Below, piece after piece: positions 1 through 64,000 of a stretch of 64,000 bases of DNA (the first letter of the stretch is position 1; every line of letters begins with the position of its first letter). Location of the stretch: the NCBI GenBank assembly GCA_022846635.1, contig AP025685.1:1-64000 (forward strand). The letters are read 5' to 3'. A model generated the notes under the pieces. The model saw only the letters and a list, made by a program, of their open reading frames with translations. It was not told where the DNA came from and did no database searches. Made by a program: the position numbers and the translations under genes. This DNA is from Salmonella enterica subsp. enterica serovar Choleraesuis. Lineage in GTDB: Bacteria; Pseudomonadota; Gammaproteobacteria; Enterobacterales; Enterobacteriaceae.

Positions 1-1395
1 GTGTCACTTTCGCTTTGGCAGCAATGTCTTGCCCGCTTGCAGGATGAGTTACCAGCCACAGAATTCAGCATGTGGATACGCCCTTTGCAGGCGGAACTGA
101 GTGATAACACGCTGGCTTTGTACGCGCCCAACCGCTTTGTGCTGGATTGGGTAAGGGACAAATACCTTAATAACATTAATGGGTTGCTTAACGATTTTTG
201 TGGCAATGATGTCCCGCTATTACGTTTTGAGGTCGGTACCCGCCCTACAGCCGCGGTGGTTCAGCCTCCGGCTCAGGTAGTGGCTCAGGCTCAGGCCAGC
301 GCGCCGGTGCGTAATGTCGCACCTTCTCCACGCCCTAGCTGGGATAACATGCCAGCACCTGCAGCGCCTGCTTATCGCTCCAATGTGAATCTCAAGCATA
401 CTTTTGACAACTTCGTCGAAGGTAAATCTAACCAACTGGCCCGTGCAGCTGCGCGCCAGGTCGCCGATAATCCCGGCGGCGCATACAATCCACTGTTCCT
501 TTATGGCGGCACCGGTCTGGGTAAAACTCACCTTCTGCACGCCGTGGGTAACGGCATTATGGCGCGCAAGCCGAATGCCAAAGTGGTGTATATGCACTCA
601 GAGCGTTTTGTGCAGGACATGGTAAAAGCCTTGCAGAACAACGCCATTGAGGAGTTTAAGCGTTATTACCGTTCGGTAGATGCGCTGCTTATCGATGATA
701 TTCAGTTCTTTGCTAATAAAGAGCGCTCGCAGGAAGAGTTCTTCCATACTTTTAACGCGCTGCTGGAAGGCAATCAGCAGATCATCCTGACATCGGATCG
801 CTATCCGAAAGAGATAAACGGCGTAGAAGATCGTCTGAAATCTCGTTTCGGCTGGGGCCTGACCGTGGCCATTGAGCCGCCGGAGCTGGAAACCCGCGTC
901 GCTATTTTGATGAAAAAAGCCGATGAAAATGACATTCGCCTGCCGGGTGAGGTTGCCTTCTTTATTGCTAAGCGTCTGCGCTCGAACGTACGTGAGCTTG
1001 AAGGGGCGCTGAATCGCGTTATCGCCAACGCTAACTTTACCGGCCGGGCAATCACTATCGATTTTGTCCGCGAAGCGCTGCGCGATCTGCTGGCGTTACA
1101 GGAAAAGCTGGTCACCATCGACAATATTCAGAAGACGGTGGCTGAGTACTATAAAATCAAAGTGGCTGATTTGCTGTCCAAGCGTCGTTCTCGTTCAGTG
1201 GCGCGTCCGCGCCAGATGGCGATGGCGCTGGCGAAAGAGCTGACCAATCACAGTCTGCCGGAAATCGGCGACGCATTCGGTGGACGTGACCATACTACGG
1301 TATTGCACGCCTGCCGTAAGATTGAGCAGCTCCGCGAAGAGAGCCATGATATCAAAGAAGACTTCTCCAACTTAATCAGAACATTATCGTCGTGA
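1..1395 (+). CDS. dnaA: Chromosomal replication initiator protein DnaA
   Basis: DnaA binds DnaA boxes at oriC, melts the origin and loads DnaB helicase. The 464-residue product is nearly identical to E. coli DnaA (467 aa). The N-terminal DnaB-interaction domain is followed by a variable Pro/Ala/Gln-rich linker (about 80-125) that accounts for the length difference. The AAA+ domain has Walker A GGTGLGKT at 169-176 and the Walker B acidic pair at 232-233. The C-terminal DNA-binding helix carries GGRDHT at 427-432. The start is the GTG at the first base of the window, which matches the enterobacterial MSLSLW start. The promoter lies outside the window. It leads the dnaA-dnaN-recF-gyrB cluster, and dnaN follows after 4 bp. 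Confidence 0.99.
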
Positions 1396-1399
1396 CGCT

Positions 1400-2500
1400 A
1401 TGAAATTTACCGTTGAACGTGAACATTTATTGAAACCGTTGCAGCAGGTAAGCGGCCCTTTGGGAGGCCGTCCCACGCTGCCGATTTTAGGTAACCTGCT
1501 GGTTCAGGTCGCTGACGGCACGCTGTCGCTGACCGGTACTGACCTTGAGATGGAAATGGTGGCTCGCGTTGCGCTGATGCAGCCTCATGAAGCTGGCGCA
1601 ACGACGGTTCCGGCACGCAAATTCTTTGATATTTGCCGTGGCCTGCCGGAAGGTGCCGAGATTGTGGTGCAGCTTGAAGGTGAGCGCATGTTAGTGCGTT
1701 CCGGGCGCAGCCGCTTCTCGCTGTCGACGCTACCAGCGGCAGATTTCCCTAATCTTGATGACTGGCAAAGTGAGGTAGAGTTCACCCTGCCGCAAGCCAC
1801 CATGAAACGCCTGATTGAAGCTACGCAGTTTTCAATGGCTCATCAGGATGTGCGCTACTACCTGAACGGTATGCTGTTTGAGACCGAAGGCGAAGAGCTG
1901 CGCACCGTTGCAACCGATGGCCACCGGCTGGCGGTTTGCTCTATGCCTATCGGCGAATCACTGCCGAATCATTCGGTGATCGTGCCTCGTAAAGGGGTTA
2001 TCGAACTGATGCGTATGCTGGACGGCGGCGACACTCCGCTGCGGGTGCAGATTGGCAGCAATAATATCCGCGCACACGTTGGCGACTTTATCTTTACTTC
2101 CAAGCTGGTTGATGGTCGTTTCCCTGATTATCGCCGCGTATTGCCGAAGAATCCTGACAAGACGCTGGAAGCTGGCTGCGACCTGCTTAAACAGGCGTTT
2201 GCGCGAGCGGCTATCCTGTCTAACGAAAAATTCCGCGGCGTGCGGCTGTTTGTGGCCGACAACCAGATAAAAATCACCGCCAATAACCCAGAGCAAGAAG
2301 AAGCCGAAGAAATCCTGGATGTCAGCTACGATGGCACCGAAATGGAAATCGGCTTCAACGTAAGTTATGTGCTGGATGTACTCAACGCGCTGAAATGCGA
2401 AAATGTGCGCCTGCTGCTGACCGATGCGGTATCCAGCGTGCAGATTGAAGATGCGGCGAGTCAGAGTGCGTCGTATGTGGTTATGCCGATGCGGCTGTAA
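1400..2500 (+). CDS. dnaN: DNA polymerase III sliding clamp (beta subunit)
   Basis: The beta clamp encircles DNA and tethers polymerase III and many repair proteins. The product is 366 residues, exactly the E. coli length, starting MKFTVEREHLLKPLQQV and ending in the conserved VMPMRL tail that helps form the hydrophobic client-binding pocket. It begins 4 bp after dnaA and is presumably cotranscribed with it. In E. coli recF follows without a gap. Here recF is separated by about 310 bp, so translational coupling of dnaN to recF is lost. Confidence 0.99.
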   Translation: MKFTVEREHLLKPLQQVSGPLGGRPTLPILGNLLVQVADGTLSLTGTDLEMEMVARVALMQPHEAGATTVPARKFFDICRGLPEGAEIVVQLEGERMLVRSGRSRFSLSTLPAADFPNLDDWQSEVEFTLPQATMKRLIEATQFSMAHQDVRYYLNGMLFETEGEELRTVATDGHRLAVCSMPIGESLPNHSVIVPRKGVIELMRMLDGGDTPLRVQIGSNNIRAHVGDFIFTSKLVDGRFPDYRRVLPKNPDKTLEAGCDLLKQAFARAAILSNEKFRGVRLFVADNQIKITANNPEQEEAEEILDVSYDGTEMEIGFNVSYVLDVLNALKCENVRLLLTDAVSSVQIEDAASQSASYVVMPMRL

Positions 2501-2811
2501 GGTGCGATATATCGGCCTGGCTTACTGGCGATTTTCAGCTCCGGCAGTGCGCGTAATGCTCACGTACTTTGCGTACGCTGCGCTGGCGGTGCTGAAACTC
2601 ACTGCGACGCAGACGGCCTTGTTTAGGTAGTTTGGCTGCGACGTTGACGCCCTGGCTGGATGGATTTCTTAAGTGAGCCAGCTGCCTGTGCCGTTGATAC
2701 TCTGTCTGGATGAAGATGGCGAGTAAGAAGCTTAGTTTTGCACAGGACGCGTCATTTGCAGGGATATGCAGCGCAGTGGTGCCCGGTTGTCACTCACAAG
2801 AAGAACGGTAA
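2501..2811. other. Unusual dnaN-recF spacer
   Basis: This 311-bp stretch separates two genes that abut in E. coli and most relatives. I see no convincing gene in it: stop codons are frequent and the short frames resemble nothing I recognise. Its main content is a long imperfect palindrome at 2533-2597, with weaker pairing continuing outward towards GGCC on both sides. The right part (about 2600-2811) has no clear structure. It may carry a promoter and ribosome-binding region for recF, since GAAGAACGGTAA directly precedes the recF ATG. Confidence 0.8.
2533..2597. repeat. Imperfect palindromic element (REP/MITE-like)
   Basis: The arms TTTCAGC (2533-2539) and GCTGAAA (2591-2597) are perfect inverted copies. 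Moving inwards, CCG, CAG and GC blocks pair with occasional mismatches, and the centre is CGTAC-TTTGC-GTACG. As RNA or single-stranded DNA it would form one long hairpin of about 65 nt. It has no coding capacity. The shape fits a dispersed intergenic palindrome of enterobacteria, but I cannot assign it to a named family without a genome-wide search, and I saw no second copy in this window. Confidence 0.6.
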
Positions 2812-6328
<3,517 letters not shown>

Positions 6329-6345
6329 TATCGATATATAGCAAT

Positions 6346-6377
6346 AAAAAACCGGCCTCATCAGGGCCGGTTTTTTT
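6346..6377 (+). terminator. Rho-independent terminator of gyrB
   Basis: An A-run leads into ACCGGCC, a short loop and GGCCGGT, followed by seven or more T residues. It starts about 20 bp after the gyrB stop. The A and T runs on both sides make it potentially bidirectional, so it could also stop transcription from the minus-strand phosphatase operon that ends at 6412. Confidence 0.95.
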
Positions 6378-6411
6378 ATTGCTGAAAGCCAGGCGCTTCT
6401 CTTATCAGATA

Positions 6412-7131
6412 TTAATAGTCTGAGTTTACTAATACTTTCTCACCCAGTGCGCCGATAACTGGAGCCGGTGCATTGGAAGAGTTTAGAGGGCGAAGTACCC
6501 GGATACCCTCAGCGCCGGCTTCGCGTGCGTCGACAATATCACCGTCGGAGTCCCCGTAATAAAGTGCAATATGGTGTTCACGAATGTGGCTGACTTTCGC
6601 CGCTTTGCTTTCCCCGGCAAAAATAACGGAGTTTAAGCGGGCTGCGGGGATCGCAAAGTCTTTTGCCAGCTGCTCCGTGACTTTTTCTTTACCGCTTTCC
6701 GGCATCGGGCGGCCGGTAATAAACCAGATGCGGTCGCCGCGATCCATATGGAATTTCATCAGCGCAATAGCTGATTTTTTAGGGACCGAGAATGCGTCCC
6801 AGCCGTTGCTGAGCTGTTCCCAAAACTCTGATTTTTTCAGGTAGTCGTTACTGTCAGGAGACAGCAATTGTTTACCGTGGAAAAAGGCGGGCGTGGAGTA
6901 AAGCAGTGTGTCATCAATATCAAACCCAACGTCTATTGGCGCACGCCCTTCAAGGTCTGCGGCAATCTGCTCGATTGAAACCCAATGGATAGGATATTGG
7001 GCATTAAGCTTTTCGAGCGTAACGCCGTTTTGAGAGACGGGCGCAGGGGGCGCTGCGAAAAGTGCCGGAGAGCCAGATAATAACGCTACGGCTAGTGCGA
7101 TTCTCAAACCAGATTTTTTAAATGACAGCAT
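6412..7131 (-). CDS. aphA: Class B acid phosphatase (periplasmic, AphA family)
   Basis: This is a nonspecific periplasmic phosphatase of the HAD superfamily that releases phosphate from nucleotides and other organic phosphates. The mature part aligns with E. coli AphA throughout: APIDVGFDIDDTLLYS holds the DDDT motif 1 with the nucleophile Asp, FITGR is motif 2, and YGDSDGDI is the metal-binding motif. The start at 7131 gives 239 residues (E. coli 237) with a signal peptide of positive N-terminus, hydrophobic core and a probable cut near ALFA-APPAP. TGGA lies 7 nt upstream of this ATG. In-frame starts at 7143 and a TTG at 7167 are less likely. It is the third gene of the nucleoside transporter-porin-phosphatase operon, 32 bp after the porin. 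Confidence 0.9.
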   Translation of the reverse strand: MLSFKKSGLRIALAVALLSGSPALFAAPPAPVSQNGVTLEKLNAQYPIHWVSIEQIAADLEGRAPIDVGFDIDDTLLYSTPAFFHGKQLLSPDSNDYLKKSEFWEQLSNGWDAFSVPKKSAIALMKFHMDRGDRIWFITGRPMPESGKEKVTEQLAKDFAIPAARLNSVIFAGESKAAKVSHIREHHIALYYGDSDGDIVDAREAGAEGIRVLRPLNSSNAPAPVIGALGEKVLVNSDY

Positions 7132-7163
7132 AGTTTTTTCCATTATTTTAGTCAGGTATTTAT

Positions 7164-8510
7164 TCAAAACAGATTGAAGGCGTAATCCACCTGGAACTCC
7201 ACCGAATGATTTTGCGCGCGCTTAGGCTTACCGTGTTCAGTTAGAATTGGTTTGTTGTGCTTACTTTGATAGTTCCATGAAGGGCCGCCGGAGAGCTGAA
7301 AACTCAGGTTTTTTACTTTAGCGGGCTGCCAGCGTGAAAAGAAAATTGCTTCACCGCGCTGTATTTCACGCCCCAGATATTTCATACCCCAGCCATATGC
7401 GCTTTGTAGCCCTAGCTTAATTTCAGGGGTGATAAGATATTCGGTTGTCCACGCCAGCATTTTTTCATTGTTACCTACGTAGTCATTACCCCATGCGTCG
7501 GCCATTGAATTAAAGGTGCCGCGGCTATTCTTCGCCATGTGGCGCTCAAAATAACCCAGGTGATTTTTGAGGCTGGCTTTGGTATATGATGCGCCTACCT
7601 TATGCTTCCAGCGCTGTTGTTTCCACTCAACAAAAAAGGCTGGGTGAAACGCATTATTATCAAACGGTTTGTAATCACCACTCATATTTCGCCAGTCTTT
7701 AAGTGCGTGGTTGACGTAAAGCATACCTAAGGCTTTAACCTGATTATCCGCCAGTGATGCAGGCTGCCATCCTAATTCTATACCATGGCGCTGTTGGTAA
7801 TTGTGGCTCTCACCAATAAAATAGAGTGCGCTGTAGCCATTATCTCTATACATTAGTTCAGCAGTATAGAGATGGCTTATTTTTTTCTTACGATCGGCGG
7901 TTTCAAAATGTATTTGATCGGGTGAGCCTCTGTCGCTGTAACGGGTAACGTAAGCTCCGCGAAGTGTTACTGGCCCCAGGCCGCTATCGACGCGCAGCCC
8001 CTGATAAGTACTGGGAATAGCGCGGCTTGAGTTAGTGATAGCGCCCCATTTATAAATCTGTTGCCAGCCTGAATAGAGGCGCAGATAGCTATCATCATTT
8101 TCAAACTTCACTTTGGCAAAAAGCTGCCCGAATTTATGAAAGCCCTTAGCTTTACCATTGTCATTATATAGAATGCTGCGCCCCCAGAAGTCATCGCTGG
8201 CGGCGAGTTTATATACGCTGTAGTAGGATGTATCTACCCCGAGAATATCAGCAATATATCCAGAGCTATAATCGAGCGTGACGCCTTGTCCCCATGCGGT
8301 TTGTACTGAACGGTCGCCATAGTCTGAGCTGTTTAAATTTTTAAATTGGTTTCTTAAAGAGATATCGGCATGGCTATCGCTAATAAAGCTGCTTACTGAG
8401 CCAGGCAATATATCCGATACTTTTTGTATTGCGTGTGCAGCGGGGGCCGTTAGTGCAAATAGCACTGTAGCCAGCGAAATAATCTTCTGGTTTTTATCTG
8501 CGAGGTACAT
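7164..8510 (-). CDS. OprD-family outer membrane porin
   Basis: A 448-residue predicted beta-barrel with a clear signal peptide (hydrophobic stretch ending APAAHA-IQK) and a C-terminal phenylalanine typical of outer membrane proteins. The sequence is rich in alternating aromatic and polar strands, and the pattern SGYIADILGVD near residues 85-95 is typical of the OprD/ChiP family, as is the length of about 450. The E. coli relative ChiP imports chitooligosaccharides. The substrate here cannot be read from sequence. Its position between a nucleoside transporter and a periplasmic phosphatase suggests nucleosides or nucleotides, which is inference. Confidence 0.85.
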   Translation of the reverse strand: MYLADKNQKIISLATVLFALTAPAAHAIQKVSDILPGSVSSFISDSHADISLRNQFKNLNSSDYGDRSVQTAWGQGVTLDYSSGYIADILGVDTSYYSVYKLAASDDFWGRSILYNDNGKAKGFHKFGQLFAKVKFENDDSYLRLYSGWQQIYKWGAITNSSRAIPSTYQGLRVDSGLGPVTLRGAYVTRYSDRGSPDQIHFETADRKKKISHLYTAELMYRDNGYSALYFIGESHNYQQRHGIELGWQPASLADNQVKALGMLYVNHALKDWRNMSGDYKPFDNNAFHPAFFVEWKQQRWKHKVGASYTKASLKNHLGYFERHMAKNSRGTFNSMADAWGNDYVGNNEKMLAWTTEYLITPEIKLGLQSAYGWGMKYLGREIQRGEAIFFSRWQPAKVKNLSFQLSGGPSWNYQSKHNKPILTEHGKPKRAQNHSVEFQVDYAFNLF

Positions 8511-8581
8511 TTAAACCATCCTGGTTTTAATAAGACGTAAGTTATCCAGCCGGGGTATTCCCGACGACTATTTTTATTTTA

Positions 8582-9766
8582 TTAACAGAAGAAACTTACT
8601 ACGGTGGCGTTTAGAAAACTGACCAGCGTAGCGCCATATAATAATTTCAGGCCAAAGCGAGCGGCACAGTTCCCCTGGCGTGGGTCGAGTGCTTTGATAG
8701 CGCCGACGATGATACCAATGGATGAAAAGTTCGCGAAGGACACTAAAAACACGGACAAAATAGCGGTAGTACGTTCAGAGAACTGGGCGCTGTCATGAGA
8801 TAAATCGAGCATGGCGACAAACTCATTACTGACAATTTTGGTCGCCATAATGCTGCCCGCCGGTACGGCCTCATGCCATGGAATGCCTACCAGCCAGGCA
8901 AGCGGCGCAAACAGATAGCCGAGCGTCCCCTGGAACGATATGCCAAACAGTGCGGTAAATAACGCATTTGCCAGTGTTATCAGGGCAATGAAGCCAACCA
9001 GCATAGCACCGACAATAACCGCGACTTTGAATCCATCGAGAATGTACTCGCTAAGCATTTCGAAAAAGCTCTGTTTCTCTTCTGCAACCGTCAGAATGTC
9101 CTCTTCTGGGGGAACCTGATAAGGATTGAGCAGGGAGGCCATGATAAAACCGCCAAAAAGGTTCAGTACCAATGCCGTCACCACATATTGTGGATCGAGC
9201 ATCACCATATAGGCTCCCACGATAGACATGGAAACAGTCGACATGGCTGAAGTACAAAGGGTATACAGACGGTGTTCAGGTAATATGCCTAGCTGTTTTT
9301 TAACCGAGATAAAAACTTCAGACTGCCCGAGAATTGCCGAGGCAACCGCGTTGTAAGACTCCAGCCGACCCATCCCATTAATTTTACTCAGCCCAAGCCC
9401 GATATATTTGATGAGAAAACCTAAAATCTTCCAATGCTGGAGAATGCCGATCAAGGCAGAAATGAAGATGATAGGCAACAAAACGGCAAGGAAGAATGTT
9501 ACTTCGCCGCTATTTTGCATACCTCCAAAAACAAAATTTACCCCTTCGCCAGCGTAGGCCATCAGATTATTAAATATGCGGGCAATCACGCCGATGGCTT
9601 TATTCCCGGCATCGGTTTTGAGCAATAAAGCTGCCATCAGAAACTGGCAGGCCAGCATGGTTATCAGCGGTCGATAGCGAATGGAGCTGCGGTTTTTACT
9701 GACAAGAAGGGCAAGAGCGAAAATAACAGCAAAGCTGATTAATCCTGTGAGGTATCTCATCATCAT
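8582..9766 (-). CDS. NupC-type concentrative nucleoside transporter
   Basis: A 394-residue inner-membrane protein of the CNT family, which couples nucleoside uptake to H+ or Na+ (E. coli NupC is 400 aa). Family segments visible include GQSEVFISVKK in the conserved core, an ILDGFKVAVIVGAMLVGFIALI membrane stretch, and KIVSNEFVAMLDL plus SFANFSSIGIIVGA near the C-terminus. Two ATG codons precede MRYLTG and either could start. It is first in the operon, with the porin 71 bp downstream. A CRP-type site and extended -10 element lie upstream. Orthology to nupC, nupX or psuT cannot be decided by eye, so no symbol is given. Confidence 0.9.
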   Translation of the reverse strand: MMMRYLTGLISFAVIFALALLVSKNRSSIRYRPLITMLACQFLMAALLLKTDAGNKAIGVIARIFNNLMAYAGEGVNFVFGGMQNSGEVTFFLAVLLPIIFISALIGILQHWKILGFLIKYIGLGLSKINGMGRLESYNAVASAILGQSEVFISVKKQLGILPEHRLYTLCTSAMSTVSMSIVGAYMVMLDPQYVVTALVLNLFGGFIMASLLNPYQVPPEEDILTVAEEKQSFFEMLSEYILDGFKVAVIVGAMLVGFIALITLANALFTALFGISFQGTLGYLFAPLAWLVGIPWHEAVPAGSIMATKIVSNEFVAMLDLSHDSAQFSERTTAILSVFLVSFANFSSIGIIVGAIKALDPRQGNCAARFGLKLLYGATLVSFLNATVVSFFC

Positions 9767-9843
9767 CCTGATAGTAACTATCTGTATGTTAACTAATTAA
9801 CGGAAATCACGGCTTTCCAGCGGGATTTTCGCTGCCGAAATCT

Positions 9844-9894
9844 GGCTAAAAACATAACAGATACCAATGTTATTTAAGTGACAATGCTCACATG
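9844..9894 (-). promoter_or_regulatory. CRP-dependent promoter of the transporter-porin-phosphatase operon
   Basis: Positions 9877-9892 read AGTGA-N6-TCACA, nine of ten matches to the CRP core TGTGA-N6-TCACA. On the minus strand an extended -10, TG-T-TATGTT, lies at 9851-9856 plus its TG. If the start point is near 9844, the CRP site is centred about 41 bp upstream, the class II position. The leader to the transporter ATG would be about 78 nt. Activation by cAMP-CRP is the expected consequence and is inferred. Confidence 0.65.
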
Positions 9895-10015
9895 GTTGTA
9901 ACGGTATTTTATAAAAAACACTGTAATTTCATTTAATTATAATGTTATTAATATGACATTTATGAGAACTATATTTACTCGTGATGTATCGCCAGAAATT
10001 AAAAACAGCACATAG

Positions 10016-10156
10016 TGCTGGGTTGAGCTAAAGAAGGCCGGAGGAAAAAAAGAGGCGCGAAGATTTAAAATGAGTACAGAGGCGAATCCCAGCTCAAATC
10101 ATCAGATGCGCGCTTTTAGGCATTGGCTAATCGAAGCCATTAAGATTGATGATTGA
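10016..10156 (+). pseudogene. Possible remnant of a LysR-type regulator C-terminus
   Basis: A short open stretch preceded by an in-frame TAG ends in RAFRHWLIEAIKIDD. The pattern aFr.WL.ea resembles the extreme C-terminus of GcvA/AmpR-type LysR regulators. An ATG at 10070 would give only 28 residues, and GGAGG lies about 25 bp before it, too far for a normal ribosome-binding site. No DNA-binding or effector domain remains. It could be the tail of a deleted regulator for the adjacent operon, or chance similarity. Confidence 0.25.
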
Positions 10157-10391
10157 CGGTTTTATCGGCAGTGAGGGAGAGGTAATTAATGGGTAATGCG
10201 GCTGTTAATGAGGCGGTTTTATTTTGTTTTTATTAAATAAAATCAAATAAATATGACAATTTTAGAATGCTAAGTATAAGGCAAAAATAACGGCTCATAA
10301 TATGCTTTCTCAACCGCTCTCAAATGACCTGCTACTACCTACAGGAGGATACAAGCCGGTTTGCTGACAATGGCGTAGACTCTATAAGTAA

Positions 10392-10408
10392 CCACGCATA
10401 TTTCGTGG
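10392..10408 (+). terminator. Hairpin in the yidB leader
   Basis: CCACG and CGTGG pair across a 7-nt loop and are followed, after CGGC, by five T residues. It lies about 40 bp upstream of the yidB start. It could terminate stray transcripts entering yidB or act as a leader attenuator. The stem is short, so support is modest. Confidence 0.35.
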
Positions 10409-10448
10409 CGGCTTTTTATATAGCACAAAGTTTTTAGAGGCAATTACC

Positions 10449-10844
10449 ATGGGTCTTCTCGATCAGATTACCGGGCTGCTGGAAGGCGGCGAAGCTGGCA
10501 AATACCAGGCCATTTTAAACTGGGTTAATGAACAAGGCGGTGTTCAGGCTCTGCTGGATAAATTCCACCAGGGAGGCTTTAGCGAGCTAGTGACCTCCTG
10601 GCTTGGCAATGGTAGCAATCATTCCGTTGATGCCAGCCAGATTGAATCTGTAATCGGCTCCCCGGCTATCAGCGATTTAGCAGGTAAACTGGGTCTCGAT
10701 CCTCAGCAGGCATCTTCAATGCTGGCCAGCGCTCTGCCTGGTATCATTGACGCTCTGTCGCCAAATGGTCAGGTTCAGGCTGATAGTAGCGACGCGCTGT
10801 TGAATGAAGGTCTGCAGCTGCTGAAAAATAAATTCTTCAGCTAA
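10449..10844 (+). CDS. yidB: YidB, DUF937 protein
   Basis: A 131-residue protein of the YidB/DUF937 family (E. coli 132 aa). It is glycine-rich at the N-terminus (MGLLDQITGLLEGGE), has the conserved GG-F-E-LV-SWLGNGSN block near residues 45-60, and ends in a helical region. It has no signal peptide or catalytic motif that I recognise, and its function is not established. It lies next to yidA in conserved synteny near gyrB, with the phosphatase operon inserted between gyrB and yidB. TAGAGG provides the SD. Confidence 0.93.
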   Translation: MGLLDQITGLLEGGEAGKYQAILNWVNEQGGVQALLDKFHQGGFSELVTSWLGNGSNHSVDASQIESVIGSPAISDLAGKLGLDPQQASSMLASALPGIIDALSPNGQVQADSSDALLNEGLQLLKNKFFS

Positions 10845-10960
10845 TCAGATGGTCGCCGCTGGGAAACCGGCGGCGATATCTGCAGATTGCCCGCCTGCGA
10901 TTGTTTTTCCTTTCTTCCCCGCGTTAGCATGAGGTAAATCCATTACCTCGAAGATTGCCA

Positions 10961-11782
10961 ATGACCATAAAACTGATTGCCATCGACATGGACGGCACCC
11001 TGCTGGATCCACAGCATGCCATTACACCGGAAGTACACTCCGCTATCAGCGCCGCCAGGGCCAGGGGAATTGTGGTAGTGCTAACTACAGGACGTCCGTA
11101 TCCGGGCATTGAGCGCTATCTTAATGAGCTCGGAATGCGCCGTGACACGGATTATTGCATTACCTATAACGGTGCTCTGGTGCAAAAGGCCGCGACTGGC
11201 GAAACGGTTGTTGAGATAACGCTGGGCCACGAAGATTATCGTTATCTGCAACAGCTATCCCTGGATTTAGGCGTTCATCTGCATGCCATTGACCGAACAA
11301 CGGTGTACACGGCAAACCGCGATATCAGCCACTGGACCGTACATGAGGCCTATCTTACAGGCATGCCGCTCCAATTCTGCGAGGCTGAAAATATGGATCC
11401 CAGCCGCCGTTATCCAAAAATAATGATGATCGATGACCCGGAGATACTGGATGTCGCGATTGCAAAAATACCTGCTGAAGTGCATGAACGCTACACCATC
11501 CTTAAAAGCGCACCGTTCTATTTAGAAATGCTCGATCGCCGCGTGGATAAAGGTGCGGGCGTTCAGGCTCTGGCCGAAACTCTTGGCATTGACCGGGAAG
11601 AGGTGATGGCTATCGGCGATCAGGAAAATGATATTGCGATGCTGGAATATGCCGGAATCGGTGTGGCGATGGGTAACGCTATTGATAGCGTAAAAAATGT
11701 CGCCCAGGTCGTTACCAAAACTAACGAAGAGCACGGCGTGGCCGTTGCTATCCGGCAATATGCATTAGGCGAAAAACTTTAA
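10961..11782 (+). CDS. yidA: HAD-family sugar phosphatase YidA
   Basis: A Cof-type HAD phosphatase that hydrolyses sugar phosphates such as erythrose-4-phosphate and glucose-1-phosphate in E. coli. The ATG at 10961 gives MTIKLIAIDMDGTLL, which aligns with E. coli YidA (270 aa), for 273 residues. Motif 1 is DMDGT, motif 2 is LTTGRP, and the C-terminal GDQENDIAM with VAMGNA forms motifs 3 and 4. An earlier in-frame TTG (10955) is less likely. A hairpin with a weak T-tract follows the stop. Confidence 0.95.
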   Translation: MTIKLIAIDMDGTLLDPQHAITPEVHSAISAARARGIVVVLTTGRPYPGIERYLNELGMRRDTDYCITYNGALVQKAATGETVVEITLGHEDYRYLQQLSLDLGVHLHAIDRTTVYTANRDISHWTVHEAYLTGMPLQFCEAENMDPSRRYPKIMMIDDPEILDVAIAKIPAEVHERYTILKSAPFYLEMLDRRVDKGAGVQALAETLGIDREEVMAIGDQENDIAMLEYAGIGVAMGNAIDSVKNVAQVVTKTNEEHGVAVAIRQYALGEKL

Positions 11783-11788
11783 TCAGAT

Positions 11789-11831
11789 ACCAGACCGTCT
11801 GATCTTCTGCGGCGGTCTGGTGCATTGTTTT
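11789..11831 (+). terminator. Probable terminator of yidA
   Basis: ACCAGACCG (11789-11797) pairs perfectly with CGGTCTGGT (11813-11821) a few bases after the yidA stop. The downstream tract TGCATTGTTTTG is only moderately T-rich, so termination may be partial. Confidence 0.5.
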
Positions 11832-11901
11832 GCCGGGCCGATAGGCAAACCAGCCAATATATTTTACCCTGAGGCGTCTATCACGCATCAGGGCTATCAC
11901 C

Positions 11902-13167
11902 GTGCAACAGGTTACTTTCTCTTCCCGCCATCATCAGCTCACAAATATTAATGTCTGGACGCCGGACGGCAACTGGCTGGTATTTGATGTTCGTCCTTCA
12001 GGTGCATCATTTACCGGTTCGACAATTGAGCGAGTGAATGTAATTACCGGTGAAACGGAAGTTTTGTATCGTGCGCCGGAAGGTGCGCACGTTGGGGTTG
12101 TGACGGTTAATCCGCACCTTGCTGAGCATTATGTCTTTATTCATGGCCCGGAAAATCCTGATGCTAACTGGCAGTATGACTTTCACCACCGGCGCGGCGT
12201 AGTGCTGGGACCACAGGGCATTCAAAACCTTGATGCGATGGATATCACCCCGCCATTTACCACCGGTGCTTTGCGTGGCGGAAGCCACGTACATGTTTGG
12301 AGCCCGGACGGTAGCCGGTTGAGTTTTACCTATAACGACCACGTATTGCATGAGCTGGACCCGGCTCTCGATCTGCGCAATGTCGGCGTTGCCGTTCCTT
12401 ACGGCCCGGTAATACCGAAGTGCCACCATCCTCGAGAGTACAGCGGCAGCCATTGGTGTGTGTTGGTGACTGAGACTACGCCAGCGCCGGTTCCCGGCAG
12501 CGATGAGATCAATCGGGCCTACGAAGAGGGCTGGATTGGTGAGCAGGGCTATATCAAGGACGATGGCCATCGGCAGCGCTGGGCTCTTGCGTTTATTGGC
12601 GACACTCTTAGCCTTAGCGGTGAAAAAGTCCCTGAGCTATTTATTGTCGATTTACCAGAGAGTGAGCTGGCCTGGAAAACGCCGGGCGCTAAGCCGTTAG
12701 AAGGCACAGTCAATACGCTTCCGGCACCGCCGGCAGGGGTTTCTCAACGGCGGCTCACCTTTAGCCATCAGCGCCGCTATCCAGGGCTGGTCAGCCAGCC
12801 GCGCCACTGGGTTCGTAGCAATCCACAGGGTACGCAGCTGGCCTTTTTAATGCGTGATGATAATGGCGTCGCGCAGCTGTGGCTGCTGGCTCCCGCTGGC
12901 GGGGAGCCTGTTCAGCTCACCCATTTAGATAATGGAGTTGAGTCAGCCTTTAACTGGCATCCTTCTGGCAAGGCGCTGGCTTTTATCAGCCAGCAGAGGG
13001 TGATGTTGTGTGATGCCCGCAGTGGCGAAATAACAGTTTTAACGCCTGCTGATGCCTGTGGTCTGTCCGGGGACGCTGTAGTATTTTCCCCGAGCGGTGA
13101 CCGCATAGCCTGGATGCAGGATGTGGATGGTTTCCGGCAGTTATTCTGTACCACAACCGGTTTGTGA
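11902..13167 (+). CDS. yidR: YidR, DUF3748 beta-propeller-like protein
   Basis: This 421-residue protein matches E. coli YidR (about 415 aa) along its length. It contains repeated WD40/TolB-like segments of the form sPDGs.lsF.y and WHPSGkaLAF, suggesting a beta-propeller of the type found in TolB or oligopeptidase N-domains. No protease catalytic domain is present. The start is a GTG at 11902 with a weak SD (CAGGG). A basic patch near 225 (KDDGHRQRW) appears to be an insertion relative to E. coli. Function is unknown. Synteny yidA-yidR-yidQ-ibpA is that of E. coli without the dgo operon. Confidence 0.93.
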   Translation: MQQVTFSSRHHQLTNINVWTPDGNWLVFDVRPSGASFTGSTIERVNVITGETEVLYRAPEGAHVGVVTVNPHLAEHYVFIHGPENPDANWQYDFHHRRGVVLGPQGIQNLDAMDITPPFTTGALRGGSHVHVWSPDGSRLSFTYNDHVLHELDPALDLRNVGVAVPYGPVIPKCHHPREYSGSHWCVLVTETTPAPVPGSDEINRAYEEGWIGEQGYIKDDGHRQRWALAFIGDTLSLSGEKVPELFIVDLPESELAWKTPGAKPLEGTVNTLPAPPAGVSQRRLTFSHQRRYPGLVSQPRHWVRSNPQGTQLAFLMRDDNGVAQLWLLAPAGGEPVQLTHLDNGVESAFNWHPSGKALAFISQQRVMLCDARSGEITVLTPADACGLSGDAVVFSPSGDRIAWMQDVDGFRQLFCTTTGL

Positions 13168-13180
13168 TATCGGAGCGGGG

Positions 13181-14032
13181 TTACAGCAACCCAATGATGA
13201 CCCCGCCAGAAACCACGAACAGCAATCCCGTCACCACATAACCCATTTCCTGGCGAGTTTTACGCTCGCCCAGCAGCCAGATGCTGGCCAGAGTCGCTAT
13301 GACTACATTCATTTGTGAGAGCGTAAAGCCAGTCGCTACGCCGTTTAGCTTTGCCGAAATCAGATAGCTAAATGCCGCAAAGGCGAAGACAACGCCGGAA
13401 AGTAAGTTACGCCATGTAGCACGGGCAAAGGCGGGTTTCTGGTGCAGAAAGCCGGCCATCAACAGTGAGGCGCTAAACATCCCGATAGCCTGAGGCATAA
13501 ACGCCTCCCAGCCATCTACGTTGTAGAAACGTGGAAATGCAGAGAACCCCAGGTAACCAATAGTTGATATCAGCAGCGTTACCAGCCCTTTTTTCATATT
13601 CACAGCGCCACCATTCCCGTTCTGCTGGCGGGTTGTCAGAGCAATACCGATGATGATGATAACAATGGCTGCCAGGCCCAGAAGACGGGTGCTGGTGGCT
13701 GGCCACTCACCAAACAGAGCTACACCCATCAACGATGTTGATGTCAGCTGCAGGCCCGTGGATATGGGCATTGCGCGCGAAACGCCTATTTGGGTAAATG
13801 CCTTATATTGGTTTATTTGTCCGAATGCCCAAAAGGCACCGGAGATAAAGCTAAATATAAATGCGCCAGGGGTAAAGTGAGGCTGACTAAATAGATAAAA
13901 GATAATTGAAATTAATAAAGTACCCAGTGTAGTACCAACTATTTGCTGCACGGGGTTACCACCTGCCCGGGTAACAATAACCGGCAGCAGGCCCCAAAAT
14001 AGGGCCGGGAGTAACGCAATTATGATATTCAT
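13181..14032 (-). CDS. glcU: GRP-family glucose uptake transporter (GlcU-like)
   Basis: A 283-residue, about ten-helix membrane protein of the glucose/ribose porter family in the DMT superfamily. The opening MNIIIALLPALFWGLLPVIVT and the blocks GQINQYKAF.QIGVSRAMPISTGLQL and GVATGFTLSQMNVVIATL are characteristic of Bacillus GlcU. It lies 56 bp after a glucose 1-dehydrogenase gene, the same partnership as the Bacillus glcU-gdh operon but in reversed order. An inverted repeat AGGGGAG/CTCCCCT (14048-14066) sits in the gap and may tune expression between the two genes. Glucose is the likely substrate from family and context. Confidence 0.88.
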   Translation of the reverse strand: MNIIIALLPALFWGLLPVIVTRAGGNPVQQIVGTTLGTLLISIIFYLFSQPHFTPGAFIFSFISGAFWAFGQINQYKAFTQIGVSRAMPISTGLQLTSTSLMGVALFGEWPATSTRLLGLAAIVIIIIGIALTTRQQNGNGGAVNMKKGLVTLLISTIGYLGFSAFPRFYNVDGWEAFMPQAIGMFSASLLMAGFLHQKPAFARATWRNLLSGVVFAFAAFSYLISAKLNGVATGFTLSQMNVVIATLASIWLLGERKTRQEMGYVVTGLLFVVSGGVIIGLL

Positions 14033-14088
14033 TACCTACAACCTTTTAGGGGAGATGGCCTCCCCTATTATTTTCTTACCTGAATAGA

Positions 14089-14985
<897 letters not shown>

Positions 14986-15148
14986 CTATCATCACAGCAA
15001 GTGATGGCGGAGATTATGTTGAGTATGGCGTAAAATTACCGATAACATTAATATTCAACCCGCTGGTTCGATTCCTATAATCCGACGGTTTGCTACATGA
15101 AGTCTTAATATTGCGGCGCGGCTAATGAAATAATAGTAGTGATATTAT

Positions 15149-15400
15149 TTACTTATAAACAATCGCTGTTCCTGTTGTGCGGTTTCCCATACGGGCAGAG
15201 GTTATTTTGTAGTGGCTCCCGCCCATTTTTTGAGTCTTCACATTAATAGCCTGTTCCATCTCGCTGAGCGTACTGGCCGAGGCGGATACCGTCCCCATGG
15301 CTTCATCCGGCGTTGCAGAGTTATTTGCCCAGGCTGAAGATAAAGGAGCTGCGAGCAGGATGGCGCTAAGCATGGCGGCGTGGGGGATAAATTTTTTCAT
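15149..15400 (-). CDS. DUF1471 (YdgH/BhsA/McbA) small periplasmic protein
   Basis: An 83-residue secreted protein. The signal peptide is MKKFIPHAAMLSAILLAAPLSSAWA. The mature part has GTVSAS..TLSEMEQAINVK and a C-terminal beta segment YKITSARMGN..TGTAIVYK, the DUF1471 fold. Family members such as BhsA, McbA and YhcN respond to stress and affect surface properties and biofilm. Which member this is cannot be decided. It forms its own transcription unit, with 212 bp to yidQ on one side and 274 bp to gdh on the other. Confidence 0.88.
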   Translation of the reverse strand: MKKFIPHAAMLSAILLAAPLSSAWANNSATPDEAMGTVSASASTLSEMEQAINVKTQKMGGSHYKITSARMGNRTTGTAIVYK

Positions 15401-15612
15401 TACAGTGTCCTCAGAATAAAGAGCGGCGCACTGATATGCCGGCGCCGTTTAGCAAGTGGCGGCATTATGCGACAGGCGTTTTATTCTAAAAACTAGCAAT
15501 CTAAGAATAGACTTTTGCTTTTATAGTAATAATCACGTCGTGTGACTAAGTGGTTTTAGGCAGGTGATTGCCTGAGCCGTTGATGGTGATGACCGCAGCT
15601 CAGGCCAGCCGC

Positions 15613-15978
15613 TTAAGAGGCGGGAGGGGCAATATCGGCGTTAGTGGTGGACAGCGTTGGGCTTGACGGTGGAATGGCATCATTGATAGCTGCGTTTGCC
15701 CGCTCGCTGTCGGCAACGCGTGATTTAACCGATTTATCGGTACGTACTGCATCCCAGGGTATCAGCAACGTATCGGCAATAGCGGTAAATGGCATATCCA
15801 GAGCGACGAAAGATTTTGCGGCCCAGCCGGTGTCATCGTCGGCCAGCATGTGATAGCTGGAGCGAGTTCCAGGATAATAACCCTGATCGCTGCCGCCGGT
15901 ATGACTCATCATGCTGGAGCAGCCGGTCACGGTCAGCAGTGCACTTACGGTAATTAATTGCTGGAAGTAGCTTTTCAT
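15613..15978 (-). CDS. yidQ: YidQ, YceK/YidQ-family lipoprotein (DUF1375)
   Basis: A 121-residue lipoprotein. The start at 15978 gives MKSYFQQLITVSALLTVTGC, with a lipobox ending TGC and the lipidated cysteine at 20. The body CSSMMSHTGG...GYYPGTR, LDMPFTAIADTLLIPWD and VKSRV matches E. coli YidQ (about 110 aa). The C-terminus is slightly longer and Ser/Pro-rich. A 16-residue upstream extension lacks a signal-peptide character and is rejected. It is divergent from ibpA as in E. coli. Function is unknown. Confidence 0.92.
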   Translation of the reverse strand: MKSYFQQLITVSALLTVTGCSSMMSHTGGSDQGYYPGTRSSYHMLADDDTGWAAKSFVALDMPFTAIADTLLIPWDAVRTDKSVKSRVADSERANAAINDAIPPSSPTLSTTNADIAPPAS

Positions 15979-16164
15979 CTTAACCCAGTTCGGTTGAGCC
16001 GGCGGAACTGACCGCCAGCGGCACAAGAGATACCCACACTGCTACGCTAATGTGCCGTTTTTTATCTATGCGTGCTGTGGTGACTGTCGCAATTCAAAAT
16101 GACGCAACGTCCGAAGCTAGTCTAAGCAAAGAACGACACCAGGGCCAAATTTTTGCGTGCCACT

Positions 16165-16192
16165 CTTGAAAACTCAATCAGGAGCCCAACAT
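16165..16192 (+). promoter_or_regulatory. Sigma-32 heat-shock promoter of ibpAB
   Basis: CTTGAA (16165-16170) is followed after 14 bp by CCCAACAT (16185-16192), close to the RpoH consensus CTTGAA-N13-15-CCCCATNT. The predicted start point near 16199 leaves a leader of about 100 nt before the ibpA ATG, as in E. coli. Confidence 0.85.
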
Positions 16193-16198
16193 ATTTAT

Positions 16199-16299
16199 CA
16201 CAGCCAATAACAAACTTGCCGTCAGGGAGTTTGGGCTTAATAAGTCTGTCCATTGTGGAAGGCTATCCGTTTCTCGCTGATTTCAGGAGCAATATTATT
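16199..16299 (+). promoter_or_regulatory. ROSE-type RNA thermometer in the ibpA leader
   Basis: The leader ends with TCGCT (16274-16278), which fits the conserved U(U/C)GCU anti-SD element of ROSE thermometers, located just before the SD AGGAG (16285-16289). Pairing of these two at low temperature would hide the ribosome-binding site. Two further stem candidates lie upstream. This mechanism is known for ibpA in E. coli and Salmonella. Its operation here is inferred from the motif and position. Confidence 0.8.
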
Positions 16300-16713
16300 A
16301 TGCGTAATTTCGATCTGTCCCCGCTGTACCGTTCCGCTATTGGTTTCGACCGTCTGTTCAACCTGCTGGAAAATAATCAAAGCCAGAGTAATGGCGGCTA
16401 CCCTCCTTATAACGTTGAGCTGGTAGACGAAAACCATTACCGCATTGCGATAGCCGTTGCCGGTTTTGCGGATGCCGAACTGGAGATAACCGCTCAGGAC
16501 AATATGCTGGTGGTAAAAGGCGCTCACGCCGACGAGCAAAAAGAGCGTACTTATCTGTACCAGGGAATCGCCGAGCGCAACTTTGAGCGTAAATTCCAGT
16601 TGGCTGAAAATATCCACGTTCGCGGCGCTAATTTAGTTAATGGCCTGCTGTATATCGAGCTGGAACGCGTCATTCCAGAAGCGATGAAACCACGTCGTAT
16701 CGAAATAAACTAA
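16300..16713 (+). CDS. ibpA: Small heat-shock chaperone IbpA
   Basis: An alpha-crystallin (Hsp20) chaperone that binds aggregating proteins together with IbpB and hands them to DnaK/ClpB. The ATG at 16300 gives [20 protein letters not shown] and 137 residues, nearly identical to E. coli IbpA. The alpha-crystallin domain spans about 35-125, and the C-terminal IEIN carries the I-x-I oligomerisation motif. The frame is open 49 codons further upstream, but that part covers the promoter and thermometer and is not coding. Confidence 0.98.
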
Positions 16714-16739
16714 TTTCTCACGGGGTCGCCTAAAGGCGG

Positions 16740-16826
16740 CCCATATTCCTAAGCCTGCCGTCAGGGGGCTTGATGCCGGTTCGCATACCGGTGGCTAATA
16801 CTCGCTTCTTAGAAGGAGAATTTATT
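16740..16826 (+). promoter_or_regulatory. ROSE-like leader of ibpB
   Basis: The 113-nt intergenic region before ibpB repeats the ibpA arrangement: TCGCT (16802-16806) lies 7 nt before AGGAG (16814-16818), which precedes the ATG at 16827. A GCCGGT/ACCGGT hairpin is present upstream. This fits a second thermometer controlling ibpB translation within the ibpAB transcript. Confidence 0.7.
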
Positions 16827-17255
16827 ATGCGTAACTTCGACTTATCACCTTTACTGCGTCAGTGGATCGGTTTTGACAAACTGGCCAGCGCGCTGGAAAC
16901 CGCTAACGAAACCCAGGGCTTCCCTCCCTATAACATCGAAAAAAGCGACGATAACCACTACCGCATAACCCTGGCGTTAGCCGGTTTCCGTCAGGAAGAT
17001 CTGGATATTGAGCTTGAGAGCACGACTCTGCGTGTTAAAGGTACGCCGGTAAAACCAGAAACCGAACAAAAGTGGTTACACCAGGGGCTGGTGAGCCAGC
17101 CGTTTAATCTTAGCTTTAATCTGGCTGACAATATGGAGGTTGCGGGAGCAAGCTTCATTAACGGATTGCTGCACATTGACCTGGTGCGTCAGCAGCCTGA
17201 GCAGGTAACGCCTCAGCGTATTGAGATAAGCGAGCGCCCGGCACTTAACGCCTGA
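16827..17255 (+). CDS. ibpB: Small heat-shock chaperone IbpB
   Basis: Second inclusion-body-binding Hsp20 protein, which works with IbpA to keep aggregates open for refolding. The ATG at 16827 ([20 protein letters not shown]) gives 142 residues, the E. coli length. The alpha-crystallin domain covers about 33-125, followed by a tail with the IEI motif. It is cotranscribed with ibpA and closed by a strong terminator at 17294-17317. Confidence 0.97.
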
Positions 17256-17293
17256 GTAATCACATCTAATTTGCTGGTTTAACTTAAAATTCT

Positions 17294-17317
17294 AAAGGCC
17301 CCTGATGGGGCCTTTTT
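17294..17317 (+). terminator. Rho-independent terminator of ibpAB
   Basis: AAAGGCCCC, a 4-nt loop and GGGGCC are followed by six T residues, about 38 bp after the ibpB stop. Confidence 0.95.
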
Positions 17318-17393
17318 TGTGCTCCATCGCCCGGTACCCAGCGGTGAAATTTGCGACACTTCAGTCAGGTTAAAAGGATTTATAAGGCTTATT

Positions 17394-19055
17394 ATGAGCG
17401 GGATTGCATTGACCGTTAGTATGCTTGCGCTGGTTGCGGTCGCAGGATTATGGCTCGGTAATCTGAAATACCGTGGCGTTGGGCTGGGGATTGGCGGCGT
17501 ACTGTTTGGTGGCATTTTTGTGGGGCATGGTGCGGATATTCTCGGCATCAGCTTTAACAGCGATATGCTGCATGTAATACAGGAGCTGGGGCTTATCCTG
17601 TTTGTCTATACTATCGGTATTCAGGTTGGGCCGGGTTTTTTCTCTTCACTGCGGGTTTCAGGCCTGCGGCTAAACATGTTTGCTCTGCTGATTGTGGTGC
17701 TTGGCGCTGCGGTTACCGCTTTATTGCATAAAGTATTTTCTATTCCTCTTCCCGTCGTTCTTGGGATTTTTTCCGGCGCCGTAACCAATACGCCAGCGCT
17801 GGGAGCAGGTCAGCAAATTCTGTCCGATCTCGGCACGCCTGCGAATGTCGTCAACCAAATGGGCATGAGCTACGCGATGGCCTATCCCTTTGGTATCTGC
17901 GGTATTTTGCTGTCCATGTGGCTGGTGCGTTGGGTTTTTCGGGTAAAAGTGCCGCGAGAGGCCGCCCGCTGGGAGGCGAGCGTTAGCCATGACCACGCTC
18001 AGCTACATACGCTTAATATTCAGGTTGAGAACCCTAACCTGGTTAATCTGGCTATCAGGGATGTGCCGCTACTGAATAGCGACAATATTATTTGCTCGCG
18101 CCTTAAACGCGGCGATTTATTGATGGTTCCTGCCCCCACTACCCAAATCCAGCACGGCGATCTTCTGCATCTGGTGGGTAAAGAGAGCGATCTGCATGCC
18201 GCTCAGCTCATTATTGGTAAAGTGGTCGATACATCGCTTTCGACTCAGGGAACCGATTTGCGTGTCGTGCGGGTCGTAGTGACTAATGAGAAGGCGCTTG
18301 GCAAGAAAATACGCGAGCTGCAGTTTAAACAGCGATACGATGTGGTGATATCGCGCCTTAACCGCGCTGGGGTAGAGCTGGTAGCCGGCAGCAATGTTAG
18401 TTTGCAGTTCGGTGACATTCTTAATCTGGTCGGGCGGCCTGGTTCTATCGATGCGGTGGCGGCTGAGGTAGGCAATGCGCAGCAAAAATTGCAGCAGGTT
18501 CAGATGCTACCGGTGTTTATCGGCATCGGGCTTGGTGTGCTGCTGGGTTCTATCCCGCTGTATGTGCCTGGCTTTCCGGTAGCGCTGCGCCTGGGGCTGG
18601 CCGGAGGGCCGCTGATTGTTGCGTTAATTTTAGGGCGCATCGGCACACTGGGTAAGCTGTACTGGTTTATGCCACCCAGCGCGAACCTGGCGTTGCGCGA
18701 ACTTGGCATTGTGCTATTTCTCTCGGTTGTAGGGTTAAAGTCTGGCGGTGATTTTTTTGAAATCCTGCTTAACGGACCCGGGCTACACTGGATGGGTTAC
18801 GGTATTCTGATTACCCTCGTGCCATTGCTGTGTACCGCTTTTCTGGCCCGCCTGATAACCAAAATGAACTACCTCACCCTGTGCGGCATGCTGGCCGGTT
18901 CGATGACGGATCCTCCGGCGCTGGCATTTGCTAACAATCTGCATCCAACCTGTGGAGCGGCGGCACTCTCTTACGCCACGGTCTATCCGCTGGTGATGTT
19001 TCTTCGCATTATCACGCCTCAGCTACTGGTCGTTTTGTTTTGGGGAATAGGCTGA
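17394..19055 (+). CDS. yidE: YidE, AspT/YidE/YbjL-family putative transporter
   Basis: A 553-residue inner-membrane protein identical in length to E. coli YidE. It has five N-terminal membrane segments, two cytoplasmic RCK_C/TrkA_C domains (about 190-380, each containing a CSRLKRGD- or SRLNRAG-type block followed by GD.L.LVG), and a C-terminal membrane bundle repeating the AspT duplication domain ([10 protein letters not shown] and [10 protein letters not shown] are the paired motifs). The ATG at 17394 ([14 protein letters not shown]) fits the family. The frame extends 25 codons upstream into the ibpB terminator and is not used. The transported substrate is unknown. Confidence 0.95.
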
Positions 19056-19171
19056 TACGTAGTCAAACCCTGGCTTTCTGGCTACAGTTAACATATTAAT
19101 CTTACAGGTTTTGTCCCGCTGGCATGTTGCTGGCGGGCAGGCCGGCAACACTATTGCGCAAGGAGATCGTA

Positions 19172-19768
19172 ATGCTCTATATCTTTGATTTAGGAAATGT
19201 CATCGTAGATATCGATTTCAGCCGCGTTCTCGGCGTGTGGAGCGATCTCAGCCGGGTGCCGCTGGCAACCTTAAAAAAACGCTTTGTCATGGGTGAGGCG
19301 TTTCATCAGCATGAGCGCGGAGAGATAGATGATGAAACCTTTGCTAAGGCTATGTGTGAGCAGCTGGATTTGCCGCTGAGCTTCGAGCAGTTCAGTGCGG
19401 GCTGGCAGGCCGTGTTTGTCGAACTGCGCCCAGAAGTTATAGCCACTATGCATCGGCTGCGCGAGCAGGGCCATAGGGTCGTGGTGTTATCGAATACCAA
19501 CCGCCTGCATACGCAATATTGGCCGGACCGTTATCCTGAAGTGCAGGATGCCGCCGACCGAATCTATCTCTCTCAGGAGATGGGAATGCGTAAACCAGAG
19601 GCTGGAATCTATCAGAGAGTGCTGGCGGAACAAGGGGTTGCGCCGCAGGATGCGGTTTTCTTTGATGATAATGCCGATAATATTGCCGGGGCAGAGGCCT
19701 GCGGCATTACCAGTGTGCATGTCGTTGATAAAAAAACTATTCCAGACTATTTTTCCACTCAGCCATGA
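19172..19768 (+). CDS. yihX: Alpha-D-glucose-1-phosphate phosphatase YihX
   Basis: A HAD-like phosphatase that hydrolyses alpha-glucose-1-phosphate in E. coli. The ATG at 19172 follows a strong SD (AAGGAGA) and gives 198 residues (E. coli 199). Motif 1 is [11 protein letters not shown], motif 2 LSNTN, motif 3 lysine lies in MRKPEAGIY, and the metal-binding motif is FFDDNADNI. It overlaps yihY by 4 bp (ATGA), which suggests a yihX-yihY-dtd-fabY operon. In E. coli this block lies several minutes away from yidE. Confidence 0.95.
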
Positions 19769-20631
19769 CCAAAAAAAATCGCCGCCCGGTGACCCGATAC
19801 GCCCGCCATTCAGCCAGTTTCCTCAATCTGCTTTGGCATCGTATCGATAAAGATCATATGACCGTTTTGGCCGGTAACCTGGCCTATGTCTCCTTGCTGG
19901 CGTTGGTGCCCTTGATTGCGGTAATTTTTGCTCTGTTTGCCGCTTTTCCCATGTTTTCCGATATCAGCGTGCAGCTGAGACACTTTATTTTTGCCAACTT
20001 TATTCCAGCAACTGGCGACATCATTCAGCGCTATATCGAGCAGTTTGTCGCCAACTCCAGCAAGATGACAGCCGTGGGTGCCTGCGGTCTGATTGTCACT
20101 TCTTTGTTGTTGATGTATTCGGTGGATAGCGCGCTAAACACTATCTGGCGCAGCGATCGCTCCCGGCCAAAAATTTACTCATTTGCCGTCTATTGGATGG
20201 TGCTGACGCTAGGCCCATTGCTGACGGGCGCAAGCCTGGCGGTGAGTTCTTATCTGCTGTCGCTACGTTGGGCGTCGGATTTTAACGGCGTTATCGACGA
20301 ACTGCTGCGCATATTACCGCTGGTGCTTTCATGGCTAACCTTCCTGTTGCTTTACAGCATTGTACCCGTCAACCGGGTGCCGATTCGGGATGCGCTGATA
20401 GGCTCGCTGGTGGCGGCATTATTGTTCGAGCTGGGTAAGAAGGGGTTTGCCCTCTACATCACCGCATTTCCTTCGTATCAGCTGATATATGGGGTGCTGG
20501 CAGTAGTTCCGATTCTGTTTGTGTGGGTGTACTGGACGTGGTGCATTATCTTGCTTGGCGCAGAAATAACTGTCACTCTCGGAGAGTTTCGGAAATTACA
20601 GCATCAACAAGAACAGCAGGAACAGAAATAA
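19765..20631 (+). CDS. yihY: YihY family inner-membrane protein (UPF0761)
   Basis: A 288-residue protein with about six membrane helices (E. coli YihY 290 aa). The N-terminus [24 protein letters not shown] and the internal [14 protein letters not shown] block are family signatures. It was once called RNase BN (rbn), an attribution later withdrawn, and its function is not established. It overlaps yihX by 4 bp and precedes dtd by 1 bp, so translation is probably coupled. Confidence 0.94.
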
Positions 20632-20632
20632 T

Positions 20633-21070
20633 ATGATTGCGTTAATTCAACGGGTTACCAGAGCCGATGTGACGGTCGATGGTGAAACAACCGGCGCCAT
20701 TGGGCCGGGATTACTGGTTTTACTTGGGGTAGAGCGTGACGATACCGAGCAGAAGGCGAATCGCCTGTGTGAGCGTGTGCTGGGCTATCGAATTTTTAGT
20801 GATGAACAGGGCAAAATGAATCTCAATGTTAAACAGGCCGGCGGCAGCGTGCTGGTCGTTTCGCAGTTTACCCTGGCGGCAGACACTAAAAGCGGTAACC
20901 GCCCTGGCTTTTCTCAGGGGGCTGCGCCTGAGCTTGCCGAGTCGCTCTATGATTACTTTACTGAGCGCTGCTCGCTTCAGGGCATTAAAACGGAAACCGG
21001 GCGCTTTGCCGCTGATATGCAGGTTTCGCTGGTTAATGACGGGCCGGTAACTTTCTGGCTTCAGGTTTAA
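20633..21070 (+). CDS. dtd: D-aminoacyl-tRNA deacylase
   Basis: Dtd removes D-amino acids (and glycine mischarged on tRNA-Ala) from tRNA. The 145-residue product has the E. coli length and the two signature motifs: SQFTLAAD near residues 77-84 and NDGPVTFWL (the GP-containing cross-subunit motif) at the C-terminus. Its TAA shares a base with the ATG of fabY. Confidence 0.97.
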
Positions 21071-22056
21071 TGCGCGCCACGCACTGGCCGCAGGCAACAG
21101 GAGAGTGTAAGGCTATGTACCACTTACGCGTACCGCAAACCGAGCAAGAGCTGGAGAGTTATTACCAATTTCGTTGGGAGATGTTGCGCAAGCCGCTGCA
21201 TCAGCCCAAGGGATCTGAGCGTGATGCCTGGGATGCCATGGCTCATCATCAAATGGTAGTGGATGAAGATGGCAATCCGGTGGCCGTTGGGCGGTTATAT
21301 GTAAATGCCGAAAATGAGGCATCGATTCGCTTTATTGCCGTTAGTCCGCTGGTACAGGATAAAGGTCTGGGAACGCTGGTGGCTATGACCCTGGAGTCGG
21401 TAGCCCGTCAGGAAGGCGTTAAGCGAATAACCTGTAGCGCCAGGGAAGATGCCGTAGATTTCTTTGCCAAGCTGGGATTTGTGAACCAGGGCGAGATTAC
21501 CACCCCTCAGACCACCCCGTTGCGCCACTTTCTGATGATAAAACCAGTTAAAACGCTGGACGATATTCTCCATCGCGGTGACTGGTGCGATCAGCTACAG
21601 CAGGCCTGGTATAAGCACATTCCTTTGAGCGAAAAGATGGGTGTGCGTATCCAGCAATATACCGGGCAGAAATTCATAACGACGATGCCGGAAACCGGTA
21701 ATCAAAACCCTCATCAAACTTTATTTGCAGGAAGTTTGTTCTCCTTAGCGACGCTGACAGGTTGGGGGTTAATCTGGCTTATGCTGCGCGAACGTCATCT
21801 CGGCGGCACCATTATTCTCGCCGATGCCCACATTCGCTATAGCAAGCCTATTAGCGGCCGTCCGGGGGCCGTGGCCGATTTATGCTCGCTAAGCGGGGAT
21901 CTGGATCGGTTGGCCCGAGGCCGAAAGGCGCGGGTGCAGCTGGAGGTGGAACTGTTTGGTAATGATACCCGTGGGGCGGTATTTGAGGGCGTATTCCTTG
22001 TGTTGCCCGCAAAGCCGTTTGGGCCGCTGGAAGAAGGCGGGAACGAGGAAGAGTAA
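21070..22056 (+). CDS. fabY: YiiD/FabY: GNAT acetyltransferase plus hot-dog thioesterase domain
   Basis: Two-domain protein of 328 residues (E. coli 329). The N-terminal GNAT domain (about 20-160) holds [15 protein letters not shown], an acetyl-CoA pyrophosphate loop of the form Q.kGlG. The C-terminal YiiD domain (about 175-320) includes [19 protein letters not shown], typical of hot-dog acyl-CoA thioesterases. In E. coli fabY has been linked to initiation of fatty acid synthesis. Translation can start at 21070, overlapping dtd, or at the second ATG (21115, after AGGAGAG), where similarity begins. The E. coli protein has a comparable N-terminal extension. It ends the operon and converges on yicH. 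Confidence 0.93.
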
Positions 22057-22073
22057 CCCCGTTCCCTTATAAG

Positions 22074-23750
22074 CTATGGCGCTACCCTGCCTTGGCTCAT
22101 CACCTGATTGAGATGCAGCCCATTGCTGCCATTCAGCTCGAGCCGGGCATTGACGCCAGGCCGCAGCGGCTGGCCCGCTGCAAGGCTGGCATCGGCGCTT
22201 AGCGTAAGGTTTACCGCGCCGGGCGCGCTGATTTCTGGCCACCCCCAGTTCTTAAGCACGTTAGCGGCAATTCCTTCGCCGCGTAGTTCCAGGTGTGTCT
22301 GACGAGTTGAGTCCTGGGAGATAGTTGCGGTTGCACCAAGCTGCCCCTTATCCACCACACCGGTCAGCTTGCTGATATTAATGGCACGGCTATCGGCGTT
22401 AAAACCGATAGCCGGACTGAGCATGTCGGTACGGTTAAAGGTAGCTGCGGGCGCACTGAATTCGCCTCTGCCATTCCAGACTCCCCACCGCTGATGCTGT
22501 ACCAGTTCTAATCCCTGAGCCTGGCCCTGCAGAGCGGTAATCTGCCACGGGAACTCTTTATCTATATCGATTATCAGATTGCGGCTGGCGGTTAACTGCT
22601 GAACCGTAAGGCGATTTAGCCAGTCTGGCAGAGGGGTATTCAGGAAGCCTTTCCATTCCGCAGGCAGCGTGTACTCCAGATTATCAATGGTCAGGCTGGT
22701 CAGGTCGAGCTGTCGAATGTTGCGTATCCACTGCCCCTGTGTGCGCAAATTCCCACCTTCCCAGCGGGCAGTGGCCTGGCGCAATGCGATACCTTCCGGG
22801 CTGAAGCTGGCGCTTAACTCAGGGGTAATAATATGTGAATTACTGATAACCGCCTCGCTGGCGTGGGCGCTTAGTTGCCCATTTTCACTCTGCCAGCCCC
22901 CGTTACCGAAGGTGATATCATCCAGCTTCAGGTTAAGGTCGGTAACCGCCCAGTCTTTGCCTTCAAGACGAGCATTGGTCACTGTCATTGCATCAACCAT
23001 CACCGGCTGCCCGTCGATAAGGGGCGTCAGCAACTCTCTGAGCTCTTTGTCAGTTTGCAGGCGTAAGGCCTCAAGCTGCATCTCGTTAATGCGCCAGCGT
23101 CCGTCAGGATAACGTTGCAGTGCGCCGCTGATATTACCGCCAGCGGCTTTGGCATTGATGGTGGTCAGGGTTATCCCCCGATCGGAAAGGGTGCCCTGGG
23201 CCAGAACATTTTGCGCTGTCATGCCATGTATGGTCAGGCTGGCGGCCCGGCTTTGCAGCCTGGTGTTGGCTCCGAGCGGTTTGCCGCTAATCGGCAGCCA
23301 TGGGGCAAAGGTTGCGGTCACACCGCTGGCGTCTGCATCTATCGAAGTGTCCGTGACCTGCATATTGTCCAGCCGCAGGGTATCGGCCCGCAGGCCGGGT
23401 GCGGAACTTGCCGCAGAGGCTAAATCCAGTCGGCCATTGCGCAACGTAATGCTTTGCAGATAGCCTGGTTCACTAAGCTGACGGGTGCTTAGCTCCAGAT
23501 CGGTAGAGCCGGTGGTGAGGTACGGCGGTTTGTTGCGTTCGCCCATGGTGAACTGGTTTAAGGTTATAATCCATGGCGTTTTCAGGCTGTAACTTACGCT
23601 CGAGAATTGGAGCTGATTAGAGCTTTGCTTATTGAGGTAATCACTCAGCTGCCGGGTTCCCCACTGAGTCTGTAGCAATATCCAGAGAGCGACAAACACC
23701 ACAATAGCGGCCAGAAGTAGCGTAATGATAAGCCTGGTGATGATTTTCAT
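22074..23750 (-). CDS. yicH: YicH, AsmA-family protein
   Basis: A 558-residue envelope protein with a single N-terminal membrane anchor (MKIITRLIITLLLAAIVVFVALWILLQ) and a long periplasmic beta-rich region, like E. coli YicH (569 aa). AsmA-like proteins are thought to form lipid-conducting bridges or chaperone outer-membrane assembly. YicH itself has not been assigned a definite role. The ATG at 23750 is favoured over a start 9 codons upstream, which adds a polar segment. The C-terminus ends shortly after the conserved NGLHLNQ region and is slightly shorter than in E. coli. Confidence 0.93.
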   Translation of the reverse strand: MKIITRLIITLLLAAIVVFVALWILLQTQWGTRQLSDYLNKQSSNQLQFSSVSYSLKTPWIITLNQFTMGERNKPPYLTTGSTDLELSTRQLSEPGYLQSITLRNGRLDLASAASSAPGLRADTLRLDNMQVTDTSIDADASGVTATFAPWLPISGKPLGANTRLQSRAASLTIHGMTAQNVLAQGTLSDRGITLTTINAKAAGGNISGALQRYPDGRWRINEMQLEALRLQTDKELRELLTPLIDGQPVMVDAMTVTNARLEGKDWAVTDLNLKLDDITFGNGGWQSENGQLSAHASEAVISNSHIITPELSASFSPEGIALRQATARWEGGNLRTQGQWIRNIRQLDLTSLTIDNLEYTLPAEWKGFLNTPLPDWLNRLTVQQLTASRNLIIDIDKEFPWQITALQGQAQGLELVQHQRWGVWNGRGEFSAPAATFNRTDMLSPAIGFNADSRAINISKLTGVVDKGQLGATATISQDSTRQTHLELRGEGIAANVLKNWGWPEISAPGAVNLTLSADASLAAGQPLRPGVNARLELNGSNGLHLNQVMSQGRVAP

Positions 23751-23832
23751 AATCTTGCGTCCCGTCGAGTTCACCAAGGTTAGTTTATGACCTATTTAAC
23801 GGCTCGACTCAAGGAGATGATTCTCAGGACGC

Positions 23833-23862
23833 GGGCGGCGGAAAGCTCTGCCGCCCGTTTTT
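23833..23862 (+). terminator. Plus-strand terminator between yicH and xanP
   Basis: GGGCGGC (23833-23839) pairs with GCCGCCC (23850-23856), followed by G and five T residues on the plus strand. Both flanking genes run on the minus strand, where the hairpin has no T-tract. It therefore points the wrong way for xanP and may stop antisense transcription. Confidence 0.6.
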
Positions 23863-23869
23863 GAAAGGA

Positions 23870-25264
23870 TTACTGCTTCTCGTGAGGGAAGATTAGGTTA
23901 AGGGCGATAGCGGTGATTCCGCCCGCAGCAATCCCGGAGGAGAGCAGATTTTTCAGCCAGTCAGGGGCGAACTGTAAAATCAGGGGCTGCTGGGAAATCC
24001 CCAGGCCTGCGGCCAGTGACAGAGCGATAATCATGATCGCACGGCGGTTAAGCGGTTCGCGGGAAACAATTCGCACGCCGGAAGCAGCGATAGTACCGAA
24101 CATCACGATAGTAGCCCCACCCAGCACCGGCTCTGGAATATGCTGCACGAACCCGCTAACAACCGGGAACAGGCCCAGCAGGATAAGCCCTAAAGAGACA
24201 ACGAAACCAACGTGACGGCTGGCGACGCCGGTCAGCTGGATTACGCCGTTGTTCTGGCCAAAGCAGGAGTTCGGGAAGGTGTTGAAGATAGCGGAAACCA
24301 TAGAGTTCAGGCCATTTGCCAGCACCCCGCCTTTCAAACGTTTCATATAAATCGGGCCGGAAACTGGCTGCTCGGAAACGTCAGAAGTCGCGGTGATATC
24401 GCCAATAGTTTCCAGTGAAGTGATCATAAACACTAGCATCAGCGGCAGCAGCAGGTTCCAGTCGATACCCAGACCATAGTAAAGCGGGGTAGGGATCATC
24501 AGTAGTTCAGTATGGCTGCTGCTGGTGTCCGCAGGCAGCATATCCATCGTCCAGGCGACGAAGTAGCCGATAGCCATTGCGATAACCAGGGAGGATACCC
24601 GCAGATAAGGGTTACGCTGGCGGTTCAGCAGGATAATTGAGCCTAAAACGATACCGGCCAGCAGCAGGTTTTTTGGTGCGCCAAAGGTATGGTTAGCCAT
24701 GGCTGCGTAGCCACCGCCAATGGAGGTAAGGCCAACCTGAATCAGCGATAGACCGATAATCATAACCACCACGCCAGAAACCAGTGGAGTAATGATACGG
24801 CGGGCCAGGTGAAGCACCCGAGAGATAATCATTTCAGTGCAGCTGGCCAGCATCAGGGTGCCAAATAGCGCGGCCATCATGGTTGGTACATCGGCACCGC
24901 CGGTTTTCAGCGCGGTTCCACCCATAATCAGCGGCGCTACAAAGTTAAAACTGGTGCCCTGAATCGAAAGCAGGCCAGAACCTACCGGTCCCCAGGCTTT
25001 AATCTGAATCAGAGAAGCAACTCCGGAGGCAAACAGCGACATACTGAGGATGTGCTGAGTGTCGCTGGCCGGAAGGCCAAGGGCCTGGCAGATAAGCAGC
25101 GCTGGAGTGATAACCGCGACAAACATCGCCAGTAAATGCTGAAGGGCGGCAAACAGGGTTTGCGGCAGCGGCGGACGGTCTTCCAGACGATAGATGAGTT
25201 CGCTTTTTGCAGCAGGCTGGGGTGCAGGGTCTTGCTGACCCGATGCGGCGGTATTAACCGACAT
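23870..25264 (-). CDS. xanP: Xanthine:H+ symporter XanP
   Basis: A 464-residue nucleobase-ascorbate transporter family (NAT/NCS2) permease, matching E. coli XanP (463 aa) closely. About twelve to fourteen membrane segments are predicted. The NAT signature region includes [19 protein letters not shown] and [26 protein letters not shown] with the Gln-Asn-N motif used in substrate binding. A PurR-box sequence 57 bp upstream of the start suggests purine repression. It is flanked by yicH downstream and gltS (divergent), as in E. coli. Confidence 0.97.
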
Positions 25265-25320
25265 TCACGTAATCCTAATCCCGGGTGGAAAGGCGCTGAT
25301 TTTACCCATCTGCGCAACAA

Positions 25321-25336
25321 AAGCAAACGATTGCAT
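25321..25336 (-). promoter_or_regulatory. PurR operator upstream of xanP
   Basis: AAGCAAACGATTGCAT matches the 16-bp PurR consensus ANGCAANCGNTTNCNT at every specified position, with the central CpG. It lies 57-72 bp upstream of the xanP ATG, where it could overlap the promoter. The neighbouring tract to gltS is AT-rich. PurR-hypoxanthine/guanine repression of a xanthine permease is biologically sensible, but is inferred here. Confidence 0.75.
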
Positions 25337-25487
25337 TTGTCGCCATTTAAGAATCAAAATGAATAAAATGTAATTTTTATATAATTTTATGCTGCTTTTA
25401 GGTTAAATTTAGCGCTTTAAAGGGAATGATCTGATTGCGGATCTGCTTTGTTATTTGCGCAATGCTTTGTGTAACAAGGAGTTATGG

Positions 25488-26690
25488 ATGTTTCACTTCG
25501 ACACGTTAACCACGCTGGTTGCCGCGACGCTGGTTTTGCTACTCGGCCGGAAAATGGTCCATGGCATTTCATTTCTAAAAAAATATACGATTCCGGAGCC
25601 TGTCGCTGGAGGTTTACTAGTGGCATTAGCGCTGCTGGCGTTAAAAATGGCGCTGGGTTGGGAAATCGAATTTGATATGTCTCTCAGAGAGCCGCTGATG
25701 CTGGCTTTTTTTGCCACCATCGGACTTAATGCTAACCTTGGCCGCCTGAGGGCCGGTGGGCGCTATCTTGGCCTGTTCCTGCTGGTGGTCGTCGGGCTGT
25801 TGGTTACCCAAAATGCTATCGGGATTGGCATGGCGAGCCTGCTGGGGATGGACCCGGTGATGGGGCTGCTGGCAGGTTCAATCACGCTTTCTGGTGGCCA
25901 CGGAACGGGAGCCGCGTGGAGCAAGGTATTTATTGAACGCTATGGCTTTGAAAATGCCACCGAGGTTGCAATGGCTTGTGCAACCTTCGGCCTGGTGCTC
26001 GGCGGGCTAATTGGAGGGCCAGTAGCGCGCTATCTGGTCAGGCACTCCACGACCCCGGACGGGATCCCTGACGATAATCTGGCACCGACCGCATTTGAAA
26101 AGCCGGATGCCGAACGCACTATCACCTCGCTGGTGATGATTGAAACCATCGCCATGATAGCTATCTGCCTGACGGTGGGGCGGGTCGTATCTCAGTTATT
26201 GCAGGGAACGATGCTGGAGCTGCCAACTTTTGTCTGTGTGTTATTTATCGGGGTTATCCTTAGTAACTCTTTATCACTGCTCGGCGTTTATCGGGTATTT
26301 GAGCGGGCGGTGTCGGTGCTGGGTAACGTAAGCCTGTCGCTATTTTTGGCGATGGCCTTGATGAGCCTGAAACTGTGGGAGCTGGCGGCGCTGGCTTTGC
26401 CAATGCTGGTGATTTTGCTGGTGCAAACGCTGTTTATGGCGTTGTATGCAATTTTTGTTACCTGGCGGGTGATGGGCAAAAATTATGATGCGGCGGTACT
26501 GGCGGCGGGACACTGTGGTTTTGGTCTGGGGGCTACACCAACGGCAATCGCCAACATGCAGGCCATCACCGAGCGATTTGGGCCTTCGCATATGGCGTTC
26601 CTGGTGGTGCCGATGGTGGGGGCTTTCTTTATCGATATCGTTAATGCGCTGGTGATTAAGCTTTACCTGATGCTGCCGTTTTTTGCCTGA
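25488..26690 (+). CDS. gltS: Sodium/glutamate symporter GltS
   Basis: Na+-coupled glutamate uptake carrier of the ESS family. The ATG at 25488 (MFHFDTLTTLVAATLVLLLGRKMVHG) gives 400 residues (E. coli 401), and the sequence aligns throughout. The two re-entrant loop motifs GSITLSGGHGTGAAW and AAGHCGFGLGATPTAIANMQ are conserved. It converges with recG, with only 6 bp between the stop codons and no terminator visible, so the 3' ends of the two mRNAs probably overlap. Confidence 0.98.
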   Translation: MFHFDTLTTLVAATLVLLLGRKMVHGISFLKKYTIPEPVAGGLLVALALLALKMALGWEIEFDMSLREPLMLAFFATIGLNANLGRLRAGGRYLGLFLLVVVGLLVTQNAIGIGMASLLGMDPVMGLLAGSITLSGGHGTGAAWSKVFIERYGFENATEVAMACATFGLVLGGLIGGPVARYLVRHSTTPDGIPDDNLAPTAFEKPDAERTITSLVMIETIAMIAICLTVGRVVSQLLQGTMLELPTFVCVLFIGVILSNSLSLLGVYRVFERAVSVLGNVSLSLFLAMALMSLKLWELAALALPMLVILLVQTLFMALYAIFVTWRVMGKNYDAAVLAAGHCGFGLGATPTAIANMQAITERFGPSHMAFLVVPMVGAFFIDIVNALVIKLYLMLPFFA

Positions 26691-26696
26691 GTTTTC

Positions 26697-28778
26697 TCAG
26701 GCATTAGAGTAGCGCTCGGTTTCAGGCATCCAGCGGCTAATTAGCGCGGCCGCCTGCTGCGGATACTGCTCGTGGATATGGCGGGCGAGCTTCTGTACCT
26801 GCGGGATTAATGCCTGGTCGCGTAGCAGATCGGCTACTTTAAACTCGGCATTCCCGGTCTGACGGGTGCCGAGCAGTTCGCCCGGCCCGCGGATCTCCAG
26901 ATCCTGCTGAGCAATAACAAATCCGTCGTTGCTATCGCGTAAGACCTGCAGACGGCGCTGGGCGGTTTTTGACAGCGGTGATTTATAGAGTAATACACAG
27001 TGTGAGGCGATAGCGCCTCGTCCGACGCGTCCGCGAAGCTGATGAAGCTGTGCCAGTCCAAGCCGTTCTGGGTTTTCGATAATCATCAGACTGGCGTTAG
27101 GAACATCTACCCCAACCTCAATCACCGTCGTTGCGACAAGCAGATCCAATTCACCTTGTTTGAAGGATTGCATCACGCTCTGCTTTTCCTGGGGCTTCAT
27201 ACGGCCGTGAACCAGACCGATGCGCAGCTCGCTTAGCGCCAGTTGCAGCTCCTGCCAGGTGGCTTCCGCCGCCTGAGCCTCAAGTAAATCGGACTCTTCA
27301 ATCAGCGTACATACCCAGTATGCCTGGCGACCTTCCTGCTTACAGGCGTGGCGTACCCGCTCGATGATATCCGCACGGCGGGTATCGGCGATGGCGACGG
27401 TTGTTACCGGCGTACGGCCAGGTGGAAGCTCGTCGATAGTTGATGTGTCGAGATCGGCGTAAGCCGTCATTGCCAGGGTGCGCGGAATAGGCGTGGCGGT
27501 CATAATTAGCTGATGGGGGTGGAAGCCTTGCTGCTCACCTTTTTCCCATAGCGCCAGCCGCTGGTGAACCCCAAAGCGATGCTGCTCATCAATAATAACC
27601 AGAGCCAGCCCGGAAAAGCGGATCTGCTCCTGAAATATGGCATGGGTTCCGACAATCATCTGCACCCGGCCTTCGGCAATAGCCTCTTGCTGGGCTTGTC
27701 GGGCCTTGCCTTTTTGTTTTCCGGCCAGCCAGCCAACTTCGATACCCAAGGGTTCAAACCAGTTACGGAAATTAGTGGCATGCTGCTCAGCCAGAAGTTC
27801 GGTAGGTGCCATCAGTGCAACCTGCTTGCCGTGGGCGATGGCGCGTAATGCCGCCAGTGCGGCTACCAACGTTTTACCTGAGCCTACGTCCCCCTGAACC
27901 AGGCGCATCATTGGGATGTCCTGCTCAAGGTCGTGTTCAATTTCGGCCACAACTCGCTGCTGCGCGCCGGTAGGCGAGAATGGCAGGGCGGAAAGGAACT
28001 GATTTTTCAGCGCCGGGCTTTTAGTCAGCGGTTGTGCGTGATAGCGCTGAGCACCGGCGCGTAGTGCCAGCATACTGAGATTGTGAGCCAATAATTCTTC
28101 AAGTATCAGACGCTGCTGGGCCGGATGCTGCCCGGTTTCCAGCTCGGCCAGGCGTAATGATGGCGGCGGGCGGTGCAGCGTGCGCAACGCTTCTGGCAGG
28201 CTCATCATGCCATGGACGAGTTCAGGAGGAAGAAGCTCCTGGATGGCGCAGGTGTCCAGCACCTTCAGCGCCTGGTCGGTGAGCTTGCGCAGCGTTGCCT
28301 GGCGCACGCCTTCGGTTGTGGGATAGACGGGGGTCAGCGTTTCTTCTAATTCTGGCGCGGAGACATTGTCCTGGAGACGATATTCCGGATGGATCATTTC
28401 TGCGCCGTGTTGGCCACGCTTTGCTTCACCATAGGCCAGCACCCGGCGGCCAGTGCTGAAGCTATTTTTCATTCCAGCGTTGAAATTAAAAAAGCGCATG
28501 GTCAGGATGCCGGTGCCGTCACTAATCTGGCAGACCATCATACGGCGGCGGCCAAAAAGAACCTGGCAATTAACAACCTCACCCTCTACCGAGCCCCATA
28601 CTCCGGGAAGCAGTGAGCCGATGGAATAGAGCTGAGTATGGTCTTCATAGCGTAGCGGCAAATGCAGCAGCAGATCCTGCACAGTATGCAGGCCAAGGCG
28701 GGCCAGCTTATCGCTCTGACTGGCACCTACGCCGGTCAGGGTATTGAGCGGTATGGCATCCAGTAGCTGGCCTTTCAT
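26697..28778 (-). CDS. recG: ATP-dependent DNA helicase RecG
   Basis: RecG remodels stalled forks, D-loops and R-loops. The product is 693 residues, the E. coli length. The N-terminal wedge/OB domain is followed by the SF2 helicase motifs: GDVGSGKT (Walker A, about 296-303), DEQHRFG (DEXH box), TATPIPRTLA, and motif VI with QLRGRVGRG, then the C-terminal TRG helical-hairpin region. It begins 2 bp after trmH and is the last gene of the gmk/rpoZ-spoT-trmH-recG run. Confidence 0.99.
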   Translation of the reverse strand: MKGQLLDAIPLNTLTGVGASQSDKLARLGLHTVQDLLLHLPLRYEDHTQLYSIGSLLPGVWGSVEGEVVNCQVLFGRRRMMVCQISDGTGILTMRFFNFNAGMKNSFSTGRRVLAYGEAKRGQHGAEMIHPEYRLQDNVSAPELEETLTPVYPTTEGVRQATLRKLTDQALKVLDTCAIQELLPPELVHGMMSLPEALRTLHRPPPSLRLAELETGQHPAQQRLILEELLAHNLSMLALRAGAQRYHAQPLTKSPALKNQFLSALPFSPTGAQQRVVAEIEHDLEQDIPMMRLVQGDVGSGKTLVAALAALRAIAHGKQVALMAPTELLAEQHATNFRNWFEPLGIEVGWLAGKQKGKARQAQQEAIAEGRVQMIVGTHAIFQEQIRFSGLALVIIDEQHRFGVHQRLALWEKGEQQGFHPHQLIMTATPIPRTLAMTAYADLDTSTIDELPPGRTPVTTVAIADTRRADIIERVRHACKQEGRQAYWVCTLIEESDLLEAQAAEATWQELQLALSELRIGLVHGRMKPQEKQSVMQSFKQGELDLLVATTVIEVGVDVPNASLMIIENPERLGLAQLHQLRGRVGRGAIASHCVLLYKSPLSKTAQRRLQVLRDSNDGFVIAQQDLEIRGPGELLGTRQTGNAEFKVADLLRDQALIPQVQKLARHIHEQYPQQAAALISRWMPETERYSNA

Positions 28779-28780
28779 AA

Positions 28781-29470
28781 TTATTTAGCGGCCTGCATGG
28801 TCGCCCACCATTCGGCGGAGGCTTCTACCTCGCCCTGGTCATTAACCAGTGGATAGGGCAGGCCTTTACGTTTTGCGACGCGCGCCAGTACCGGATATCC
28901 ACCCTCAAATAACAGACGCTGCTGTTCGGCAAAATCCAGCGAACTATGTTCGCGCTGATACATCCCGGCATTTTGACGCTGGCGCTGAGCCTCATAGAGG
29001 ATGAGCGCTGAAGCGACGGAGACATTGAGTGACTGAACCATACCGATCATCGGAATGATGATGTCGCGATCGGCCAGGGCCAGAGCCTCTTCGGTGATCC
29101 CCGTTTTTTCCTGCCCCATCAGGATACAGGTTGGAAGCGTGTAATCTATTTCACGGAAATCAACGGCAGTCGCGGACAAATTGGTCGCCAGTATCTGCAT
29201 CCCCTGAGACTTAAGGGTGGTGACCGCCTCTTTAATCGTTGGGTGGGTTTTTACCTGCACCCAACTGTTGCTGCCTGCGGCTGCCGAAGCCATGGTGCGC
29301 ATGCGGCTGCCCGGCCATACGGCGTGAACTTCATGGACGCCTACCGCATCTGCGGTGCGAATAATGGCGGAAACATTGTGTGGTTTGTGGACCTGTTCCA
29401 TGCAGACCGTTAAATCAGGCTGGCGCAGGGCCAGCATTTCTCGGATCCGCGCGTAACGCTGAGGATTCAT
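28781..29470 (-). CDS. trmH: tRNA (guanosine-18-2'-O)-methyltransferase TrmH
   Basis: A SpoU-family knotted methyltransferase that makes Gm18 in tRNA. It is 229 residues, as in E. coli. Motif 1 lies in NVSAIIRTADAVGV (with the catalytic Arg), motif 2 in ILMGQEKTGIT, and motif 3 in IPMIGMVQSLNVSVASALILYE, which forms the trefoil knot. It sits between spoT (3 bp upstream) and recG (2 bp downstream) in the conserved operon. Confidence 0.98.
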   Translation of the reverse strand: MNPQRYARIREMLALRQPDLTVCMEQVHKPHNVSAIIRTADAVGVHEVHAVWPGSRMRTMASAAAGSNSWVQVKTHPTIKEAVTTLKSQGMQILATNLSATAVDFREIDYTLPTCILMGQEKTGITEEALALADRDIIIPMIGMVQSLNVSVASALILYEAQRQRQNAGMYQREHSSLDFAEQQRLLFEGGYPVLARVAKRKGLPYPLVNDQGEVEASAEWWATMQAAK

Positions 29471-29473
29471 AGA

Positions 29474-31591
29474 TCAGTTTCGATTGCGGTTAACTTTAAT
29501 GACATCCGGCATGACACGGATTTTGCGCATCACGTTCGCCAGATGGATACGATCGCGCACGGTCAGGCGGATAAAGGTGGTGTAGACCCGGCCATCTTTT
29601 TCTTCGGTATTCAGGCTTTGAATGCTTGAAGCTGCCGTATTAATGGCTGCCGTCAGGTTTGCCAGCGCGCCCTGATGATTGAACATATCGACTTTAATTT
29701 CGGTGATAAATTCTTGCTCGGTCTCTTTTGCCCATTCGACCGCCATAAACTTCTCAGGCTCTTTCTGGAAGCCGCGAATATTTCGGCAGGACTCGTGGTG
29801 AATGACCAAACCTTTACCCGGGCTAACGTGTGCCACGATAGGGTCGCCTGGTATTGGGCGGCAGCATTTAGCAAAAGTAATCAGTACGCCATCTGCGCCT
29901 TTAATTGGCAGGTGGCTGGTATTATTATCCGGCCCATCAATCAGCGGTACGGCGTTATCGGTCTGCATCAGGTTACGGGCAATGACCACACTCATGGCGT
30001 TGCCGAGACCAATTTCAGCCAGCAGGTCATCAAGGCTGCTGAGCTTCATGCGATCCAATTCGCGCTGAATATTCTCTGGTGGGACTTCCGCAAGTTTGCG
30101 GCTACCGCCCAGTGCGTGGTTTAGCAACCGGCGGCCAAGGCTTACGGAGTCATCTCGCTTAAGGTTTTTCAGCATCTGACGAATTTTAGCGCGAGCTTTG
30201 GAGCTCACGACAAAGTTCAGCCAGGCCGCATTAGGGCGTGCGCCCGGAGCGGTAATAATTTCTACCGTCTGGCCGCTGGCCAGAGCCTGAGAAAGCGGAT
30301 ACGGCTGGCGATCTACCCGTGCACCGACGCAGGCATGGCCGATATCGGTATGCACAGCATAAGCAAAGTCGACAGGAGTGGAGCCGGTTGGAAGCTCAAC
30401 GATTCGCCCTTCTGGAGTGAACACGTAGATTTCATCCGGGAACAGATCGGATTTAACGCTTTCGATAAACTCAAAGGAGCTGCCTGCGCTTTGTTGCAGT
30501 TCCAGCAGGCTTTGCATCCAGCGCTGGGCGCGGATCTGTGCGGTCGTGCTGGTCTCACCTTGTTCTTTATATGCCCAGTGAGCGGCAACACCCATCTCAG
30601 CCATTTGGTCCATATCTTCGGTGCGGATTTGCACTTCGACCGGAACCCCGTGAGGCCCAATCATTGAGGTATGGAGCGACTGATATCCGTTAGCCTTAGG
30701 GATAGCGATATAATCTTTAACCCGCCCTGGGCGCGGCTTATACAGGCTGTGCATCTGGCCCAGCACCCGATAGCAGGTATCTACATCTTTAACGATTACC
30801 CGAAAAGCGTAGATATCCATAATGGAGTGAAAGCGCTGCTCTTTGAGCACCATTTTGCAGTAAATCGAGTACAGATGTTTTTCTCGTCCCGAAACCCGGC
30901 ATGGGATATCGGCTTCCTGCAAGCGGCCTTCAATTTCAGAGAGGATTTTTTGAATCATCTCTTTGCGGTTACCGCGAGCGGCTTTCACCACCTCTTTAAT
31001 GACCCGATAACGGTTCGGGTAAAGAGCTTCAAACCCAAGCTCTTCCAGCTCGGTTTTTATATGGTGAATGCCCAGACGGTGGGCCAGAGGACTGTAAATT
31101 TCCAGGGTTTCGCGGGCGATGCGACGGCGCTTATCCGGACGCAGCGAGCCGAGGGTGCGCATGTTGTGGGTGCGGTCGGCAAGCTTGATCAGAATGACGC
31201 GGATATCCTGCACCATCGCCATAATCATTTTGCGGAAGTTTTCGGCCTGAGCCTCTTTCTTGTCGCGGAACTTCAGTTTATCGAGTTTGGATACGCCTTC
31301 TACCAGTTCGGCAACGCTTTTACCAAACAGCTGCTCCATATCCTGATAAGTGGCAGGCGTATCTTCGATAACATCGTGCAGCAACGCGGCCATCAGCGTT
31401 TCATAGTCGAGTTTCATCTCGGCCAGAATGCAGGCAACGGCTACAGGATGGGTAATATAAGGTTCACCGCTTGAACGTGTCTGGCCTTCGTGTGCATCGC
31501 GGGCCACGAGATAGGCTTGCTGAAGACGTTTTATTTGATCTTCAGGCAGATAGGTTTGAATCAGCTGATTCAGGCTTTCAAACAGATACAA
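29474..31591 (-). CDS. spoT: Bifunctional (p)ppGpp synthetase/hydrolase SpoT
   Basis: SpoT degrades and, under some stresses, makes ppGpp. It is 705 residues (E. coli 702). The N-terminal HD hydrolase domain contains HPVAVACILAEM, ALLHDVIEDT and DRTHNMRT. The synthetase domain follows (about 230-350), then TGS (near 386-450, FTPEGRIVELPTGSTPVDFAYAVHTDIGH) and a C-terminal ACT domain. The gene lies 19 bp downstream of rpoZ and is presumably cotranscribed with it and with trmH-recG. Confidence 0.99.
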   Translation of the reverse strand: MYLFESLNQLIQTYLPEDQIKRLQQAYLVARDAHEGQTRSSGEPYITHPVAVACILAEMKLDYETLMAALLHDVIEDTPATYQDMEQLFGKSVAELVEGVSKLDKLKFRDKKEAQAENFRKMIMAMVQDIRVILIKLADRTHNMRTLGSLRPDKRRRIARETLEIYSPLAHRLGIHHIKTELEELGFEALYPNRYRVIKEVVKAARGNRKEMIQKILSEIEGRLQEADIPCRVSGREKHLYSIYCKMVLKEQRFHSIMDIYAFRVIVKDVDTCYRVLGQMHSLYKPRPGRVKDYIAIPKANGYQSLHTSMIGPHGVPVEVQIRTEDMDQMAEMGVAAHWAYKEQGETSTTAQIRAQRWMQSLLELQQSAGSSFEFIESVKSDLFPDEIYVFTPEGRIVELPTGSTPVDFAYAVHTDIGHACVGARVDRQPYPLSQALASGQTVEIITAPGARPNAAWLNFVVSSKARAKIRQMLKNLKRDDSVSLGRRLLNHALGGSRKLAEVPPENIQRELDRMKLSSLDDLLAEIGLGNAMSVVIARNLMQTDNAVPLIDGPDNNTSHLPIKGADGVLITFAKCCRPIPGDPIVAHVSPGKGLVIHHESCRNIRGFQKEPEKFMAVEWAKETEQEFITEIKVDMFNHQGALANLTAAINTAASSIQSLNTEEKDGRVYTTFIRLTVRDRIHLANVMRKIRVMPDVIKVNRNRN

Positions 31592-31610
31592 GGGAGAACC
31601 CGCTATTTAA

Positions 31611-31886
31611 TTAACGACGACCTTCGGCGATCGCAGTAACGGCCTGCAGTTCTGCGGCTTCCTGCTCTTGCTGCTCCTGACGCTCACGAGAATCAAGGAT
31701 CTGATTAGTGATCAGACCTTCTTCGATTTCGCGCAGAGCGATAACGGTGGTTTTGTCGTTTTCTTCCGCAACCAGCGGATCTTTGCCGCCTACCTGCATC
31801 TGACGCGCACGACGTGCCGCGACCAGCACCAGGTCAAAACGGTTACCAATTTTCTCTACAGCGTCCTGAACAGTTACGCGTGCCAT
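31611..31886 (-). CDS. rpoZ: RNA polymerase omega subunit
   Basis: Omega helps fold and assemble beta' and forms part of a ppGpp-binding site on RNA polymerase. The product is 91 residues, identical in length to E. coli, starting [29 protein letters not shown]. It lies 53 bp after gmk and 19 bp before spoT, so the omega subunit and the ppGpp enzyme are made from the same transcript. Confidence 0.99.
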
Positions 31887-31939
31887 ATATAAAGTGCTCC
31901 ACAGGTGACGAAATGACTGGGCATCATACTGAACCAGGT

Positions 31940-32596
<657 letters not shown>

Positions 32597-32699
32597 TTAT
32601 ACGGGCTTATTATACACGTCCCGCCGCCCCGACGCAGTGTTTGTCACATTTTTCGTGGTGGTTTATCCACCTTCCCGAGCTTTCTTCCTATTTAGCTGA

Positions 32700-34520
<1,821 letters not shown>

Positions 34521-34797
34521 CGTTGCCAGGCTATCTTATATACGCCGGAAAACGGACGTATGTTCCGGCAGGAATTTGCTTCTGTATGGGCATTTTGAAT
34601 GCTTCGGGCTCTATGTGTGCGTGAAGTTCTGGCGATATTAGCGCAAGGGTTCAAGTGAATTAACGTTTTCATCATGGCGGCAAATGTGGAAAATAGCCGT
34701 TTTATTGCCGCCCGGGGTCTGTACAGGCTGACGCCAATGCGTGTTTATGCCGGGTCGTAGAGATATTGAGCCTGAGGCTACGAGGAAACCAAAGTAT
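34521..34797. other. ligB-inaA intergenic region
   Basis: This 277-bp region contains an inverted repeat GCCGGAA/TTCCGGC around 34541-34567, shortly after the ligB stop, with no T-tract to make it a clear terminator. A second GC-rich segment with CCGCCCGGGG follows near 34710. The inaA promoter must lie here, but I cannot place it with confidence. Confidence 0.5.
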
Positions 34798-35448
34798 ATG
34801 GCATCTCCATCAGTACTGGCAGAATTTCAAAAATGGTGGGCAACCGAGGGTAACTGGGTGGAGGAGCCCAACGAGCGCCGTAACGGTATGAGCGGGGTTC
34901 AGTGCATTGAGCGTGACGGTAAGACCCTGTACGTGAAGCGTATGACGGAGCACCTTTACCGTTCGGTTCTTCATCCATTTGGCCGTCCGACTATTGTGCG
35001 TGAAATCCAGGTTATTCGAGAACTGGAGCGCGTAGGGGTAAATGTCCCAAAAATTGTTTTTGGTCAGGCGCTAAAAATAGATGGTCAGTGGCGAGCTCTG
35101 CTGGTGACCGAAGATATGAAAGGGTTCATTTGTATTGGGGACTGGTACGAGAAGCATGCGGTGACCCCATTCTCGGATGAGGTTCGCCTTGAAATGCTGC
35201 GCCAGGTCGCACACGCCTTTAAAGGTATGCATAGCATCCGTCGCCAGCACGGTAGCTGCTATGTTCGTCATATCTATGTGAAGACCGAAGGTCAGATTGA
35301 AGCAGGTTTCCTGGATTTGGAGAAGAGCCGTCGCCGCTGGACTAAAAACCAGGCGATTCAGCATGATTTTAAACAGCTGGAGAAATACCTGGACCCAATC
35401 CCTGCCGCCGACTGGCAATATGTGAAGGATTACTACGCCACCCTTTAA
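34798..35448 (+). CDS. inaA: InaA, lipopolysaccharide-kinase-family protein
   Basis: A 216-residue protein (ATG at 34798, MASPSVLAEFQKWW) that matches E. coli InaA in length and sequence, for example NGMSGVQCIERDGKTLYVKRM, FGRPTIVREIQVI, and CYVRHIYVKTEG. The last block places HIYV where Kdo/WaaP kinases have the catalytic loop, and GFLDLEKSRRR follows as the metal-binding DLE. In E. coli inaA is a weak-acid-inducible MarA/SoxS/Rob-responsive gene located far away near glpQ, so this is a different position. Its substrate is unknown. An upstream extension to 34741 is unlikely. Confidence 0.93.
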   Translation: MASPSVLAEFQKWWATEGNWVEEPNERRNGMSGVQCIERDGKTLYVKRMTEHLYRSVLHPFGRPTIVREIQVIRELERVGVNVPKIVFGQALKIDGQWRALLVTEDMKGFICIGDWYEKHAVTPFSDEVRLEMLRQVAHAFKGMHSIRRQHGSCYVRHIYVKTEGQIEAGFLDLEKSRRRWTKNQAIQHDFKQLEKYLDPIPAADWQYVKDYYATL

Positions 35449-35530
35449 TAGGGGACGTAACGCAGGCCGGGAGCTACTTTTCCTGCCTGCGATAGCTCCT
35501 GTTTGCTATTAAATATCCCTGCCAATAATA

Positions 35531-35567
35531 AAAAATCCCGGGAAGTGTTACCCCCCCAGGATTTTCT
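35531..35567. terminator. Bidirectional terminator between inaA and eptC
   Basis: AAAAATCC (35531-35538) pairs with GGATTTT (35559-35565), with additional GGG/CCC pairing inside. The A-run on one side and T-run on the other allow termination of both converging genes. It contains a run of seven C residues in the loop-proximal part. Confidence 0.75.
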
Positions 35568-35588
35568 TAGCCACAGTTTGTGGTTTTC

Positions 35589-37331
35589 TTATTTACTCTG
35601 CGCTTTGGTATCAACTGGCCCGTATGGCAGCAGATCATAGTCGTGTAACTTACTTTGATGTTCCGGATTACCAATCCAACGCGGTACCTGTGCAAACAGC
35701 GGGTTTACCAGGCTACGGGTTGGATCCCAGCCATCGTATTTAATTCCCGCCAGATCAGACCATGTGTGGATAAGTTCTGAGCTGCTGTATTTACGGTTTA
35801 CCAGTGGAGCAAAGTTGCGAGGATGCGCCGTTGCCCATTTTGGTGACGTCCAGACCATAAATGGAATGTTATACATATGACGGGTAGGGGCTTCTTCATT
35901 ACGTCCCTGAATGTCATGAGGTGGAGTATCGTAAACCTCTTCACCGTGATCAGAGAAATAAAGCAAGAATCCATTCGGGTCAGTCGCTTTGTAGTCCTTA
36001 ATCAAAGAAGAGACTACGTGGTCATTAAACAGCACCGCATTATCGTAACTGTTGTAAGTTTCCAGATTATCGTCTGATACCCCTGCTGGTACGGCTGCAT
36101 CCCGGCCTTTGAATTTATCGAAAGTCTCTGGATACCGGTACTTGTAGTTGATATGAGTACCAAGCAGATGAACGATGATAAGTTTTTTAGGCGCCGGATC
36201 TTTGAGCACTTTTTCGAACGGAGTCAGTACATCGGAATCGTACTGGCGGGCGCTCTGATTGCGCTGCTGGTTCATGTAAAACTGCTCGTCAGTCTGCTTA
36301 GAAAATACCGTTAACATGGTATTTCGCTTAGTCATGGACTGCTGATTAGTTATCCAGAATGTTTTATAACCTGCCTGCTTCATCATGTTCATCAATGAAG
36401 GCTGGGTCAGATATAAATCCGGGTGCTTCTCGTCGGCAAACGTCAGCGCTTGTTCGAGAATCTCGATGGTATAAGGGCGAGACGTCACGACATCATTGAA
36501 GACGGTGAAGTTTTTATCCTGCTTATGTAACGCATCCAGATTTGGCGTAGTTTCCCGGCCATATCCATAGAGGCTCAGACGGTTACGCTGGGTCGATTCA
36601 CCAATAATTAGAACTAATGTGCGTGGTGCATTGCCGCTAGAATCAGTCAGATTTTTCAGCGGCGGTAATGCCTGGTTGCTTTGCAACTGGTCCTGAAGAT
36701 CATCCAGTTGAGCACGATATTTATAATAACCGGATACCAGCTGCCACGGAGCGGCGGGCTCCATGCGGTTAAGTAGTCGGGTTTTGGCGTGGCTTATGCC
36801 ATTCCCCTTCAACATCGACATAGCAAACGGGTGTACCAGCAGGCTGTAGAATATTGCCAGCGCTGCCAGGTATCGCCACCGATTAGGCAGTACGACCGGG
36901 CGCAGGCGTGTCCATAAAAAGATGGCTGCGGCGGTATAGGCCAGAATAACCAGCACCAGATGCCAGCTCAGATACTGGCTCATAAATTCACTGGCTTCGC
37001 CGGCGTTGCTTTCAAACAGTACGAACAGAACGCTCTGAGAGAACTCCTGCCCGTAGATAACGTAATAAGCAATAGCCCCGACAGAGGTCAGCCAGAGGAT
37101 TATCCCAATAACGGCGGCGATTGGCTTAGTGAATCTTGGAAATAGCAGAATCGGAATCAGCCATAACGAGCTGTAAAGCAGGGAGTCACGCAGGCCGATA
37201 GCGCCACTTTCCCCGGCTGCAACGATTACTACTTGCAAAGCGGTAGAGAAAAACCAGAAAAACAGCAGCGCCCACATCAGCGCTTTCCAGTCGAAACGAG
37301 ACTGAATATGTTGAGAACTAGAGGTGGTCAT
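35589..37331 (-). CDS. eptC: LPS heptose phosphoethanolamine transferase EptC (CptA)
   Basis: A 580-residue inner-membrane enzyme that adds phosphoethanolamine to the phosphorylated heptose I of LPS core. It aligns with E. coli EptC (577 aa). Five N-terminal membrane segments are followed by a periplasmic sulfatase-fold domain with the nucleophile threonine in IGESTQRNRLSLYGY, the metal ligand region VVTSRPYTIEIL, and YFSDHGEEVYD. In E. coli it is near argE/ppc. Here it stands beside inaA and the yicC insert. It would act on the core made by waaC/waaF/waaP in this window. Confidence 0.95.
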   Translation of the reverse strand: MTTSSSQHIQSRFDWKALMWALLFFWFFSTALQVVIVAAGESGAIGLRDSLLYSSLWLIPILLFPRFTKPIAAVIGIILWLTSVGAIAYYVIYGQEFSQSVLFVLFESNAGEASEFMSQYLSWHLVLVILAYTAAAIFLWTRLRPVVLPNRWRYLAALAIFYSLLVHPFAMSMLKGNGISHAKTRLLNRMEPAAPWQLVSGYYKYRAQLDDLQDQLQSNQALPPLKNLTDSSGNAPRTLVLIIGESTQRNRLSLYGYGRETTPNLDALHKQDKNFTVFNDVVTSRPYTIEILEQALTFADEKHPDLYLTQPSLMNMMKQAGYKTFWITNQQSMTKRNTMLTVFSKQTDEQFYMNQQRNQSARQYDSDVLTPFEKVLKDPAPKKLIIVHLLGTHINYKYRYPETFDKFKGRDAAVPAGVSDDNLETYNSYDNAVLFNDHVVSSLIKDYKATDPNGFLLYFSDHGEEVYDTPPHDIQGRNEEAPTRHMYNIPFMVWTSPKWATAHPRNFAPLVNRKYSSSELIHTWSDLAGIKYDGWDPTRSLVNPLFAQVPRWIGNPEHQSKLHDYDLLPYGPVDTKAQSK

Positions 37332-37571
37332 AAATAATGTTACCAGTAAACCATGTGGGAGGAGAGGCTAAGCTCACAACCTTAGATTTACCTTAATCGG
37401 TGCGGGGTATTATCATTGCAGGTTATGTAACAAGCGGCAGGTAGGGGTTGGCGGAGGTGCCGGATGCAGCGTTCAACTAGTAATATTTCACCGCTATCTC
37501 ATTATCATTCATTCGCATTGCATCAGTGAAGTGCCGGCTTTAAATGGAAGCCATAAAGGCTGCGGAGAAAT

Positions 37572-37603
37572 GATAAAAGCCCGCTAGAGTGCGGGCTTTT
37601 ATC
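37572..37603. terminator. Perfect-stem bidirectional terminator at the left edge of the yicC insert
   Basis: GATAAAAGCCCGC and GCGGGCTTTTATC form a 13-bp perfect stem around TAGAGT. The flanking A and T runs are inside the stem, so it works in both directions. Its core GCCCGCTAGAG-GCGGGC recurs next to yicC at 40492-40509 with one loop change. Confidence 0.9.
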
Positions 37604-37660
37604 AGTTTTAACAGCAAGATAGCTGAGTGAATCAAATCACTCGATATTCTGGATTTGTTT
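37572..37660 (-). repeat. Left copy of duplicated yicC 3' end plus terminator (candidate att site)
   Basis: Read on the minus strand, 37637-37657 encodes QIQNIE followed by a stop, the exact C-terminus of YicC. A hairpin with the same core as the yicC terminator follows 40 nt later, as it does after yicC. Compared with the right copy, 17 of 21 coding bases match and the changes are synonymous (CAA/CAG, AAT/AAC, ATC/ATA, TGA/TAA). Upstream of this the similarity ends. It looks like one end of an element that integrated at the 3' end of yicC. Confidence 0.7.
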
Positions 37661-37774
37661 GTTGAGTGACGCGCTTTAATGCCTGATAAAACACATTTTT
37701 TGTTATTAACCTTTATTTTGTGTACACCCTGGGTACACAAAAAAGAGAGGTGCTAATTTTAACGTGTATGAAAA

Positions 37775-39766
37775 TCATGGCTTGCAAGAGATGTAACCCT
37801 GCCGCTTATGTCTTCGTGCATGTGGGAAAGCTAAGCGAATGCGTCCCGATTTTACCAACGGAACAATTTGCTTCTCACGTAGGTTTTGAGGAGTTCTGGC
37901 CATTAGTTTTGAAATGATACTTAGTGGCATGTAGTGACCTTCGCATAACGTGAGGATCATCTCGTCCATCACCTCATTTGAAAGCCTTTTTTTCTCCCTA
38001 GCTAACGCTGAAGCTTCTTCCAGCTGCTGCCTGAATAGAGGAGAGAGATAATCAAGGTTATCAATATAAGGATGTGGGAGCTTTGCAGTAATAAACCTGC
38101 CATACGCATCTCTGCTGTAATCATCACTGGAGTGCAATTCGCTATCCGTTATCATTTCATCGTTATCCGTGATCAAATGAGTGCTATCCGTGATGATTTG
38201 CTCTCCAGACAGGGTAGGTATGTTTGTTGATAACGGATTCACTCCAAAGACTTCTTCTGGAGATGGTAAGTCTTGTCCTGGCAACGTGTAAGATTTATTC
38301 CTTCTCTCACCATGAGCAACTAAAAAACCGCTGCTAACCAAGCGGGGAAGGGCTAGAGTTACTTCACGTGAATGTAGGCTAGTCAGTTGGCAGGCGCGTT
38401 CATGATCAACCCATTTTTCAACTGCTGCAGTTATCACAATGCTGCGCTCTAGCTCGCTTAAATGGTCTACCTTGTCTCCAAACGTGGTATGGAGGAGATT
38501 AGCTATCTTTTCCGAAACAAGATTTCCGATGGACAATTCCAAGAGAGTTTGTTCTGGTTCTGTCTTCTCGTACAGTCGCGGCATGCGCCAATTTGCCCAT
38601 TTCCATCCACTAAAAATCTTTGGTATTCCTGATCCTGAACGCTCTCCTGCACCGATAATCAAAAACATTTGGTGCATAAGTCTGTTGCGGCAGTCACTTT
38701 CGTAGCCTTTTATCGCTTGTTCAGGCGGTACTCGCATAAGCCCAGGGTTACGAAAACCAAACAAGTCAGGCCTTTTCACAACCATGATAGAGAGCCGACC
38801 TGTGTAATCGGCATGCACTAGGGTATTTACTAACGCTTCACGTAAAGCTGTGTGAATTTGAGTATCGTCTTGACGAATACCTTCCTTGAGTTCGAAAGGC
38901 ACCTTTAGATCCGCGATAAGTTTCCGGTAGGTTCGTCTGTAGAAGTCAAAGATGTTTCCTGACCAAGTACCATCTGGGCATAATCTGTCGACCCAACGCC
39001 GTTCCGTTCTTGCCTCTGGCCGTTCTTGGTAGTCTACAAAGTAGTTAGGGGCAACGTCTTGTATCGCTTCCCAAGTACCAAACATTAAAATACCTGCCAG
39101 CGTCATACCCTCCAGCCCTGTTTGACGGTCTTTTCTATATCCCCCAATGCTTCGAAGAAAGGCAAAATTATCAAGCTCAAGGGCAGGATGGGTTGGGTTA
39201 GATGCGGAAAGAATATTCCTATAGGCAAGTAAGCTCTCTAAATTAATATCGTTCATGTCGAAATTTTGAACGATACGATTGTCCCTACTTTCTTCAACTT
39301 GTTCAGCCATCATTCTGCGAACTTGTTCTTCTGTACAACGATGATCACCATCATGTACTCGGAACCAAGTCTCAGACATTGGCTGATTATTAAGATAAAC
39401 AGGTTTTTGTTCACGCCTCGCTATTGGTATTTCAATCACGAGTACATCTTTACCCTCAAGGGCAACGGTCTGTACAGATTGATCAGTGAGGAGGTTTACG
39501 TTTACTTTTCTGTTGTTACCAGCCAGATCAAAAAGTTGTTTTTTTACGGTGTTGATATCATTGATTCCAGCAACGAAAAACTCGCCTCGTTTCTCCCTTA
39601 TCCCCAGAACAACATAACCGCCGCGACAGTTTGCCATGGCGCTGTAAGTCGGCCAGAAATCATCAGGCAATTTGCCTTGCCCATCCTTGCCCTGAGCTAA
39701 CTTGAACTCAAGTTCTTCAGATTCGGAGAGTGATCGTAAGTCGGTAAGATCAGAAATCAGGAACAC
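37775..39766 (-). CDS. AlbA_2 / HATPase_c_4 putative regulator of accessory insert
   Basis: A 663-residue protein with GTG start at 39766 preceded by GGAGG. Residues about 14-130 form an AlbA_2 (Schlafen-type, divergent) nucleic-acid-binding domain, including ESEELEFKLA and MANCRGGYVVLGIRE. Residues about 300-420 are a GHKL/HATPase_c_4 region with ALREALVNTLVHADY (the N-box) and GERSGSGIPKI. Winged-helix segments follow, and a further helix-turn-helix-like region lies near the C-terminus. Near 521-542 a seven-residue repeat ITD(S/N)xxx occurs three times, encoded by a 21-bp DNA repeat. It is often annotated as RecG-related, but helicase motifs are absent. It is the only intact gene in the insert. 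Function is unknown; candidate roles are autoregulated transcription factor or defence component. Confidence 0.85.
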   Translation of the reverse strand: MFLISDLTDLRSLSESEELEFKLAQGKDGQGKLPDDFWPTYSAMANCRGGYVVLGIREKRGEFFVAGINDINTVKKQLFDLAGNNRKVNVNLLTDQSVQTVALEGKDVLVIEIPIARREQKPVYLNNQPMSETWFRVHDGDHRCTEEQVRRMMAEQVEESRDNRIVQNFDMNDINLESLLAYRNILSASNPTHPALELDNFAFLRSIGGYRKDRQTGLEGMTLAGILMFGTWEAIQDVAPNYFVDYQERPEARTERRWVDRLCPDGTWSGNIFDFYRRTYRKLIADLKVPFELKEGIRQDDTQIHTALREALVNTLVHADYTGRLSIMVVKRPDLFGFRNPGLMRVPPEQAIKGYESDCRNRLMHQMFLIIGAGERSGSGIPKIFSGWKWANWRMPRLYEKTEPEQTLLELSIGNLVSEKIANLLHTTFGDKVDHLSELERSIVITAAVEKWVDHERACQLTSLHSREVTLALPRLVSSGFLVAHGERRNKSYTLPGQDLPSPEEVFGVNPLSTNIPTLSGEQIITDSTHLITDNDEMITDSELHSSDDYSRDAYGRFITAKLPHPYIDNLDYLSPLFRQQLEEASALAREKKRLSNEVMDEMILTLCEGHYMPLSIISKLMARTPQNLREKQIVPLVKSGRIRLAFPHARRHKRQGYISCKP
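38142..38199. repeat. Three 21-bp repeats inside the AlbA_2 gene
   Basis: TATCCG occurs at 38143, 38164 and 38185, exactly 21 bp apart, within longer similar units such as GTTATCCGTGATCAAATG. In protein the units read ITDSTHL, ITDNDEM and ITDSELH. The spacing of two DNA helical turns and seven codons fits both a DNA-level and a peptide-level repeat. Confidence 0.85.
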
Positions 39767-39907
39767 CGTTCCTCCATGGAAAACCTATGGGTATATTGCT
39801 CATATCTTACCTTGGTTTAAGTGATAAGAAAGGGCATGAAAGTTCAGCAGCTAACAAATTATCAAGTTAACTGTATGTTTAATCAGTGTTTTCGATGTGA
39901 GAGGGCG

Positions 39908-39952
39908 TTATCCGTGATGTAATCCATTATCCGTGATCAAAATGGATAACCG
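39908..39952. promoter_or_regulatory. Operator-like repeats upstream of the AlbA_2 gene
   Basis: TTATCCGTGAT occurs at 39908-39918 and again at 39927-39937, 19 bp apart. The second is followed by GGATAACCG, so TTATCC and GGATAA (39927-39932, 39944-39949) form an inverted repeat. The same 11-bp core occurs in the coding repeats of the gene downstream. The site is about 140-185 bp upstream of the start. A regulatory function is inferred from the repetition and symmetry only. Confidence 0.5.
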
Positions 39953-40039
39953 TTATGTTTAGCTGATCTGCCCCCAGTATTAGATACAACTATCAGTTAG
40001 TAATGTCGGTTTGTTTACCTTCACATTTTTCATTTTGCC

Positions 40040-40250
40040 ACCGTGCTGTAAACTCTGATGGCGTCTGATAATTCAGTGCTGAATGTGGATGACACTCGTT
40101 TTAATCCTGCCGCCAGTCATTAATAACATTCCTGCATGAACGATATCGCTGAACCAGTGCTCATTCAGACATTCATCGCGAAATCGTCCGTTAAAGCTCC
40201 CAATAAATCCGTTCTGCGTTGGCTTGCGGCGCTTAACCTCGGGCACCTCC
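40040..40250 (-). pseudogene. Broken IS407-type orfB transposase C-terminal fragment
   Basis: Directly after the orfA fragment the sequence encodes RKPTQNGFIGSFNGRFRDEC and LNEHWFSDI, the segment around the catalytic Glu of the DDE domain (family consensus NGFIESFNG; here Ser-flanked GSF replaces the ESF glutamate). A frameshift near 40110 then shifts the tail, with LNYQTPSEFTARWQ readable in another frame. The first two thirds of orfB are missing. Confidence 0.85.
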
Positions 40251-40382
40251 ATACTTCTTACGCTAGGTATAAAAAGTGGCATCGGAAATAGCGTGCTTGC
40301 GGCAAAGCTCCCGGGCAGAAACTCCGGCTTCAGCTTCGCGGAGGATACTGATGATCTGTTCGTCGGAAAAACGCTTCTTCAT
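40250..40382 (-). pseudogene. Broken IS407-type orfA transposase fragment
   Basis: From the ATG at 40382 the frame reads MKKRFSDEQIISILREAEAG and continues to ISDATFYT, then TAG replaces the expected Trp codon, followed by RKKYGG and MEVPEV. This is the N-terminal helix-turn-helix part of the small transposase subunit of IS407-group elements (about 87 aa when complete). Premature stop and loss of the C-terminal half make it non-functional. Confidence 0.85.
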
Positions 40383-40485
40383 GGTGATGTCCTCACGTGA
40401 CTAATGAAGACATAACTAACATCACGGTGTATTAATCAATGGGGAGCAGGTCACCGTGATTCTTTATGATAGCTCATGATAACAA

Positions 40486-40572
40486 AAAAAAGCCCGCTAG
40501 AGAGCGGGCTTGGCGGATTACTGATTTTTGATAAAGGTCAATAAAACCTTACTCTATGTTCTGGATCTGCTC
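40486..40572 (-). repeat. Right copy: native yicC 3' end plus terminator (candidate att site)
   Basis: The yicC 3' end (QIQNIE-stop at 40549-40569) and its terminator hairpin GCCCGC-TAGAGA-GCGGGC (40492-40509), with an A-run that becomes the T-run on the minus strand, mirror the left copy at 37572-37660. The distance from stop to hairpin is 40 nt, against 41 nt in the left copy. The two copies are about 2.9 kb apart in direct orientation and bracket the AlbA_2 gene and the IS remnant. Confidence 0.7.
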
Positions 40573-41412
40573 ACGCATTTGCTCAATTAACACCTTCAGC
40601 TCTATTGCTGAATTGGTGATATCGGCATTGATAGATTTAGATGCCAGGGTGTTCGACTCGCGGTTGAATTCCTGCATCATAAAATCGAGGCGGCGACCCA
40701 CTGCTTCTTTCTTTTTAAGAATGTTGTAGGTTTCTTTTACATGCGCATCCAGGCGGTCTAGCTCTTCGGCGACATCGATACGTTGAGCCATCATTACCAG
40801 CTCCTGCTCGACCCGATTGTTATCAAGCTGAACACCTGCTTCCTCAAGTTTGGCGACAAGGCGCTCACGCTGCCATTTCAGAATATCTGGCATATGAGTA
40901 CGAACGCTGGCTACCTGCTGGCTTACGCCTTCAAGCCGTTGTTCGATAAGACCTTTCAGTGCCTGGCCTTCGGTTTCGCGAGCGCTAATGAAGTCGTCTA
41001 GCGCGCCGTCCAGAGCCGTTAACATTTGCGCGTTAATGGCATCAAGATCCTGTTCCTGAGCCGCCATTACGCCAGGCCAGCGCAGAATATCGACAGGATT
41101 TATTTCGCCTTCGTCGCTCTGCATTTTTACCCAGTTGGCCGCTTCAACCAGCTGTTTTGCCAGTGACTCGTTCAAAATCAGGGAGCTTTGAGCGCGGGCG
41201 TCGGGTTCGAAACGCAGGTTGCATTCAATTTTACCGCGCGTCAGACGGGTACGAATACGCTCGCGAATAACCGGCTCCAGGCTGCGAAACTGTTCTGGCA
41301 GACGAATGTAAGTCTCCAGATAGCGTTGATTAACGGAGCGAAGCTCCCAGGCGGCGCTACCCCATTCACCCTTGATTTCACGCCGGGCGTAGGCGGTCAT
41401 ACTGCGAATCAT
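40549..41412 (-). CDS. yicC: YicC, YicC-family endoribonuclease
   Basis: A 287-residue protein, same length as E. coli YicC, from the ATG at 41412 (MIRSMTAYARREIKGEWGSA). Family members act on RNA; E. coli YicC has been described as a ribonuclease or adaptor affecting small RNA stability. The conserved C-terminal DUF1732 domain is visible in DVAEELDRLDAHVKETYNILKKKEAVGRRLDFMMQEFNRE. The upstream 33-codon extension to 41511 overlaps the rph promoter and is rejected. Its 3' end is duplicated about 2.9 kb away at 37.6 kb. It is divergent from rph. Confidence 0.97.
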   Translation of the reverse strand: MIRSMTAYARREIKGEWGSAAWELRSVNQRYLETYIRLPEQFRSLEPVIRERIRTRLTRGKIECNLRFEPDARAQSSLILNESLAKQLVEAANWVKMQSDEGEINPVDILRWPGVMAAQEQDLDAINAQMLTALDGALDDFISARETEGQALKGLIEQRLEGVSQQVASVRTHMPDILKWQRERLVAKLEEAGVQLDNNRVEQELVMMAQRIDVAEELDRLDAHVKETYNILKKKEAVGRRLDFMMQEFNRESNTLASKSINADITNSAIELKVLIEQMREQIQNIE

Positions 41413-41537
41413 AACATTACCTGTTTTCAGACAGAGGATTGAGGGATTATAGCCAGCCGGGGTGTTACAGGATAGGAATAAGCGAGCGAAGTCCGTATAA
41501 TGCGCAGCCACATTCGTATTAGCCCGGAGAAAAACCT

Positions 41538-42254
41538 ATGCGTCCATCAGGTCGTAGCGTCACGCAGGTGCGTCCCATCACCCTGACCCGCCATTACACT
41601 AAACACGCAGAAGGCTCCGTGCTGGTTGAGTTTGGCGATACCAAAGTTCTGTGCACCGCTACCGTGGAAGATGGCGTACCGCGCTTTTTGAAAGGCCAGG
41701 GGCAAGGCTGGATTACCGCGGAATATGGCATGCTGCCGCGCGCTACTCACACTCGTAACTTCCGTGAAGCCTCTAAGGGCAAACAGGGTGGTCGTACTCT
41801 GGAGATCCAGCGCCTGATTGCGCGTTCGCTGCGTGCTGCGGTAGATCTTAAGGCTTTGGGCGAGTTCACCATCACTCTGGATTGCGATGTGCTGCAGGCT
41901 GATGGCGGCACTCGTACCGCTTCCATCACAGGTGCTTGTGTGGCGCTGGCCGATGCGCTCAATGGCCTGGTTGCCGCAGGCAAACTGAAAGCTAATCCAA
42001 TGAAAGGAATGGTAGCCGCTGTTTCAGTGGGTATCGTTAATGGTGAGGCCGTGTGTGATCTGGAGTATGTGGAAGACTCTGCGGCAGAAACCGATATGAA
42101 CGTTGTCATGATGGAAGATGGCCGGATGATTGAAGTACAGGGCACGGCAGAAGGTGAGCCATTCTCCCATGAAGAGTTACTAGAGTTGCTGGCGCTAGCC
42201 AGAGGCGGTATCGATTCAATTGTAGCGACGCAGAAGGCGGCGTTAGAAAATTGA
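41538..42254 (+). CDS. rph: Ribonuclease PH (intact)
   Basis: A phosphorolytic 3'-5' exoribonuclease that trims tRNA 3' ends. It is 238 residues and intact, unlike the frameshifted K-12 rph. Motifs include [37 protein letters not shown] and the C-terminal [17 protein letters not shown]. It is cotranscribed with pyrE through an intercistronic attenuator, and its translation close to the attenuator controls pyrE in enterobacteria. Confidence 0.98.
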
Positions 42255-42258
42255 TTTT

Positions 42259-42286
42259 AAGGCGACCAGTGAGTCGCCTTTTTTTT
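42259..42286 (+). terminator. rph-pyrE intercistronic attenuator
   Basis: AAGGCGAC, a 6-nt loop and GTCGCCTT are followed by six further T residues, beginning 5 bp after the rph stop. In E. coli this is the UTP-sensitive attenuator: when UTP is low, ribosomes on rph stay close to polymerase and block the hairpin, so pyrE is expressed. The spacing is preserved here. Confidence 0.92.
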
Positions 42287-42318
42287 GTCTTAAATCCGTA
42301 TATTGCGAGGAGAAAACC

Positions 42319-42960
42319 ATGAAACCGTATCAGCGCGACTTTATCGAGTTCGCCCTTAGCCGTCAGGTTCTGAAGTTTGGTGAGTTCACGTTGAAATCGG
42401 GTCGTAAAAGCCCTTACTTCTTCAATGCAGGCTTGTTTAATACCGGGCGCGACCTGGCCTTGCTGGGACGGTTTTATGCGGCAGCGCTAGTTGATTCAGA
42501 AATTGAATTCGATGTGTTGTTTGGACCAGCCTATAAGGGTATTCCCATCGCAACAACCACGGCGGTCTCCCTGGCGGAGAATCATCAGCTCGATGTACCG
42601 TACTGCTTTAACCGTAAAGAAGCTAAAGACCACGGTGAAGGCGGAAGCCTGGTTGGTAGCGCCCTGAGCGGGCGTATTATGCTGGTTGATGATGTGATAA
42701 CTGCGGGTACCGCAATTCGCGAATCGATGACGCTGATTCAATCTAATGGAGCCAGTCTGGCCGGGGTTCTGATTGCTCTCGACCGTCAGGAGCGCGGCCA
42801 GGGAACGCTTTCGGCGATCCAGGAAGTTGAGCGCGATTACGGTTGTAAGGTTATTTCAATTATTACGTTGAATGATCTGATTAGCTGGCTGGAAGAGAAG
42901 CCGGAGTATGCGGAGAATCTGGCGACAGTACGTGCTTATCGCGCTGAATTTGGCATCTAA
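42319..42960 (+). CDS. pyrE: Orotate phosphoribosyltransferase
   Basis: Converts orotate and PRPP to OMP in de novo pyrimidine synthesis. It is 213 residues, as in E. coli. The PRPP-binding motif is [16 protein letters not shown] (near 120-135), and the catalytic loop [11 protein letters not shown] is present. It sits downstream of the rph attenuator and converges on slmA. Confidence 0.99.
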
Positions 42961-42967
42961 AATGAAG

Positions 42968-42985
42968 CCCCCGCTCAGGCGGGGG
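42968..42985. terminator. Hairpin between converging pyrE and slmA
   Basis: CCCCCGC and GCGGGGG pair around TCA immediately after the pyrE stop, and 8 bp before the slmA stop in the other direction. There is no T-tract, so it may act as an mRNA 3'-end stabiliser rather than a full terminator. Confidence 0.5.
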
Positions 42986-42992
42986 TGATAAC

Positions 42993-43589
42993 TCACTGTA
43001 GCTGGGCAAACACCAGTGGCCAGCGGGCATCAAACTCTTCGGTGGGGCGATAGCGAAACTCGCTGCGGACAAACCGGGAAAGCATCCCTTCGCAGAACGC
43101 CAGTAACTGACTGGCCAGCAAAGATTCGTCATTCTGATAGCCTTCACCTTCACGCATTTTTCGCTCACGTAAAACCTGGCGCAGCTGCGATTCAATACGC
43201 TCGAAAAGCTGGTTAATCCGGCCCTGCAAGCGGTCTTGTTCAAACATCAGCGCGTGGCCGGTTAAAATGCGGGTTAATCCGGGGTTACGTTCACCAAAAC
43301 CCAGAACCAACAAAACAATGAGCCGCAGACGTGCTTCGGTCTCTTTTTCATCTTTTAGTATGAGGTTGATGCGAGTAATCAGGCTGTCTTCAATAAACTC
43401 GATCAGACTGTCAAACATACGTGTTTTGCTAGGGAAGTGGCGATATAGCGCAGCTTCAGAAACCCCAACGGTAGCGGCTAGCTTGGCTGTAGTAATCCGC
43501 TGGCTGCCATCGCTGGACTCCAGCATTTGCGCGAGTGATTGCAGTATCTCTTCCCGACGATTCCGTTTCGCTGTCTGTTTTTCTGCCAT
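42993..43589 (-). CDS. slmA: Nucleoid occlusion factor SlmA
   Basis: A TetR-family DNA-binding protein that blocks FtsZ ring formation over the nucleoid. It is 198 residues, as in E. coli. The N-terminal helix-turn-helix is in [13 protein letters not shown] and [20 protein letters not shown]. The remaining helices match E. coli. It lies between pyrE (convergent) and dut, with 121 bp upstream to dut. Confidence 0.98.
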
Positions 43590-43710
43590 GTAGTCAAATG
43601 CCCCTTAAAAAATCTTCACCCGGCGCGCACCCACGACATTACCGTGGGAAATCCCACGGCGTGTGTTTTTTTGCGTCGTTAAGCTGCTGTCGAAACAGCG
43701 GATATTCGGG

Positions 43711-44169
43711 TTACTGACGGCCTGAATGGCCAAAGCCACCTTCGCCACGTTCGGAGGCGTCAAAATCGGTGACGATATTAAACTCGGCCTGAACCACAGG
43801 GACAAAGACCATTTGAGCAATGCGCTCGCCGGGTTCAACGGTAAAGCTCTGCTGGCCACGGTTCCATACGGAAACCATCAACTGCCCCTGGTAGTCGGAG
43901 TCAATCAGCCCCACCAGGTTACCTAGTACGACGCCGTGCTTATGCCCAAGGCCAGAGCGCGGCAGAATGACGGCTGCCAGAGAGGGATCGGCGATATGGA
44001 TAGCAATACCGGTTGGTAACAGCGTTGTGGCACCAGGCGCCAGGTCGATGGCTTCATCCAGGCAGGCACGTAAATCCAGCCCTGCGGAGCCTTCGGTCGC
44101 ATAAGCCGGCAGTGGATATTGCTGGCCGATACGCGGATCCAGGATCTTAACGTCGATTTTTTTCTTCAT
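43711..44169 (-). CDS. dut: dUTP diphosphatase
   Basis: Hydrolyses dUTP to dUMP and pyrophosphate. It is 152 residues, as in E. coli. The five dUTPase motifs are readable: [45 protein letters not shown] and [10 protein letters not shown]. Its start overlaps the 3' end of coaBC by 23 bp, the conserved arrangement implying translational coupling. Confidence 0.99.
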
Positions 44170-45361
44170 AACGTGTCACAATCTCGTCGAGTAAAAGTTG
44201 GCCAAGGAGTGCCTTACTGGTGAGAGGTAAGACTTTATCTCCTTCCGGCCAAAATAGGTGAAGCGCGTTGTTATCACTATTAAACCCTTGATTCCCCTGC
44301 GATACGTCATTAGCGCAGATGAGATCAAGGTTTTTATTGATGCGTTTCTGGCGGGCGTATTCTTCCACATTATTTGTTTCTGCGGCAAACCCAACAACAA
44401 ATGGGCGGTTTTTTTGCAGTGCCGCCACGCCGGCAACGATATCCGGATTCTTCGTCAGCCGCAGCGTTACTTCGTCGCCCTGCTTCTTAATTTTTTTCGG
44501 GGCTACTTCAACGGCGCGATAGTCAGCCACCGCGGCACAGCCAATAAATATATTCTGGTGTGCTGCCTGCGCCTGTACGGCCGCTTCCATTTCCAGAGCT
44601 GATGAAACATCAATACGCTTAACGCCGGATGGTGTCGCTAGTGTTACCGGGCCGCTGACCAGAGTAACTTTGGCACCGCGTGCGGCTGCCGCTGCGGCAA
44701 TCGCATAACCCATCTTCCCGGAGCTGTGGTTTGAAATATAACGTACCGGGTCCAGGGCTTCACGAGTCGGGCCAGCAGTAATCATAATACTCAGGTGGTT
44801 AAGGTCATTACGGGCGCTGAAATGTTTCTCGGCCTGTTCGACTATTTCTAGCGGATCAATCATCCGCCCAGGCCCTATATCGCCGCACGCCTGACTGCCG
44901 CTGTCCGGGCCCCATGCACTAATGCCGCGGCTGGCCAGCAGCTGGATATTATGTTGCGTTGCCGCTGCGCGATACATCTGCTGATTCATGGCCGGAACAA
45001 TAACGACCGGGGCCGGAGTGGCAAGACAGATGGTGCTGACCAGATCGTTAGCCATACCTGCAGCTACCCGAGCTATAAGGTCGGCGGTCGCGGGGGCCAG
45101 GATTACCATATCAGCCCATTTTCCCAGCTCAATATGACCCATTGCAGCTTCTGCCGCAGGGTCTAGCAGGCTGTCAGAAACCGGGAATCCAGAAACAGCC
45201 TGGAGCGACAGTGGGGTGATAAATGCTTTTGCGGCTTCGGTCATCGCGACCCTAACCTCTGCACCGCGTTCCCGAAGACGGCGCACCAGTTCCGGGGTTT
45301 TATAGGCGGCAATGCCCCCGCTTACACCCAGTACTATTTTTTTGCCTGTCAGCCCGTTCAT
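44147..45361 (-). CDS. coaBC: Bifunctional phosphopantothenoylcysteine decarboxylase/synthase
   Basis: Two steps of coenzyme A synthesis: CoaB joins phosphopantothenate and cysteine, CoaC decarboxylates. It is 404 residues (E. coli 406). The N-terminal flavodoxin-like CoaC domain holds [10 protein letters not shown], the PAMNQQMY active-site motif and a catalytic His near [10 protein letters not shown]. The C-terminal CoaB domain includes [26 protein letters not shown]-type sequence and the KKIKK loop. It is upstream of dut and divergent from radC. Confidence 0.98.
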
Positions 45362-45534
45362 GGTTAATTCCTGTTTGTAGTTCCGGCAGAAGGTATCACT
45401 TTATCATATTTGCCGTTGTCGACATTGGTGTGACAGGGAAACAGATTGCGAGCCTGATTCAGAGACTGAAATAGTTTGCTCGTAGCTGCCTTTTCGCTAT
45501 GGAAGAGTAGGGGAATTCGAAAAGGGAGTCTGCA

Positions 45535-46206
45535 ATGAAGAAATATCAGGGCGTCCTGAATGGGCCGCGAGAAAAGCTTATGAAATACGGGTCTGGCTCA
45601 TTAACTGATGAGGAGTTGCTGGCGCTTTTTTTACGTACAGGCGTGTGCGGTACCCCGGTTTTGTCGTTAGCTCGTCAGCTAATACATCAGTTTGGGTCAT
45701 TGCATCAGCTGTTAAAGGCTGATTTCTCACGGTTCGATAGTGTGAAAGGAATTGGTATAGCAAAGTATGCTCAGCTTAACGCAATAGCCGAGCTGGCACG
45801 GCGTTTTTATAGTTCACAGGTTGCAGAGGAGAAACCGTTACTTACCCCGCTGATGGTTAAGGAATTTTTATCAAGCCAGTTATGTGGAGAGGAGCGCGAG
45901 ATCTTTGTCGTGATCTTTATGGATAACCAGCATCGGGTTATTCATCATGTAAGAATGTTCTCTGGAACTGTTGACCGGGTAGAAGTGCATCCCAGGGAAA
46001 TTGTACGCGAAGCGATGAAAGTGAATGCCGTGGCGGTAATTCTGGCGCATAATCACCCGTCAGGTTACGCCGAACCGAGTCAGGCCGATCGTCTGATGAC
46101 CAAACGGATAGTTGAAAGCTGTCAAATGCTGGATATTCGTGTTCTTGACCATGTGGTTATTGGTCGTGGTTCTAGCGTATCATTTGCTGAACGCGGTTTA
46201 ATTTAG
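45535..46206 (+). CDS. radC: RadC family JAB/MPN domain protein
   Basis: A 223-residue protein (E. coli RadC 222) with an N-terminal helix-hairpin-helix region ([17 protein letters not shown]) and a C-terminal JAMM domain with the metal motif HNHPSG (near 173) plus downstream Asp in SQADRL. Despite its name it is not required for repair in E. coli, and its activity is unclear. It precedes rpmB as in E. coli. Confidence 0.96.
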
Positions 46207-46248
46207 CCCTGAACAGGCGATCCATGGGGATCTTTGTCTGTTCGGGAC

Positions 46249-46277
46249 TTGAGCACATTCAAGAGTCAGCGTATACT
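46249..46277 (+). promoter_or_regulatory. Promoter of rpmBG
   Basis: TTGAGC (46249-46254) and TATACT (46272-46277) are separated by 17 bp, a near-ideal sigma-70 promoter. The predicted leader of about 135 nt before rpmB can form alternative stems, notably TTGGGCCTGG (46309-46318) with CCAGGCCAA (46347-46355). Confidence 0.8.
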
Positions 46278-46400
46278 ACGCCACCTTTGAGAATCTCGGG
46301 TTTGGCGTTTGGGCCTGGCATACGCGAGTTCAAATGAACCGAGAAACCAGGCCAACAGGCCTGACGAGGCTGCCAAAACCCTATACGAAGCTCGAGCTAA

Positions 46401-46658
<258 letters not shown>

Positions 46659-46668
46659 GAGGAGCTAA

Positions 46669-46839
<171 letters not shown>

Positions 46840-46859
46840 TTTTAGTGGATTGTGAAAAG

Positions 46860-46883
46860 ACCCGGCTATGGCCGGGTTTTTTT
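46860..46883 (+). terminator. Terminator of rpmBG
   Basis: ACCCGGC, a TATG loop and GCCGGGT are followed by six T residues, about 20 bp after the rpmG stop. Confidence 0.95.
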
Positions 46884-47041
46884 ATGCCCGCAGCGCCCCC
46901 ACATTATCAAACGTAATAAGCTCCAGCCGATAACTTATGGCTATGGCTTACTTTTAATAAAACCTGAGTGGGTCTGGTATATCGGTAAAATATTAGGGCC
47001 GCTTTTATCAAGGCAGGTGCAGTTCTGCCTGTGGAGAAGAT

Positions 47042-49618
<2,577 letters not shown>

Positions 49619-50023
49619 AATCAGTCGCAGTCCAGGGAACGTGACGTGGATTCTAAGTATTTAACGGGTTCTTTACCATTACTTTTGCCAGTCAGAACAC
49701 GATTTTAGTGGAAAAAAAGGCATAACTCCTTGTAATTTTGTTTTTTTATTGAATATATATTCATTTTTTTGAATAAAATGATGCTTAAATTGCGGGAAAT
49801 ATTCGCCAGTCAATTACATCAATAGGGGGAAATGGAATTTATCTTATTGATAAAAGCTAGTTTTTAGCGATATGTGGTGGCTTGCCTGGAATGTCGGTTT
49901 GTACAGCAAGAAATGGTACACTATCCCCTATCTATTGAGAGTAGTCAGTGAACAGGTTGCTGTGAGCCTGGGGCGGTAGCATGCCATTTTTTGGCGATGC
50001 CTGATGAAGCTAACGATGAAGAG
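49619..50023. other. Divergent waaA/waaQ control region
   Basis: This 405-bp AT-rich region separates waaA from waaQ. It carries a possible -10 TACACT (49917-49922) for the core operon, the JUMPstart/ops element (49946-49984), and an eight-codon frame (MPFFGDA) starting at 49981 just after ops. No other gene is apparent. Confidence 0.7.
49946..49984 (+). promoter_or_regulatory. JUMPstart with ops element (RfaH recruitment site)
   Basis: A 39-bp JUMPstart-like sequence begins CAGTGAACAGGTTGCTGTGA and ends with GGCGGTAGC, containing the 8-bp ops core GGCGGTAG at 49972-49979. RfaH binds paused polymerase at ops and prevents early termination of long LPS, capsule and hemolysin operons. Its presence indicates that waaQ through the last glycosyltransferase form one RfaH-dependent transcript. 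Confidence 0.93.
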
Positions 50024-51112
50024 ATGCGTGTGGATAAGCCATTCAACCGAATTTTGATTATTAAAATGCGTTTTCACGGGGATATGCTGTTAACCACCCC
50101 GGTTATTAGCACCCTTAAACGGCGCTATCCTGACGCAAAAATAGATATGCTGTTATATCAGGATACCATCCCCATCCTCTCTGAAAACCCGGATATCAAC
50201 GCCTTTTACGGCCTGAAAAATAAAGGCAGTAAAACCGGTGAGAAGATTAGTAACTTCTTAGAAACGGTAAAAAGCTTACGCGGCAATCACTATGATTTGA
50301 TAGTTAATCTGACTGACCAGTGGATGGTTGCCTTGCTAGTCCGAATGCTGCCTGCGAAGGTAAAGCTCACTCAGGATTACGCACATCGCCAGAGCAACTT
50401 CTGGAAAAAGAGCTTTACCCATCTGGTACCGCGACAAATGACCAACGTTGTAGAGTCTAACCTCTCGACTCTGGCCCCGCTGGGGATCTGTCCAGATGAC
50501 TGGTTTGCTGAAACAACAATGTATTACCAGCCCGAGCATCGTGAGGCTATTCAGAAACGGCTCAACGCCGCTGGAGTCAGCGGCCCTTACGTTGTTATTC
50601 AACCCACGGCCCGCCAGCTTTTCAAATGCTGGGATGACGAAAAATTCTCCCAAGTGATTGATGCTCTGGCCGATCGCGGTTATCCGGTGGTTCTCACGTC
50701 CGGGCCGGGTAAAGAGGATTTGGATTGTATTGAGCATATAGCCGCAGGCTGCAGGCAGCGGCCAGTGACAGCCCTGGCGGGGAAAACGTCTTTTCCGGAG
50801 CTTGGGGCGTTAATTGACGGGGCATCATTATTTATCGGCGTTGACTCTGCACCGATGCACATTGCTGCTGCGGTTAAAACGCCGATAGTTTGCTTATTTG
50901 GCGCGACAGATCATATTTTCTGGCGGCCATGGAGCCAGCAAGCCATTCAATTTTGGGCGGGTGATTATGCGCCGATGCCACCGCGTGAAGAGCGTAACCG
51001 CAATACGCGCTATCTCTCCGTCATACCTGCCGCAGACGTTATAGCTGCAACAGAAAAGCTTCTGCCACAACCGGTATCGACTGAAACGGCATCGATGGAT
51101 AACGGATTATGA
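50024..51112 (+). CDS. waaQ: LPS heptosyltransferase III WaaQ
   Basis: Adds the side-branch heptose III to heptose II of the inner core. It is a GT9 enzyme aligned with E. coli WaaQ from FNRILIIKMRFHGDMLLTTPVI onwards. The C-terminal ADP-heptose site has GVDSAPMHIAAA and the LFGATDHIFWRPW block. I chose the ATG at 50024 (362 residues, preceded by GAAGAG). An ATG at 49997 or TTG at 49991 would add 9-11 residues without family support. E. coli WaaQ is about 344 aa, and the extra length is at both ends. It overlaps waaG by 4 bp. Confidence 0.95.
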   Translation: MRVDKPFNRILIIKMRFHGDMLLTTPVISTLKRRYPDAKIDMLLYQDTIPILSENPDINAFYGLKNKGSKTGEKISNFLETVKSLRGNHYDLIVNLTDQWMVALLVRMLPAKVKLTQDYAHRQSNFWKKSFTHLVPRQMTNVVESNLSTLAPLGICPDDWFAETTMYYQPEHREAIQKRLNAAGVSGPYVVIQPTARQLFKCWDDEKFSQVIDALADRGYPVVLTSGPGKEDLDCIEHIAAGCRQRPVTALAGKTSFPELGALIDGASLFIGVDSAPMHIAAAVKTPIVCLFGATDHIFWRPWSQQAIQFWAGDYAPMPPREERNRNTRYLSVIPAADVIAATEKLLPQPVSTETASMDNGL

Positions 51113-52233
51113 TCGTAGCCTTCTGTTTATATAAGTATTTCCCCTATGGCGGCCTGCAGCGCGACTTCCTGCGAATTGCACGCACGGTGGCTGAACGAGG
51201 TCATCAGGTACGGGTTTATGCTTATTCCTGGGAAGGGGAAAGGCCTGCTGAGTTAGACATTATTCTGGTGCCGGTAAAAGCCCGTACTAACCATGGACGT
51301 AACGCAGAATACTATCAGTGGGTTCAGGCGCATTTACAGCAGCATCCCGCCGACAGAGTAGTGGGCTTTAATAAAATGCCTGGGCTGGATGTCTACTATG
51401 CCGCAGATGTTTGCTATGCCGAAAAGGTCGCTCGTGAGAAGGGCTTCTTCTACAAGCTGACCGGGCGCTATAAGCACTATGCCGGGTTTGAGAAAGCGGT
51501 ATTCCATCTGGGGGCCAGAACCGAGCTTTTGATGCTAACTGATGCCCAGATTGCGGACTTTAAAAAACATTACCATACGGAATCCCATCGGTTTCATATC
51601 CTGCCTCCCGGTATTTATCCGGAGCGCCGATATGACCAACTGCCAGAAGGTGCCAGAGCCCAAATCAGGCAAAAAAATGGTATCCAGGCCGGGCAATTTT
51701 TACTGTTGCAGGTAGGTTCCGATTTTCGGCGTAAAGGCGTAGATCGAACAATTAGTGCCGTAGCAGCGTTACCTGAAAGTATCCGTAGCCGGGTGAAATT
51801 ACTGGTAGTTGGTCAGGATAAACCGGATCGCTTTAGAGCCCAGGCTGAGAAATCAGGCATTGGAGCACAGGTAGAGTTTTTTGCCGGCCGGGACGACGTC
51901 TCTGAGCTGATGGCTGGGGCCGATCTGCTGCTCCATCCTGCCTACCAGGAAGCGGCGGGCATTGTGTTGCTGGAAGCAATTGCCGGTGGATTACCTGTTC
52001 TGGTGACCAGCGTCTGCGGATATGCCCACTACATTGATAAGGCCCGGTGCGGAGTGGTTATTGGGCAGCCATTCGTTCAGGACGAATTGAACCAGGCCCT
52101 TGAGAAAGGGTTGACAGATACCGGGCTACGGCAGCAATGGGCGGCGAATGCGCGCCACTATGCCGATACACAGGATATATACAGCCTGCCTGAGCGGGCG
52201 GCTGATATCATTTTAGGTGAGATTGATGGTTGA
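51109..52233 (+). CDS. waaG: LPS glucosyltransferase I WaaG
   Basis: Adds the first outer-core glucose to heptose II. A GT4 enzyme of 374 residues, as in E. coli. The N-terminus [19 protein letters not shown] has the conserved GG loop, and EX7E is seen as [19 protein letters not shown] in the C-terminal Rossmann half. ATG overlaps the waaQ stop (ATGA), and waaP begins inside its last codons. Confidence 0.98.
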
Positions 52234-53023
52234 ACTGAAAGAACCACTTGCCAGTTTATGGCGTGGTAAAGATGCCTTCGCCGAAGTTGAAAAGCTTAAT
52301 GGCGAGGTTTTCCGGGCGCTTGAAACTCGCCGTACGCTGCGTTTTGAAATTGACGGGCGCAGCTATTTTTTAAAACTGCATTACGGCACTACGTGGAAAG
52401 AGGTCATAAAAAACCTGATTTCACTGCGACTGCCGGTGCTGGGCGCAGACCGCGAGTGGAAGGCTATTCACCGCCTGAAAGAGCTCGGCGTAGATACCAT
52501 GAAAGGAATTGGTTTTGGCCAGAAAGGGCTGAACCCGGTTCGCCGAACCTCTTTTATCATTACTGAAGATTTAACGCCGACTATCAGCCTGGAGGATTAT
52601 TGCGCTGACTGGCTCACCCAGCCGCCGAACGTTAAAACTAAGCGTATGATTATTCAGCGGGTTGCTGAAATGGTGCGTAAGATGCACCAGGGTGGTGTAA
52701 ACCATCGTGATTGCTATATTTGTCACTTTCTTCTTCATCTGCCGTTTGATGGTCAGGAAGAGCAGCTCAAAATATCAGTTATCGATCTTCATCGTTCGCA
52801 AATCAGAGATAAGGTTCCGCAGCGCTGGCGCGATAAAGACCTAATTGGGCTATATTTCTCCTCATTAAATATAGGTCTCACGAATCGGGATATCTATCGG
52901 TTCCTGCGTACATATAGTAATGATAGCTTAAAGAATATTTTTAAAAACGAATCCGAGCTATTCAATATAGCGCGTACTAAAGCTGATAAGATTCGTGAAA
53001 GAACGATAAGAAAATCACTGTAG
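52226..53023 (+). CDS. waaP: LPS core heptose I kinase WaaP (RfaP)
   Basis: Phosphorylates heptose I with ATP, which stabilises the outer membrane. It is 265 residues, as in E. coli. The kinase fold shows FLKLHYGT with the ATP-binding Lys, [12 protein letters not shown] with the catalytic Asp, and VIDLHRSQ as the metal-binding motif. The start is the ATG at 52226, overlapping the waaG end. A start at 52217 adds three residues and is not favoured. Confidence 0.98.
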
Positions 53024-53036
53024 CCGGGTAAATATC

Positions 53037-54041
53037 ATGCAATGGCCAGAACAGAAATTTGTTACCAGAACAATTGAGTTAAATGCCCCACAGAATGGTG
53101 ACACTTCAGACTATCAGTACATTGCATATGGTACTGACGGTAACTTTATGATGGGATGTGCGGTCTCTATTGCTTCTGTTATGCAACAGAATCCGCAGGG
53201 TAAATTTGTTTTCAATATATTTACTAATGCGGTTTCTGAGGATTACCAACAAAAATTTTTGGCTCTGGCTAAAGAGTTTAATAGCATAGTCATCATCCAT
53301 TTATTGAATGCTGAATCCTTATCACATTTACCAACGAATAAGTTATGGTCATCGGCAATTTATTATCGCTTTCTTATAGCGGATTTTTTCGCCGGGCTGG
53401 TTAACAAAGTCCTTTATTTGGATTCAGACATTGTATGCAACAATGACATTAGTTCACTTTGGGACATTGATTTAACCGATAAGCTTTGTGCGGCCGCTCC
53501 TGAGAGGACGAAAGATTGGTGGACAAGTCGAGCAGATACTCTGCATTGTCCGGTACTGAAGGACGGTTATTTTAACAGCGGCGTGATGCTTATTGAAGTT
53601 CAGAACTGGGCTGCTAATAGCATCACGCAAAAAGCAATGGCTGCATTAGCTGAACCGGAAATAGTTGCTCGCTTAACATATTACGATCAAGATATTTTGA
53701 ACTTGATTTGTGCTGGGGAAGTTTATTTCCTGGAGCAAAAATATAATGAGCAATATAGCATTAACTATGAACTTCAGGGTCGCCATAAAAATCCTATTAA
53801 CTCAGCATCAGTATTTATTCATTATATTGGGCCCACTAAACCGTGGCATCGTTGGGTCAGTTACCCGTGCTGCAATTATTTTTTAAAAGCAAAAAATAAT
53901 TCGCCGTGGGGAGATGATGATTTACTGGCTCCTAGTAATCCTAGCCAGTGGCGTTATGCTGCGAAGCATTTTTATAAACAGGGACACTATTTGCAGGTTT
54001 TACAGAGCTATATTCGTTACTTTTTACTTAAAATACTCTGA
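53037..54041 (+). CDS. waaO: LPS alpha-1,3-glycosyltransferase (WaaO/WaaI type, GT8)
   Basis: A GT8 enzyme of 334 residues that adds the second outer-core hexose. The DxD motif is LYLDSDIVC, and the GT8 region FNSGVMLIEVQNW and the C-terminal HYIGPTKPWHRWV are conserved. Family members use UDP-glucose (WaaO) or UDP-galactose (WaaI), and the sugar cannot be told from sequence by eye. The base composition becomes AT-rich from about here to waaL, the usual state of variable LPS outer-core loci. Confidence 0.88.
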   Translation: MQWPEQKFVTRTIELNAPQNGDTSDYQYIAYGTDGNFMMGCAVSIASVMQQNPQGKFVFNIFTNAVSEDYQQKFLALAKEFNSIVIIHLLNAESLSHLPTNKLWSSAIYYRFLIADFFAGLVNKVLYLDSDIVCNNDISSLWDIDLTDKLCAAAPERTKDWWTSRADTLHCPVLKDGYFNSGVMLIEVQNWAANSITQKAMAALAEPEIVARLTYYDQDILNLICAGEVYFLEQKYNEQYSINYELQGRHKNPINSASVFIHYIGPTKPWHRWVSYPCCNYFLKAKNNSPWGDDDLLAPSNPSQWRYAAKHFYKQGHYLQVLQSYIRYFLLKIL

Positions 54042-54051
54042 GTAATTATAT

Positions 54052-55089
54052 ATGGACTATAACTTATCTGAATCAATATCTAATATTAAAAAAATAGATT
54101 ATACCCAAGGGATTATACAGGGTAGTGAATTAAATGTCGTATATGGAGTAGATAGAAATTACGAGCTTGGCGTTGCAATTTCAATTACTTCATTGTTGAT
54201 ACACAACCAGAGTAGCTTTTTTAATTTTCATATATTTATAGATGAGTTAGATAGCAAATATATCTCCAGGCTTGACGAGTTAGCTGAGCAATATAAAACA
54301 AAAATATCTTTATACTTGGTCGATAAAAATCACTTTATAAACTTGCCGAATAGTAAAGTTTGGTCTCATGCCATGTATTTCCGTTTGCTTGGTTTTGATT
54401 ATCTTAGACAATTTTGTTCCAAAGCGCTCTACCTCGACGCTGATGTTATTTGCAAAGGGAATATTGATGGTTTATTTTCTACTAAATTTGAGTCTAATAT
54501 AGCCATTGTTATTGAAGATATCCTAAAAATAGACCAAAGATTCTCTGAGTCAAGTTTGTCAATATTTCCAAAAAATATCACCTACTTTAACTCGGGTGTA
54601 ATGTATGTTGATTTAGATGCATGGCATATTGAAAATATAACTAATAAGGCAATTGGTTTACTTAATGACCCAATTATATGCGAGAAAATAAAATATCCAG
54701 ACCAAGATGTTCTTAATATTTTATTAAATGATAAAGTGATCTACGTATCCAGTAATTATAACACAATATATTCTTTAAAGTCCGAGTTATTAGATAAAAC
54801 CCATCAAGAATATAAAAAAACAATAAAGGATGAGACTGTTTTAATTCATTATACTGGTATAACAAAGCCGTGGCATGTCTGGGCCAGATATAGTGCTAAC
54901 TCCTATTTTGACTTGGCCTATCTGGCCTCGCCGTGGCGAAATGAAACCAAAAAGAAAGCATTTACAATAAATGAGTTTAAAAAAAGATATAAGCATGAAT
55001 TAGCCCAGAGGAATTATATTTCTGGATTGCTGTATGGACTTTATTATAATATGCTGAAATTAAAAAAGAGAATTAATATTGATGATTGA
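54052..55089 (+). CDS. LPS core glycosyltransferase (WaaJ/WaaR type, GT8)
   Basis: A 345-residue GT8 protein. The DxD is LYLDADVIC, the acceptor-loop region has FNSGVMYVDLDAWHIEN, and the C-terminal block YKKTIKDETVLIHYTGITKPWH closely resembles WaaJ proteins. It should add a hexose to the second or third outer-core sugar. The C-terminal Glyco_transf_8C domain (SPWRN and KRYKHELAQRNYISG) is complete. It is 10 bp after waaO, and its stop overlaps the start of waaY. Confidence 0.85.
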   Translation: MDYNLSESISNIKKIDYTQGIIQGSELNVVYGVDRNYELGVAISITSLLIHNQSSFFNFHIFIDELDSKYISRLDELAEQYKTKISLYLVDKNHFINLPNSKVWSHAMYFRLLGFDYLRQFCSKALYLDADVICKGNIDGLFSTKFESNIAIVIEDILKIDQRFSESSLSIFPKNITYFNSGVMYVDLDAWHIENITNKAIGLLNDPIICEKIKYPDQDVLNILLNDKVIYVSSNYNTIYSLKSELLDKTHQEYKKTIKDETVLIHYTGITKPWHVWARYSANSYFDLAYLASPWRNETKKKAFTINEFKKRYKHELAQRNYISGLLYGLYYNMLKLKKRINIDD

Positions 55090-55774
55090 AAATTATAAGT
55101 ATAAAGGATTTGTCGTTTATACTAAAAACGATACTGAAGTATATAAAAATATACTCAAGGACATTCTTAAATATAATTTCACTACTTTAAAAGTTCTCAG
55201 GAATATCGATGATACAAAAGTTTCTTTGATTGATACTCCATACGGGAAATTTGTTTTCAAAGTTTTCGCGCCTAAAAACAAAAAGGCTGAGCGCTTTTTT
55301 AAATCTTTTGTTCGGGGCGATTATTATAAGAATTTAATTATACAAACCGATCGAATTAGAAATTTGGGGAACAATTTCCCTAATGACTTTTATTTACTAG
55401 CAGAAAGGAAAGTATTTAATTACGCCAGCGTTTTCATCATGCTGATAGAATACATAGAGGGCGTGGAATTAAGTGATCTTGATGAGATAACTGATAAGGT
55501 ACGAAACGAAATAAAAGAATCAATGAAACAATTACATGCTCAGGGAATGTTATCTGGTGATCCTCATAAAGGGAATTTTATTATCAGTAACAATGGTGTT
55601 CGAATTATAGATCTTTCCGGAAAAAGTTGCAGTGGACAACTTAAGGCCAAAGATAGAATAGCAATGGAAAGACACCTTAATATTAAAAATGAAATTTATG
55701 ATGTTGGTTATTACATGGTTATATATAAACTAAAACTCCGCAACCTCATAAAAAAAATCAAGAGAAAAGAGTGA
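55082..55774 (+). CDS. waaY: LPS core heptose II kinase WaaY
   Basis: Phosphorylates heptose II, after WaaP and WaaQ have acted. It is 230 residues (E. coli 232). The kinase-like motifs are FVFKVFAP with the ATP-binding Lys, SGDPHKGNFII with the catalytic Asp, and IIDLSGK with the metal-binding Asp. The ATG at 55082 overlaps the 3' end of the previous gene, so translation is coupled. Together with waaP and waaQ it defines a phosphorylated inner core. Confidence 0.94.
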   Translation: MIENYKYKGFVVYTKNDTEVYKNILKDILKYNFTTLKVLRNIDDTKVSLIDTPYGKFVFKVFAPKNKKAERFFKSFVRGDYYKNLIIQTDRIRNLGNNFPNDFYLLAERKVFNYASVFIMLIEYIEGVELSDLDEITDKVRNEIKESMKQLHAQGMLSGDPHKGNFIISNNGVRIIDLSGKSCSGQLKAKDRIAMERHLNIKNEIYDVGYYMVIYKLKLRNLIKKIKRKE

Positions 55775-55814
55775 GAGTGCAACTTATAATATTTAATAAA
55801 TGCGTGGAGCATAT

Positions 55815-56849
55815 ATGGATGTATTGAAAGATAGTATTTCTGATATTCTTTCGTTCGGTGATAACAAAAAAACACACAATTCACTGAATATTTCTTATGG
55901 GGTTGATCGACATTTTCTTTTTGGTGCTGCAATTTCGATGCAGTCAATTGTTAATAATAATAAAGACTTGGATATTTCATTTCATTTATTCACTGATTAC
56001 CTAGATTATGATTATAATAAGAGGATAACTCTCTTTTGTAAGAATAATACCAATGTGAATGTGACCATCTATAAAATTTCTGATAAATTTATAAATATAT
56101 TTCCAAGCGCCAAGCAGTGGTCATATGCGACTTTTTTTAGATTCATCGCCTTTGATTTTTTGGCGGAACATTGTCATAACTTACTTTATATTGATGCTGA
56201 TATAATTTGTAAGGGATCAATTAGAGAGTTACTAGAGTTAGAGTTTTCTGATTTATATTATGCGGCAGTGGTGAAAGATAATGAATTTATGCAAGGCAAA
56301 CCAGCTGAGCGACTTAATGTAGATGGTTTGCCGGGGAATTATTTTAATGCCGGTTTCATTTATTTAAATTTAAAAGCATGGAAGAAAAATAAATTTATGC
56401 AGCAGGCACTATCTATGCTTGCATCTGATGTTGAGCATAAAAAATATAAGTGTTTAGATCAAGATATTCTCAATATTCTATTTTTTAAGCATTGTCTATT
56501 TTTAGATGATAAGTATGATAAGTTATATGGTGTTGATTATGAGCTTGATTTCGAATCCGAAAATGAATATCAAAGTTATATAAATGATGATACTCGGTTA
56601 GTTCATTATGTAGGTATTACCAAGCCTTGGCATAACTGGACAGAATATCCATCTGAAAGCTATTTCTATGAAGCATATCGTTCATCAGCATGGAGTGATG
56701 TTCCTTTGCTAGATGCTAAAGGTGAGGGACAATTTAAAGCTAAAAGTATGCACGATAAAAAAAATGGTAGATCGGTATCATCATTTTGGTACTTTTTAAA
56801 GTATAGAATTGTTAAGACAATCAGGAAGTTGAGCGCTAATTGTAGCTAG
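55815..56849 (+). CDS. LPS core glycosyltransferase (third GT8, WaaJ/WaaR-like)
   Basis: A GT8 protein of 344 residues from the ATG at 55815 (preceded by TGGAGC), with LYIDADIICKG as DxD, YFNAGFIYLNLKAW, and HYVGITKPWHNWTEYPS. It is paralogous to the two GT8 genes upstream but clearly diverged from them. A start at 55800 would add five residues. It presumably adds a terminal outer-core hexose. Which sugar and linkage cannot be predicted, so no symbol is given. Confidence 0.85.
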   Translation: MDVLKDSISDILSFGDNKKTHNSLNISYGVDRHFLFGAAISMQSIVNNNKDLDISFHLFTDYLDYDYNKRITLFCKNNTNVNVTIYKISDKFINIFPSAKQWSYATFFRFIAFDFLAEHCHNLLYIDADIICKGSIRELLELEFSDLYYAAVVKDNEFMQGKPAERLNVDGLPGNYFNAGFIYLNLKAWKKNKFMQQALSMLASDVEHKKYKCLDQDILNILFFKHCLFLDDKYDKLYGVDYELDFESENEYQSYINDDTRLVHYVGITKPWHNWTEYPSESYFYEAYRSSAWSDVPLLDAKGEGQFKAKSMHDKKNGRSVSSFWYFLKYRIVKTIRKLSANCS

Positions 56850-56961
56850 GAAGATATAATTACTAAACCATTTATTTAATAATGATACTGTCGTATATCC
56901 TTTAAAGATATGCATTCTCTTTTTATCGATGGGTTATTGTCAACGCTGAGGCTATTTCTTT

Positions 56962-58044
56962 ATGCGGTTGGGTATATTTCATAGAAAAAAAAAGGTAATT
57001 CTGAATAAAATTAAAATATATCTATCTGGGTTTTTATTTCTTTATAGAAAGGTAGTTCGCCCGTTACCTGAAAAAATAGAGAAAATAGTAGTGATTCACA
57101 ATAATAAAAAGCTTGGGGACTTAATTGTCTTTAGTTCTATATATAGAGAACTGAAGTCCAGAAACATTCATCTGACGATAATTACGGATCCAAGAAGCGC
57201 TTTATTTTTACGTGAAAATAAAAAAATTGATGACATTATTATTAAAGATGATGATGGCTTTAATTCTTTATGGAAGCTTAGAAAAAAAATGAGGGGAAAT
57301 CATTACGACCTCTTGATAGATCCATTTGAAACTTTGCCAAATTATCGACATGCGATATTACTTTTAAGTATCAAGGCTTCACATGTTTTAGGTTTTGATA
57401 AGTGGTATCACAGATATTATGATACCTTTGATAGGCATGATGAGAATTTGCAGGAGCATATATCTACCCGTGTTTTATCTATAATGAAGTATGTGGATAA
57501 AAATTGCAATTCTTTGCTCTGTGGTCGCTATGATTTACCTATATCATCAGCACTCGAATATAAGGTTGATAAATTTGTAAATAACCAAAAAATAATTATT
57601 TTACATGCCTTTGGTGCAAAGAAAATATGTTGCTTGTCAAATGATCAAATCCACTCTGTTTATAATTACATTCGTATTAAATTTCCTGATTCACGCATTA
57701 TATTTACTGGCTTGCCGGAGGATCTTCGACGCATAGATATCGATGGGGCGGAATTTAGTCCATTTAAAACATTTTCTGAAACAATTGCCTTAACTAAGGC
57801 TGCTTATTTACTTGTCTCAGTGGATACTGCCCTGATTCACGTGGCTGCAGCGTTTACTATACCTACCGTAGCTATTTATCCAAAAGCAAAAAATCCTTAT
57901 TATCCTTCGGTTTTAGTATGGGGGCCAAATAATAAAAAAGCAGTCACAGTTGTGTCGGATGGATTTTTCGTTAATGAGCTTCCCGAACAGCCAATTCAAC
58001 AGGCGATTGACAAAATTATTCCTGTTTTGAAAAGCCCTCATTAA
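56962..58044 (+). CDS. GT9 heptosyltransferase-family protein ending the waaQ operon
   Basis: A 360-residue GT9 protein. The N-terminal Rossmann half has IVVIHNNKKLGDLIVFSSIY, a GDL form of the family G-D motif, and the C-terminal half has VSVDTALIHVAAAFTIPTVAIYP, the ADP-heptose site. It occupies the position of waaU/waaK. E. coli K-12 WaaU is also GT9 and adds heptose IV, so a terminal heptosyl transferase is plausible. An N-terminal basic segment (HRKKKVILNKIKIY) precedes the catalytic part. It is separated from the previous gene by 112 bp and converges with waaL. Confidence 0.8.
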   Translation: MRLGIFHRKKKVILNKIKIYLSGFLFLYRKVVRPLPEKIEKIVVIHNNKKLGDLIVFSSIYRELKSRNIHLTIITDPRSALFLRENKKIDDIIIKDDDGFNSLWKLRKKMRGNHYDLLIDPFETLPNYRHAILLLSIKASHVLGFDKWYHRYYDTFDRHDENLQEHISTRVLSIMKYVDKNCNSLLCGRYDLPISSALEYKVDKFVNNQKIIILHAFGAKKICCLSNDQIHSVYNYIRIKFPDSRIIFTGLPEDLRRIDIDGAEFSPFKTFSETIALTKAAYLLVSVDTALIHVAAAFTIPTVAIYPKAKNPYYPSVLVWGPNNKKAVTVVSDGFFVNELPEQPIQQAIDKIIPVLKSPH

Positions 58045-58070
58045 TATGAAGGCTTGATCAGAGCGATAAT

Positions 58071-59333
58071 TTAAAGGGATGATATTTTTTTATGTGATTC
58101 TATGGCTATAGCTATTACGATTGTCATAATGATAATTATTGGTATGCTCCTAGCCCATAACAATACATCACTGAGTCCAAGGCTAACTATAGCAATTAAT
58201 AGCCCGGCAAGAAGTATTGATTTTCTACGAAATGCCAGTATACATAATGACAAATAGAAAATCATAGTACTCAAAATACCTGCGATACCTTTTATTGATG
58301 CGCTTTCAATAATTTCATTATGGAGATGAATATTTAAGAATGGTAAAGCACCATTATAAATTTTATTCTCCCGCGCATACTTTCTTATATTTTCGGCTCT
58401 GGATTCAGCGGACTTCCATATCAGCGGTGAGTTTTGAAATGATTTCAAACCCACCTCATACATCGCTAATCGAGCTCCTAATGATGTCCAGCTATTGGAG
58501 TTTTTATATTGTTGGATGTCATTTAGAGCGACTTCATAACGATGAGTGATCTGATCTTTGAATGTCATTAGAACTAGAGCTATTAATATGATAAAAATTC
58601 CTGTAGAAGTTAATAGCTCTTTCCTTGTCGCACCATAAGTGTATGCAATTGTTATAATGCTTATTACAGGGAACACTAAAATTGCCGATCGGGTTTCAGT
58701 GAATAATATTAACGTAAATACGCTTGCAGTATTTAATATATATAAGATCAGGTTTTTTTTATTTGTGCACAGAATCGCTGTGCCACTTATAAACCCAATT
58801 AATAATATAGTATAAGCTGCGCCGGTTGCTGAACCTATACCAAAATCAAGACGAATAATTTTGCTGGAAAATTTTAAATATAGAGCGGAAGTTAGAATGA
58901 TAAAGGTTAATAAATAAATAGCTGCATATAAATATTTATTAAGTTTTGTGGTTGTTGATGTGCTCATTAGTAGCGTTGGAAAAAAGCCATAAATAAACAC
59001 TTTTCCCATATTTTGATAGCTGTGATAAGTCTCCCTAAAGGCTGAACCATCAGTTTTAAAAGCCTTGTACCAAAGTATATTAATAATTCCTAATAATAAT
59101 ATCGAGAGTGGCAGTGCAAGGTTATAGAAAGAGTAGTTGCGTTTTTTTATGCTAAAAACAAAAGTAACTAATGATAGTATTGACGTAAGGGTAAAAAGCT
59201 TCATGCTCAAATTATTAAAAAAAGGAGCGCATGCAAGAGTTAATATGCACATAGCCAGGATCAGCGATTCTGAATAATGTTGCCATTTACCACTATTTGA
59301 GTTTCTGGTAAAGCTGATGAATTTCAAGTTCAT
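58071..59333 (-). CDS. waaL: O-antigen ligase WaaL
   Basis: Transfers undecaprenyl-linked O-antigen to the completed lipid A-core in the periplasm. A 420-residue membrane protein with about eleven to twelve helices (E. coli about 419). Conserved points in the Wzy_C domain are Arg in TETRSAILVFP and His in HLHNEIIESASIKGI. The sequence is AT-rich and diverged, as usual for WaaL matched to a particular core terminus. It is last in the hldD-waaF-waaC-waaL operon, 46 bp after waaC. Confidence 0.93.
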   Translation of the reverse strand: MNLKFISFTRNSNSGKWQHYSESLILAMCILTLACAPFFNNLSMKLFTLTSILSLVTFVFSIKKRNYSFYNLALPLSILLLGIINILWYKAFKTDGSAFRETYHSYQNMGKVFIYGFFPTLLMSTSTTTKLNKYLYAAIYLLTFIILTSALYLKFSSKIIRLDFGIGSATGAAYTILLIGFISGTAILCTNKKNLILYILNTASVFTLILFTETRSAILVFPVISIITIAYTYGATRKELLTSTGIFIILIALVLMTFKDQITHRYEVALNDIQQYKNSNSWTSLGARLAMYEVGLKSFQNSPLIWKSAESRAENIRKYARENKIYNGALPFLNIHLHNEIIESASIKGIAGILSTMIFYLSLCILAFRRKSILLAGLLIAIVSLGLSDVLLWARSIPIIIIMTIVIAIAIESHKKISSL

Positions 59334-59379
59334 TTAAAATTTCTCTGCCAGAGGTCCATATAAAATATTCACTTACTCA

Positions 59380-60339
59380 TTATTTTAAAGATAGTATCTT
59401 ACTTAAGATAAGGGCAGAAGGTACATCGGCCATAGCTCCAGTACAGGAGCAGCATGCAATCTGATTTTTCCCATATCCCCCTATCAGCCCCGGATCGGTT
59501 GGGCCATAGAGAGTAATGTTCGGTTTATCCAGCGCTGCCGCCATATGGCTTAGCCCGGTGTCTACAGAAACAATAAAACGCGCGCCGGCCAGCAGGCGGG
59601 CGACCTCTTCCAGACTCATGCGCGGCATGACGTCCACATAATCAAATCCCTGTGCCAGCCTTTTGGCTCGGGCTTCTTCATGTGCGGCACCCCACGGCAG
59701 TTTAATGCGCAACCCAAGGTCTTTCATTGAGTCGATAAGCTGTCGCCAGTGTTCTTCTGGCCAGTGCTTATCATCACGGGTTGTGGCATGTAAAAAAACT
59801 GCGTAATGGGAGGCTGTAGATTCGGCTCCGAGAAAATGACTGGCAATAGCGTAGTCACCCTGAGTTTCCGGCTTATCATATCCCAGGCTTTTGGCAAACA
59901 GCTCGCGGGTGCGCTCTACGGCATGTTGCTCACGTGCGATGTGATGCCGACGGTTGTAAAACAGGCTGGCAAGTGGTTCACGCGCCGTTTTCCAGTCCAT
60001 GCCGTGTTTTATGCCGCGAGCAAGTCTGGTGACCAGGGCTGCGCTTTTTACCAGTCCCTGGGCATCAATGATGGCGTCGTAGCTTTCACGGCGGAGCGCT
60101 TCACGGAACGCTTTGCGTTCGGCGCGAATAGGTGCTGAGAACCACGCTTTGCGCCAGCGCCGTATTGCCACTGGAATAACTCGCTCAACCGACTGATGCC
60201 AGCCGGGAATTTGAGCAAAGTTTTCTTCAACCACCCAGTCAAAGCGAATATCTGGAAATTGACGTGCGGCATCGGTTACGGCCGGAAGAGTATGTAATAC
60301 ATCTCCCATGGAAGAGGTCTTAACGATTAATACCCGCAC
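59380..60339 (-). CDS. waaC: LPS heptosyltransferase I WaaC
   Basis: Adds the first heptose to Kdo. A GT9 enzyme of 319 residues, as in E. coli. It has MRVLIVKTSSMGDVLHTLPAVT with the catalytic Asp, DWKTAREPLASLFYNR, and FIVSVDTGLSHMAAALDKPN. It begins directly after the waaF stop with no gap. Confidence 0.98.
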   Translation of the reverse strand: MRVLIVKTSSMGDVLHTLPAVTDAARQFPDIRFDWVVEENFAQIPGWHQSVERVIPVAIRRWRKAWFSAPIRAERKAFREALRRESYDAIIDAQGLVKSAALVTRLARGIKHGMDWKTAREPLASLFYNRRHHIAREQHAVERTRELFAKSLGYDKPETQGDYAIASHFLGAESTASHYAVFLHATTRDDKHWPEEHWRQLIDSMKDLGLRIKLPWGAAHEEARAKRLAQGFDYVDVMPRMSLEEVARLLAGARFIVSVDTGLSHMAAALDKPNITLYGPTDPGLIGGYGKNQIACCSCTGAMADVPSALILSKILSLK

Positions 60340-61386
60340 CTAGTCTTCCTCTGCCGCCAGCAACGACTGAAGCTCATCGTGAACGCGCTCAGGTTGAATA
60401 TCGATCAGGCTTTGATGATAACCCTGCTCTCCATCACCTTTACGCACACGCAGATAGCCATCAATCAGGCGAATGACCCGCGCTTTGTGTGAGAGCGGTG
60501 GAGTAAAGTCGGGGCTGCTTGGCCCATATAACGCTACCAACGGACGCCCAACGGATGCTGCAACGTGCATCAATCCTGAATCATTGGTCACGATGGCTTT
60601 GCAGGAGGCAATCAAGAGTACGGCTTGATCCAGCTGCGTGTCTCCGGCCAGGTTACGGCACCAATGCTGTTGTTCCGAGTTGAGGGCTGACATTATTTGC
60701 TGGCCCGCTTCAGCATCTTTCGCCGAACCGAACAGGACAATCTGAAAGCCTTCATCAATTAACCGGGCTGCCAGAGCGCTGTAATGATAATGAGGCCAGC
60801 GTTTGGCGGGGCCAAATTCAGCGCCTGGGCAGAAGCCGATAATGGGGCGTTCTGCCGAAATATGGAAGCTGCGCTGTGCCTGTAGCTTCTCTTCATCGGT
60901 AACCTTAAGCTGTGGCCAGAGCAGAGGATGAGGCAAATCCCTGGCGGTATTCATAACGCCTTTGTCATAGGCCAGAGCGACATAGCGCTCTACCATAAGC
61001 GGCCAGTCGGGCTTATTAAGCTGGCGAATATCATTAAGTAAGCCGTATCGCATCTCTCCGCGCCATCCGGTACGTAGCGGAACGCGGGCAAAGAAAGGAA
61101 TTAATGCGGACTTTAAAGAATTTGGCAGGACGTAGGCGCGATCATAGTGATTGTCGCGCAGGCTAATACCCAGGCGGCGACGCTCACCGAGCGCCAGAGC
61201 GCCGTGACCGAGTGGCATTGGGATGGCCTGGCTGACTTCTGGCATTCGCGCCAGCAATGGACGGCACCACGCGGGTGCCATCACATCGATTGTTGCCTGG
61301 GGATAGCGCGCCCTGAGCGTACGGTAAAGACTTTGCGACATCATCATGTCACCTACCCATGACGGGCCGATCACCAGTATTTTCAT
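60340..61386 (-). CDS. waaF: LPS heptosyltransferase II WaaF
   Basis: Adds the second heptose. A GT9 enzyme of 348 residues, as in E. coli, opening MKILVIGPSWVGDMMMSQSLY with the catalytic Asp. FCPGAEFGPAKRWP and VTNDSGLMHVAASVGRPLVALYG form the donor site. It lies 14 bp after hldD and abuts waaC. Confidence 0.98.
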   Translation of the reverse strand: MKILVIGPSWVGDMMMSQSLYRTLRARYPQATIDVMAPAWCRPLLARMPEVSQAIPMPLGHGALALGERRRLGISLRDNHYDRAYVLPNSLKSALIPFFARVPLRTGWRGEMRYGLLNDIRQLNKPDWPLMVERYVALAYDKGVMNTARDLPHPLLWPQLKVTDEEKLQAQRSFHISAERPIIGFCPGAEFGPAKRWPHYHYSALAARLIDEGFQIVLFGSAKDAEAGQQIMSALNSEQQHWCRNLAGDTQLDQAVLLIASCKAIVTNDSGLMHVAASVGRPLVALYGPSSPDFTPPLSHKARVIRLIDGYLRVRKGDGEQGYHQSLIDIQPERVHDELQSLLAAEED

Positions 61387-61400
61387 AACTATTTTACCGA

Positions 61401-62333
61401 TCAGGCCTTACGGTTCAGCCAGGCCATATATTCGGCCACGCCTTCTGCGACGGTTTTGAACTGTACATCACAACCGGCGGCACGCAGATTGGTGAGATCT
61501 GCCTGAGTAAATGCCTGATAGCGGCCTTTAAGTTTTTCCGGGAACGGGATGTATTCCAGTTTGCCTTGCTTGTGGTAAGCGAGAGCTGCGTCGGCAACGG
61601 CCTGGAAGGATTCGGCACGACCGGTACCGCAGTTGAAAATGCCGGAAACACCGTTATCCATAAACCACAGATTTACGGCTGCCACGTCGCCAACGTAGAT
61701 AAAGTCGCGGCGGAAGTTGTCGCTGCCTTCGAACAGTTTTGGGTTCTCGCCATTATTCAGCTGAGTGTTCAAATGGAAAGCGACGCTCGCCATGCTGCCT
61801 TTATGACCTTCACGCGGGCCATAAACGTTGAAGTAGCGGAAACCTGTGATTTGCGATTCGGCTTCAGGCAGAATTTTGCGCACATATTCATCAAACAGGA
61901 ACTTAGAGTAGCCGTATACGTTCAGCGGGCCTTCAAATTCGCGGGATTCGATGAAGTCGCTAGTGCGTCCACCGTAGGTGGCGGCAGAAGAAGCATACAG
62001 GAATGGAATCTGGCGTTCGAGGCAGTAGTGCAGCAGCTCTTTGGAGTACTGATAGTTGTTATCCATCACGTACTTGCCATCCCACTCGGTGGTGGAGGAG
62101 CAGGCGCCTTCATGGAATACGGCTTCAATATCGCCGAAGTCTTCGCCAGCCATAATCTGGATCAGAAAGTCTTCTTTATCCATGTAGTCAGCGATATCCA
62201 AATCGACCAGATTGACGAACTTGGTACCATCTTTCAGGTTATCAACCACCAGGATGTCTTTATAACCACGATCATTCAGTGACTTAATGATGTTACTGCC
62301 GATTAAACCGGCACCACCAGTTACAATAATCAT
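61401..62333 (-). CDS. hldD: ADP-L-glycero-D-manno-heptose-6-epimerase
   Basis: Makes the ADP-heptose donor used by WaaC, WaaF and WaaQ. An SDR-type epimerase of 310 residues, as in E. coli. It has the Rossmann motif [16 protein letters not shown], catalytic Ser/Tyr/Lys in [10 protein letters not shown] and [12 protein letters not shown], and a [19 protein letters not shown] block. First gene of the core operon, with a candidate sigma-32-type promoter upstream, in keeping with its heat-shock history as htrM in E. coli. Confidence 0.98.
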
Positions 62334-62353
62334 AATTCTTACCTGTAAATATC

Positions 62354-62380
62354 TGTCGGGGTCTGAAGGTGAGATTCAGA
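62354..62380 (-). promoter_or_regulatory. Candidate sigma-32 promoter of hldD
   Basis: On the minus strand TCTGAA (62375-62380) is followed after 13 bp by CCCCGACA (62354-62361), partly matching the RpoH pattern CTTGAA-N13-CCCCAT. It lies about 20-47 bp upstream of the hldD ATG. It overlaps a perfect inverted repeat GTCTGAA/TTCAGAC (62361-62381). E. coli hldD (rfaD, htrM) is heat-inducible. The -35 match is imperfect, so support is moderate. Confidence 0.45.
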
Positions 62381-62566
62381 CACTAATGCCTCTAATCATA
62401 CCATTACATCGTCTGACCGACAGCTTGCCATTTAGCAACTGCGGCGCGGAAATGTTTCAGTGTCGTGATTTGTGCTGCAAAAATTATCCTCCGTGAGGCA
62501 TCATCTCGTGATATCCAATAGCTTTAAGTAATATGTGTTGAGTTACGCCATACCTGGAGAATAGTA

Positions 62567-63763
62567 ATGCGAGGCGATTTTTACCGGCAGTTAACCGCCA
62601 GCCTGGAGCAGGCACGCTCTGAAGGGCTGTTTAAGGATGAACGCATCATTACGTCCGCGCAGCAGGCGGATATTACCGTGGCGGATGGTAGCCACGTCAT
62701 CAACTTTTGTGCCAATAACTATCTGGGACTGGCAAACCACCCTGAGCTCATCGCAGCCGCGAAGCAGGGGATGGATAGCCACGGTTTCGGCATGGCATCG
62801 GTGCGTTTTATCTGCGGTACCCAGGACACTCACAAGCAGCTTGAGAAGAAGCTGGCTGATTTCCTGGGTATGGAAGATGCCATTCTTTACTCCTCTTGCT
62901 TCGATGCGAACGGCGGGTTGTTTGAAACGCTGCTTGGTCCGGAAGATGCCATCATCTCTGACGCGCTGAACCACGCTTCCATTATCGATGGCGTTCGTCT
63001 ATGCAAAGCAAAACGCTTCCGTTACGCCAATAACGATATGCAGGAGCTTGAGTCCCGTTTGCAGGAAGCGCGCGCCGCTGGCGCTCGTCACGTATTAATT
63101 GCCACCGACGGCGTATTCTCAATGGATGGCGTTATCGCGAACCTTAAAGGGGTTTGCGATCTGGCAGATAAATACGATGCGCTGGTGATGGTCGATGACT
63201 CCCACGCGGTGGGCTTTGTCGGCGCAAATGGCCGAGGCACTCACGAGTACTGCGATGTGATGGGCCGGGTTGATATCATTACCGGTACGCTGGGTAAAGC
63301 TCTTGGTGGAGCCTCCGGTGGCTACACCGCCGCCAGCAAAGAGGTGGTTGAGTGGCTGCGCCAGCGTTCACGCCCGTATTTATTCTCCAACTCTCTGGCG
63401 CCGGCGATTGTGGCTGCTTCAATTAAGGTTCTGGAGATGCTGGAATCTGGCAGCGAGCAGCGTGAGCGTCTGTGGGCCAATGCCCGCTTATTCCGCGAGA
63501 AAATGTCGGCAGTGGGTTTCACACTGGCCGGTGCTGACCACGCTATTATTCCCGTCATGCTCGGTGAAGCGACCGTGGCGCAGAATTTTGCCCGCGAACT
63601 GCAAAAAGAAGGTATTTATGTCACCGGTTTCTTCTATCCGGTAGTACCGAAAGGGCAGGCTCGTATTCGTACTCAGATGTCGGCGGCACATACTACTGAG
63701 CAAATTGAGCGCGCGGTTGCAGCCTTTACCCGTATCGGCAAACAGTTAGGTGTCATTGCCTAA
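62567..63763 (+). CDS. kbl: 2-amino-3-ketobutyrate coenzyme A ligase
   Basis: PLP-dependent cleavage of 2-amino-3-ketobutyrate with CoA to glycine and acetyl-CoA. It is 398 residues, as in E. coli. The PLP lysine is in [14 protein letters not shown], and [25 protein letters not shown] and the C-terminal [11 protein letters not shown] are conserved. It precedes tdh by 9 bp, forming the threonine degradation operon. It is divergent from hldD across 233 bp. Confidence 0.99.
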
Positions 63764-63772
63764 GGACAGATT

Positions 63773-64000
63773 ATGAAAGCATTAGCGAAACTCAAGGCCG
63801 AAGAAGGCATCTGGATGACGGATGCGCCAACTCCAGAGCCTGGCCATAACGATCTGCTGATTAAAATTCGTAAAACCGCTATCTGCGGTACCGATGTGCA
63901 TATCTATAACTGGGATCAGTGGTCGCAAAAGACTATTCCAGTGCCGATGATTGTTGGCCACGAATATGTGGGCGAAGTCGTTGGCATGGGTCAGGAAGTC
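63773..64000 (+). CDS. tdh: L-threonine 3-dehydrogenase (5' part, cut by window end)
   Basis: Oxidises threonine to 2-amino-3-ketobutyrate, the substrate of Kbl. Only the first 76 codons are in the window (E. coli Tdh is 341 aa). They include [17 protein letters not shown], the catalytic zinc ligand in [13 protein letters not shown] (Cys-Gly-Thr-Asp), and [10 protein letters not shown] with the next zinc ligands. It is a zinc-dependent medium-chain dehydrogenase and continues past 64000. Confidence 0.97.

Follow-up and report, generated by a model that had tools for sequence, protein, structure and literature searches.

A direct-repeat array in the linker-coding DNA of a bacterial Schlafen-type gene of Salmonella enterica serovar Choleraesuis as a candidate self-encoded operator

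Introduction

Bacterial Schlafens combine a Schlafen-family RNase with a minimal histidine-kinase module and a winged helix-turn-helix (wHTH) domain, and a role as backup RNase effectors in BREX-type systems has been ascribed to them (PMC12839542). A 2025 preprint cited there deals with anti-phage bacterial Schlafens; in the literature searched, which left out this preprint, no description of repeat arrays in bacterial Schlafen genes was found. The gene trlG of Photorhabdus, located in an operon with trlF and trlR, is an expression-regulated growth-arrest gene (PMC7554251). Lambda-type phages carry an origin with iterons in the middle of gene O, where extra iterons add linker residues (PMC7466680, PMC6022878), and RptR of type I restriction-modification (RM) islands represses its own defence operon via three direct repeats (PMC12255303). 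How toxic immune effectors are silenced is an open question.

Here, we describe an AlbA_2/GHKL/wHTH gene of S. Choleraesuis that harbors a direct-repeat array in the DNA coding for a linker of its product. The gene lies in a stretch of 64,000 nucleotides, which is referred to as the window, and was compared with about 120 relatives from genome contigs, whole genomes sampled at four taxonomic ranks (family, order, class, phylum) and plasmid, phage and E. coli collections.

Results and Discussion

The gene is chromosomal and lies between an eptB-like gene and yicC; the features of the locus are collected in Table 1. The predicted domain order of its product is AlbA_2, GHKL ATPase, wHTH, linker and C-terminal wHTH. 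The Pfam match to PF04326 (E=2.5e-12, 47.8 bits) is above the cut-off of 25.3, and that to PF13749 (HATPase_c_4; E=2.4e-5, 24.7 bits) slightly under the cut-off of 26, with the GHKL module recognized from the latter match together with histidine-kinase folds found by Foldseek. The whole structural model matches 3lmm, 2kyy and human SLFN11/SLFN14, and parts of it match MarR-type and kinase folds. Residues E15, E20 and E58 are invariant in 20/20 homologue sequences. Upon alignment to SLFN14, E15 and E20 are identical to E206 and E211, and E58 stands for the aspartate D249; we take these three SLFN14 residues to be active-site residues, with which a PDB title naming E211A agrees. By its predicted architecture the gene product is a bacterial Schlafen, and as such it would act as an RNase. 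PADLOC returned on the locus weak matches to Argonaute-system profiles alone, which were judged not diagnostic.

Table 1. Features of the S. Choleraesuis locus, in positions of the window
Feature	Position	Strand	Remarks
AlbA_2/GHKL/wHTH gene	37775..39766	-	663 aa, GTG start, bacterial-Schlafen type; ORF, Pfam, Foldseek
SLFN_AlbA_2 domain, residues 15-144	39335..39724	-	PF04326
GHKL ATPase module (HATPase_c_4), residues 337-402	38561..38758	-	Pfam and Foldseek
First wHTH, MarR-like, approx. residues 419-500	38267..38512	-	AlphaFold model, Foldseek MarR-type matches, AdcR profile match
C-terminal domain, residues 560-660, predicted winged helix	37787..38089	-	AF2; proposed array reader
Recognition helix of C-terminal domain, residues 626-639	37850-37891	-	AF2 layout
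Intragenic array, 3 x 21-bp direct repeats, core ATCACGGATA[AG]C	38132..38194	-	codes for ITDSTHL-ITDNDEM-ITDSELH, disordered linker
Unit ITDSTHL	38174-38194	-	
Unit ITDNDEM	38153-38173	-	
Unit ITDSELH	38132-38152	-	
Inverted core copy TGATAACGGAT, linker start, codons N-P-L	38228..38238	+	perfect reverse complement of 38144-38154 (third unit)
Upstream site 1, ATCACGGATAAC	39907..39918	-	12/12 core match, -152 from start codon
Upstream site 2, ATCACGGATAAT	39926..39937	-	11/12 core match, -171
Upstream inverted degenerate site AAAATGGATAAC	39939..39950	+	9/12
IS3-family transposase remnant	39963..40450	-	18% of query, ~90% identity to IS3-family transposase loci

AlphaFold models of 20 homologues display an ordered N-terminal part and an ordered C-terminal domain with a low-confidence linker in between; in the S. 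Choleraesuis protein, linker residues 509-549 have a pLDDT of 24-31 and are predicted to be disordered. When folded alone by AF2, the C-terminal domain reaches a mean pLDDT of 94.2 and adopts a winged-helix layout, with helix 626-639 at the position of a recognition helix. Structure matches of the isolated domain are weak and of MarR/ArsR type (best E 0.06). The supposition of an earlier note on this DNA that the protein has DNA-reading wHTH domains is probably right.

The three in-gene units follow each other at exactly 21 bp, as that note had stated. It had also noticed a repeat occurring twice upstream, together with GGATAA. Both copies of TTATCCGTGAT are exact (39908-39918 and 39927-39937, with GGATAA at 39944-39949), but they are spaced by 19 bp and not by the 21 bp seen within the gene. 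The 11-bp core that the note described as common is exact in only one in-gene unit, and the other units carry changes. The inverted copy at the linker start is an addition to the sites listed earlier. Allowing for one mismatch at most, TTATCCGTGAT has 4 copies in the 64-kb window against 0.91 expected, all of them at this locus, a number reached in 1/100 shuffles; without mismatch, the 11-mer has 9 copies in the complete genome of 4.26 Mb. A search of this genome for the tandem pair ATMACGGATA-N8-14-ATMACGGATA gave 3 matches, all at this locus, and 0 for the reversed-pattern control. The sites are tied to their own gene, and because no tandem copy exists elsewhere in the genome, a silencing or defence target at another place, one of the options raised in the earlier note, is unlikely. 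The note was right in that the DNA repeat itself may be the real functional feature. A global regulon was dropped on the same grounds. By itself, the S. Choleraesuis array is modest, with 27/36 matches at period 21, just below our census threshold, and it is convincing only together with the arrays of homologues.

Some further features of the locus can be recorded here. The IS3-family remnant starts ~13 bp past the upstream inverted site, just upstream of the operator-like sites. Most ITD-type units (TGATCACGGATAAC) contain GATC, the Dam methylation site, overlapping the proposed core (38132-38194 and the homologues L009, L012 and L113); Dam methylation of these units could tune binding to the core. 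A sigma-70 promoter scan gave no excess above shuffles, and no tRNA genes were found near the locus within the window.

Nearly all full-length homologues possess such a tandem array, again in this linker and mostly with a period of 21 bp. In a census of 85 loci, the period was 21 or 42 bp in 53, 12 bp in 10, 24, 33 or 45 bp in 5 and 17 bp in 1, with 16 loci below threshold. The encoded peptides differ by lineage (LTHNVDN, LTDNTNN, STHNEGN/STYNEQR, SLPHMDS, SSEYLVG, SSGHLVE, DSVHMGV, GSEGLVG, SPDLDNQ and others), and the cores are alike as DNA between lineages (TCCNNNCATTTG, TCCNNNYATAAC, TTAACGCATAAC, ATCACGGATAAC). In the SPDL/SPEL groups, the TCCGGAC core appears to be offset from the reading frame by one base, as judged by eye from the alignment. 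Copy number differs among relatives, and the units of one array are often identical. Six homologues (L133, L134, L135, L140, L153 and L071) harbor very long perfect 12-bp arrays at the same position (ANAQ repeats, GCACAAGCTAAC/T), which look prone to length variation, and two homologues of more than 900 aa (L125 and L127) have perfect 24-bp arrays (SELSTEQE and QQQPLSTG) in a linker over 200 residues longer.

In the LTH group (8 species, protein identity 63-89%), 184 amino-acid-invariant columns hold 4- or 6-fold-degenerate residues. Only four of these are codon-invariant, and all four fall into the repeat core, as TTA-ACG and TTA-ACG (P ~2e-8). Codon invariance in the ITD group amounts to 73% for the linker block, compared to about 5-50% for other parts, and extends to the inverted copy AAT-CCG-TTA. 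The Ser of the motif is encoded by TCC in 13/14 groups (P ~2e-8), with TCC making up 0-46% of the Ser codons in the same genes, and the Leu of the motif by TTG in 10/10 groups considered (P ~1e-7); these P values derive from each gene's own codon usage and are indicative, as the groups were defined by hand from the motif peptides after the data had been seen. Inverted copies are found at -26 from the first unit in 9/9 LTH members tested, at -19 in STHN members and, in ITD members, at -47 (S. Choleraesuis and E. coli) and -29 (L012), with L009 being less clear. They are usually the best or second-best inverted match in the gene, and the same scan gave no evident inverted copy in several other groups. 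Judged by these codon patterns, the repeats appear to be constrained at the nucleotide level, and an inverted DNA copy is not explained by a protein repeat. The view of the repeats as nucleic-acid sites, beyond a mere peptide repeat, is borne out by the homologue comparison.

Two explanations that assign no role to the DNA have to be weighed at this point. If the 7-residue repeat itself were functional, as a short binding motif or a spacer, the DNA repeat would be a by-product, and a loose peptide pattern, [SLI]-x-[HYD]-[NLM], is indeed common to the units. Frozen synonymous codons, the TCCGGAC core in what appears to be another reading frame and the non-coding upstream arrays that serve short relatives all disagree with a protein-level function, which we consider highly improbable. 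A neutral minisatellite, produced by slippage as in-frame 21-bp repeats in a tolerant linker, would agree with the predicted disorder, with the variable copy number and with the identity of units within an array. However, the repeat codons stay the same between species that have diverged in their remaining codons, TCC and TTG turn up again and again in independent arrays contrary to background usage, and arrays inside the gene and upstream of it are mutually exclusive. Neutral slippage is thereby very unlikely, and already refuted if the codon constraint is accepted.

Short homologues from Firmicutes and satellite phages (496-516 aa) have no intragenic array, and several of them carry direct repeats just upstream. 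These include (TTATCTTGAGA)3 in Javan301, (TAATCGTGAGT)n on a Lactobacillus iners plasmid, (TTATCGCACGA)3 at one short homologue, GCGTGTGCGAAT pairs in Javan416 and Javan757, and a 55-bp repeat built of 11-bp elements on a Staphylococcus plasmid. Homologues that lack an intragenic array often have an upstream one, with a period of 11-12 bp. From a fresh test set of 37 IMG/VR loci, fragments, duplicates and loci without upstream sequence were removed; of the rest, 20 loci had an intragenic array only, 6 an upstream array only, 0 both and 5 neither by threshold. An upstream array thus accompanied 0/20 loci with an intragenic array versus 6/11 without (Fisher p = 0.0006, for loci that are not fully independent, as the two classes are partly separate subfamilies). 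The 6 upstream arrays have an 11- or 22-bp period and score 23-24 of 24 matches, the null maxima being 17-19. Upstream arrays are positioned at about -60 to -240 from the start codon. As a general rule, the array is within the gene or upstream, rarely both. Its period is 11 when free of the reading frame and 12 or 21 within it, which fits helical phasing.

The earlier note had proposed self-regulation by looping between promoter and gene body, and suggested checking whether each homologue shows its own repeat in both places. In the homologue comparison, exact 9-mers common to the upstream region and the gene were detected for the S. Choleraesuis gene only. As a swap control, 19 motifs were combined with all homologue upstream regions (1748 combinations, mean score 22.6, SD 1.5); the two highest scores were those of S. 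Choleraesuis (32) and its E. coli relative (30), neither of which was reached in 1500 Markov shuffles, and no further homologue in this control had its own motif upstream. The E. coli relative, L113 of strain ABU 83972, has an ITD array and degenerate upstream sites at -241 (inverted), -214, -193 and -173, with two weaker positions read by eye; the rest of its upstream region can hardly be aligned with that of S. Choleraesuis. Among the matches listed, ABU 83972 and similar E. coli are the closest non-identical relatives, with ~76% identity in the eight best-listed records; near matches of L047 and L109 were not found in E. coli. Both site sets are present in these two genes, as looping would demand, but since the other homologues tested lack their own motif upstream, it can apply at most to this small clade. 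Nearly all tested homologues display the peptide repeat without upstream copies, the very observation named in advance as speaking against looping, and the upstream spacing is irregular, at 19 to 21 bp. Looping therefore fails as a general mechanism and is unlikely overall. Self-recognition remains the best reading.

The C-terminal helix pattern RxPxxLRxxYL (residues 624-635) tends to vary with the motif: LREKQ is paired with ATCACGGATAAC, LRQNY with TTAACGCATA and LRETY with TTAACGGATAAC. LRKHY occurs in L040, L081 and L124 of the fresh sample, all with GGACAT motifs, at an identity of just 39-51% over the N-terminal 410 residues, and L020, with 77% N-terminal identity to L040, has a different motif nonetheless, along with LRNGY. 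In a partial Mantel analysis with anchored cores, the helix takes second place among 581 windows (r = 0.374, permutation 0/500) and the C-terminal domain has the highest average score; some core windows that resemble clade markers score similarly, so that phylogeny is not fully controlled. An earlier run with unanchored motifs did not single out the helix and was uninformative. The association of motif and recognition helix is suggestive but falls short of being conclusive. In the two-paralogue genomes with readable arrays, the motifs differ between paralogues in 3/3 cases (L087/L103, L090/L104 and L092/L102).

The codon data alone would equally suit a site in the mRNA, where the protein, through AlbA_2 or a wHTH, binds the repeated motif of its own transcript and controls translation or decay. 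Synonymous freezing is expected for RNA as well as DNA, AlbA_2 proteins are annotated as RNA-binding, the structural matches are Schlafen RNases, and the upstream arrays (about -60 to -240) could fall into a 5' leader. On the other hand, an RNA reader could not recognize an inverted copy as the motif, searches for conserved RNA structure (mean z -0.6) and for Rfam matches were negative, periods of 11 and 21 nt correspond to turns of DNA, and the variable residues linked to the motif sit in the wHTH recognition helix. We regard an mRNA site as rather improbable. That the array is read by the C-terminal wHTH, with DNA rather than RNA as ligand, is supported but not proven.

Many homologues are found in or next to type I RM operons; frequently they follow hsdS immediately and have no obvious promoter of their own there. 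The surroundings of relatives include yicC in Xenorhabdus and dinD/ligB in E. coli. In both L113 (E. coli ABU 83972 chromosome) and L110 (of the Streptococcus satellite phage Javan416), a dinD homologue is next to or near the gene, a hint that the dinD-Schlafen pairing recurs. In Salmonella Infantis SARB27, an LTH-type homologue (L109) is placed near eptB, beside tRNA-Pro and RtT RNAs; the family has therefore arrived at no fewer than two enterobacterial locations close to eptB or yicC.

This context bears on the possibility that the repeats are origin iterons, as in the lambda origin within gene O, and that the protein is a replication initiator of mobile elements or descends from one. The layout is the same, in that the presumed binder's gene contains direct repeats in its linker at a distance of about two turns, and homologues do occur in streptococcal satellite phages and on plasmids. 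Yet most full-length homologues are chromosomal, many of them by type I RM genes with no replication genes required, the satellite and Firmicutes arrays lie just upstream of the gene in an operator-like position, and AlbA_2 and GHKL modules are not known parts of initiators. The S. Choleraesuis copy, on the chromosome, is also apart from the replicating phage or plasmid and the partner replication genes that mark an embedded origin. An origin is quite improbable.

The position of the arrays in the linker, the codon constraint, the inverted copies, the exclusive placement, the predicted disorder of the linker next to a well-folded C-terminal wHTH, the helix-motif association, the differences between paralogues and the lack of further tandem sites in the genome were counted in favor of an operator reading, to which we assign a probability of roughly 60%. 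According to this reading, the gene encodes a bacterial-Schlafen effector whose linker-coding DNA is a self-encoded operator array, bound by the protein's own C-terminal wHTH, which represses or holds its own gene. The linker-coding DNA would double as an operator of phased direct repeats, with 21 bp equal to two helical turns and often with one inverted copy at the array start. The own C-terminal wHTH is the most likely binder, and the bound protein might repress or hold the gene by blocking initiation or elongation, so that each gene copy would carry its own lock. A potentially harmful RNase effector would in this way be kept in check, with release presumably occurring on phage infection or stress. 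The degenerate upstream set, 150-240 bp before the start codon in S. Choleraesuis and the E. coli relative, probably reinforces the same autoregulation. Binding, repression, release and RNase activity are steps that we infer. The operator reading is weakened by the equally good fit of an mRNA-level site to the codon data, by a C-terminal domain without a strong solved-structure match, by the shortness of the three-unit S. Choleraesuis array, by a helix association that is second-best only and resembled by clade-marker-like windows, by homologues behind hsdS with no obvious promoter and by groups without evident inverted copies.

A broader interpretation, which we hold at slightly less than even odds, views the linker DNA, throughout a large family of immune RNase-like genes, as a dual-coding, fast-evolving cis address that the C-terminal winged helix of the encoded protein would read. 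Each gene would possess a private lock-and-key, placed inside (12/21 bp, as set by the reading frame) or upstream (11-12 bp) by lineage, that travels on transfer and prevents cross-regulation between paralogues. If the operator reading is right, the lineage-specific heptapeptide repeats are a by-product of the DNA sites. Schlafens cut Ser/Leu tRNAs. Sensing of tRNA depletion via Ser and Leu codons was also considered and dropped, as the ITD units of L012 have no Ser or Leu codon.

Conclusions

Should the operator reading hold, a repressor site in its own coding DNA would let a gene arrive pre-locked after horizontal transfer. The family would then supply dozens of natural, diverged pairs of wHTH and DNA site for learning recognition rules, as well as a rare and large example, beyond phage lambda, of protein coding and operator coding that overlap.

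Comparison with the described systems places the locus as follows. With lambda O it has in common iterons of about two turns within the gene for their reader, which is a proposed one here; a direct-repeat array indeed lies in the gene coding for the presumed binding protein. In contrast, lambda O belongs to a phage replication origin and is an unrelated protein, while the S. Choleraesuis array is chromosomal and probably regulatory. RptR shares the presumed logic of self-repression through three direct repeats, but it is a small separate repressor with 9-bp repeats in the promoter only. The S. Choleraesuis gene is a member of neither system. TrlG has the same two Pfam domains (AlbA_2 and HATPase_c_4), a likeness at the level of domains. 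The bacterial Schlafens share the AlbA_2-GHKL-wHTH order, the positions of a putative acidic triad (E15/E20/E58) and the frequent association with type I RM; to this plan, with its predicted RNase activity, the S. Choleraesuis protein adds a C-terminal wHTH and a linker whose DNA is the array.
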